Source: Candidatus Gastranaerophilales bacterium (lineage in GTDB: Bacteria > Cyanobacteriota > Vampirovibrionia > Gastranaerophilales > Gastranaerophilaceae). From it: DNA of 34,767 nucleotides. Position 1 is the first letter of the stretch; each line of letters starts with the position of its first letter. Where the stretch lies: NCBI GenBank assembly GCA_944323035.1, contig CALUQY010000019.1, forward strand, positions 1 to 34,767. Reading direction: 5' to 3'. The position numbers were made by a program, and so were the translations under genes. The notes beneath the pieces are model-generated. The model was not told where the DNA came from, ran no database searches, and was given only the letters and a program-made list of their open reading frames with translations. Below, piece by piece: positions 1 to 34,767 of this stretch.

Positions 1-29
1 CAAGTAATTACACTTCTCTGTTTTTTCAT
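1..29 (-). CDS. 5' end of a gene leaving the window (probable prepilin-like cassette)
   Basis: Only nine codons plus two bases are visible, starting MKKQRSVIT. The ATG at 29-27 follows a ribosome binding site (GAAAGGATGGAAAA) nearly identical to the one before the prepilin-like gene whose ATG is at 15231, and the residues resemble that gene's MKNRRVSIL start. The same promoter and leader lie upstream (54-268). By analogy this is another prepilin-like gene read leftwards. Its body, and whether it carries a G-run, cannot be seen. Confidence 0.45.
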
Positions 30-53
30 TTTTCCATCCTTTCTTTTTGTTCC

Positions 54-268
54 GTTGGGCTGGAAAGCCCAACCTACATTCTTGTTAATTAGTTAATCAG
101 TTAATTAGGATTATGGAATTTTACCCGGGTTCATTTTCTGCCATTTCGGTCATATCCCTTATTAACTTATTAACTGATTAACCTATTAACTTTTCTTGTC
201 CATTTGGCCATAACGACTTATTGCCCTATTGCCTTATTCATTATGTACCATGTTTGCTATTTAGTCAA
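54..268 (-). repeat. Prepilin-cassette leader, copy 1
   Basis: This copy reads leftwards. In transcription order it has the promoter, GGCAATAA-type octamers (218-241), a first conserved core, four octamers of the GTTAATNN type (159-190), a second conserved core of about 50 bases (108-158), three octamers in the opposite orientation (84-107), and a GTTGGGCT/AGCCCAAC hairpin (54-73). The two GTTAAT arrays can pair into a long imperfect stem. Copies 2 (3940-4179) and 3 (15252-15463) share the order; copy 4 (34323-34554) is a variant. Confidence 0.8.
240..268 (-). promoter_or_regulatory. Sigma-70-type promoter of prepilin leader copy 1
   Basis: On the minus strand TTGACT (268-263) and CATAAT (245-240) are separated by 17 bases. 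The same pair recurs in the other three leader copies. Transcription would start near 233, leaving an untranslated leader of about 200 bases before the ATG at 29. Confidence 0.65.
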
Positions 269-305
269 GACCGATAGCACTGATTCCATATATAGAGGCC
301 ACTCA

Positions 306-337
306 GCAAAAAAGCTCCCTTGCGGGAGCTTTTTTGC
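306..337 (-). terminator. Rho-independent terminator after the 346-1263 gene
   Basis: There is a perfect 14-bp stem (GCAAAAAAGCTCCC and its complement) with a TTGC loop. T-runs lie on both strands, so it can act in either direction. It sits 8 bases beyond the stop codon at 346. A degenerate duplicate lies at 4222-4243. Confidence 0.85.
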
Positions 338-345
338 TTTAATCT

Positions 346-1263
346 CTACGCGTTATGTGAACGAAGCTTTAGTGCCATTGCATTTTTAGCTTTTTCATTA
401 TTTATGCGTCTTTGATTGATAATGTCCATTTGCAAATCTTTAATATCTTTAAAGTTTTGGGCTGCGACTTTGTTCTTTTGTGCGCTGTGGTCAAATGCGT
501 GAGCCAACGCTCCAACGACAACCGCAAACGGTGCCAGGGCTAATGCATATTTACCGACGCTCTTCAGTGAAGAAGGCGTATTTTGCGCTATACTTCTACA
601 GCCAGATGCTAAAGAATCAACAAATGAATTTTTATTAAATTTTTCACCGAATTTCGTCATATTCTTTTGCATATTAACAACTGTTTTTGATGAAATTTTG
701 TCTGTTAAAGCAGAAATACCTTTCGGGATATAATGAGCAGCTGCGAACGCTGCACCAATAGTTGCGAGCATGGTTGTACCCGGATGTTTTCTTTCAAAGT
801 TTCTAACGCCTTCAGAGGCTTTAGAAGCTTCTCTTTTGGCAAGTACAGTACCGTCAACGATTGCGAAAAGTCCTGCAAGGCTAAGAGCGCCCGCAAGTCC
901 TACTGCGGTTCTGGCTGCTGCACCATTTAAATTTTTACCGACGGTCTTAAAGAATTTTGTTGTCAAACCCTTAGGCGCGCTTTCTGCGAGTTCAGCACCA
1001 ACCATTGCGCCATTCATACCACGCGATGCAATTGCGCTATTGATACCGCAAAGTACCGGAATTGAGGCAATTAAGCCATTAGAAATTTGCTGGTGTTTCT
1101 TGTCATTTGTCTGAATTGCCGCGCTCTGAACTGCAATTTCTCTGATTGATTTATCATCAAGCATCAAAATCGCGTCTTCCTGCTGCCTGATCATAGCTTC
1201 ACGTGCCTTACGGGCTCTTGATTTACCAAAATCCACACTATTATTTACGGCTTGAATTTGCAT
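346..1263 (-). CDS. Lineage-specific membrane protein, function unknown
   Basis: This is a 305-residue protein starting MQIQAVNNSVDFG. I chose the ATG at 1263 rather than the one at 1278 because GGAAGGTG lies at the right distance before it and itself overlaps the upstream ATG. Residues 1-60 are charged and probably helical. Several small, glycine- and alanine-rich hydrophobic stretches follow (roughly 60-85, 115-138, 165-180 and 240-262), then a basic, coiled-coil-like tail. There is no signal peptide. I recognise no family. Its style (short polar start, then glycine-zipper helices) resembles the products at 13241-13756, 30664-32385 and 32889-34292, which suggests a group of lineage-specific membrane proteins. 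Confidence 0.75.
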   Translation of the reverse strand: MQIQAVNNSVDFGKSRARKAREAMIRQQEDAILMLDDKSIREIAVQSAAIQTNDKKHQQISNGLIASIPVLCGINSAIASRGMNGAMVGAELAESAPKGLTTKFFKTVGKNLNGAAARTAVGLAGALSLAGLFAIVDGTVLAKREASKASEGVRNFERKHPGTTMLATIGAAFAAAHYIPKGISALTDKISSKTVVNMQKNMTKFGEKFNKNSFVDSLASGCRSIAQNTPSSLKSVGKYALALAPFAVVVGALAHAFDHSAQKNKVAAQNFKDIKDLQMDIINQRRINNEKAKNAMALKLRSHNA

Positions 1264-1288
1264 ATACACACCTTCCATTAGTTACTAT

Positions 1289-1317
1289 ATTATATCAGGA
1301 TAAAACCTGTGAGTAAA
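1289..1317 (-). promoter_or_regulatory. Promoter of the 346-1263 gene
   Basis: On the minus strand TTTACT (1317-1312), 17 bases, then TATAAT (1294-1289), with TGA directly before the -10 giving an extended -10. Confidence 0.7.
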
Positions 1318-1373
1318 TTTTTTTGCTAACATGATGAAAATTTGTTAAGAATTCGTTACAAAAAACCTGCATA

Positions 1374-1405
1374 GTTAATAGGTTAATTAGTTAATAAGTT
1401 AATAA
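1374..1405 (+). repeat. Octamer array, four units of GTTAATNN
   Basis: Four perfect 8-base steps are present: GTTAATAG, GTTAATTA, GTTAATAA, GTTAATAA. The opposing array NNATTAAC x3 is at 1599-1622. The two arms flank a dispersed repeat copy (1458-1577), so this looks like the inverted-array module of the prepilin leaders without a prepilin gene. Confidence 0.75.
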
Positions 1406-1457
1406 GGATTTTGACCAAATAGAAAAGAATGAATCCGGATTAATTCTTATAAACCTT

Positions 1458-1577
1458 AATAAAGCAGTTCTTCGTCGCCTGCTTGCCCTGCTCCCGCAGG
1501 TCAACCCGCGACTGCGCCGTCTAATACGCCACTCAAAAGGCTCGCTCACGTGCCTTATCGCGAGCCTTTCTCGGACA
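1458..1577 (-). repeat. Dispersed repeat family A, copy 1
   Basis: The ends AATAAAGCAGTTCT and TTTCTCGGACA are shared with 3662-3780 and 5629-5782, and in shortened form with 23413-23457. It contains an inverted repeat AAAGGCTCGC / GCGAGCCTTT. It encodes no protein of its own and has no terminal inverted repeats. It resembles a non-autonomous palindromic intergenic element. Confidence 0.75.
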
Positions 1578-1598
1578 ATTATCAGCAGCCAGAGGCTG

Positions 1599-1622
1599 CG
1601 ATTAACACATTAACTTATTAAC
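1599..1622 (+). repeat. Opposing octamer array, three units ending ATTAAC
   Basis: CGATTAAC, ACATTAAC and TTATTAAC lie in 8-base register and form the inverted partner of the array at 1374-1405. It ends 26 bases before the mtaB start and overlaps its promoter region. Confidence 0.65.
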
Positions 1623-1631
1623 TCGTATTTA

Positions 1632-1640
1632 TGCTATCAT
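1632..1640 (+). promoter_or_regulatory. Extended -10 promoter of mtaB
   Basis: TGC followed by TATCAT. The next 7 bases lead directly to the ATG at 1648, so the transcript would start at or next to the start codon. No ribosome binding site is visible. The arrangement closely matches the tsaD promoter. Confidence 0.5.
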
Positions 1641-1647
1641 AATCAAT

Positions 1648-2934
1648 ATGAAAAAATATTACATCCACACAATGGGGTGCAAATCTAACCAGTTTGAATC
1701 CTCAATAATTATAGAAAATCTTACTTCTAACGGGCTGGAACAGGTAAAAAGTATTGAAGAAGCCGATTATTTTATCCTGAACTCCTGTACTGTGACGCAC
1801 AAAAGCGACAATGAAGCGTTTTATCTTCTGCGCAGCGCAAAGCATAAAAACGCAGGAATTATCAATGTTTTAACAGGCTGCATTGCGCAGGTGGAAAAAG
1901 AAGAACTTTTGACGCGCGACTACATTGATTTTGTAATCGGGAATGATGAAAAATTAAACATTTTTGACTATATTTCAGGCAATGAGAAAATCGCGGCGGG
2001 CGATATTATGAATATGAAAGATTTTCATAAAATTGTGCTTTCAGATATGACAAAAACCCGTGCAAGCCTGAAAATTCAAGACGGGTGCGACAACCGCTGC
2101 ACCTACTGCATAATCCCGTTTGCGCGCGGCAAAAGCCGGAGCGCTGACAGCAAATTTATTATCGAACAAATAAACAATTTTGCAGACCACGGATTTAAGG
2201 AAATTGTGTTTACCGGAATTCATATCGGTCAATGGGGCAAAGATTTTGGTCTGGAGCTTTTAGACCTTTTGAAAGAAGTTGAAGAAAAAGCAAAAATCCA
2301 CCGCTACCGGCTTGGCTCTTTAAATCCGCTGGAAATTACTGACGAAATGCTTGAATTTTTATCGCATTCCGAAAAATTTGCACCGCACTTCCATCTTTCC
2401 CTGCAATCGGCCTGCAACAAGACGTTGCGTTCAATGAACCGTTTCTACACTGTAGAATTTTATCTTGAGCAGATTGAGCGGATAAATTCCATGTTCAAGC
2501 TGCCGTTTCTCGGAAGCGACATAATCGCGGGGTTTGCCGGCGAATCGGATGAGGATTTTGAAACCACGCGTCAAAATCTTGAAAAATCAGGTTTAAGCCA
2601 AATCCACACATTCCCGTATTCAGTTCGTCAGGGAACAGTCGGCGCAGCGCGTGAAGGACATGTTCCGGAAAGGGTAAAGGAAGAACGCGCCAATATTATC
2701 AAAGAGATTTCAAGACGCAAATATGATGAATTTGTCGCGAGAAACCTCGGCACCGTACACGAAATCCACGTTGAAAAACGCCCTCAAAAAGCCACGGGGC
2801 TTCTCAAAGGCGTTAGCGAAAATTATTTAACAATCGTGACCGACAGCAGGGATTTAAGCCTGACAAATACACTTCAAAAGGTTAAAATCACAGGCGTCAA
2901 AGACGGCCAAATCTACGGTGAGCTGACAACCTAG
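1648..2934 (+). CDS. mtaB: tRNA t6A37 methylthiotransferase MtaB
   Basis: This radical SAM enzyme adds a methylthio group to N6-threonylcarbamoyladenosine at position 37 of ANN-decoding tRNAs (t6A to ms2t6A). It has 428 residues, the usual length. The N-terminal methylthiotransferase domain has the three auxiliary-cluster cysteines C11 (TMGCKSN), C47 (LNSCTVT) and C78 (TGCIAQ). The radical SAM motif is C147-DNR-C151-TY-C154, followed by IIPFARGKSRS. A C-terminal TRAM-like region covers roughly 370-428. The family call (MtaB rather than MiaB or RimO) rests on the CxxxCxxC context and the TCTVTHKSD stretch. The start is the only ATG near the promoter, and no ribosome binding site is seen. Its stop overlaps that of the convergent XRE gene by four bases. 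TsaD, which helps make its t6A substrate, is encoded at 19174. Confidence 0.93.
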   Translation: MKKYYIHTMGCKSNQFESSIIIENLTSNGLEQVKSIEEADYFILNSCTVTHKSDNEAFYLLRSAKHKNAGIINVLTGCIAQVEKEELLTRDYIDFVIGNDEKLNIFDYISGNEKIAAGDIMNMKDFHKIVLSDMTKTRASLKIQDGCDNRCTYCIIPFARGKSRSADSKFIIEQINNFADHGFKEIVFTGIHIGQWGKDFGLELLDLLKEVEEKAKIHRYRLGSLNPLEITDEMLEFLSHSEKFAPHFHLSLQSACNKTLRSMNRFYTVEFYLEQIERINSMFKLPFLGSDIIAGFAGESDEDFETTRQNLEKSGLSQIHTFPYSVRQGTVGAAREGHVPERVKEERANIIKEISRRKYDEFVARNLGTVHEIHVEKRPQKATGLLKGVSENYLTIVTDSRDLSLTNTLQKVKITGVKDGQIYGELTT

Positions 2935-3179
2935 TGCGGCTTTTTCAAATTAACTTCCAGCTCTTTATCAAAATTAATCAGGTCATGCACCTTAACGCCT
3001 ATCCCATTTGCAATCCTTTCTAATGTTTCCAGACTTGGATTTCTCTCTAATCTTTCCAAACGGCCGATATAACTTGGGTCAACATCAAAAATCTCAGCAA
3101 GTTCTTCCTGCGATAAACCAAACTTTTTACGTAAGGTCTTTAGGCGATATGCAAACTTTTTCCCAATAGCACTTGACAT
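2931..3179 (-). CDS. Single-domain XRE-family transcription regulator
   Basis: This 82-residue protein is a lambda-repressor-like helix-turn-helix (residues about 11-68: LKTLRKKFGLSQEEL, then DPSYIGRLERLERNPS) plus a short acidic/basic tail. It has no second domain, so it probably dimerises on DNA and regulates itself or neighbours. It is divergent from the HAD gene at 3264, and its 3' end overlaps that of mtaB. A close relative lies at 21479-21703. The target is unknown; the 84-base divergent gap is the obvious place for an operator. Confidence 0.88.
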   Translation of the reverse strand: MSSAIGKKFAYRLKTLRKKFGLSQEELAEIFDVDPSYIGRLERLERNPSLETLERIANGIGVKVHDLINFDKELEVNLKKPH

Positions 3180-3186
3180 ATTGTGG

Positions 3187-3215
3187 AATATATGAGATAC
3201 TATGCCAGTAGTCCA
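3187..3215 (-). promoter_or_regulatory. Possible promoter of the XRE gene
   Basis: On the minus strand TGGACT (3215-3210), 17 bases, TATATT (3192-3187), then 7 bases to the ATG at 3179. This would give a leaderless message. The -35 is a partial match only. Confidence 0.4.
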
Positions 3216-3263
3216 GCGACAATAGTCCTGACAGATGGGCGGAATCGCACGAGGGGGAACATT

Positions 3264-3632
3264 ATGCGAACATTATTAATTGATTTAGACGGAGTTTTAA
3301 ACACCTACACGGGTAATTTTAACCCCGATTTCATTCCGCCAGTAAAAGAAGGCGCAAAAGAATTCCTAACAAACCTCGTCGACAACAACTACGAAATTAA
3401 AATATTCACCACCAGAGATAAATCGCTTGCCCGGAAGTGGCTCGAAGAAAACCAATTGTCACGATTCGTCACCGCAGTTACAAACACAAAAGACCCTGCC
3501 TTTTTAATAATTGATGACCGTTGCTTAACATTCAATGGAGATTATCAAAATACTTTAACTGAAATCAGAAAATTTTTACCCTGGTTTAAAAAACCAAATT
3601 TTATTAACACAAACACAGGAGGTACGGCGTAG
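3264..3632 (+). CDS. HAD-superfamily hydrolase
   Basis: This is a 122-residue protein. An upstream ATG at 3183 would add 27 residues, but GAGGGGGA just before 3264 and the immediate HAD motif settle the start at MRTLLIDLDGVLN. Motif I is DLDGV (nucleophile Asp and acid Asp at residues 7 and 9). Motif II is probably FTTRDK. Motif III is a Lys in the middle, and motif IV is IIDDR. The protein is compact with no cap domain visible, as in small nucleotide or polynucleotide phosphatases of the NagD/5'-nucleotidase-like group; the substrate cannot be assigned. It is transcribed divergently from the XRE regulator. Confidence 0.85.
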   Translation: MRTLLIDLDGVLNTYTGNFNPDFIPPVKEGAKEFLTNLVDNNYEIKIFTTRDKSLARKWLEENQLSRFVTAVTNTKDPAFLIIDDRCLTFNGDYQNTLTEIRKFLPWFKKPNFINTNTGGTA

Positions 3633-3642
3633 TACCTCCTGT
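3615..3642 (+). terminator. Hairpin terminator overlapping the HAD stop codon
   Basis: A perfect 11-bp stem (ACAGGAGGTAC / GTACCTCCTGT) has a 6-base loop. The TAG stop (3630-3632) spans the loop and the first base of the 3' arm. The T-rich stretch after it is broken by C residues. The left arm also carries an AGGAGG sequence. Confidence 0.7.
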
Positions 3643-3661
3643 TCTCTTTATCTTTCCAACT

Positions 3662-3780
3662 AATAAAGCAGTTCTCCGCCACTTCCGCCCCGCTGAACCG
3701 CGGGTCGCGCGTGGCTACGCTGTCTAATACGCCACTCAAAAGGCTCGCTCACGTTCCTTATCGCGAGCCTTTCTCGGACA
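3662..3780 (-). repeat. Dispersed repeat family A, copy 2
   Basis: It has the same ends and internal AAAGGCTCGC inverted repeat as copy 1. It lies 13 bases beyond the stop codon of the prepilin remnant at 3794, exactly where the rest of that gene is missing. Confidence 0.8.
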
Positions 3781-3793
3781 TATAAACTGCCTG

Positions 3794-3926
3794 TTAATAA
3801 ATTTGCGTGTTCCATGTGCGCTCGTTTATGTTGCCGGTAAGTGACGGAAGCGTTATCGCTGCAACCACACCGATTATCGTCAGGGATAATAATATCTCTG
3901 CCATTGTGAACGCTGACCGCCGGAAC
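3794..3926 (-). pseudogene. Truncated prepilin N-terminus
   Basis: Reading leftwards, the frame gives FRRSA then FTMAEILLSLTIIGV, VAAITLPSLTGN, INERTWNTQIY and a stop. This is the prepilin cleavage site (Ala before Phe, Glu at +5) and the complete hydrophobic helix, cut off after about 38 mature residues. It lacks the ATG, ribosome binding site and G-run of the intact cassettes. The leader hairpin (3940-3959) is joined almost directly to the RRSAF segment. It is a deletion remnant, though a short helix-only peptide from an upstream TTG cannot be excluded. Confidence 0.8.
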
Positions 3927-3939
3927 TTTCTTTTGTTCC

Positions 3940-4179
3940 GTTGGGCTGGCAAGCCCAACCTACTTTTTCTTGTTAATAGTTAATGAGTTAATAAGTTAAT
4001 TAGGGTTATGGGATTTTACCCCGGGTTTATTTTCTTCATTTCGGTCATATTCCTTATTAACTTTTTAACCTATTAACTTATTAACTTATATCTTCCATTC
4101 GGCCATAACAACTTATTGCCCTATTGCCTTATTTACTTATTGCCTCTTCCATTATGTAACATGTTTTCTATTTAGTCAA
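3940..4179 (-). repeat. Prepilin-cassette leader, copy 2
   Basis: It has the same order as copy 1: promoter, TATTGCC-type octamers (about 4110-4145), GTTAAT arrays in both orientations (about 3966-3998 and 4052-4090) around the conserved core, and the GTTGGGCT/AGCCCAAC hairpin (3940-3959). Homology to copy 1 continues upstream of the promoter into the terminator region, so the duplicated unit included the end of the preceding gene. Confidence 0.8.
4151..4179 (-). promoter_or_regulatory. Promoter of prepilin leader copy 2
   Basis: On the minus strand TTGACT (4179-4174), 17 bases, CATAAT (4156-4151). It is intact although the gene it served is a remnant. Confidence 0.6.
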
Positions 4180-4221
4180 GACCGATAGCACGGATTCCAT
4201 ATATAGAGGCCACTCAGTGGC

Positions 4222-4243
4222 AAGGCTCCCTTGCGGGAGTTTT
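4222..4243 (+). terminator. Degenerate terminator hairpin, duplicate of 306-337
   Basis: AAGGCTCCC and GGGAGTTTT pair around TTGC with two G-U pairs on the plus strand, followed by T residues. On the minus strand, where the acyltransferase operon ends at 4252, only five central pairs are perfect. It is therefore a weaker terminator for the operon than its duplicate is for its own gene. Confidence 0.45.
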
Positions 4244-4251
4244 TTATAAAT

Positions 4252-4956
4252 TTATACCGGAACTTTTTCCTCTGAATGAACCGGTTTTGGCATAATTTCT
4301 GTATATTCTGCGTGTTCGGAGATTGCCTTACTCCATTGATACAAAATCTCTTCCGTATCAAGTTCATAAGATATCGGTTTGCAAATATGAAGCGACACAT
4401 TTTTCTTTTGCTTCGGATTATTTTTATCCGGATAACCGTCCCATTTACCAATCGCAACCGGTACTATATCAGCTTTGGCTTTTTTAGCTATTACTACAAA
4501 ACCGCGTTTTAAATCATCAAGTTTCCCGTAAGGACGTGTTCCGCCTTGAGGGAAAACCCCCAGCGACCAGCTTGTACTCAAAATATCTTTAACAGTTTTA
4601 AACGTTGCTATTTCCGGTTTTTCTCTGTCAACGGCAAAAGCGCCGAGGCGTTTGACAAGCCAGTTTCTTTTATCTGTTTTTTCAAACAGTTCTTTTTTTG
4701 CCATATAAGCAACAGGTCGCATAACCGCCAGAGTAACCATAGGCGGATCAAGTTCTGAAACGTGGTTGGCTGCATAGATAAGTTTATTTGCCTTTTGATG
4801 TTTAGGCAAATTTTCACGACCGGTAATCGTGTAGTTATAGTACTTATTCATAAACGGGATTACCATAAAGTAGATTACACCATAATAAAATATGGTTCTG
4901 AAAATATTGTACTCCCGAGCATATCTTCTGTTAAAATTTCTAGGCTGTTTTCCCAC
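4252..4956 (-). CDS. plsC: 1-acyl-sn-glycerol-3-phosphate acyltransferase (PlsC family), second of a tandem pair
   Basis: The family transfers an acyl chain to position 2 of lysophosphatidic acid at the inner membrane. This product has 234 residues. I chose a GTG start at 4956 (MGKQPRNFNRRYAREYN): GAGGA lies 8 bases before it, and the resulting N-terminus aligns with that of the upstream paralogue (MAKEKRNYSKRDASEFN). An ATG at 4971 would add five residues. A hydrophobic segment covers about 22-42. The catalytic motif is NHVSELD, then GAFAVDREK and FPQGGTR (substrate motif; one Gly more than the paralogue's FPQGTR). It lies four bases after the upstream gene, so the two are co-transcribed and probably translationally coupled. 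Confidence 0.85.
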   Translation of the reverse strand: MGKQPRNFNRRYAREYNIFRTIFYYGVIYFMVIPFMNKYYNYTITGRENLPKHQKANKLIYAANHVSELDPPMVTLAVMRPVAYMAKKELFEKTDKRNWLVKRLGAFAVDREKPEIATFKTVKDILSTSWSLGVFPQGGTRPYGKLDDLKRGFVVIAKKAKADIVPVAIGKWDGYPDKNNPKQKKNVSLHICKPISYELDTEEILYQWSKAISEHAEYTEIMPKPVHSEEKVPV

Positions 4957-4960
4957 TTTT

Positions 4961-5608
4961 TCATTCCTCATACTTAAATCCGGTCAGCTTTTCTATTGAT
5001 GCAATCCAGCTTTTAACCATATCTTCCACATTATCACTGTAAGGTATTACCTCACCTATTTTAACAATTATTTTACCGGAAAAAGGCAATTTTTTCTTTT
5101 CCTGCGTACCAAGTATACCTATTGGTAAAATCCCGCATTTAGTAACTTTAGCAAGGTTTGCGAACCCCTTGGAAACATTTTTAATAACGCCGTATTCACC
5201 GCGTGTTCCCTGCGGGAAAAGCCCCAGAACCCAATCGGTTTTTTTAATTGACATTGCAGTTTTAATCGTAGACGCGCCGAGTTTTTCGCGATTTACCGCG
5301 AATGCACCGAGCCAGTCCATCCACCAGCGCAGCAGGGGTTTGTCAAAAAGTTCCTTCTTCGCCATAAAGCTTACGCGTCTTGGCAATATCGCACACAAAA
5401 GCGGCGGGTCAAGATTAGAAAGGTGGTTTGCGCAGACTATGTATTCATTATCCTCAGGAACATTTTCCCTGCCGTAAACCTCCAGCCTGTAGACGACTTT
5501 ATACCAGAACATATAAATCCAACCGCACACTAAAATCTGCCAGAAGGTTCTGAACTTATTAAATTCGGATGCGTCACGTTTGGAGTAATTTCTTTTTTCT
5601 TTTGCCAA
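4961..5608 (-). CDS. plsC: 1-acyl-sn-glycerol-3-phosphate acyltransferase (PlsC family), first of a tandem pair
   Basis: This is a 215-residue acyltransferase. The frame is open to an ATG at 5794, but the 62 extra residues are translated dispersed repeat (5629-5782). The real start is a TTG at 5608, with AGAGGTG six bases before it and a product (MAKEKRNYSKRD) that aligns with its downstream paralogue. A membrane segment covers about residues 20-40. NHLSNLD is the His/Asp catalytic motif, FMAKKELF is conserved, then GAFAVNREK and FPQGTRGEYG (phosphate binding). The pair arose by tandem duplication. The two may differ in acyl or acceptor preference, but the sequence does not tell. Confidence 0.88.
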   Translation of the reverse strand: MAKEKRNYSKRDASEFNKFRTFWQILVCGWIYMFWYKVVYRLEVYGRENVPEDNEYIVCANHLSNLDPPLLCAILPRRVSFMAKKELFDKPLLRWWMDWLGAFAVNREKLGASTIKTAMSIKKTDWVLGLFPQGTRGEYGVIKNVSKGFANLAKVTKCGILPIGILGTQEKKKLPFSGKIIVKIGEVIPYSDNVEDMVKSWIASIEKLTGFKYEE

Positions 5609-5628
5609 GATAAACACCTCTTTAAACT

Positions 5629-5782
5629 TGTCCGAGAAAGGCTCGCGATAAGGAACGTGGTGTGAATGAGTTGCGTAGCAACTCCCGCTCACGCAAGCGA
5701 GCCTTTTGAGTGGCGTATTAGACAGCGCAGCCGCCAACGGCTCGCGGTTCAGCGAGGCGGTGCGGCGGAGAACTGCTTTATT
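5629..5782 (+). repeat. Dispersed repeat family A, copy 3 (inside a 5' UTR)
   Basis: This copy is longer than copies 1 and 2 by an insertion near the internal inverted repeat (AAAGGCTCGC / GCGAGCCTTT). It sits between the acyltransferase promoter (5786-5813) and the TTG start at 5608, so nearly all of the operon's untranslated leader is repeat. It is open in the gene's frame and gives a false 62-residue N-terminal extension. Confidence 0.8.
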
Positions 5783-5785
5783 CAT

Positions 5786-5813
5786 ATTATACACAAAATT
5801 TTGTTTTTGTCAT
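5786..5813 (-). promoter_or_regulatory. Promoter of the plsC pair
   Basis: On the minus strand ATGACA (5813-5808), 16 bases, TATAAT (5791-5786). Transcription would begin just inside the dispersed repeat. Confidence 0.6.
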
Positions 5814-5859
5814 TAGTTAATCATTTTTTCTTTATATTATGAAAAAATATTTTACTTTG

Positions 5860-5868
5860 TGTTATAAT
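5860..5868 (+). promoter_or_regulatory. Extended -10 promoter of the phosphohexomutase gene
   Basis: TGT followed by a consensus TATAAT, with no convincing -35. It gives a leader of about 28 bases to the ATG at 5903. Confidence 0.5.
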
Positions 5869-5902
5869 TTTTCAAGAAATTAGAAAAAGGGAGATGTGAT
5901 AT

Positions 5903-8170
5903 ATGCATACAGCTAGCTGTCCGTTAGAAAATGAATTATTCAAAAGTGTTTATGCCAAAACACCGGATTATATAAAAGAATTGAACCTTATTGATTTTAA
6001 TGAAAAAGGAGAGTTTACTTTTCTGTTAAAGAAAGAACACCTTGAGCCTTATGATGCTGAAAAAAATCCGCTGGGTTTAGGTTTAAAAGAATGGTTTGCG
6101 AACTATGCCAAAGAGGCAAAAGTTTCGACTGCCGGAATCCGCGGCCCGCAGAATATTCTTTTTCCGCAGGATACAAGATTTCCGATAAATCTTGTCGGGA
6201 TTGTTCTTGCAACGCTTGCCAAAGCACTTGTCGCAAATGAAAAATACCCTGACAAACAAATCGTCAAAGTCGCAGGCCGCGAAGTCAGATATAATTCTGC
6301 AACGTATCTTGAAGCTATCGCACGTATTCAGGCGGCAAACGATATAGTCACACTTCTGCCGTATGAAAAAAAATCTATTCCTATCTGGCTTGCATCATTC
6401 TTAGCGTTCAAACTTGATTTACTCGGCGGAGAATACATTACCTCAAGCCACGGGATTTCAGTTAAAAACGCGACAAAAGACCTTAACTCTCAAGGAAGCC
6501 AGTATCTTCCGGAAGAATCCATGGAATTTGTAAATAAAATTCAGGAAATTTTTGACGAAACCGAAAAAGTTGGTTACTATGCAATAAATTTTGCTTCTGC
6601 GCATGATGAAAAAATCGACCAGAAAGTTATGAAAAAGCTTAATGACGGTGTTGATTTATATGTTGAATATTTAAAATCCGGCGTTGCAAAAGACAGCAAC
6701 CTTGAGTTAATCAAAAATCATCCGGGCAAAATCGTAATAGAAAACGTCGGCGGCTCCGCATACAGAACTCTCAGCCGCGTGCTTGATAAACTTGGCATTG
6801 CAGATAAGTTTGACTGGCTTAACATTGAGGAAGATCCGTTTTTCCACGGAATCGGCAAATACAACAAAACTCCGGACGGCGAAAATGCTTTCTATGATTA
6901 TTCTGTTGATGCCACAGTTATTGCAAGGAAACCGGACGGCGAAACCTTCTTCCCTGTAATAGAAACCCTCGATTACGAAAATAACATCAGAAACTATCCT
7001 ATGGGAACGGTTGTACTTATTACAGACCCTGACCATGACAGGCTGACAATAACCCAAAAAGAACGCGTTAAAAATATGGAACTTTTTGAACAGCAGGGCA
7101 TTGATTACGTTAGGGTAGATGCAAGAACAATTCTTGCCGTATTCAGTGCAAATCAGGCATTCTTAATGCTTATGAACTTCTGGGCAAAACAACTGAAAGC
7201 ACAAAAACTCTGGGATAAGCACCCTAGATTTATCATTAAGACAACTGCTTCTGCGAAATCGTGGGACGAATGGGCTGCCAAAAATGATGTCAAAGTCGTC
7301 AATGTACCGGTAGGGTTCAAGGAAATCGCAAACGTTATGAAAAAAGTTGAACTCCAGCTTCAAAAAGCGCCTAAAAAACCTGTCATCGTAGAAGATGTTT
7401 TTGGAAACGAAATTAACCTCGGGGTTAACCCGCGTCTTTTATTCGGTGGCGAGGAATCCGGCGGAATGATTATGGGTACTGAAGATTTAATTCAATCAAT
7501 GCACGGCAGAAAAGCCATTGCGATGAGAGAAAAAAGCGCTACAGAAGCGATTATCGTTGCGTCAGCGCTCGTTTCGCAGCTCGGGAAAAAGACTCTTGCC
7601 GAACACTTTATCAATCTGCTTAAAGAAAATAATATTACGGCAAAATATGATACAAGAGTAGATATTGCATACTACAACGAATCCGAACCGGATATTGAAA
7701 AATTAAAAGCGGAAAAACTTCTCGGAGAAGAAAAGCGTACGAAAAATGATCTTTTCTATCTTTCTATGGCCATTGCCGTCAGAAAAGGCCTGATGACGCT
7801 TGAAAATGTTAAAGAAGTGCTCGCTGATACATTCAAAGAACTTGATTTTTCAAACCTTACAGACATAAAATTTGTCGGCGACGGAACATATCTGAACTTC
7901 TCAGACAAATATATAGAAATCAGACCGTCCGGAACTGATGCCAAAACAAAAGCCTATGGCGGCGGTGCTGATAAAGAAAATATTGAAACCTTTGCCGGAA
8001 TTTTAGGCAACTATTCAGGAGAAAGAACGGAACTTCATAAAAAATTCATCCCGCAGGATTTCTATGAAAATTCAAAAGAAACAGCGCTGAATTACTATCT
8101 TGATTTTGTTAACAAAGACGCTAACAACGAAAAATTTGAAATTCCGGACTACACGGAATTATTCAGCTAA
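5903..8170 (+). CDS. Phosphoglucomutase/phosphomannomutase family protein, long form
   Basis: This alpha-D-phosphohexomutase interconverts hexose 1- and 6-phosphates and so supplies sugar nucleotides for the surface polysaccharides. The start has GGGAG nine bases upstream. Visible motifs are STAGIRGP (75-82, phosphate contact), TSSHG (180-184) at the phosphoserine loop, DPDHDR (375-380, Mg2+ site), GGEESGG (515-521, sugar-binding loop) and RPSGTDAKTKAY (674-685, distal phosphate site). It has 755 residues against about 450-580 for typical members; the extra length lies mainly between the phosphoserine and metal loops and at the C-terminus. The usual TASHNP is TSSHGI here, so the serine is kept but its surroundings are divergent. 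The exact sugar is uncertain. Confidence 0.88.
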   Translation: MHTASCPLENELFKSVYAKTPDYIKELNLIDFNEKGEFTFLLKKEHLEPYDAEKNPLGLGLKEWFANYAKEAKVSTAGIRGPQNILFPQDTRFPINLVGIVLATLAKALVANEKYPDKQIVKVAGREVRYNSATYLEAIARIQAANDIVTLLPYEKKSIPIWLASFLAFKLDLLGGEYITSSHGISVKNATKDLNSQGSQYLPEESMEFVNKIQEIFDETEKVGYYAINFASAHDEKIDQKVMKKLNDGVDLYVEYLKSGVAKDSNLELIKNHPGKIVIENVGGSAYRTLSRVLDKLGIADKFDWLNIEEDPFFHGIGKYNKTPDGENAFYDYSVDATVIARKPDGETFFPVIETLDYENNIRNYPMGTVVLITDPDHDRLTITQKERVKNMELFEQQGIDYVRVDARTILAVFSANQAFLMLMNFWAKQLKAQKLWDKHPRFIIKTTASAKSWDEWAAKNDVKVVNVPVGFKEIANVMKKVELQLQKAPKKPVIVEDVFGNEINLGVNPRLLFGGEESGGMIMGTEDLIQSMHGRKAIAMREKSATEAIIVASALVSQLGKKTLAEHFINLLKENNITAKYDTRVDIAYYNESEPDIEKLKAEKLLGEEKRTKNDLFYLSMAIAVRKGLMTLENVKEVLADTFKELDFSNLTDIKFVGDGTYLNFSDKYIEIRPSGTDAKTKAYGGGADKENIETFAGILGNYSGERTELHKKFIPQDFYENSKETALNYYLDFVNKDANNEKFEIPDYTELFS

Positions 8171-8180
8171 ATATCCGGAT

Positions 8181-8204
8181 GGCGGACGGATGTCCGCCGC
8201 TTTT
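8181..8204 (+). terminator. GC-rich hairpin after the phosphohexomutase gene
   Basis: GGCGGAC and GTCCGCC pair around GGAT, followed by GCTTTT. It is a short weak terminator or attenuator before the permease gene, whose ribosome binding site begins 14 bases later. Confidence 0.5.
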
Positions 8205-8227
8205 ATGCAAAAACATAAGGAGATACT

Positions 8228-9274
8228 ATGTACAAAAAATGGTTCACAATAAAAAATATAGTTTGTGTTTTACTGCTGATAGCAGTATTGCTGTTTATTC
8301 CACAAATAATGGGTATTTTTCTGCTTTTCTATTCGGCATTTGTTGTTACCTCCTCAATGGAACCGTTCATAGGAAAACTTCAAAAATTTATGAACCGTAA
8401 AATCGCAGCCACACTTGTAGTTCTAGCGTTTATGCTCCTGACATTTTTGACGTTTATCCCTATTCTGGTCGCATCAGTAAACGAAATTATATCCTTCTGT
8501 GAATCTTTGCCGAAAAATATTGATACGGCAACAACATTTATTACCACAAAATCAGCCTTTGGCTACAGACTGGCCGATCTGCTTGATTTACAGGATATTA
8601 TGGCTTCAATGGGCGGAATTGCGCAAAACATTGTTAACAAATCCATTGATTTAACAATGAATCTGGCTGAAATTTGCGTATTTTTAATCGTCTTTACCAT
8701 GATTGTATTCTACTACGCTATTGATAAAGAATATCTTGAAGGCAAATTTGTAGAATTCTTCCCAGTGGATATGAAAGCCTCTGCCAGAAGTATTCTGGAA
8801 ACAATCAGCCTGAAAGTCGGTGCCTACGTCAGAACACAGGTTCTTTCCATGATTTCTGTAGGTGTAATGGTGATGATAGGACTGTGGATTTTGAATATCA
8901 AATATTCATTCCTTCTCGGTTTAATTTCCGGTATCCTTGACATTGTTCCGCTTGTCGGGCCGGCAATTGCACTTGCCGCAATTGTTCTGGCTGCATATTC
9001 GGCCGGCTGGGTTAAAGTTATTCTCGCAATAGCAGTATTCTTTCTCGTCCAGCAGATATCAAATTACGTCATAAGACCATTCCTGTTCGGAAAATTTATG
9101 TCTTTACACCCGCTGACACTGTTTCTGGCGTTATTTATCGCGCAACAGTATTTCGGCGTTGTAGGCGTAATCCTTTCTCCGGCAATCGCATCTACTATCT
9201 GCGTTTTAGTTGATGAACTTTATATAAAGAAAATTAACGAAGAAACACCGGAGCTGATTGCTAATGGAGAATAA
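8228..9274 (+). CDS. AI-2E family transporter (PerM/UPF0118)
   Basis: This is a polytopic inner-membrane protein of 348 residues, the normal family length. Hydrophobic segments lie at about 10-28, 30-45, 60-82, 150-170, 208-235, 238-262, 266-285 and 300-335. The conserved block near PLVGPAIALA (about 240-250) and the stretch ISNYVIRPFLFGK (about 277-290) are typical of the family. Members export small molecules or ions; this one's substrate is not deducible. AAGGAGA lies four bases before the ATG. The gene overlaps the next one by 11 bases. Confidence 0.88.
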   Translation: MYKKWFTIKNIVCVLLLIAVLLFIPQIMGIFLLFYSAFVVTSSMEPFIGKLQKFMNRKIAATLVVLAFMLLTFLTFIPILVASVNEIISFCESLPKNIDTATTFITTKSAFGYRLADLLDLQDIMASMGGIAQNIVNKSIDLTMNLAEICVFLIVFTMIVFYYAIDKEYLEGKFVEFFPVDMKASARSILETISLKVGAYVRTQVLSMISVGVMVMIGLWILNIKYSFLLGLISGILDIVPLVGPAIALAAIVLAAYSAGWVKVILAIAVFFLVQQISNYVIRPFLFGKFMSLHPLTLFLALFIAQQYFGVVGVILSPAIASTICVLVDELYIKKINEETPELIANGE

Positions 9275-10790
9275 ACTCTATACCCCGCCGCAAAATAAAT
9301 CTCCGGAATTGATTTTCTGGTTTTGCTATCCGGCAGTAAATTCTTTTGCGCTCTCCTCTCTGGGCTACTTATGGCTGCTTAAAGAGGCTGAAATGCTGCC
9401 GGATGTTTGCGTTGAAAAAATTACAACCGACACTGAAACAACACGTTTTATGCCGTCGGAAGTAGACTTAATGGCATTTTCGTTCTCGTTTGACTTTGAT
9501 TTCTTAAACATATTACAAATACTTGAAAAGTATAAAATTCCGTTCCGCGCAAGCGAACGCGGCGCTTCTCACCCGTTAATTTTTGCAGGCGGCCCCGTTG
9601 TGAGCGCAAATCCTGAACCGTACCGCGAGTTCTTTGATTTTATAGTAATCGGCGACGGAGAAAATTTAAATACTTCTATTATAAACCTCATTAAGGAAAA
9701 CAAAAACCGTCCGCGTCCTGAAATTCTAAAACTCCTTTCAGAAATTGAAGGGGTTTATGTTCCTTCACTTGAACAAAAAACTGTAATAAAATCCACAAAA
9801 AAATCTTTAGAGTGTATTTATTCGACTATTTTAAGCGATGATTCTTTTTTCAAAGACACATTTATCATTGAAGTTGAGCGCGGCTGCGCAAATTGCTGCC
9901 GTTTTTGTCTTGCCTGCTTTTTAAATCTTCCGATAAGGTTTGTTCCGATTGAGGAGTTGAAACGGGTTATTGATTTGGGGCTTGCGCACACAAACAAAAT
10001 AGCGCTGCTCGGTGCACAAATAAGCGCGCATCCGAAATTTAACGAACTTTGTAAATATATTTATGAAAAAGCACTGGAACGCCCCGAAATCGAGATGAAT
10101 TTTTCTTCCCTGCGGGTCGATGCCGTAACGCCTGACGTTATTAAAACCCTTGTACTTACAGGTTCACACCATTCAACACTTGCCGTTGAAGCCGGAAGCG
10201 AAAGATTAAGAAAAGTTATCAACAAAAACATAACCGAAGAACAAATTTTTTCTGCCGTACGCATTGCAAAAGAAAACGGACTTAAAGGATTCAAATTCTA
10301 TGCAATGATAGGGCTGCCGACCGAAACGCAGGAAGATATTGACGCACTTATATCGCTTGCAAAACGATTGAAAACAAATTTTGCAGGATTTGACATATCT
10401 TTCGGAGTTTCAACATTTGTTCCAAAAGCGCACACTCCGTTCCAGTGGTTCGGACACGAAAACATAAAAAGTCTTGAGAAAAAAAGTAATTATCTGAAAA
10501 AAGAATTTCACAAACTGGGTATAAACATAAGTATTTCCAGCGCAAAATGGGATTACTGGCAGGCGGTTTTATCACGCGGGGACGGAAGTTTTACGCAATT
10601 TTTGATTGACACATATAAGCTCGGCGGCAAGTCCGGCGCCTTTAAACAGGCTGCACGACAAAATAATATAAACACTGATTACTATGCGAATGAGAACTGG
10701 AATCTAAACACAAAACTGCCGTGGGATTTCATAGAATTAAAATCTCCGCCGAAAAATTTCCTGCAAGAGGAATATTCTAAAATTTTATAG
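9264..10790 (+). CDS. B12-binding-like/radical SAM protein, function unknown
   Basis: This is a 508-residue protein. A TTG at 9258 would add two residues; the ATG at 9264 is preferred. Residues 1-150 resemble the cobalamin-binding-like domain found ahead of many radical SAM domains (FIVIGDGEN, FAGGPVVSANPEP). The radical SAM motif at about 210-220 reads C-ANC-C-RF-C, with an extra cysteine inside the loop and another three residues on (CLAC). SAM-binding blocks include EAGSERL and YAMIGLPTET. The overall order is that of the uncharacterised fused radical SAM group near MiaB-type enzymes. It is translationally coupled to the permease upstream (11-base overlap). Confidence 0.82.
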   Translation: MENKLYTPPQNKSPELIFWFCYPAVNSFALSSLGYLWLLKEAEMLPDVCVEKITTDTETTRFMPSEVDLMAFSFSFDFDFLNILQILEKYKIPFRASERGASHPLIFAGGPVVSANPEPYREFFDFIVIGDGENLNTSIINLIKENKNRPRPEILKLLSEIEGVYVPSLEQKTVIKSTKKSLECIYSTILSDDSFFKDTFIIEVERGCANCCRFCLACFLNLPIRFVPIEELKRVIDLGLAHTNKIALLGAQISAHPKFNELCKYIYEKALERPEIEMNFSSLRVDAVTPDVIKTLVLTGSHHSTLAVEAGSERLRKVINKNITEEQIFSAVRIAKENGLKGFKFYAMIGLPTETQEDIDALISLAKRLKTNFAGFDISFGVSTFVPKAHTPFQWFGHENIKSLEKKSNYLKKEFHKLGINISISSAKWDYWQAVLSRGDGSFTQFLIDTYKLGGKSGAFKQAARQNNINTDYYANENWNLNTKLPWDFIELKSPPKNFLQEEYSKIL

Positions 10791-10814
10791 TATAATATCT
10801 TTCACAGGAGAAGT

Positions 10815-11393
10815 ATGATGCACGATTTATTTATAGCAATGAACGGCTGGTTTGAACAATGGGGGCTTTTAGGGTTAGCCATAAACTCCTGTGTGGAAAG
10901 CTTTTTCCTTCTTCCGCCGCCTGATATCCTGCTGATAACAATGGATTTGAAAAACCCGCAGCTTGCGCTGTGGTATGCATTCATCTGCACGCTGTCCTCT
11001 GCCATCGGCGGCGTAATTGGCTACGGTATAGGACTCTTCGGCGGACGCCCTGCTTTTAACCTGCTTTTCAAAAAATATCACAAACAATTTGAAAATGTTG
11101 AAAAGTTATATGACAAATATGGAATGCTCGCTGTGTTTATCTCAGCCTTCACGCCTATTCCATATAAAATTTTTACAATCGCAAGCGGGATTTTAAAAAT
11201 GAATTTCCTTCAATTTTTCCTTGCAAGCTTTGTCGGCAGAGGCGCAAGATTTTTCCTTGTAAGCCTTGTGCTGATGTTCTTTGGAGAAGCTATAAAACAG
11301 TATATTGAACTGGTAATACTCGCTGTTACTGTTCTTATCATAATCTTTTTTGTACTTCTATATAAACATAGAAAAACTTTCACTTCTAAATAA
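10815..11393 (+). CDS. DedA/VTT-domain membrane protein (YqaA-like)
   Basis: This is a 192-residue polytopic protein. AGGAG precedes two successive ATG codons (10815 and 10818); the second has the better spacing, a one-residue difference. Transmembrane or re-entrant segments lie at about 15-35, 50-75, 100-125, 135-155 and 160-185. The SNARE-associated (VTT) core is seen as AFTPIPYKIFTIASG, which carries the family's re-entrant loop with prolines. DedA-family proteins are linked to phospholipid or undecaprenyl-phosphate flipping and membrane-potential homeostasis; the precise substrate here is not shown. It lies 24 bases after the radical SAM gene. Confidence 0.85.
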   Translation: MMHDLFIAMNGWFEQWGLLGLAINSCVESFFLLPPPDILLITMDLKNPQLALWYAFICTLSSAIGGVIGYGIGLFGGRPAFNLLFKKYHKQFENVEKLYDKYGMLAVFISAFTPIPYKIFTIASGILKMNFLQFFLASFVGRGARFFLVSLVLMFFGEAIKQYIELVILAVTVLIIIFFVLLYKHRKTFTSK

Positions 11394-11510
11394 TTCATTC
11401 ATTTACATTAGTGATAAACTTGCAAACTATTGTATAATATGATTAAATAAAGATATAAAGGTTGATTTATTTATAAAAATTATTAAAATTATTTCAAGAG
11501 GTTGATTAAA

Positions 11511-12488
11511 ATGAAAAATATGAAAAAGATATTATTGCTGACAATGTGTACAATAATCGGTGGTTTTACAAGCACTACATTCGCAGCAGAAGATTTCTCT
11601 TTTGATTTGGATGCCGCAATCAATAATGCTGACGATGCAACCGGCGGAACAGATGGCGCGGAAGCAGTTCCAACAGGATCCAGTGCAAAGGCAATTTATC
11701 CGACAGTGGACGCACAGAGCTATTTGACCGCTACAAACAATATGTACTATGATCCGGCACTAATTGAAAGCCTCATTGAAAAATATAATGCAAAAAATTA
11801 TGTCGGCTGCATTCAGGAAGCACAATCCAAAATGCAGCAGGATAACCCTAACCCTGTAGCAATGTACTATATGGCACTTTCATACACTCAGATAGGTGAC
11901 GTTAAAGCTGCTCTGGATTTATATGATGCAATTCTTAAACTTAAACCGGGTGATACTTTAACGGAATGTGCAATAAGAGGACGCGACTGCCTAATCGGCG
12001 GCCCTGCCTGCCCTAACCTCGGAGTTGAAGGCGCTGATATTGATGCGCAGGTTCAAGAATACAAAGAAGAATCTAACCTCATTAATGACAGCACAACCGA
12101 TTTAAAAGAACTTCCGGCAATGCTTGCCATGAATACAGCAGAAGTCCAACCAGCCTTACAAAAAGAAGAACCTGTCATTGAACAGCCGGCTCAACCGCAA
12201 ACGCCAAGTAATGATGACATTGCACAGGCTTTAAAAACACTTCAAAACGCTGGAATGGCAGTGACAATTCAACCAAATGCAATGCCTGCAAATTATAATC
12301 CCGAAATGGCGCAAATGAGCATGCTTCTCGGCAATAACAATAACCAGAACCGCTCACTGGATATGCTTCCTTATATGATGACCCAAATGCAAAATAATCC
12401 GGGCCAGTATAATCCTCAAATGCTTCAGGCTATGATGATGAATTATATGATGCCATCTCTGGATTTTAACTCTGATAACAAATACTAA
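11511..12488 (+). CDS. Secreted TPR-containing protein with Asn/Gln/Met-rich tail
   Basis: This is a 325-residue protein. An upstream TTG at 11502 is in frame, but AAGAGG is nine bases from the ATG at 11511. A signal peptide (KNMKKILLLTMCTIIGGF, with TFAA as likely cleavage site) indicates export. Residues about 85-150 form one or two TPR-like helix pairs (PVAMYYMALSYTQIGDV, then YDAILKLKPGD). The last 90 residues are low-complexity (Pro/Gln, then Asn/Met/Gln with repeated MLPYMM- and MQNNPGQYNPQ-like stretches). I recognise no catalytic motif. Two cysteine pairs could form disulfides outside the cytoplasm. It is probably co-transcribed with the TPR-like gene 19 bases downstream. Confidence 0.8.
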   Translation: MKNMKKILLLTMCTIIGGFTSTTFAAEDFSFDLDAAINNADDATGGTDGAEAVPTGSSAKAIYPTVDAQSYLTATNNMYYDPALIESLIEKYNAKNYVGCIQEAQSKMQQDNPNPVAMYYMALSYTQIGDVKAALDLYDAILKLKPGDTLTECAIRGRDCLIGGPACPNLGVEGADIDAQVQEYKEESNLINDSTTDLKELPAMLAMNTAEVQPALQKEEPVIEQPAQPQTPSNDDIAQALKTLQNAGMAVTIQPNAMPANYNPEMAQMSMLLGNNNNQNRSLDMLPYMMTQMQNNPGQYNPQMLQAMMMNYMMPSLDFNSDNKY

Positions 12489-12507
12489 CAAACAATTCCG
12501 CACTCTT

Positions 12508-13131
12508 ATGCAAGAAGACAAATACCTGAAAAACAAAGAAAGACTTCTAAACGGCAACCTAAAAGAGGCTAAAATTTTCTTTGCAAAAAACGGGTTCACG
12601 CTTGAATACGCATACTGCAAACTTCTAGAAGACGATTTGAAGGGCGCCAAACAGTTATTTTCAAAAATAAAATCGTTCGACAACCGCGCCCTTTGGGGAT
12701 ATAAGTTAGTTTCTATTCTCCAGAAAAAATTTACAACTCAGGAAATTAACTATGAAGAAATGCCGACATTCTTTCAACTCAGGAATTTTCTAGAAGTTGA
12801 TTTAAACCTGCTGATGCAATATCACAAGGGAAATTACGTAGAAATTCTGTGCGCTTATTCAGACATTTTTGCAAGTATTAACGCCGAATCTTACAAATTT
12901 TTCGCCCGCGCGTTCCATTTTAATCACTATCAACAATTTGCTGAATTTTTCGCAAACAAAGCAAAAGATTTCTTATACAATGATCCGGAACTTCATTATC
13001 AGATAGCGCTTATGAAGTATGATGCCGGCGATAAAGAGGGAGCAAAAAATTACTGTCTTTCCTGCCTGCATATTTTAAAAGAATATTTTCCGGCGATAAA
13101 TATGCTGAACAAACTGGCGCAGACAGCATAA
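12508..13131 (+). CDS. TPR-like protein of unknown function
   Basis: This is a 207-residue soluble, helix-rich protein without signal peptide or membrane segment. The spacing of aromatic and small residues (GNLKEAKIFFAKNG, LKGAKQLFSKI, YDAGDKEGAKNYCLSCL) fits degenerate TPR or Sel1-like helix pairs from end to end. There is no ribosome binding site before the ATG, so translation may depend on ribosomes finishing the TPR protein 19 bases upstream. It probably acts as a scaffold, perhaps with that protein. Confidence 0.72.
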   Translation: MQEDKYLKNKERLLNGNLKEAKIFFAKNGFTLEYAYCKLLEDDLKGAKQLFSKIKSFDNRALWGYKLVSILQKKFTTQEINYEEMPTFFQLRNFLEVDLNLLMQYHKGNYVEILCAYSDIFASINAESYKFFARAFHFNHYQQFAEFFANKAKDFLYNDPELHYQIALMKYDAGDKEGAKNYCLSCLHILKEYFPAINMLNKLAQTA

Positions 13132-13140
13132 ACCGCTAAA

Positions 13141-13178
13141 GTCATCACGAGCGACCAACGGGAGCGTGGCAATCCAGA
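13141..13178 (+). repeat. Dispersed repeat family C, copy 1
   Basis: This is a 38-base element running from GTCATCACGAG to CGTGGCAATCCAG. Related copies lie at 15047-15081, 28134-28171 and 28187-28224. It belongs to the class of short partly palindromic repeats with CAATGAC and GGATTGCC ends seen in many bacterial genomes. Confidence 0.6.
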
Positions 13179-13179
13179 T

Positions 13180-13206
13180 AAAAAAAAAAAAGGCCCAAAA
13201 GGCCAA
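13180..13206 (-). terminator. Weak terminator after the 13241-13756 gene
   Basis: On the minus strand a short GGCC/GGCC stem is followed by about 12 T residues. The stem is only four pairs, so efficiency is doubtful. Confidence 0.4.
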
Positions 13207-13240
13207 AATTTAACTCGATATTCAAATACAAAATTTAAAC

Positions 13241-13756
13241 TTATGCTTTATCGTGAGTAAACACGTTATACAGTACACCGCCAATGAAACCGGCTGCAGC
13301 ACCCACACCCACAAATTGTGCATTTGGGCGCAGACATTTCAAAAATCTGTGATATGCACCTGCATACTGTTTTGCAACCGCGCTTGAGTCTTTATCAGCA
13401 ACTTTAATAATCTTCTTAAATTCTTTTGCGACATCGGGCTTGGAAGTTTCTAAAGTTTTTATGATTTTATTACTATTTTTAAATTCTTTGTCTTTAATCA
13501 TTTTGACAAACACATCTTGAGCTTCTGAGCGTTTGTTAAGCGCATTAAAATTTTCAACCATTTTTTTATTGGTTTCTTTTCTTGCAACATTGATTATTGA
13601 ACGATAAGGGATGTTAGAACGCTCTGCCGGATCAAGCGGAACAACATGCTTTGCTGCATATCCGGCAGCGACACCAAGAACGGTGCCGGCAATTACATTT
13701 GACAGCGAACCACTTCTCGCAGTTATATTATAGTTTTGAACACCATCTATCGGCAT
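13241..13756 (-). CDS. Small membrane protein, lineage-specific, function unknown
   Basis: This is a 171-residue protein starting MPIDGVQNYNITARSG. The frame is open further upstream, but GAGG eight bases before 13756 and the sequence style support this start. A glycine-rich hydrophobic helix (about 19-35, VIAGTVLGVAAGYAA) and a second near the C-terminus (about 147-165, VGVGAAAGFIGGVLY) flank a lysine-rich helical middle, giving a hairpin topology with both ends on the same side. I recognise no family. The opening resembles that of the 346-1263 protein. Confidence 0.72.
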   Translation of the reverse strand: MPIDGVQNYNITARSGSLSNVIAGTVLGVAAGYAAKHVVPLDPAERSNIPYRSIINVARKETNKKMVENFNALNKRSEAQDVFVKMIKDKEFKNSNKIIKTLETSKPDVAKEFKKIIKVADKDSSAVAKQYAGAYHRFLKCLRPNAQFVGVGAAAGFIGGVLYNVFTHDKA

Positions 13757-13982
13757 AGTTCTAACCTCGTCAGTTTCACGCAAGCTTCGACCCGCCTTGA
13801 GTCTACTTCTGCTATGGGCAGGATTTACACTTAAATATTCTTCATAGCCACCTGAGAAACACAGAACCAATCCTCAAAGATTGTTTCGTCATCTGTTCCT
13901 TGTTTAGGCACACCAGAACTGAGTAATTAAATCCTTTTTTTAAAGGCTATCATAAGTATAGAATTTTGTCAAGTATGTAAAA

Positions 13983-14014
13983 CGGGTACTATTAAGAATT
14001 CGTAACAGTACCCG
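13983..14014 (-). terminator. Terminator of the prepilin-like gene
   Basis: On the minus strand CGGGTACT and AGTACCCG pair around a 16-base loop, followed by TTTTACAT. It lies seven bases beyond the stop at 14022. Confidence 0.65.
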
Positions 14015-14021
14015 CAGGGAA

Positions 14022-15077
14022 TTATCGTTTGACGCATAACACAGGACGCTGCCCGCTATCAGGTCTTAAGTCATCAACCTGCCCGCCGCGATCACCGCTG
14101 CGCATTACGATTAACAGCATACGGGTTTCGCCGTTCTGCACTATTTTACTGGAAGTCCAATATGCATCATCAAAATTTGCCGATAACAGTTTTTGATTGA
14201 CAAAGATTGTTATCCCTTCCTCAATATTTGGCAGCCGGTATTCACTATCGTAATTAGTGCAGGTTTTTGACGCATCCACCCCGAGGACAGTTCCGCCGGC
14301 CGGAGCCGGAGCAGGCACAGGCATTGCAAGCTTAACATCCGACGGATACATTGCGCTCATAAACCCGATATCTTTGCCGACAGTATTCGGGCCTTTGGTG
14401 CCGTTCAAATCATAAATAAAATTGGCACATATTTTGTTTTGAATATAATAACCAACACCGCCGCCCCAGGGAGTTTCCTGCAAACTTCCGATACATCCGG
14501 GGTTATAATAAACCAAAACACTTTCTCCGTTTTGAGTTTCAAACGCGGCAGCTTTCGTATCTAACATTGACGTTGTATTAAATCCGTTTGATGCTGACAT
14601 CGTCATTTGAGAATTTAATTCAGTCATTGTCTTAGGCGTAGAAATTTGTTCACCGTCAGCAGTTGTTATACGGGAAGCGAAACCACAATCCTCAAGATGA
14701 TTATTATCACAAATATTATTTATTTTCATGATTTTAGATAAACCTGCGGTCACAAAAGTTTCAGCTGCGGTATCCTCAATTGAGGTTGAGCCGGTGGCGC
14801 TGTCGGTAACTTCTTTCAACGTACCATAACCATTTATTGCAGGCATTAATGAGATTGCCTGTGAAAAGCGCGCATATAAAGCTTTTCGCTGCGTGTTCCA
14901 TGTGCGTTCGTTAATGTTGCCGGTGAGTGACAGAAGCGTTATCGCCGCCACCACGCCGATTATCGTCAGGGATAACAGTATCTCCGCCATGGTAAACGCT
15001 GACCGGAAGCCGACCAGCCCATTATGGAACCGGCTCGACCGCCGGTGGATTGCCACGCGGTCTGCGACCGCTCGCAA
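14022..15077 (-). CDS. Type IV prepilin-like protein, poly-G phase-variable, OFF in this sequence
   Basis: The open frame gives 351 residues. The mature protein should start at Phe after SA (RSA | FTMAEILLSLTIIGV): a class III signal with Glu at +5, a hydrophobic helix, then INERTWNTQRKALYARFSQ. The mature part has several cysteines (NNICD, EDCGF, NPGCIG, NKICANF, SKTCTNY, VLCVKR) that may form disulfides. The C-terminal third (YRLPNIEEG to DAYWTSSKI to RPVLC) looks like a ligand- or partner-binding fold. The 15077 start is a bare TTG with no ribosome binding site. The real initiation site is probably the ATG at 15231, behind AAAGGA, separated from this frame by a 13-G run and one base out of register. 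With 12 or 15 G the two join into one ORF of about 400 codons. The leader between ATG and cleavage site would then be about 80 residues and includes a translated family C repeat. Confidence 0.85.
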   Translation of the reverse strand: MRAVADRVAIHRRSSRFHNGLVGFRSAFTMAEILLSLTIIGVVAAITLLSLTGNINERTWNTQRKALYARFSQAISLMPAINGYGTLKEVTDSATGSTSIEDTAAETFVTAGLSKIMKINNICDNNHLEDCGFASRITTADGEQISTPKTMTELNSQMTMSASNGFNTTSMLDTKAAAFETQNGESVLVYYNPGCIGSLQETPWGGGVGYYIQNKICANFIYDLNGTKGPNTVGKDIGFMSAMYPSDVKLAMPVPAPAPAGGTVLGVDASKTCTNYDSEYRLPNIEEGITIFVNQKLLSANFDDAYWTSSKIVQNGETRMLLIVMRSGDRGGQVDDLRPDSGQRPVLCVKR

Positions 15078-15081
15078 TGAC
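15047..15081 (-). repeat. Dispersed repeat family C, copy 2, inside the prepilin leader
   Basis: A GGATTGCCACG to CAATGAC element lies within the open frame and contributes SLRAVADRVAIHRR to the prepilin leader region. The prepilin gene at 34555 lacks it, so it is an insertion that kept the frame open. Confidence 0.65.
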
Positions 15082-15165
15082 GGATACTTTACGGCCTTCG
15101 TGCTTACTTCTTTCGTTAAATTCCCACTCGGGTCGCTTTGTGGATGCCGCTCAGCGGCCGACTCC

Positions 15166-15231
15166 TCAATTGTGCCTGTTAAGAGAGGCCCCCCCCCCCC
15201 CTGATAAAATGCTTACTCTTCGGTTTTTCAT
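15166..15231 (-). other. Out-of-frame leader peptide of the prepilin gene (OFF product)
   Basis: ATG at 15231, preceded by AAAGGA seven bases away, reads MKNRRVSILSGGGGASLNRHN and stops. The four Gly codons are the G-run. A second ATG at 15238 is in another frame and has no properly spaced ribosome binding site. It is the predicted product when the G-run is 13 long. Confidence 0.6.
15189..15201 (-). repeat. Homopolymer tract, 13 G on the coding strand
   Basis: Thirteen consecutive C on the plus strand, 30 bases after the ATG at 15231. The prepilin frame is offset by one (15231 to 15077 is 154 bases). Loss of one G or gain of two restores it. The tract matches the 12-G run at 34604-34615 in position and context. 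Confidence 0.9.
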
Positions 15232-15251
15232 TTTCCATCCTTTCTTTTTTT

Positions 15252-15463
15252 CTAGTTAATCAGTTAAACAGTTAATAAGTTAATTAGGATTATGGGAGTT
15301 TATCCGGGTTTATTTTCGTCAATTCGGTCATATCCCTTATTAACTCTTTAACCTATTAACTTATTAACTTTTCTCGTCCTTTCGACAATTACGACTCTTT
15401 GCCTTATTCTCTTATTGCCTCATTGCCACTCTTATTATGTTACCATGTTTTGAGTTTAGTCAA
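15252..15463 (-). repeat. Prepilin-cassette leader, copy 3
   Basis: It has octamer arrays GTTAAT (15254-15288) and ATTAAC (about 15338-15371) around the conserved core, and TTGCC-type octamers near 15395-15430. It lacks the GTTGGGCT hairpin of copies 1, 2 and 4. It drives the ATG at 15231 after about 195 leader bases. Confidence 0.8.
15434..15463 (-). promoter_or_regulatory. Promoter of prepilin leader copy 3
   Basis: On the minus strand TTGACT (15463-15458), 18 bases, CATAAT (15439-15434). The -35 begins two bases after the stop codon of the upstream transferase gene, with no terminator between them, so read-through from that operon is possible. Confidence 0.65.
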
Positions 15464-15465
15464 GC

Positions 15466-16497
15466 CTACTTGCGCGAACCGAAATAGTATTTTGCCAAAT
15501 TCATAATAACCATTATAGATACAAGTATTACGATTGCAGTTATGAAGTATCTAACGGTCTGGTTACCCAAAATCAGTGCCGCAACCGAGCTAAAGACTAT
15601 CGCGACAGAGGCCAGAATTCCAACAGTAGACTTTTGAGAAAAGCCTGCGTGGATAAGTTTGTGGTGAATGTGTTCGGCATCTGCAACAAACGGAGATTTA
15701 CCTTTCGCGATACGCCTGAGGCTGGAAAAAGTTATGTCCAAAATCGGCACAGCAAGCACAAGCGGCGCAATGATAAAGATTGCAAGCGTTGCAGTTTTCA
15801 TAATTCCGATAACAGAAATAGTTGCGAGCATAAATCCGGAAAACAGCGCGCCGGAATCGCCCATAAAAATTCTTGCAGGATTGTAATTGTATGTCAAAAA
15901 CGCAAGCATTGAACCGGCCAGAATAAACCCGACCAGAGCAATTATCGGATTGGCAGGCGACATAGTAACCGCAATCACGGAAAGTGAAATCGCCGCAAGC
16001 GCGGTAATAGTTCCGGCAAGCCCGTCAACGCCGTCAATAAAGTTCAGGGCATTACTTATCCCGACAATCCACAAAATCGTGACCGGATAAGACCACAAGC
16101 CGATTTCACCTACAAACGGAAGTGTATGAATACTTATCCCCAGAAGATATGCAAGCGTGGCGATTGCGATTTGTATAAAAAGTTTTGTTTTAGCGTCAAG
16201 GTTGTAAATATCATCGACAAGCCCGAGCAGAAACATCAGTGAGCTTCCGAGCAAAACGCCGGACAGCAGGCTTCCATACGGGTAGTAGCTTAATAAAACC
16301 AGACTTAAAAATGTAAGCATTACGCTGGAAAAAATCGCTACCCCGCCTATGCGCGAAATAGGTTTTGTGTGAATTTTTCTTTCGTTCGGGACATCAACCA
16401 GCCCTTCTTTTTTAGAAAAATCTATAACCATTGGAACCAGAAACATTCCAAAGATATATGCTATCACTGAACCTAAAATATGTGCGCTCATTTTCAT
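15466..16497 (-). CDS. Undecaprenyl-phosphate GlcNAc-1-phosphate transferase (WecA/TagO/MraY superfamily)
   Basis: It transfers a sugar-1-phosphate from a UDP-sugar to undecaprenyl phosphate at the cytoplasmic membrane, the first step of surface-polymer synthesis. It has 343 residues and about ten membrane segments. Diagnostic motifs are VDVPNERKIHTKPISRIGG near the N-terminus, LVDDIYNLDAKTK (catalytic Asp pair), NALNFIDGVDGLAG, FMGDSGALFSGF and DAEHIHHKL (the His motif that separates WecA/TagO-like enzymes from MraY). It starts six bases after glyA's stop and uses an AAGG overlapping the end of glyA, so the two are one operon. It may supply the lipid carrier for glycans modified by the Stealth and CsaB enzymes encoded at 23556-25463. 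Confidence 0.92.
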   Translation of the reverse strand: MKMSAHILGSVIAYIFGMFLVPMVIDFSKKEGLVDVPNERKIHTKPISRIGGVAIFSSVMLTFLSLVLLSYYPYGSLLSGVLLGSSLMFLLGLVDDIYNLDAKTKLFIQIAIATLAYLLGISIHTLPFVGEIGLWSYPVTILWIVGISNALNFIDGVDGLAGTITALAAISLSVIAVTMSPANPIIALVGFILAGSMLAFLTYNYNPARIFMGDSGALFSGFMLATISVIGIMKTATLAIFIIAPLVLAVPILDITFSSLRRIAKGKSPFVADAEHIHHKLIHAGFSQKSTVGILASVAIVFSSVAALILGNQTVRYFITAIVILVSIMVIMNLAKYYFGSRK

Positions 16498-16503
16498 AGT
16501 AGT

Positions 16504-17745
16504 TTAACCTTCATATAACGGATATTTTTTGCAAAGAGCGAGAGATTTTTCTCTGATTTTTGCAAGTTCTGCTTCGTTGTCAGAATTTTTAATCGCACCG
16601 GCAATAATTTCTGCGACAACGCGCATATCATCTTCTTTAAATCCGCGGGTTGTAACCGCAGGAGTACCGAGCCTGATACCGCTTGTTACAAACGGACTTT
16701 GCGGGTCATTCGGAACGGTATTTTTGTTTGCGGTAATCCCGACACGTTCAAGCACATTTGCCATATCCTTGCCGGTTTTACCGGTATTGCGCAAATCAAG
16801 CGTCATAAGGTGGTTTTCAGTCATACCGCCGACGATTTCCATTCCGTTATCCAGCAAACCTTGTGCCAGAGCTTTGGCATTTTTAACAATTTGCTGTGCA
16901 TAAGTTTTAAATTCCGGAGCACCCGCTTCTTTTAACGCTACAGCCTTAGCCGCAATTATATGTTCAAGCGGCCCGCCCTGAATTCCGGGGAATACAGCCT
17001 TATCAATGCCTAAAGCGTGCTCTTTCTTGCACATAATAATTCCGCCGCGAGGGCCTCTTAAAGATTTGTGGGTGGTGGTGGTTACGAAATCCGCATAAGG
17101 AGCCGGTGACGGGTGAATTCCGGCAACCACAAGTCCGGCAATATGCGCAATGTCCGCGAGCAGAAGCGCTCCGACCTCATCTGCAATTTCTTTAAACTTT
17201 TTAAAATCAATAACTTTAGAATAATTACTTGCCCCGCAAATAATCAATTTAGGTTTATGTTCAAGCGCCATTTGACGGACATTTTCGTAATCAATGTTGC
17301 CGTTTTCATCAACACCGTAGCTTTTTACGTTAAAATAAAGCCCTGAAAAGTTAACCGGCGAGCCGTGAGAGAGGTGACCGCCGTTGGATAAATCCATCCC
17401 GAGAACCGTATCACCCGGCTTAAGCGCGTAAACAAAAACTGCCATATTGGCTTGCGCTCCGGAGTGTGGCTGAACATTGGCATGATCCATGTGAAAAAGT
17501 TCACACGCGCGTTTTTGCGCCAGCTCTTCAATAACATCAACATGCTCGCAGCCGTTGTAGAAACGTTTATGCGGTTTTCCTTCCGCGTATTTGTTTGTGA
17601 GAACGCTGCCGGCAGCCTCCATAACCGCAAGAGAGGTAATATTTTCACTTGCAATCAGCTCAATTGTTTCCTGCTGTCTTTTCAATTCAAGTTCAATCTG
17701 CTCAGCAACCTGCGGATCGACTTTTTTAATATGTTCAATATTCAT
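16504..17745 (-). CDS. glyA: Serine hydroxymethyltransferase
   Basis: This PLP enzyme converts serine and tetrahydrofolate to glycine and 5,10-methylene-tetrahydrofolate. The product has 413 residues, the standard bacterial length, from the ATG at 17745. GGGAGAGGTG is four bases before it, and an upstream in-frame ATG at 17817 lies before the promoter. Motifs: [11 protein letters not shown] (about 28-38), [15 protein letters not shown] (51-65), [10 protein letters not shown] (91-100), the PLP lysine K227 in [15 protein letters not shown], and [17 protein letters not shown] near the C-terminus. It is the first gene of an operon with the polyprenyl-phosphate transferase. Confidence 0.97.
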
Positions 17746-17772
17746 AATACACCTCTCCCTATTTCCTTTCAG

Positions 17773-17801
17773 ATTATATAAAAATTTTAATTTTTTGGCA
17801 A
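17773..17801 (-). promoter_or_regulatory. Promoter of glyA
   Basis: On the minus strand TTGCCA (17801-17796), 17 bases, TATAAT (17778-17773). It lies in the 104-base gap after obgE, so glyA has its own promoter. Confidence 0.75.
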
Positions 17802-17849
17802 GAGATTTACAAGACACTCAACCTCTAATTATGAATGGGGGTGCCCCGC

Positions 17850-19133
17850 CTAACCATAAATTTCATCTTTAAAATAAACAAACTCAAGATGCCCGACGAT
17901 TACGGTATCCTCGTCTTTAATTCCGCGTTTTGCCAGTTCATCAAAAATTCCCATACCCTTCATAATATTTTGAAGCCGTATAATCTGTTCCGGGTTACGG
18001 TCACTCGTTACCTGCGCAAGACGCTCGATTTTGCCGCCCTGTACAATGAATGTATTTTTATCAGCCTTAAACACCTCAAAATTACTGTCGTCATTGTCGA
18101 AGGCGCCCAAATCTTCCTCAACATTAACTTCTGACGGCGGATGCGGAATTTCGTCAACCTTTTCGCTCATAACATCAAGCAGCCTGTCCAAACCTTCACC
18201 CGTAACCGCCGAAATCGTATAAAGTTCTTTAACATGAGGTGTAAATTCTGCCTTCAATTCTTCAAGACGTTCCGAATCAATCGCATCAATTTTATTCAAA
18301 ACAACAATTTGATAACGGTTATAGAGGGCATCTGAATGTTTTTTCAATTCGTTGTTAATCACCTGATAGTTTTGCAGCGGGTTTTCTGCCGTAACATCAA
18401 CCAGATGAACAAGAAAGCGGCAGCGCTCAACGTGGCGCAGGAATTCGTGCCCCAACCCGACGCCTTCACTTGCGCCCTCAATCAGCCCCGGAATATCCGC
18501 AACAACATAACCGTCACCGTTGCGTTTTTTGACAACGCCCAAATTCGGAACAAGCGTTGTGAACGGATAATCCGCGATTTTCGGACGCGCAGAGGAAATC
18601 CTGCTTATTAAAGTAGATTTTCCGGCATTCGGCATACCAAGCAAGCCCACATCCGCGATTAATTTTAATTCTAAAAAGAGTTCACGCTCAATCCCCGGTT
18701 CTCCAGGCTCGCAAAACTGCGGCGCCCTCTTTTGCGCGGTTGCAAAACGCGCGTTCCCGCGTCCGCCGCGGCCGCCTTTTGCGACCATTACAGTCTGCCC
18801 GTCTACCGTCAAATCTGCAATAACGTTTCCGGTTTTAATATCACGCACAAGCGTTCCCACCGGAACCTTGATATACAAATCCTTTGCGCACGCGCCGTGA
18901 CAGTTCTTAATCCCGCCGTTTTCACCGCCCTGCGCTTTATAAACAGATTTATATTTAAAATCCATCAGAGTCGACATCCCCCCGTCCGCAACAAGATAAA
19001 CATCTCCGCCGCGGCCGCCGTCACCGCCTGCCGGCCCGCCTTTATCAACATACTTTTCACGCCGCCACGCGACCATACCGTTTCCGCCGCGGCCGGATAC
19101 TATTCTGATTTTGCTTTTATCTATAAACTGCAT
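17850..19133 (-). CDS. obgE: Obg-family GTPase ObgE/CgtA
   Basis: This essential GTPase acts in 50S ribosome assembly and the stringent response. It has 427 residues. The N-terminal Obg fold (1-158) is glycine-rich (SGRGGNGMVAWRREKY, GGRGGRGNARF). In the G domain, G1 is GMPNAGKST (166-173), the G2 Thr lies in PFTTLVP, G3 is DIPG (213-216), and G4 is NKID (280-283). The C-terminal OCT domain (about 355-427) ends EFVYFKDEIYG, as in the Gram-positive and cyanobacterial type. AGGGAA precedes the ATG. It is divergent from tsaD across 40 bases. Confidence 0.97.
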   Translation of the reverse strand: MQFIDKSKIRIVSGRGGNGMVAWRREKYVDKGGPAGGDGGRGGDVYLVADGGMSTLMDFKYKSVYKAQGGENGGIKNCHGACAKDLYIKVPVGTLVRDIKTGNVIADLTVDGQTVMVAKGGRGGRGNARFATAQKRAPQFCEPGEPGIERELFLELKLIADVGLLGMPNAGKSTLISRISSARPKIADYPFTTLVPNLGVVKKRNGDGYVVADIPGLIEGASEGVGLGHEFLRHVERCRFLVHLVDVTAENPLQNYQVINNELKKHSDALYNRYQIVVLNKIDAIDSERLEELKAEFTPHVKELYTISAVTGEGLDRLLDVMSEKVDEIPHPPSEVNVEEDLGAFDNDDSNFEVFKADKNTFIVQGGKIERLAQVTSDRNPEQIIRLQNIMKGMGIFDELAKRGIKDEDTVIVGHLEFVYFKDEIYG

Positions 19134-19158
19134 AATTGTATTCCCTAATTTATCTTTG

Positions 19159-19167
19159 TGCTAAAAT
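19159..19167 (+). promoter_or_regulatory. Extended -10 promoter of tsaD
   Basis: TGC followed by TAAAAT, six bases before the ATG at 19174. The transcript would begin at the start codon, giving a leaderless message. There is no ribosome binding site. Nearly the same arrangement precedes mtaB. Confidence 0.55.
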
Positions 19168-19173
19168 GATAAC

Positions 19174-20208
19174 ATGAACAATACGAAATTTACATCTTTT
19201 ACAAATAAACCGGTAGAGTTGAATGAAAAGTCGCTGATAATGGCGATAGAATCAAGCTGTGACGAAACCGCCTGCGCAATAGTCAAAGGCGGACGGGAAG
19301 TAGTCGCAAATATTGTGGCTTCACAGGTAAAAGTTCACGAAAAATACGGCGGAGTTTTCCCTGAAATTGCTGCGCGCGAGCACTTAGAAGCAATCAATGT
19401 CGTCATTGCAGAAGCCTACAAACAGGCCGGAGTAAAAGGTTCTGACATTGACGCCTTCGCAGCGACCGTCGGGCCTGGGCTTGTCGGCTGTCTGCTGGTC
19501 GGTTTGAACGCGGCAAAAACCCTTGCCCTTGTAAATGATAAACCATTTATCGGCGTAAACCACCTTAACGCACACCTTTGCGCAAATTATCTTGATACAG
19601 ACTTAAAACCGCCGTTTCTCGCACTTCTTATTAGCGGCGGACACACACAGATTATTGATGTAAAATCGTATTCAGAACAAACAATTCTGGGCGAAACAAT
19701 AGATGATGCGGTCGGTGAAGCTTATGACAAAGTTGCACGCCTTATCGGACTTCCATATCCGGGCGGCCCGAAATTAGACAAAATGGCGCACGAAGGTAAT
19801 CCGAAAGCTTTTATACTGCCGCAGGCAAAAGTTGACGGATACAATTTCAGTTTCAGCGGACTTAAAACTGCAATGCTTAAACTCGTCAAATCTTTTGACG
19901 GACAGGAACTACCAACGGCAGACTTATGCGCAAGTTTTCAGGAATGTGTTTCCAAAACTTTATATAAAAAGCTGAAAAAAGCTCTGGAAGAGCGCGGCTA
20001 CAATCAAGTAGTCCTTGCAGGCGGCGTTGCGGCAAATTCCGAAATCCGCAGAAAAGTTTTCTCGCTGGAAGAAGAAGGCTACAAAGTTTTTGCCCCGCCG
20101 ATGAAATACTGCACAGATAACGCTGCAATGGTTGCAAGCTGTGCCTATTTCAACACAAACACCTATGACGACATAAATGTTGAAGTTTTTTCAAGAGTTG
20201 ATAAATAA
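19174..20208 (+). CDS. tsaD: tRNA threonylcarbamoyladenosine synthase subunit TsaD
   Basis: With TsaB and TsaE, TsaD transfers the threonylcarbamoyl group to A37 of ANN-decoding tRNAs. It has 344 residues. The ASKHA fold starts MAIESSCDETACAIV (23-37). The metal-binding pair is H130 and H134 in NHLNAHL. ISGGHTQI (153-160), GEAYDKVARLIGLPYPGGP and a C-terminal CTDNAAMVA also fit. The N-terminus is about 20 residues longer than usual; M23 is an alternative start but has no ribosome binding site either, whereas the promoter points to 19174. MtaB (1648) acts on the product. Confidence 0.97.
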   Translation: MNNTKFTSFTNKPVELNEKSLIMAIESSCDETACAIVKGGREVVANIVASQVKVHEKYGGVFPEIAAREHLEAINVVIAEAYKQAGVKGSDIDAFAATVGPGLVGCLLVGLNAAKTLALVNDKPFIGVNHLNAHLCANYLDTDLKPPFLALLISGGHTQIIDVKSYSEQTILGETIDDAVGEAYDKVARLIGLPYPGGPKLDKMAHEGNPKAFILPQAKVDGYNFSFSGLKTAMLKLVKSFDGQELPTADLCASFQECVSKTLYKKLKKALEERGYNQVVLAGGVAANSEIRRKVFSLEEEGYKVFAPPMKYCTDNAAMVASCAYFNTNTYDDINVEVFSRVDK

Positions 20209-20238
20209 AAAAGACCCACTCAGTCGAGCGGGTCTTTT
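20209..20238. terminator. Bidirectional terminator between tsaD and rpsA
   Basis: AAAAGACCC and GGGTCTTTT pair, with an inner CTC/GAG stem around AGTC. T residues follow on both strands, so it serves tsaD (rightwards) and rpsA (leftwards). Confidence 0.9.
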
Positions 20239-20248
20239 AATATATTTT

Positions 20249-21364
20249 TTATACTTCATCTTCTGTAGGCTCGGCCGGTGCCGGCGGTTCTACAAATTCA
20301 ACTTCTGCGCCTGAGTGGAATTTTGATTCATCCACAGTCAAAGCAATTCTCTTATCAGTCGGGTTGAATTTTAAAATATATGTCAAAACTTTATCGCCTG
20401 CTTTTAGAACAGAGCCGATTTTGTTTTGTAATTCAACGACTTCTGCGTGCGGAAGAAGAGCTTCAACACCCGGGAACACCTCAACGAATGCGCCGAAATG
20501 TTTAATTCTTGAAATAACACCTTCAACTTTATCACCGGTTTTGATGTTCTTTTCAGCTTCAATCCACGGATCCGGCTCAAGATTTTTCAAGCTCAGAGAA
20601 ACTCTTTGTTTTTCGTGATCTACAGCGATAACTTCAACATCAATTTTTTCGCCGACTTTAAGAACATCGGTCGGATGATCAATCCACCTCCATGAAAGTT
20701 GAGAGAGCGGCAGCAAGCCGTCAATCCCGCCAAGGTCTACAAACGCGCCGAAATCCGTAATTCTTACGACATCACCTTTGACGATTTGTCCCGGTTCAAT
20801 TTGTGAGAATAAATTTTTGCGGCTTTCGACAACGCTGTCATCGTAGACCTTTTTATTAGAAAGGATGAATGAATTTTGTTGTGCATCAAGAGTAAGGATT
20901 TTCAGTTCAATTTTTGAGCCGACCTCAACATTGGCATCTTTAGAGCGCAATTGAGAGGACGGAACAAAACCTTTAACCCCTGAAACTTCAACCAGCAGAC
21001 CGCCTTTAACAATACCTGTAACGGTTGCCAGAATAACATCGCCGGCAGCTTTTGCTTTTTCAAGTTCCTGCCATGCGTATGCACTTTGAACACGTTTGTA
21101 TGAAAGTAAAAATTTACCTTCATCATCTTCTTCTTTTATAATCAAAAATTCATATTCTTTGCCTTTTTCAAGTTTTTCTTCAACATTTTCGCCTTTATCA
21201 ACGGCTTCACGGGTCGGAACAACAGCGGTTGTTTTTGCGCCGATATCAACCAGAACGCCGGTATTGTCATAACCGCAGACCGTTCCTTTTACAAGGCTGC
21301 CTTTTTGAAAACTATAATCATACTTAGCCAGTAATTCTTCAAAACTTAATTCTTGTGATGTCAT
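20249..21364 (-). CDS. rpsA: 30S ribosomal protein S1
   Basis: S1 binds mRNA on the 30S subunit and helps weakly structured or leadered messages initiate. This protein has 371 residues with four S1 repeats beginning at about 20 (GSLVKGTVCGYDNTG), 107 (GDVILATVTGIVKGG), 193 (GQIVKGDVVRITDFG) and 278 (GDKVEGVISRIKHFG). An acidic Pro/Glu tail follows. The six-repeat proteobacterial form is longer; this shorter form resembles those of Cyanobacteria and Firmicutes. GGAG is five bases before the ATG. Confidence 0.93.
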   Translation of the reverse strand: MTSQELSFEELLAKYDYSFQKGSLVKGTVCGYDNTGVLVDIGAKTTAVVPTREAVDKGENVEEKLEKGKEYEFLIIKEEDDEGKFLLSYKRVQSAYAWQELEKAKAAGDVILATVTGIVKGGLLVEVSGVKGFVPSSQLRSKDANVEVGSKIELKILTLDAQQNSFILSNKKVYDDSVVESRKNLFSQIEPGQIVKGDVVRITDFGAFVDLGGIDGLLPLSQLSWRWIDHPTDVLKVGEKIDVEVIAVDHEKQRVSLSLKNLEPDPWIEAEKNIKTGDKVEGVISRIKHFGAFVEVFPGVEALLPHAEVVELQNKIGSVLKAGDKVLTYILKFNPTDKRIALTVDESKFHSGAEVEFVEPPAPAEPTEDEV

Positions 21365-21398
21365 TTTTACTCCATTAGATTACCCTATTAACTACTAC

Positions 21399-21427
21399 AT
21401 CATACCAAATAAAAGTCAATTTGTAAA
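21399..21427 (-). promoter_or_regulatory. Promoter of rpsA
   Basis: On the minus strand TTTACA (21427-21422), 17 bases, TATGAT (21404-21399), preceded by TGG as an extended -10. The leader is about 30 bases. Confidence 0.65.
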
Positions 21428-21478
21428 GTTTTTGTAAACTTTTCTTTGCTATTTATTAAAAATCACAGTTGACAGCTG

Positions 21479-21703
21479 TTAAAAATAAAACTCAAATAAA
21501 TCACCGACTTCAATATCAAGAGCGTTGGCAAGAGTTTTCATTGTCTTAATCGTAACGTTAGCTTCGCCGCGTTCGATTTGACCGATGTAGTTGAAATTCA
21601 TATCAACAAGTTCTGCAAGCTTCATCTGCGAAAGTTTTTTGGACTTCCGAACGTAAGCAAGCTTTGCCCCGAATCTCTTTTCTAAATCGTAATTCTTATT
21701 CAT
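21479..21703 (-). CDS. Single-domain XRE-family transcription regulator
   Basis: This is a 74-residue helix-turn-helix protein: KLAYVRKSKKLSQMKLAEL then NFNYIGQIERGEANV. It is the same single-domain type as the 2931-3179 product, with clear similarity along the whole HTH, so the two are paralogues. A TATACT box lies about nine bases before the ATG and no spaced ribosome binding site is seen. The 10-bp palindrome at 21745-21774 upstream is a candidate operator for this gene or for the divergent LysM gene at 21901. Confidence 0.88.
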   Translation of the reverse strand: MNKNYDLEKRFGAKLAYVRKSKKLSQMKLAELVDMNFNYIGQIERGEANVTIKTMKTLANALDIEVGDLFEFYF

Positions 21704-21744
21704 CCTAATAATAGTATAAATCCTGTCGCAGACAACTTCTAACG

Positions 21745-21774
21745 GTTATTAACTGGTATTTCATAGTTAATAAC
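21745..21774. promoter_or_regulatory. Perfect 10-bp inverted repeat, candidate operator
   Basis: GTTATTAACT, 10 bases, AGTTAATAAC. It lies in the divergent gap between the XRE gene (start 21703) and the LysM gene (21901). The arms are the same TTATTAAC/GTTAATAA octamers that make up the leader arrays elsewhere. Confidence 0.5.
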
Positions 21775-21900
21775 TATTAAATTTTGTAAAGATTGCACGA
21801 AAAATTAGCATTTTAAAAATACAAAATACGTTTTTAGAGGTATGGGAAAGCTAGCTAATCCACATAGAGGAAAACAAGGGAAATATGAGGATTAATTATT

Positions 21901-23400
21901 ATGGTAAACAAAATTGAGGAAAAAAGGGGAAGTTATACTTACACAGGTCAAACAATAACACCGGCGCGAAGAGAAAAAACTCTGGCAGATATTATGAAAA
22001 CCAGACGCCGCGAAGCAAATTCAGCCAGAAGAAGCACGCAAGAAACTCAGGAATTTTTGAAATGGGCGCTTCAAAACTGCAAAAATCAGGGGGATTTAGA
22101 TGCAATCAGGGATTTAGTAAACACCCACGGAAGTGCAAAACAAAGAAAAACATTTGAAAAACTTGAATATGATTTAACGCACATTTCAGGTAAGAAAAAG
22201 GCAGCTATCAGCGGTGTAATTTCTTCACTTGAAGAAAACGCCAGAAGCAGAGAAAATTCAGCCGTTCAGGGAACACCGGCAAATAACGAATACGGCAGTA
22301 AAAAAGTCCGCAGAGCAGAAATCGCAAAACAACGCGCAGCAAAACTTGCAATAAAAGAAAATTTCAGGCAGGCAATGTACAACGCCGAATCCGTTGAAGA
22401 TTTGAACGCTTTAGAACTTGAATACGGTAAAAAATTCACCGGCAGCCTGAAGGCAACTTACAACGCGCGGCTTCACGCGCTGGAAAAAGCTGCCAGAGAA
22501 GCTGAGGCTCTTCACGCAGAAACACAAAGTTTTTATAACAAATTATTCGGTTACGGCAACGGAAAACATCCGTCAGTAACAACGCTTGGAGGGGCAAACC
22601 CGACCTCTTCAACCGGTATGAACTGGGAAAAATATGCAGCAGAACACGGGCTTACATACACAAAACCGGAGGTATCAGGCGTTGTAAAGGCTGACCTGCT
22701 TGCAGAAAAAGCCATTGAAAGAACGCGCAAACATAATGAAATGCAGGCAGTTTATGAAGAATTATTCAAGGATTATGAAGAGCCTAAACCGCCGGTAACA
22801 GAACCGCCTGTCGAAAAACGACCGCCGGTTGCGGAGCCTCCAATTGATAAGCCGCCGGTTATAGAAGAACCGCCGGTCAAAAAACCAAAATTTAAATTCG
22901 GCAAGAAAGGTAAATTTGCTCTCGCCGCACTGGCACTGGGCGCAATCGGTGCAGGCATCGCATATTTCGTCAACAAAAACAAAAAAGCAGGCAATGAGTC
23001 AGCCCCTGTGACAAACAATACAACAAATATTTCAACCACTCCGGTAATCTCAGAAACGCCTTCGGACAGCACGAATGCTGCAACCTCTCCGGCAGACAGC
23101 ATTGACATTAGAATTGCACCTCCTGCCGTTAACAAAGAACCTGTAGATACAATAGAACAACAGGCCATAAGCGAAATCCCGTTTGATGATAAAACCGGCA
23201 AGTACATTGTACGAAAAGGCGACAACTGCTGGAACATTGCAAAAGCAGAGTTAATCAAAGAAAAAGGCGGTGAAATCCCGACGGATGAAGAAGTTCTCAA
23301 ACGAACTTACAAAATCCTTGAACGCAACGACTTACATTTTGAAAAAGACAAATATACAGTTCTCATTTATCCAAACGACACACTAGACATTAAAATGTAG
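21901..23400 (+). CDS. Membrane-anchored LysM-domain protein with long cytoplasmic region
   Basis: This is a 499-residue protein with no N-terminal signal peptide. Residues 1-290 are charged, lysine/glutamate-rich and helical. A proline-rich linker (about 298-335, repeated PPV-E and PPI-K units) follows. One membrane helix (about 340-358, FALAALALGAIGAGIAYFV) is preceded by lysines, so the N-terminus stays inside. A Thr/Ser/Pro-rich spacer comes next. The C-terminal 65 residues look like a LysM peptidoglycan-binding motif (KYIVRKGDNCWNIAKAEL to YTVLIYPNDTL). The topology suggests a tether between cytoplasmic structures and the cell wall. GAGG lies ten bases before the ATG. The function is not known. 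Confidence 0.8.
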   Translation: MVNKIEEKRGSYTYTGQTITPARREKTLADIMKTRRREANSARRSTQETQEFLKWALQNCKNQGDLDAIRDLVNTHGSAKQRKTFEKLEYDLTHISGKKKAAISGVISSLEENARSRENSAVQGTPANNEYGSKKVRRAEIAKQRAAKLAIKENFRQAMYNAESVEDLNALELEYGKKFTGSLKATYNARLHALEKAAREAEALHAETQSFYNKLFGYGNGKHPSVTTLGGANPTSSTGMNWEKYAAEHGLTYTKPEVSGVVKADLLAEKAIERTRKHNEMQAVYEELFKDYEEPKPPVTEPPVEKRPPVAEPPIDKPPVIEEPPVKKPKFKFGKKGKFALAALALGAIGAGIAYFVNKNKKAGNESAPVTNNTTNISTTPVISETPSDSTNAATSPADSIDIRIAPPAVNKEPVDTIEQQAISEIPFDDKTGKYIVRKGDNCWNIAKAELIKEKGGEIPTDEEVLKRTYKILERNDLHFEKDKYTVLIYPNDTLDIKM

Positions 23401-23412
23401 TATCATCTTAAT

Positions 23413-23457
23413 TGCCCGAGAAAGAAGCGAGGCGGTGCGGCGGAGAATTGCTTTATT
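23413..23457 (+). repeat. Dispersed repeat family A, internally deleted copy 4
   Basis: Only the two ends remain: CCGAGAAAG joined to GCGAGGCGGTGCGGCGGAGAA and TTGCTTTATT. The central inverted repeat is lost. It sits between the LysM gene and its terminator hairpin. Confidence 0.7.
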
Positions 23458-23458
23458 T

Positions 23459-23486
23459 GGGCGGGGCAGCATAAGCTGCCCCGCTC
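23459..23486 (+). terminator. GC-rich hairpin after the LysM gene
   Basis: GCGGGGCAGC, ATAA, GCTGCCCCGC: ten perfect pairs plus two more with one G-U. The following T-run is poor (TCTGTTAATTT). Confidence 0.65.
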
Positions 23487-23519
23487 TGTTAATTTCTCAC
23501 AGTTGGCTAACCTGAATAT

Positions 23520-23548
23520 TTGACAGCCGCAAGTTCTTATATTAATAT
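23520..23548 (+). promoter_or_regulatory. Promoter of the Stealth gene
   Basis: TTGACA, 17 bases, TAATAT, then seven bases to the ATG at 23556. The near-consensus promoter puts transcription start at the start codon, so the message should be leaderless. Confidence 0.65.
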
Positions 23549-23555
23549 ATAAGAC

Positions 23556-24497
23556 ATGAATTTTGATGTTGATCTGGTATATCTATGGTGTGACGGAAAC
23601 GATCCGGAATTCCAAAAGAAAAAAGAGCAGGCTTTTAAAGATTATGCTAACAAAGAGCTTGATCGCGAAGGGACTTCTAATTTTCGTTTTATAGAGATGA
23701 ATGAGTTAAAATATTCACTCCGTTCAGCCGAAAAATATGCGCCGTGGATAAGGAATATTTATATAGTCACCTACGAACAGGTGCCAAAATGGTTAAATGT
23801 CAACCATCCTAAAATCAAAATTATTGACCACAAAGATATTATTCCGGCTAAATACCTGCCGACATTTAATTCCATGGCTATAGAAGTTTTTCTCCCTAAT
23901 ATTCCGGGATTGAGTGAGCATTTTCTTTACGCAAATGATGATATGTTTTTCTGGGGAAACGTAGATAAAGACTTTTTCTTCACTCCGGAGGGGGCGCCTA
24001 TTTGCAGGGTAAGCAGAAAAATGACTCCAAAGCCGCAGCATTCACTTTTCGGTACAACAGTTTACAACTGTTACAAAATGATTCTTGAAAAATTTGGCAA
24101 AGCAGTTCCCTACTGGTCACACCACGGTATTGACAGTTACAGAAAGTCTGACTTTTTAGAATGCATTGAATATTTTAAAGATGAATTTGAAAAAACCGCT
24201 CAACATAAATTCCGCGAAGAAACAGATGTTCAAAGAATGATTATAAGTTACTATGCCGTTGCCGAAAAAGGAGCCGTAATTAAAGAATATCCGCGAAAAT
24301 GGTATGACAAATACTTCCCGCGGATTAACGAAACCTGTTATTCAAGCTGCACGATTAAAAAGATGAAACATTTCCGTCACAAAGATTTTCAGCTTTTCTG
24401 CATCAATGACGGCAGAAAAACTAAAGATAAAGACCGGAAATATATGCAGGAAATGCTTGAAGAAAAATTCCCTCAAAAATCAGCGTACGAACTTTAA
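23556..24497 (+). CDS. Stealth-family sugar-phosphate transferase
   Basis: Stealth proteins transfer hexose-1-phosphate from UDP-sugars to build phosphodiester-linked capsule or surface glycans. The conserved regions appear in order: CR1 DVDLVYLWCDGNDPEF (5-20), CR2 from FIEMNELKYSLRSAEKYAP (45-63) with IRNIYIVTYEQVPKWLN, CR3 ANDDMFFWGNVDKDFFF (about 128-144), and CR4 RYFPR-like KWYDKYFPRINE. The length, 313 residues, fits the short bacterial form. No membrane segment is seen. Its 3' end overlaps that of the convergent csaB gene by 18 bases. Confidence 0.9.
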   Translation: MNFDVDLVYLWCDGNDPEFQKKKEQAFKDYANKELDREGTSNFRFIEMNELKYSLRSAEKYAPWIRNIYIVTYEQVPKWLNVNHPKIKIIDHKDIIPAKYLPTFNSMAIEVFLPNIPGLSEHFLYANDDMFFWGNVDKDFFFTPEGAPICRVSRKMTPKPQHSLFGTTVYNCYKMILEKFGKAVPYWSHHGIDSYRKSDFLECIEYFKDEFEKTAQHKFREETDVQRMIISYYAVAEKGAVIKEYPRKWYDKYFPRINETCYSSCTIKKMKHFRHKDFQLFCINDGRKTKDKDRKYMQEMLEEKFPQKSAYEL

Positions 24498-25463
24498 TAA
24501 GTTTTCCCACGGATAAGAATCCTGCATACTTGACGCTGCGGCAGAATTTTTAATTTTTTGCAGAATTTTATCCGAGCTATCTGTAAACTCAACCAGCGGC
24601 AGCGCAAACTTTTCGGCTAGAATTTGCACTTTAGGGTCATAGTTAATAACCGCGCACTTAACACCTGCTTTAAGAGCCACAATGAGCGAATGGAAACGCA
24701 TTGAAACCAGTGTATCAAGCCGGCTTAATTCAGCTATCAGGTTATCCTCGACAATTTCAACTTCTTTATCCGGCACCACCCCTTGAAGCAGCGCCACAAA
24801 CTCCCTGCATACCTCTAAATCCAGAGATTTTTGAAGCGGGAAAACTTTTATACATTTTTGCGGACATTTTGAAATCGCAAAGGCAAAATTTTGCAAAAAT
24901 TCCGTATCCATGCCGGTAAAACTACGGAGTTGAACCCCGAGAATATTTTCTTTTTCAACTTGCGCAATAGTTAAAGAATATGCAGGATCCGGCACAAGTG
25001 CAGCTTTAATACCCCATTTTTCCATTAAGTTAAGGCTTCTTTCATCACGTACCGACACATAATTACAGTGACGGAAAAGATTTTTCACACAAAAACGTGA
25101 CAGAGGGTGGTATAAAGGCCCTACGCCCTGCGCAAAAATTATTGTCTTTTTACCGAAAAGCTGTGCTAATCCCAAGATAAATGCATAATATAGAACACTT
25201 TTTACGCTTGTTGCGTCCTGAAAAAGGCTCCCGCCGCCGGAGATTAAAACGTCACACCACAAAAGAGTTTTTACAATCGCAAAAGGGCTAAAGCGTTTGA
25301 CACTCTCAACCCCGCAGGTTTTTCGGGTGAAAGCGGTGTCTGAAGAAAAAACTTTTACCCGTGCAACAACGGATTTTAATTTTTCGGTGAGAATTGACAA
25401 AATCAACTCATCACCGAAGTTTTTAAATCCGTAATACCCCGAAACCGCAACCTTTTTCGCCAT
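24480..25463 (-). CDS. csaB: Polysaccharide pyruvyl transferase (CsaB-like)
   Basis: CsaB-type enzymes add a pyruvate ketal from phosphoenolpyruvate to a cell-wall polymer; in some bacteria this modification anchors S-layer proteins. The product has 327 residues. Visible blocks are VSGYYGFKNFGDELIL at the N-terminus, CDVLISGGGSLFQDAT (about 70-85), IFAQGVGPL, VSVRDERSLNLMEKWG and MRFHSLIVALKAGVK near 255, a GT-B-like fold with the expected His/Ser motif. It starts six bases after the aldolase gene ends and is co-transcribed with it. It converges with the Stealth gene (18-base overlap). Confidence 0.88.
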   Translation of the reverse strand: MAKKVAVSGYYGFKNFGDELILSILTEKLKSVVARVKVFSSDTAFTRKTCGVESVKRFSPFAIVKTLLWCDVLISGGGSLFQDATSVKSVLYYAFILGLAQLFGKKTIIFAQGVGPLYHPLSRFCVKNLFRHCNYVSVRDERSLNLMEKWGIKAALVPDPAYSLTIAQVEKENILGVQLRSFTGMDTEFLQNFAFAISKCPQKCIKVFPLQKSLDLEVCREFVALLQGVVPDKEVEIVEDNLIAELSRLDTLVSMRFHSLIVALKAGVKCAVINYDPKVQILAEKFALPLVEFTDSSDKILQKIKNSAAASSMQDSYPWENLLKFVR

Positions 25464-25469
25464 ATAAGC

Positions 25470-26093
25470 CTATCTTTTAACCTCTTTTAAGAAATTTTGA
25501 ACCCGCATTGTGATTTCCTGCGGAGTATAGCCGTCATAAATATCGCGCCCGACCGCAACGCTTGTTGCGCCTGCTTTAATATACTCTTTAACCTCGGATA
25601 ATTTTATATTCCCCGCAGGCATAATGTTCAGAAACGGCATCGGTCTTAAAATATCTTCAAGATACATTGTTCCGCCCATTGCCGTAATCGGATAAAGTTT
25701 GATAAGCGGGATTCTGGATTTCCACGCGCTGTAGGCCTCGTTAGCCGTAGTTGTACCGGCAATATAAGGGATTTTTCTGCTTTTTGAAATTTTCAAAAGA
25801 TTAGTTTGAAAAATCGGAGAAGAAAAAACTTTAGCCCCTGCCTGCAACGCAACTTCTGCCTGATGCGAAGTAATAATTCCGCCCGCGCAAACCGTAATTT
25901 CACCTGCGACCTCCTCAATTGCTTCAAAAATTTCCGGAGCGTCTATATTGATTTCAACAATCTCAATTCCGGCTTTTGCAAGCGCTCTTGCCATTGATGC
26001 CATTCTGGTTTTATCTTTACCGCGAAGTACGGGGAAAAGCCGCTGCGCCTTCATCATTTCTATTAAAGTGTCATTATAAATATATTTTTCCAT
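25470..26093 (-). CDS. eda: KDPG/KHG aldolase (Entner-Doudoroff)
   Basis: This class I aldolase cleaves 2-keto-3-deoxy-6-phosphogluconate to pyruvate and glyceraldehyde 3-phosphate, or acts on 4-hydroxy-2-oxoglutarate. It has 207 residues, the usual size. E47 in EIVEIN is the general acid/base, and K132 in LIKLYPITAMGG forms the Schiff base. AGTTTANEA replaces the commoner PG-TPTE loop, so the substrate preference may differ. AAAAGGA precedes the ATG. It is the first gene of a two-gene operon with csaB, though no metabolic link between them is obvious. Confidence 0.87.
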   Translation of the reverse strand: MEKYIYNDTLIEMMKAQRLFPVLRGKDKTRMASMARALAKAGIEIVEINIDAPEIFEAIEEVAGEITVCAGGIITSHQAEVALQAGAKVFSSPIFQTNLLKISKSRKIPYIAGTTTANEAYSAWKSRIPLIKLYPITAMGGTMYLEDILRPMPFLNIMPAGNIKLSEVKEYIKAGATSVAVGRDIYDGYTPQEITMRVQNFLKEVKR

Positions 26094-26117
26094 ACCACTA
26101 TCCTTTTTTTTGAATTT

Positions 26118-26126
26118 ATTATATCA
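26118..26126 (-). promoter_or_regulatory. Extended -10 promoter of the aldolase-csaB operon
   Basis: On the minus strand TGA followed by TATAAT (26126-26118). No clear -35. It shares the 56-base divergent gap with the cyclase gene. Confidence 0.5.
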
Positions 26127-26149
26127 TAAATTAAAGATAGGGAGAATGT

Positions 26150-28123
26150 ATGGGAAAAATTTTTGACAGATTAAAAAAAGGATTGTTATATATTTATACG
26201 GCATTAGTATATTTAATAATATTTCTTATTGTGTGGTTTATCTCGTACACATTTCTTTTCCCGAATGTTTATAATTTTATGCTCAAAGCGTTTTCCGCAA
26301 TGGAATACGGCAACCCTGACACCGTAATAGTTGCGATTGACGACAAATCTATCGACAAAGTCCGCTGGCCGTGGAAACGCGAAATGTATGCAAAAATTAT
26401 GAACTATTTCTCCGAATACACTGACCTCAAAATAATCGGACTTGATACGGTTGTGAAAGGTTCTGATTTACAAAATCCGGCTTCTGACAGAGCCTTCTAC
26501 GCAGCAGCGGCAAAGCTTTCAGATAAACTCGTTACGGCCTTTGTTCCCACGATTCAGGACTATCCCGAAGATATTGACGGCCCGATTTATGAATCATATT
26601 TTAATCAAAGATTTAAAATAAATATTGAAGATAAAAGAACACGAAAAGCCGCGCCGATTTATAAATCCATGGCGGTTTTCCCGACAGAATACTTTTTCTC
26701 TGTTAAAAATGTAGGCTCTTCCGCAAACGGAATGCACGGGGTGAATAAAACATTTATAAAAACTTATTCACTTGTAAACATCAACGGCGAACTTTACCCC
26801 TCAATTGCGCTCAGAATGTACCTGCTTACAAATGACACAGATAAAATTACGCTCTATGACAACCGGATTGTTGTTGACAAAACAGGTTTGAAAATTCCTG
26901 TAACAGACAGACAGGTTTTCACAAGCAATATTCATTTTTACAAATATTACCCGAATAGTATTTATTCGCACAAACAGTATTCCGCCATTGATATAATAAA
27001 CTCATACGATGCGCTCAAGAAAGATCAGCAGCCGGTTATCGACCCGTCAGAGTTTAAAGACAAAACCGTATTCTTCGGACTGAACGCCCGCGGAGATGTT
27101 GTCGGACTTGAGGATTCCGGAATGACGCCGATAGGCGCGAACCACCCCGGAGTTGATATTCAGGCAAGTATTTATGATAACCTCGTTAACAACCAGATTA
27201 TCCACCGCCCGCACATATTTGCGGAAATGCTCGCGGCGCTTATCCTTTCCCTGATAACCTTCATTATTGTAATGAATTTGACCTTCGGCGCTTCACTTGC
27301 AACTATTATGGGCATAATTTTCGGCTATATACTTGTTAACGCACTTATTCTCTACCCTAACAACATTGCGCCGGATGTTATAACTCCTGTTGTCGTTATT
27401 CTTGCCACACTGATTTTTGGCTACGCGTTCCGCTTTATCCTTGAAAACAAAAACAAAGAAAAAGTGAAAATGGCAATGGGTAAATATATTTCGCAAGATA
27501 TTATGCAAAACGTTGTAAAAAATATTGACGACATACGTTTAGGCGGGCGTAAAGCTGTTGTTTCCGTACTTTTCGCCGATATCAGAGGGTTTACCTCAAT
27601 GAGCGAAAAAATGACCGCGGAAGAAGTTTCTATGATTTTGAACGAATATTTTTCCGCGATTGAACCTATTATCACAAAATATAACGGCGTTATCAACAAA
27701 TTTATCGGCGACGCTGTAATGGCAATCTTCGGCGATCCGATAGAGGACGAACTTCATCCTATGAAAGCGGTTCTGTGCGCAAACGAAATGTTAAAATGCG
27801 TTCGCAAACTCCGCTACAAATGGATGGACGAAAACAAACCCGATATTGAAATCGGTATTGGAATAAATACAGGTGAAGTTTTCGTAGGTAACATAGGTTC
27901 TGAAAAACGTCTTGAGTACACTGTCATCGGTGACACCGTAAACATTGCAAGCCGAATTGAAAGCTATAACAAGGTTTATAAGACGAAATTTCTTATCGGC
28001 TCCACTACCTACGAGTTTGTAAAAAACCGCGTAGACGTAATTAAAATCGGCGGCGTCACAATCAGAGGTAAACAAAATAAAATGGATATCTACGAAATTT
28101 TAAGAGTAAATGCAGGGGATTAA
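26150..28123 (+). CDS. CHASE2-domain class III adenylate cyclase
   Basis: This is a membrane sensor that makes a cyclic nucleotide, probably cAMP. It has 657 residues. There is one N-terminal membrane helix (about 15-36), then an extracytoplasmic CHASE2 domain (about 50-350: DTVIVAIDDKSIDKVRWPW, IIGLDTVV), three membrane helices (about 358-435), and a cytoplasmic cyclase domain. Metal Asp residues are in FADIRGFTSMSEK (about 475) and FIGDAVMAIFGDP (about 517). The purine-specifying pair is Lys in NKFIGD and Thr in YTVIGDT, as in adenylate cyclases. The transition-state Asn and Arg are in VNIASRIE (about 595). AGGGAGA lies before the ATG. The signal sensed is unknown. Confidence 0.93.
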   Translation: MGKIFDRLKKGLLYIYTALVYLIIFLIVWFISYTFLFPNVYNFMLKAFSAMEYGNPDTVIVAIDDKSIDKVRWPWKREMYAKIMNYFSEYTDLKIIGLDTVVKGSDLQNPASDRAFYAAAAKLSDKLVTAFVPTIQDYPEDIDGPIYESYFNQRFKINIEDKRTRKAAPIYKSMAVFPTEYFFSVKNVGSSANGMHGVNKTFIKTYSLVNINGELYPSIALRMYLLTNDTDKITLYDNRIVVDKTGLKIPVTDRQVFTSNIHFYKYYPNSIYSHKQYSAIDIINSYDALKKDQQPVIDPSEFKDKTVFFGLNARGDVVGLEDSGMTPIGANHPGVDIQASIYDNLVNNQIIHRPHIFAEMLAALILSLITFIIVMNLTFGASLATIMGIIFGYILVNALILYPNNIAPDVITPVVVILATLIFGYAFRFILENKNKEKVKMAMGKYISQDIMQNVVKNIDDIRLGGRKAVVSVLFADIRGFTSMSEKMTAEEVSMILNEYFSAIEPIITKYNGVINKFIGDAVMAIFGDPIEDELHPMKAVLCANEMLKCVRKLRYKWMDENKPDIEIGIGINTGEVFVGNIGSEKRLEYTVIGDTVNIASRIESYNKVYKTKFLIGSTTYEFVKNRVDVIKIGGVTIRGKQNKMDIYEILRVNAGD

Positions 28124-28133
28124 AATCTATACT

Positions 28134-28224
28134 GGATTGCCACGCCGGCTAACACCGGCTCGCAATGACAGACTGTCGTATTCAGTCATCACGAGGAGCC
28201 TCAGGCGACGTGGTGATCCAGTAT
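28134..28224. repeat. Two inverted copies of dispersed repeat family C before recG
   Basis: CTGGATTGCCACG to CAATGAC (28134-28171) faces GTCATCACGAG to GTGATCCAG (28187-28224), making a head-to-head palindrome of about 90 bases. It is open in the recG frame and yields a false 26-residue N-terminal extension from an ATG at 28165. Its right end runs into TATAAT (28222-28227), a possible -10 for recG. Confidence 0.7.
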
Positions 28225-28242
28225 AATACTCAACATAAAAAC

Positions 28243-30636
28243 ATGGAAAACTTAGAAAAACTAAAAAAAGCAATAGATGTCGAAGTTAAGCACCGGTATA
28301 TTGATATCAGAGGGCAAAGCCAGACTTTTTCACAATTTATCAAAGGTGAAGCCCGAAAAATTTACAAAGAGACCGGTAAAAACCCGCGCTGGGGTGTCAT
28401 TATGGAAACCTTTGACGGCTACCGCTGTTTTGACGTAAATGACCGCCGAAAAGCTATCGAAAGACTTATCAAAGTTATTAAACTCACACTTGATGAAGAA
28501 AAAACGACCACCGTTCACGACCCCCAAACACAGGAACGCCGGCTTGAAAGCCCCGATAAAGTCGATGTCACTTACGTCAAAGGCGTAGGGCCGAAAATTG
28601 CTTACTATCTTAATAAACTCGGGATTTACACCGCGCTTGATTTGATAACGTATTTCCCGCGCAAGCACATTGACTATTCCTCCAGAACACTCATTAAAAA
28701 ACTTCGCGAGGGCGAAAATACAACCGTTTTCGGCTACGTAAAATCAGTTTCGGCCTTCAACACAAAAAATAATCTCTCCGTTGTAAGGGTAAAAATTCAG
28801 GATGAGAGCGGGAGTCTGGAACTTTCCTTTTTTCAGGCAAAAGCAACACGTGTAATGCAGGAAAGAATTAAATCCCAGTTTCCGGTAAACGCAGGGATAA
28901 TGATTTCCGGAACCGTCAAACGAAATAACTATACCGGCCGGCTTACCATTGATAAACCTAGTTACTCAATTATGAGCGGCGAATTTATGGAAAGCACCGG
29001 TTCAAACCTGAATTTGGGCAGAATTGTTCCGATTTATACAGTTTGCGAAGGCTTAAATATCAAAACCCTGCGCCGCGCGATTTTCAATGCGATTGAAATG
29101 TACAACGATTATATTGTTGACGTTCTGCCGGATTACATACGCGAAAAACACGGGATTTTGCCAAAAAAAATCTCCGTCAAACAAATTCACTTCCCCGAAA
29201 CCATGGAACTTTTAGAGCAATCCCGCTTTTCACTCGTATTTGAAGAGTTATTCCTTATCCAGCTGCGCCTTGCAAAAGCGCGTCAGGAAAATCTGGCAAA
29301 CAACACCTGCCCTGCGCTAAAAGTACACACAGGCGGGCTTGTTCAAAAATTTATCGAAAGCCTTCCATTTGAGCTAACAAACGGGCAAAAAAAAGCTATC
29401 AATGAAATCCTTAACGATTTAAACAGCGAAAAGCCAATGGCGCGTCTTTTACAGGGAGATGTCGGCAGCGGAAAAACCGTTGTCGCCACCGTTATGCTTC
29501 TTGCAGGTGTTGAAAACAACTATCAGGGCGCGCTCATGGCACCGACCGAAATCCTTGCACAGCAGCATTACAACAACCTAGTTCAGTGGCTGACGCCTCT
29601 CGGGATTAATGTTGGACTGTTCCTCGGAAGCCACGGCAAAAAAGTCCGCACGCAGTTTGAAACGGATTTGCGCAACGGGCAAACGCATATCGCAGTCGGA
29701 ACCCACGCGCTTATTCAGGAAAATGTTGAATTTGCAAACCTCGGCGCAATTGTTGTCGATGAACAACACCGTTTCGGCGTAAAACAGCGCAACACTTTGA
29801 AGAAAAAATCCCGGAATCCTCAGGTACTAACCATGACCGCGACGCCAATCCCGCGAACCCTTGCTCTGACTGTTCACGGGGATCTGGATTTGACAATCAT
29901 TGATGAACTTCCGAAAGGCAGAAAACCGATTAAAACAAGCTTTGTTTCCTCGCATAAGCTAACCTATAAACTTATACGCGAGGAAGTTGAAGCCGGCCGT
30001 CAGGCATATATCGTCTACCCGCTTATTGAAGAAAGCGAAACTCTTTCTGCCAAAGCCGCAACTATTGAAGCAGAACGTTTACAGGCAGAAGTTTTTCCGG
30101 ATTTAAGAATAGGCCTTCTGCACGGCAAACTCAAAAACGCTGAAAAAGATCAGGTTATGGCTGACTTCAAAGCCAAAAAGTATGATATTTTAGTCTGTAC
30201 GACCGTTGTTGAAGTCGGGGTTGACGTTCCTAATGCCACGGTAATACTAATTGAAAACGCGGAACGTTTCGGACTTTCACAGCTCCACCAGCTTCGCGGA
30301 CGTGTCGGAAGAAGTGACTTACAATCTTACTGCATACTATATTCCAACACCAAAAGTCAGGAAACACGCGAACGTTTAAACATTATGACCGAAACCAACG
30401 ACGGGTTCGTCATTGCCGAAAAAGACCTTGAACTCAGAGGCCCCGGAGAATTTTTAGGAACAAGACAAAGCGGCATCCCGGACTTAATCATTTCTGATAT
30501 TGTTCGGGACGCCAGGATTTTAGAAATTGCGAGGAATGAAGCTATCACATTTGTAAACACACAAATGTTCGAGAATTATCCGTTACTTAAAAATGTAACA
30601 AGTTTTAAAATTTACAATGACTTTTTGAGTAGTTAA
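28243..30636 (+). CDS. recG: ATP-dependent DNA helicase RecG
   Basis: RecG regresses stalled replication forks and drives branch migration. The product has 797 residues from the ATG at 28243. The frame is open to 28165, but those codons are dispersed repeat. An N-terminal region of about 110 residues precedes the usual RecG start. VKGVGPKIAYYLNKLGI leads into the wedge (OB-fold) domain. Walker A is GDVGSGKT (405-412), motif II is DEQH (506-509), motif III is TMTATPIPRTL, and motif VI is QLRGRVGRS. No strong ribosome binding site lies before the ATG; the leader from the possible TATAAT at 28222 is about 10 bases. Confidence 0.95.
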   Translation: MENLEKLKKAIDVEVKHRYIDIRGQSQTFSQFIKGEARKIYKETGKNPRWGVIMETFDGYRCFDVNDRRKAIERLIKVIKLTLDEEKTTTVHDPQTQERRLESPDKVDVTYVKGVGPKIAYYLNKLGIYTALDLITYFPRKHIDYSSRTLIKKLREGENTTVFGYVKSVSAFNTKNNLSVVRVKIQDESGSLELSFFQAKATRVMQERIKSQFPVNAGIMISGTVKRNNYTGRLTIDKPSYSIMSGEFMESTGSNLNLGRIVPIYTVCEGLNIKTLRRAIFNAIEMYNDYIVDVLPDYIREKHGILPKKISVKQIHFPETMELLEQSRFSLVFEELFLIQLRLAKARQENLANNTCPALKVHTGGLVQKFIESLPFELTNGQKKAINEILNDLNSEKPMARLLQGDVGSGKTVVATVMLLAGVENNYQGALMAPTEILAQQHYNNLVQWLTPLGINVGLFLGSHGKKVRTQFETDLRNGQTHIAVGTHALIQENVEFANLGAIVVDEQHRFGVKQRNTLKKKSRNPQVLTMTATPIPRTLALTVHGDLDLTIIDELPKGRKPIKTSFVSSHKLTYKLIREEVEAGRQAYIVYPLIEESETLSAKAATIEAERLQAEVFPDLRIGLLHGKLKNAEKDQVMADFKAKKYDILVCTTVVEVGVDVPNATVILIENAERFGLSQLHQLRGRVGRSDLQSYCILYSNTKSQETRERLNIMTETNDGFVIAEKDLELRGPGEFLGTRQSGIPDLIISDIVRDARILEIARNEAITFVNTQMFENYPLLKNVTSFKIYNDFLSS

Positions 30637-30663
30637 CCTTTTACCAGAGCGGTAACTAATGCC

Positions 30664-32385
30664 TTATGCTGCCGCGTTGAATCCGTAATTTTGATTGTAC
30701 GGCATCCACATCGGAGAGTAATTATTCGGATCAAAAGTATAGAAATTTGTATTGTTATACCTGCCAGCTAAGCTGTTTTGCCATGCCGGATCCATCCAGG
30801 AACCAATTGTAGAACCGGAATCCATAGTACCGCTGCCGTTAGGGCCGTAGCCTGCTGTAGTACCGCCGGCAGATGTACCTGCAGGAGCGGTAGTGCCGGA
30901 AGGGCCATAGCCGTACCCGTAGTTAAGCGAACTGCCGAAATTCATTTGCTGTTGTTGAAACTGCTGTTGTTTAGCTTGTTCTGCCTGAGCTTTTAATTCT
31001 GCTGCACGCTGCTGCTTGGAAGCTTCTGTTTCAACATAATTATCTAAACTTTCAATACGTTTTTCAAATGCTTTTTGTTCTTCTTCATCATCACTTATCT
31101 GTATATATCTTAAAACAGGATTACCGTTTTCATCCTGCATTGGTTTACCCTGTTCATCAAGCACCTGCTCCTTAAACTGGCTTGTATAATTATATACAGT
31201 TTCAATATCATTATTTTCAATTGCGTCACAAACGACTTGATTTTGCTGCTGCATTTGTTCTTCCTGAATTTCTTCTGCTACAGTTTTTTGCGTACAAGGG
31301 ATTTTATCAGCGACTTTTGAACCGGCCCACATACCGATAAAGGAGCCGACGAAACCGCCGATTGCAGCACCAACACCCGGAATAGGAATTAATACCTGCC
31401 CGATTGCAGCACCGGCCCATTGCCCGATTGCGGCGCCGCCGAGTTCGCATCCAAGTCTTACCGCAGATTTGCCTGCCTGTTTAAGCCCGTTCTTTAACCC
31501 TTCACCCTCAGGCGAAGCCGCAACTGCAGTATAAATATCTAAACCTGCACTAACAGCGCTCATGCCGGCACAAATCCAACCACCGGCCTTACCTACGCCT
31601 CTGTTTAGTTTACGTAAGGTTTTTGACGCAGCCATTGCATTCTTAACACTTTTAGACATTTTTGCACCGGTCTTTGCCTTAAATCCGGCACCGGCTTTAC
31701 CTTTAGCACCGGAAGCTTGAAGCCATTTATTTTCAGCCTGTCTTGCCTGTGCGAAACGTTTATGCAATACCTCAATCCTGCCTTTGCCTAAAGGTTTAAC
31801 CTTAGCCTGAGTTTGTGCAGCTTTAAAATCTTTAAGCAAACTGCCGTACATTTCATTATACTTAGCAATATTCTTTAACTTTGCTGCTTCTTCTGTCGGC
31901 AGGTGTTTCAATAATTTTTGATATTGCTTATATGTATCCGAACCTTTTTTACCAATTAATTTCTTGAATTCTTCCGGATTTTTAGCTTCACATAACTTCT
32001 TGAAGAGCTCTTGTGTTGCCGCGTCAAATTTTGCTTTTTTAGGCATCTTAGGCATATTTTTGCTCATAATACCTTCAAGTTTCGCAACTTTATTATTAAG
32101 AAAATCTATATCAAAATAGTTCAACGGGTGTTTAAGAGTATGTCCTGCATTTTGCCAGCCCTGTGCATACGAAGACTTAATACCTTTCCAAGAATAAGTT
32201 TTTGGAAGATTATTTTTATACTGCCATACAGGCATTAATGCACCAAACGCAAAAGCACCCTTTTCAAAGCCGGTATCCATAAGTCCTACAGCAGGTTTTT
32301 CACCATCCGGACTTAAACCAAGCATCTGATTGTTTGCTCTTATAACACTGTATTTTAAATCAACTTTATTGATTTCGTTTCCCAT
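30664..32385 (-). CDS. Large glycine-zipper protein with low-complexity tail, function unknown
   Basis: This is a 573-residue protein starting MGNEINKVDLKYSV, with GGG/GGAA before the ATG. Residues 1-260 are lysine-rich and helical with no signal peptide. About 265-365 form a glycine/alanine zipper membrane region (GGWICAGMSAVSAG, then GGAAIGQWAGAAIGQ and GAAIGGFVGSFIGMWAG). This is followed by a glutamine-rich helical stretch (EEIQEEQMQQQ and AEQAKQQQFQQQQM) and a Gly/Tyr/Ser/Thr/Asn-rich C-terminus (GYGYGPSG, GYGPNGSG). The middle resembles glycine-zipper domains of pore-forming or envelope proteins. Its 3' end is 27 bases from recG, convergent. I recognise no family. Confidence 0.75.
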   Translation of the reverse strand: MGNEINKVDLKYSVIRANNQMLGLSPDGEKPAVGLMDTGFEKGAFAFGALMPVWQYKNNLPKTYSWKGIKSSYAQGWQNAGHTLKHPLNYFDIDFLNNKVAKLEGIMSKNMPKMPKKAKFDAATQELFKKLCEAKNPEEFKKLIGKKGSDTYKQYQKLLKHLPTEEAAKLKNIAKYNEMYGSLLKDFKAAQTQAKVKPLGKGRIEVLHKRFAQARQAENKWLQASGAKGKAGAGFKAKTGAKMSKSVKNAMAASKTLRKLNRGVGKAGGWICAGMSAVSAGLDIYTAVAASPEGEGLKNGLKQAGKSAVRLGCELGGAAIGQWAGAAIGQVLIPIPGVGAAIGGFVGSFIGMWAGSKVADKIPCTQKTVAEEIQEEQMQQQNQVVCDAIENNDIETVYNYTSQFKEQVLDEQGKPMQDENGNPVLRYIQISDDEEEQKAFEKRIESLDNYVETEASKQQRAAELKAQAEQAKQQQFQQQQMNFGSSLNYGYGYGPSGTTAPAGTSAGGTTAGYGPNGSGTMDSGSTIGSWMDPAWQNSLAGRYNNTNFYTFDPNNYSPMWMPYNQNYGFNAAA

Positions 32386-32491
32386 TTCCCAAATCCCCGA
32401 TTATTAAATCTAAAAAATTTCCCGTGTTACATATATAAAGAAATTTGCGCCGGAAAAATTGCTTTTCTGTAATCATTTGTAACAAAATATC

Positions 32492-32520
32492 TTTACAAAT
32501 AGAATTTTTTCTAGTAATAT
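32492..32520 (+). promoter_or_regulatory. Promoter of a short transcript
   Basis: TTTACA, 17 bases, TAATAT. It starts a transcript at about 32527 that meets a strong terminator at 32623-32663. Confidence 0.65.
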
Positions 32521-32526
32521 CAGGGT

Positions 32527-32663
32527 TATGAACAAATTAATGCAATTACGACGTAGAATATTTTCAAACGAAATGGCTTGCAAAAGTTAGCGATTGAAAA
32601 CATTCTGTCTGAAATTATATTTAAGCAAGACCATTTCACAAATGAAGGTCTTGCTTATTTTTT
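32527..32663 (+). ncRNA. Candidate small RNA (or leaderless 20-residue peptide message)
   Basis: A self-contained unit of about 137 bases lies between a good promoter and a strong terminator, in a 500-base gap without a normal gene. AGAATATTTTCA (about 32554-32565) can pair with TGAAAACATTCT (about 32595-32606) with one mismatch, giving a central stem. An ATG at 32528, at the predicted transcript start, opens a 20-codon frame (MNKLMQLRRRIFSNEMACKS, ends 32590). Either the RNA or the peptide, or both, could be the product. I recognise no known RNA family. Confidence 0.5.
32623..32663 (+). terminator. Rho-independent terminator of the small transcript
   Basis: AAGCAAGACC and GGTCTTGCTT form ten pairs, with an inner ATTT/AAAT stem, followed by ATTTTTT. 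Confidence 0.85.
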
Positions 32664-32740
32664 ATGTTAAAAATCGTTAATAAACACCGAAATTTTAGCA
32701 ATTTAAATTTTGACCGCACTTAAAAAGAAAGAAGGTAAAA

Positions 32741-32842
32741 ATGTGTAATAAAGAACGACGAAACAATTCAATCAAAGACATCAATTCCGTAAAAGCGAAT
32801 GCCCCTCGTGTGAGATTGATGAACTTAATCTGGGGTTTGTAG
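32741..32842 (+). CDS. Small ORF of 33 codons, possible leader peptide
   Basis: AGAAGG lies six bases before the ATG. The product is MCNKERRNNSIKDINSV followed by KANAPRVRLMNLIWGL: basic at first, hydrophobic at its end. It stops 46 bases before the 32889 gene. Part of its coding sequence pairs perfectly with bases just after its stop (see the inverted repeat), which is how translated attenuator leaders are built. It could also be a chance ORF; conservation is untested. Confidence 0.4.
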   Translation: MCNKERRNNSIKDINSVKANAPRVRLMNLIWGL

Positions 32843-32874
32843 TACTCTGATTGAATTGCAGCCGGACAAGGCTG
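32764..32874 (+). promoter_or_regulatory. Possible attenuator: competing stems around the small ORF
   Basis: CAATTCAATCA (32764-32774) and TGATTGAATTG (32848-32858) are perfect complements. CATCAAT (32779-32785) and ATTGATG (32815-32821) pair inside them. CAGCC/GGCTG (32859-32874) makes a hairpin directly before the AAGGA ribosome binding site of the 32889 gene. A ribosome on the small ORF would open the first two. Confidence 0.4.
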
Positions 32875-32888
32875 TGTAAGGACAAAAA

Positions 32889-34292
32889 ATGATACCCGTA
32901 ATAACAGCAAGTAAAATATATTCCGTATTAGGAAATAATAATTCTTTAGTGCCGCTCGCAATAAAAGATGTGGCAAACAGTGCCGGAGTAACGGCAGGTT
33001 CTTATGTTACAGGCAACGAAGCCGAGGGAGAAGACAGATTTATAGATGAATTCGGAACACAGGCCATCTGGCTTTTCGGGATTCCGGTCTATAAAAAACT
33101 TATGGATTTAGCACTGTTCAAAACAATGGGCTACGACCATAAAATTGATGTGAGAGTGCTTAAAAATAAAGATATCTTTGAAAAAGCAAAAGAATTTGCT
33201 TATAACGACAAAATTAAATCTGCATTTGATAAAGTCGGAAAAAATCAAAAAACATTCAAAGGGCTTACCTTTGCTAAATTTGCGCTGTCAACGCTTCTGA
33301 CAATCGGCACCTACGGCGCGCTTACACACTATAGACACAAACACACAGAAGAAAACATCAGAAAATCTATTTTAGCAGAACATAATGCTAAAAAAGCACA
33401 ACAAACAAATAAAACTGCTATCAATACCTTCACACCTGTGATTGAAAAACCACAGGCATTTAAAAATGTTTCCGTTGACAAAAAAGAAGATGAAAAAGCT
33501 AAAGACAGAGAACAAATTCCATTCAAAGGTGTACTCTCGGAATTTATGTTCAGCCCTGTAAAAAATCTTATGATTCTCGACGGGGCAATCACAATCGAAA
33601 GATTTGCAACTTCAAGAAGCCTGCAAGACTTTTTAGGTTATGCGGTCAAAGAAGGAAGCATCTGGATGTTTATGTATTTTGCCGGCGCAAAAATTGAAAA
33701 ATATCTTGAAAAAAAATCCGAAACAAAACATAAAAAATCCATTGATCTTGATGCAAGAGTAATCGAAAGCGATGAGCTTAGAAAAGCGTTCCACGACAAC
33801 TCTCTGAAAAAGAGCATAGACGCCTTCGCTAACTGTAAAACAGACGTTGAAATCTATGAGTTCATCAACAAAAACCCTGATAACTTCATCGTCCAAATGG
33901 CTAAAAAGTCAGAAATCGTAAAAACCAAAGCCGCGAACGAAAACTTCTTTATCAAAATCGCAAGAAGAACAGGTATGATACCGCTACTTCAAGAAGCAGA
34001 TAAAGTAGACACCCGAGCATATATTGATATTGAAGAGTTTAAAGGTGTGGCGAAAAAGCTTGAAAAACTTCATACCCAGTATGAAAATTCCGGCGAAACC
34101 CTTGATGTATTCCTTAAAGGCGTCAAGAAATTAAAACGGGCGTCTGTTCTGAAAAATATCGGCTCCTGCATAATGGCGCTCGGTGTTATAACACCTGCAA
34201 TTATGGTAGGTTTGAGATACCTGAGAGAAGATAAAGAATTTCAGGTTCGGGACAGAATAGAAAAAGAAATGAAGCTTAGAGGTGAAATATAA
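32889..34292 (+). CDS. Lineage-specific membrane protein, function unknown
   Basis: This is a 467-residue protein with AAGGA before the ATG. It opens MIPVITASKIYSVLGNN. Hydrophobic segments lie at about 55-70 (FGTQAIWLFGIPVY), 133-150 (LSTLLTIGTYGAL), 225-265 (NLMILDGAITI and GSIWMFMYFAGA) and near the C-terminus (SCIMALGVITPAIMVGLRYL). Long lysine-rich helical regions lie between. There is no signal peptide and no motif I recognise. It ends in a hairpin terminator. Size and composition resemble the other unknown membrane proteins of this window. Confidence 0.75.
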   Translation: MIPVITASKIYSVLGNNNSLVPLAIKDVANSAGVTAGSYVTGNEAEGEDRFIDEFGTQAIWLFGIPVYKKLMDLALFKTMGYDHKIDVRVLKNKDIFEKAKEFAYNDKIKSAFDKVGKNQKTFKGLTFAKFALSTLLTIGTYGALTHYRHKHTEENIRKSILAEHNAKKAQQTNKTAINTFTPVIEKPQAFKNVSVDKKEDEKAKDREQIPFKGVLSEFMFSPVKNLMILDGAITIERFATSRSLQDFLGYAVKEGSIWMFMYFAGAKIEKYLEKKSETKHKKSIDLDARVIESDELRKAFHDNSLKKSIDAFANCKTDVEIYEFINKNPDNFIVQMAKKSEIVKTKAANENFFIKIARRTGMIPLLQEADKVDTRAYIDIEEFKGVAKKLEKLHTQYENSGETLDVFLKGVKKLKRASVLKNIGSCIMALGVITPAIMVGLRYLREDKEFQVRDRIEKEMKLRGEI

Positions 34293-34318
34293 TGCGCGGC
34301 GGGCATCCGCCGCGCATT
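34291..34318 (+). terminator. Perfect 12-bp hairpin at the stop codon of the 32889 gene
   Basis: AATGCGCGGCGG, GCAT, CCGCCGCGCATT. It starts within the TAA stop. The T-run is weak (ACTCTTGAC). The next promoter begins five bases on. Confidence 0.65.
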
Positions 34319-34322
34319 ACTC

Positions 34323-34351
34323 TTGACAAAAATCCGAACATAAGTCATAAT
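34323..34351 (+). promoter_or_regulatory. Promoter of prepilin leader copy 4
   Basis: TTGACA, 17 bases, CATAAT: the same -10 and near-identical -35 as the other three leader copies. Confidence 0.75.
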
Positions 34352-34554
34352 TAAAAAGGCAATAAGGCAATAAGTGAATAAGGCAATAAGTCATTATGGT
34401 CAAAAGTCCTATTGCCCTAATGCCTTAATGACCTATTGCCTTATACAAGTAGGTTGGGCTTGCCAGCCCAACGCAACAAAAAGAATGTTCCGGCGTTTTT
34501 GCCGGTAGCATAATTAGACCCGGGAGATAGCCCGGAGAAAGGATAGAAAAACTT
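34352..34554 (+). repeat. Prepilin-cassette leader, copy 4 (GGCAATAA variant)
   Basis: Four forward octamers of the GGCAATAA type (34358-34389), a 19-base centre, then four opposing octamers of the TATTGCC type (34409-34440) can fold into one long stem. The centre GTCATTATGGTCAAAAG matches the first core of copies 1 and 2; the GTTAAT arrays and second core are absent. The GTTGGGCT/AGCCCAAC hairpin (34453-34472) is kept. A GAGAAAGGATAGAAAA ribosome binding site follows. Confidence 0.8.
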
Positions 34555-34767
34555 ATGAAAAATTTAGAAGCTGAAAACCCTTGTACTATGGGCATTCTGG
34601 TCAGGGGGGGGGGGGCAAGCCGAGCTGAGCCGGTTCCATAATGGGCTGGTCGGCTTACGGTCAGCGTTTACAATGGCCGAAATTTTGCTTTCCCTCACGA
34701 TTATCGGTGTGGTTGCGGCGATAACCTTGCCAAGCCTTACCGGCAACATCAACGAACGAACTTGGAA
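34555..34767 (+). CDS. Prepilin-like gene, 5' part, poly-G phase-variable, OFF in this sequence
   Basis: The ATG at 34555 reads MKNLEAENPCTMGILVRGGG, then ASRAEPVP and a stop (34639-34641). In another frame, from 34616, the sequence reads QAELSRFHNGLVGLRSA then FTMAEILLSLTIIGV and continues past the window edge through LPSLTGNINERTW. The two frames meet at the 12-G run; 11 or 14 G would join them into one prepilin with a leader of about 40 residues. FHNGLVG-RSA and the helix are almost identical to those of the 14022-15077 gene. The gene continues beyond the window. Confidence 0.8.
34604..34615 (+). repeat. Homopolymer tract, 12 G
   Basis: Twelve consecutive G, 49 bases after the ATG at 34555. 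It occupies the same place in the cassette as the 13-G run at 15189-15201, between the start codon and the prepilin cleavage site. Confidence 0.9.

Follow-up and report, generated by a model that had tools for sequence, protein, structure and literature searches.

Analysis of a 34,767-nucleotide stretch of DNA (hereafter, the window), corresponding to contig C19 of a Candidatus Gastranaerophilus genome (G000; 1.935 Mb, 41 contigs, 99.9% complete), identifies stochastic phase variation through poly-G tracts as the very probable means by which this organism varies a large pilin-adhesin repertoire. The reading is drawn from sequence, and it is from sequence that we infer real-time switching, expression, incorporation into pili and ligand binding. 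Direct reading and a pattern search revealed only two G-runs of at least 8 in the window, one of 12 G at positions 34604-34615 of the forward strand and one of 13 G at 15189-15201 of the reverse strand. The window contains 11 overlapping G 8-mers against 0.37 expected, and 0 of 100 dinucleotide shuffles reached 11, bearing out the contention of the initial annotation that the tract is not a chance run. Its reading of a 12 G tract lying between a well-signalled ATG (34555) and a prepilin sequence, with 11 or 14 G restoring the frame, is also correct, as is its report of two out-of-frame loci with the same tract, designated here copy 2 (12 G) and copy 1 (13 G, which needs 12 or 15).

Copy 2 is preceded on the forward strand by a sigma-70-type promoter at 34323-34351 (TTGACA at 34323-34328, 17-nt spacer, CATAAT at 34346-34351), and the corresponding pattern, TTGAC[ATC]-N17-[TC]A.AAT, occurs upstream of 43 of the 58 G000 tract loci. 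Its 5' untranslated region (34355-34539) is predicted to form three strong hairpins, the fold of 34355-34600 having an energy of -74.7 kcal/mol (z = -4.1; 0 of 200 shuffles equally stable). Strong hairpins are found in the 5' untranslated regions of the tract genes, with sequences that differ by locus (AATAAGGCAATAAG and TTAACTTATTAACT types). The AGGA Shine-Dalgarno (SD) sequence at 34540-34543 is followed by the ATG at 34555 and a 49-nt prepilin leader (34555-34603; MKNLEAENPCTMGILV), of a class also present at about 10 G000 loci and on the pilin targeted by a diversity-generating retroelement (DGR; MYMKNKKAENPCNMGILT). With the 12 G of the tract (34604-34615) the frame meets a TAA ahead of the prepilin, and the locus is predicted to be OFF; with 11 or 14 G it reads MKNLEAENPCTMGILV-RGGG-QAELSRFHNGLVGLRSA-FTMAEILLSL. 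A 17-residue linker (QAELSRFHNGLVGLRSA in frame; 34616-34666) connects the tract to the prepilin cleavage site, and a search of the in-frame read for an internal ATG, GTG or TTG start found none. The mature type IV pilin (FTMAEILLSLTIIGVVAAITLPSLTGNINERTW; 34667-34767) begins with F at 34667, and only 34 of its residues are visible because the record stops at 34767, the end of the contig.

Copy 1, on the reverse strand, has a promoter at 15434-15463 (TTGACT, 18-nt spacer, CATAAT), a start codon and leader (MKNRRVSILS) at 15202-15231, and the 13 G tract at 15189-15201, likewise predicted to be OFF, with 12 or 15 G restoring the frame. The 64-aa linker that follows (14997-15188) consists of REP-like palindromic sequence, yet is open in the prepilin frame. 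It leads into a complete mature pilin of 324 aa plus stop (14022-14996), for which alignment and modeling indicate a long N-terminal helix and an alpha/beta body, with a putative Lcl or C-type-lectin-like C-terminal head at model residues 206-324 (14025-14381). A third prepilin copy (3797-3913, reverse strand) is a remnant in which promoter and untranslated region are normal, leader and tract are deleted, and the reading frame breaks off about 39 residues into the mature pilin.

To place these loci in their genomic context, we surveyed G000 for G-runs of at least 8 using context-aware searches and the sequence stretches around each tract. The genome contains 86 such runs, 77 of which lie behind an SD-preceded ATG leader. 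Among these 77 leader-tract loci, 59 run into an open prepilin frame and 8 more remain open up to a contig end, 67 in all; classified by frame, the 59 comprise 13 predicted ON and 46 predicted OFF loci, which extends the listing of arrangement, tract length and state from the window to the genome. A protein search matched 100 prepilin sequences, of which about 88 are close AFTMAEILLSL copies. For 20 prepilin copies no tract was detected; about 10 of these have a complete, readable leader that lacks the tract (e.g., MKNLAFTMAEILL), and most of the others are cut by a contig end. The initial annotation would have been undermined had most copies lacked a G-run, and the balance of 67 gated to about 10 tract-less copies points instead to a large gated set accompanied by a small, constitutive-looking one. 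Several tracts in G000 lie outside prepilin leaders (L058, L066:10612, L080; L072; L009, L010; L061), some of them sharing the context G(13-19)-ATTGCTTAACAGG and others in unrelated ORFs, and these are likely further phase-variable genes.

Several features indicate that the sequence on both sides of the tract is under translational constraint. Leader lengths fall into classes (29/32, 30/33 and 49/52/55 nt) that differ by codon steps. Although linkers span 4 to 253 aa, 57 of 61 loci have a tract-to-prepilin distance divisible by three. Of the 57 loci with linkers of at least 60 nt, 54 are open in the prepilin frame, where shuffling predicts 2.5; the other two frames give 0 of 114. Judged from this frame constraint, leader and post-tract linker are predicted to be translated. 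Linkers are long in G000 (median 85 aa) and short in three sister species, G001, G002 and G004 (median 5-9 aa), where the leaders are consequently of ordinary prepilin size. In G000, G003 and G006 the linkers are expanded, up to 253 aa and nearly always in frame, by REP-like palindromic repeats (GTCATTGCGAGCGGTCGCAGACCGCGTGGCAATCC and similar), which recall the Rickettsia palindromic elements found inside genes.

On the strength of alignment and modeled structure, the tract-gated proteins are type IV pilins with a hypervariable, lectin-like C-terminal head. The mature pilins are mostly about 300-339 aa long, and their mean pairwise identity falls from 92% in the first 60 residues to about 33% at the C-terminal end. 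They follow a class III leader with cleavage before F, (A/G)-FTMAEILLSLTIIGVVAAITLP, and the glutamate at +5 is invariant in 54 sequences. An AlphaFold model based on these 54 sequences (pLDDT 86) has a 48-residue N-terminal helix (residues 3-50), the hydrophobic alpha-1 of type IV pilins, and its C-terminal 120 residues superimpose on the C-terminal domain of Legionella Lcl (8q4e; VIA-align Z 11.0, 1.7 A over 92 residues) and on Bdellovibrio Bd2740 (Z 9.9). Foldseek on its own returned only weak C-type-lectin matches for the model. The Lcl_C domain is detected in 40 of the 54 members at E<=0.01 (best 1e-8); copy 1 of the window, searched alone against Pfam, gave no match, with Lcl_C below the sequence threshold, and it was alignment and fold that revealed the domain. 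GspH and GspG pseudopilin models match only the first 48 or so residues (20.9 bits against a cut-off of 80), that is, the N-terminal helix, so a lectin-tipped type IV pilin fits better, and identity as GspH/GspG pseudopilins was rejected for want of a full-length family match. The initial proposal of a family of separately switched pseudopilins hence stands as regards the gated family, whose members are predicted to be full type IV prepilins with a lectin-like head, and needs revision as regards independence, given that phases are non-random, unlike what simple independent switching would produce. One copy of the prepilin peptidase (PF01478) is present in six of the seven genus genomes, including G000, and none was found in G006 (95% complete). 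A pilus assembly ATPase and platform have been reported for a termite Gastranaerophilus genome (PMC5877343).

The arrangement is shared by six of the seven genus genomes, G000 included, five of the sister species harboring 72-82 tracts each. The remaining one, G005, lacks G9 tracts altogether and yields just 19 prepilin matches, compared with 100-126 in the other genus genomes. A GTDB scan placed the arrangement in the Candidatus Gastranaerophilales, including Ca. Gastranaerophilus phascolarctosicola Zag_221; its single Planctomycetota match was discarded as a chance match, and a scan of IMG/VR for tract-prepilin arrangements returned none. We also rejected the notion that poly-G tracts are restricted to the genus, since tracts of G9 or longer occur in 51 of 60 Gastranaerophilaceae genomes and prepilin-leader tracts are present in another genus (G027/G085), where 10 of 11 sampled tracts lie in the leaders of a different pilin (GFTLAEVLITLGIIGVVAA). 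None of the tracts sampled from G080, G022 and G034 belongs to a prepilin leader. In other genera, 72-97 tracts of G9 or longer were counted per genome (G069, G072, G019, G027, G009). Poly-G phase variation may be a trait of the whole Gastranaerophilaceae family. In addition, an assembly labelled Fusobacterium sp. NALB_7963_5 (JAMPIJ010000000; L152 and others) is Gastranaerophilus-like and matches G002, its label being evidently wrong. The assemblies are all drafts, mostly metagenome-assembled genomes (MAGs), and several contigs end at tract-pilin repeats.

Tract lengths are far from constant, another point on which the initial annotation could have failed: they range from 8 to 16 G among the G000 paralogs and differ between species at orthologous positions. 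At orthologous sites of G000 and its close relative G003 with the same or a similar leader and the same module, tracts measure 13/14 (L015/L227), 13/12 (L084/L230) and 13/14 G (L043/L258), and are equal at two others (L052/L222, 13/13; L053/L203, 12/12). The tract of the DGR-target pilin has 12, 15 and 11 G in G000, G003 and G004, corresponding to predicted OFF, OFF and ON states, which brings to at least four the orthologous tracts whose length and frame change from one species to another. Many orthologous G000/G003 sites hold different leader/tract/linker cassettes, suggesting that cassettes also move by recombination. Three hallmarks of a contingency locus are represented: a slippable mononucleotide tract in the 5' coding region (77 loci), an otherwise intact frame toggled by a length change of one unit (59 loci classified), and, from between-species comparison, tract polymorphism at the same locus. 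Loss of MutS was considered as a source of tract instability and rejected, MutS and MutS2 being present in all seven genus genomes.

The distribution of phases is markedly uneven. Counts of ON, +1 and -1 loci are 13/43/3 in G000, 5/29/2 in G001, 4/19/4 in G003 and 3/12/1 in G006, all non-random (chi-square p 2.7e-10 to 0.0016), and near random in G002 (18/13/10) and G004 (5/5/2). The +1 phase prevails in the former four species even though the modal length differs by class (12, 13, 14 or 16 G), and seven tracts of 10-11 G in G027, from another genus, all lie in the opposite phase, as worked out by hand. These counts indicate that tract lengths cluster around a species-specific value. The same-phase excess could stem from mutational equilibrium, selection for OFF, recent copying of cassettes, slippage decoding or base-calling bias, all of which are possible.

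A potential second source of variation was identified on contig C16 of G000, at positions 7953-12351 of the reverse strand (L063, L344, L388). This locus comprises a tract-gated pilin ORF with a 12 G tract (11224-12351), a bAvd protein (9623-10015; PF22296, 1.4e-11), a template repeat (TR; 9209-9346) and a reverse transcriptase with IGNLTSQ and YVDD motifs (7953-9236). The TR and the variable repeat (VR) are distinguished by 11 changes over 138 positions, and 9 of these affect adenines (34 A in the TR; Fisher p 5e-5). With a reverse transcriptase, an Avd protein, an adenine-specific TR/VR pair and a target of lectin fold, the element is, by its sequence features, a DGR. It is conserved in sister species, the reverse transcriptase being present in all seven genus genomes; the target pilin lacks a tract in both G005 and G002, the VR falls in an assembly gap in G004, and in G002 it has the same protein sequence as the TR. 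Comparison of the TR with the examined G000 pilins gave no match except the C16 target, copy 2 of the window ending before its VR. Ten codons of the TR are AAY, and they coincide with the columns where the paralogs vary most (entropy 3.62 vs 2.51; permutation p < 5e-5), an overlap that fits descent of the paralogs from DGR products and that a shared binding surface would also produce. That all pilin diversity is fresh DGR output was rejected, given that third codon positions are equally variable and that no examined G000 pilin other than the C16 target matches the TR.

Taken together, these observations suggest a mechanism in which each prepilin gene would be driven by a separate promoter and carry a run of about 12-14 G within its leader-coding part. 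Replication slippage would alter tract length, with one length in three joining the start codon to the prepilin to yield a pilin (ON), and translation at the other two lengths stopping in or just after the tract (OFF). Prepilin peptidase would then remove the leader, glycine run included, so that the mature pilin would be unchanged by the manner of switching. Since the assembly helix is nearly invariant and the lectin-like heads differ strongly, the set of pilins that are ON would decide which surfaces are bound or which antigens are shown, and one gated pilin would additionally be diversified by the DGR. A more tentative extension, which we regard as possible though somewhat less than evenly favored, is a two-tier repertoire, in which the DGR rewrites the head of one gated pilin, its products are duplicated as complete genes, and slippage picks among about 70-80 heads per cell. 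If true, this would be the bacterial equivalent of an antigen or receptor repertoire, generated, archived and stochastically expressed.

Other interpretations were considered as well. The OFF loci, which form the majority, could be mainly a silent archive of rarely expressed genes that supply sequence for recombination at a few expression sites, in the manner of Neisseria pilS, with the tract keeping them quiet. The exchange of cassettes between orthologous G000 and G003 sites agrees with such an archive, as does the coincidence of TR adenine codons with the most variable paralog columns (3.62 vs 2.51), as if the paralogs were retired DGR products. Silent donors, however, need neither promoter, SD, start codon nor intact frame, all of which are kept in most copies (the promoter at 43/58), and the linker frames are under clear translational constraint, making this explanation unlikely. 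Less probable still is that +1 is the working state, with ribosomal or transcriptional slippage decoding the genes at a low, constant level by programmed frameshifting. In its favor, four species share a single +1 phase at 70-81% of their loci, across modal lengths of 12, 13, 14 and 16 G, and 7 of 8 contig-truncated loci agree; a single directional mechanism nonetheless misfits the near-uniform phases of G002 and G004 (ON in 18/41 and 5/12), the opposite phase of the seven G027 tracts and the presence of ON loci in every species.

Two further explanations have only a slim chance of being correct. Pilins might be made by internal initiation downstream of the tract, which would then be a by-product of a repeat-rich leader. 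Among 59 G000 loci, all but 4 contain an in-frame ATG, GTG or TTG between tract and prepilin, and an SD-like motif accompanies the in-frame starts of the long linkers at 18 of 59. No such start follows the tract in copy 2 of the window, in 39 of 41 G002 loci or in 12 of 12 G004 loci, which implies that the G002 and G004 tracts must be translated, and the upstream SD, ATG and leader frame are conserved. By this start-codon evidence, internal initiation is ruled out in G002 and G004; the exclusion does not extend to every expanded G000 locus, and bypass of the tract could occur at some of them. Equally improbable is that tract lengths were misread in assembly or base-calling and the genes are simply in frame. 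Long G homopolymers are indeed error-prone, G004 has scaffold gaps inside tracts, and a systematic +1 could be instrumental, but the recurrence of G-runs in six genomes from several projects, the 8-16 G spread and the opposite biases between genomes are unlike a single error mode. We therefore retain phase variation by stochastic tract slippage as the preferred reading. It provides a testable case for surface variation in gut commensals and a caution for MAGs, in which automatic pilin annotation misses the true start wherever the frame is shifted.

Among pathogens, Neisseria and Campylobacter provide classic examples of G-tract phase variation, and the tract of Neisseria pilC sits in the signal-peptide region. 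The pilins described here also resemble the Neisseria pilE/pilS system in the number of pilin copies, with a conserved N-terminus and a variable C-terminus. The pilS copies are promoterless and incomplete, whereas most copies here have a promoter, SD, start codon and switch of their own, and recombination is suggested only by the exchange of cassettes between species. Neisseria genomes contain on average 15-19 poly-G tracts, with a modal length of 9-10, which switch pilC and pilin glycosylation (PMC5953494), and 115 meningococcal genes vary by simple sequence repeats (SSRs; PMC5084427). The likeness to the Neisseria poly-G loci (pilC, pglA, lgtA; PMC5953494, PMC5084427) lies in an in-frame G tract, ON/OFF control by frame shift and the involvement of surface structures, including pilus function, switching in the present case being predicted from sequence. 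The tracts reported here differ in number (72-86 per genome), in modal length (12-13), in belonging mostly to one paralogous family and in their location within the genes for the pilin subunits proper. The lineage that carries them is an uncultured one of the gut, neighboring the Cyanobacteria; its tract number is about 4-5 times that reported per Neisseria genome, and the tracts are concentrated in one pilin-adhesin family.

The lectin-like head and its diversification likewise have counterparts in other systems. The C-terminal domain of Legionella Lcl and the tip of Bdellovibrio Bd2740 share the C-type-lectin-like adhesive head (Z 11.0 and 9.9), which in their case sits on collagen-like or MAT fibres instead of type IV pilins (PMC10769870). 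In Bacteroides, pilus tips are subject to DGR diversification (PMC12632263, a review that cites Macadangdang et al.), and the likeness lies in a retroelement that diversifies the binding head of a pilus protein and in heads of lectin type. The Bacteroides targets are type V tip pilins, whereas the predicted target here is of type IV, has a gating G tract and is set amid scores of putatively phase-variable paralogs; a DGR acting on a gated pilin would join two known diversification systems in one gene. Searches of an open-access literature collection returned nothing on phase variation in Gastranaerophilales or on DGRs in Melainabacteria. The class of mechanism is known, and its scale, its host lineage, the placement of the tract in pilin-subunit leaders and the overlap with a DGR are, to our knowledge, new.
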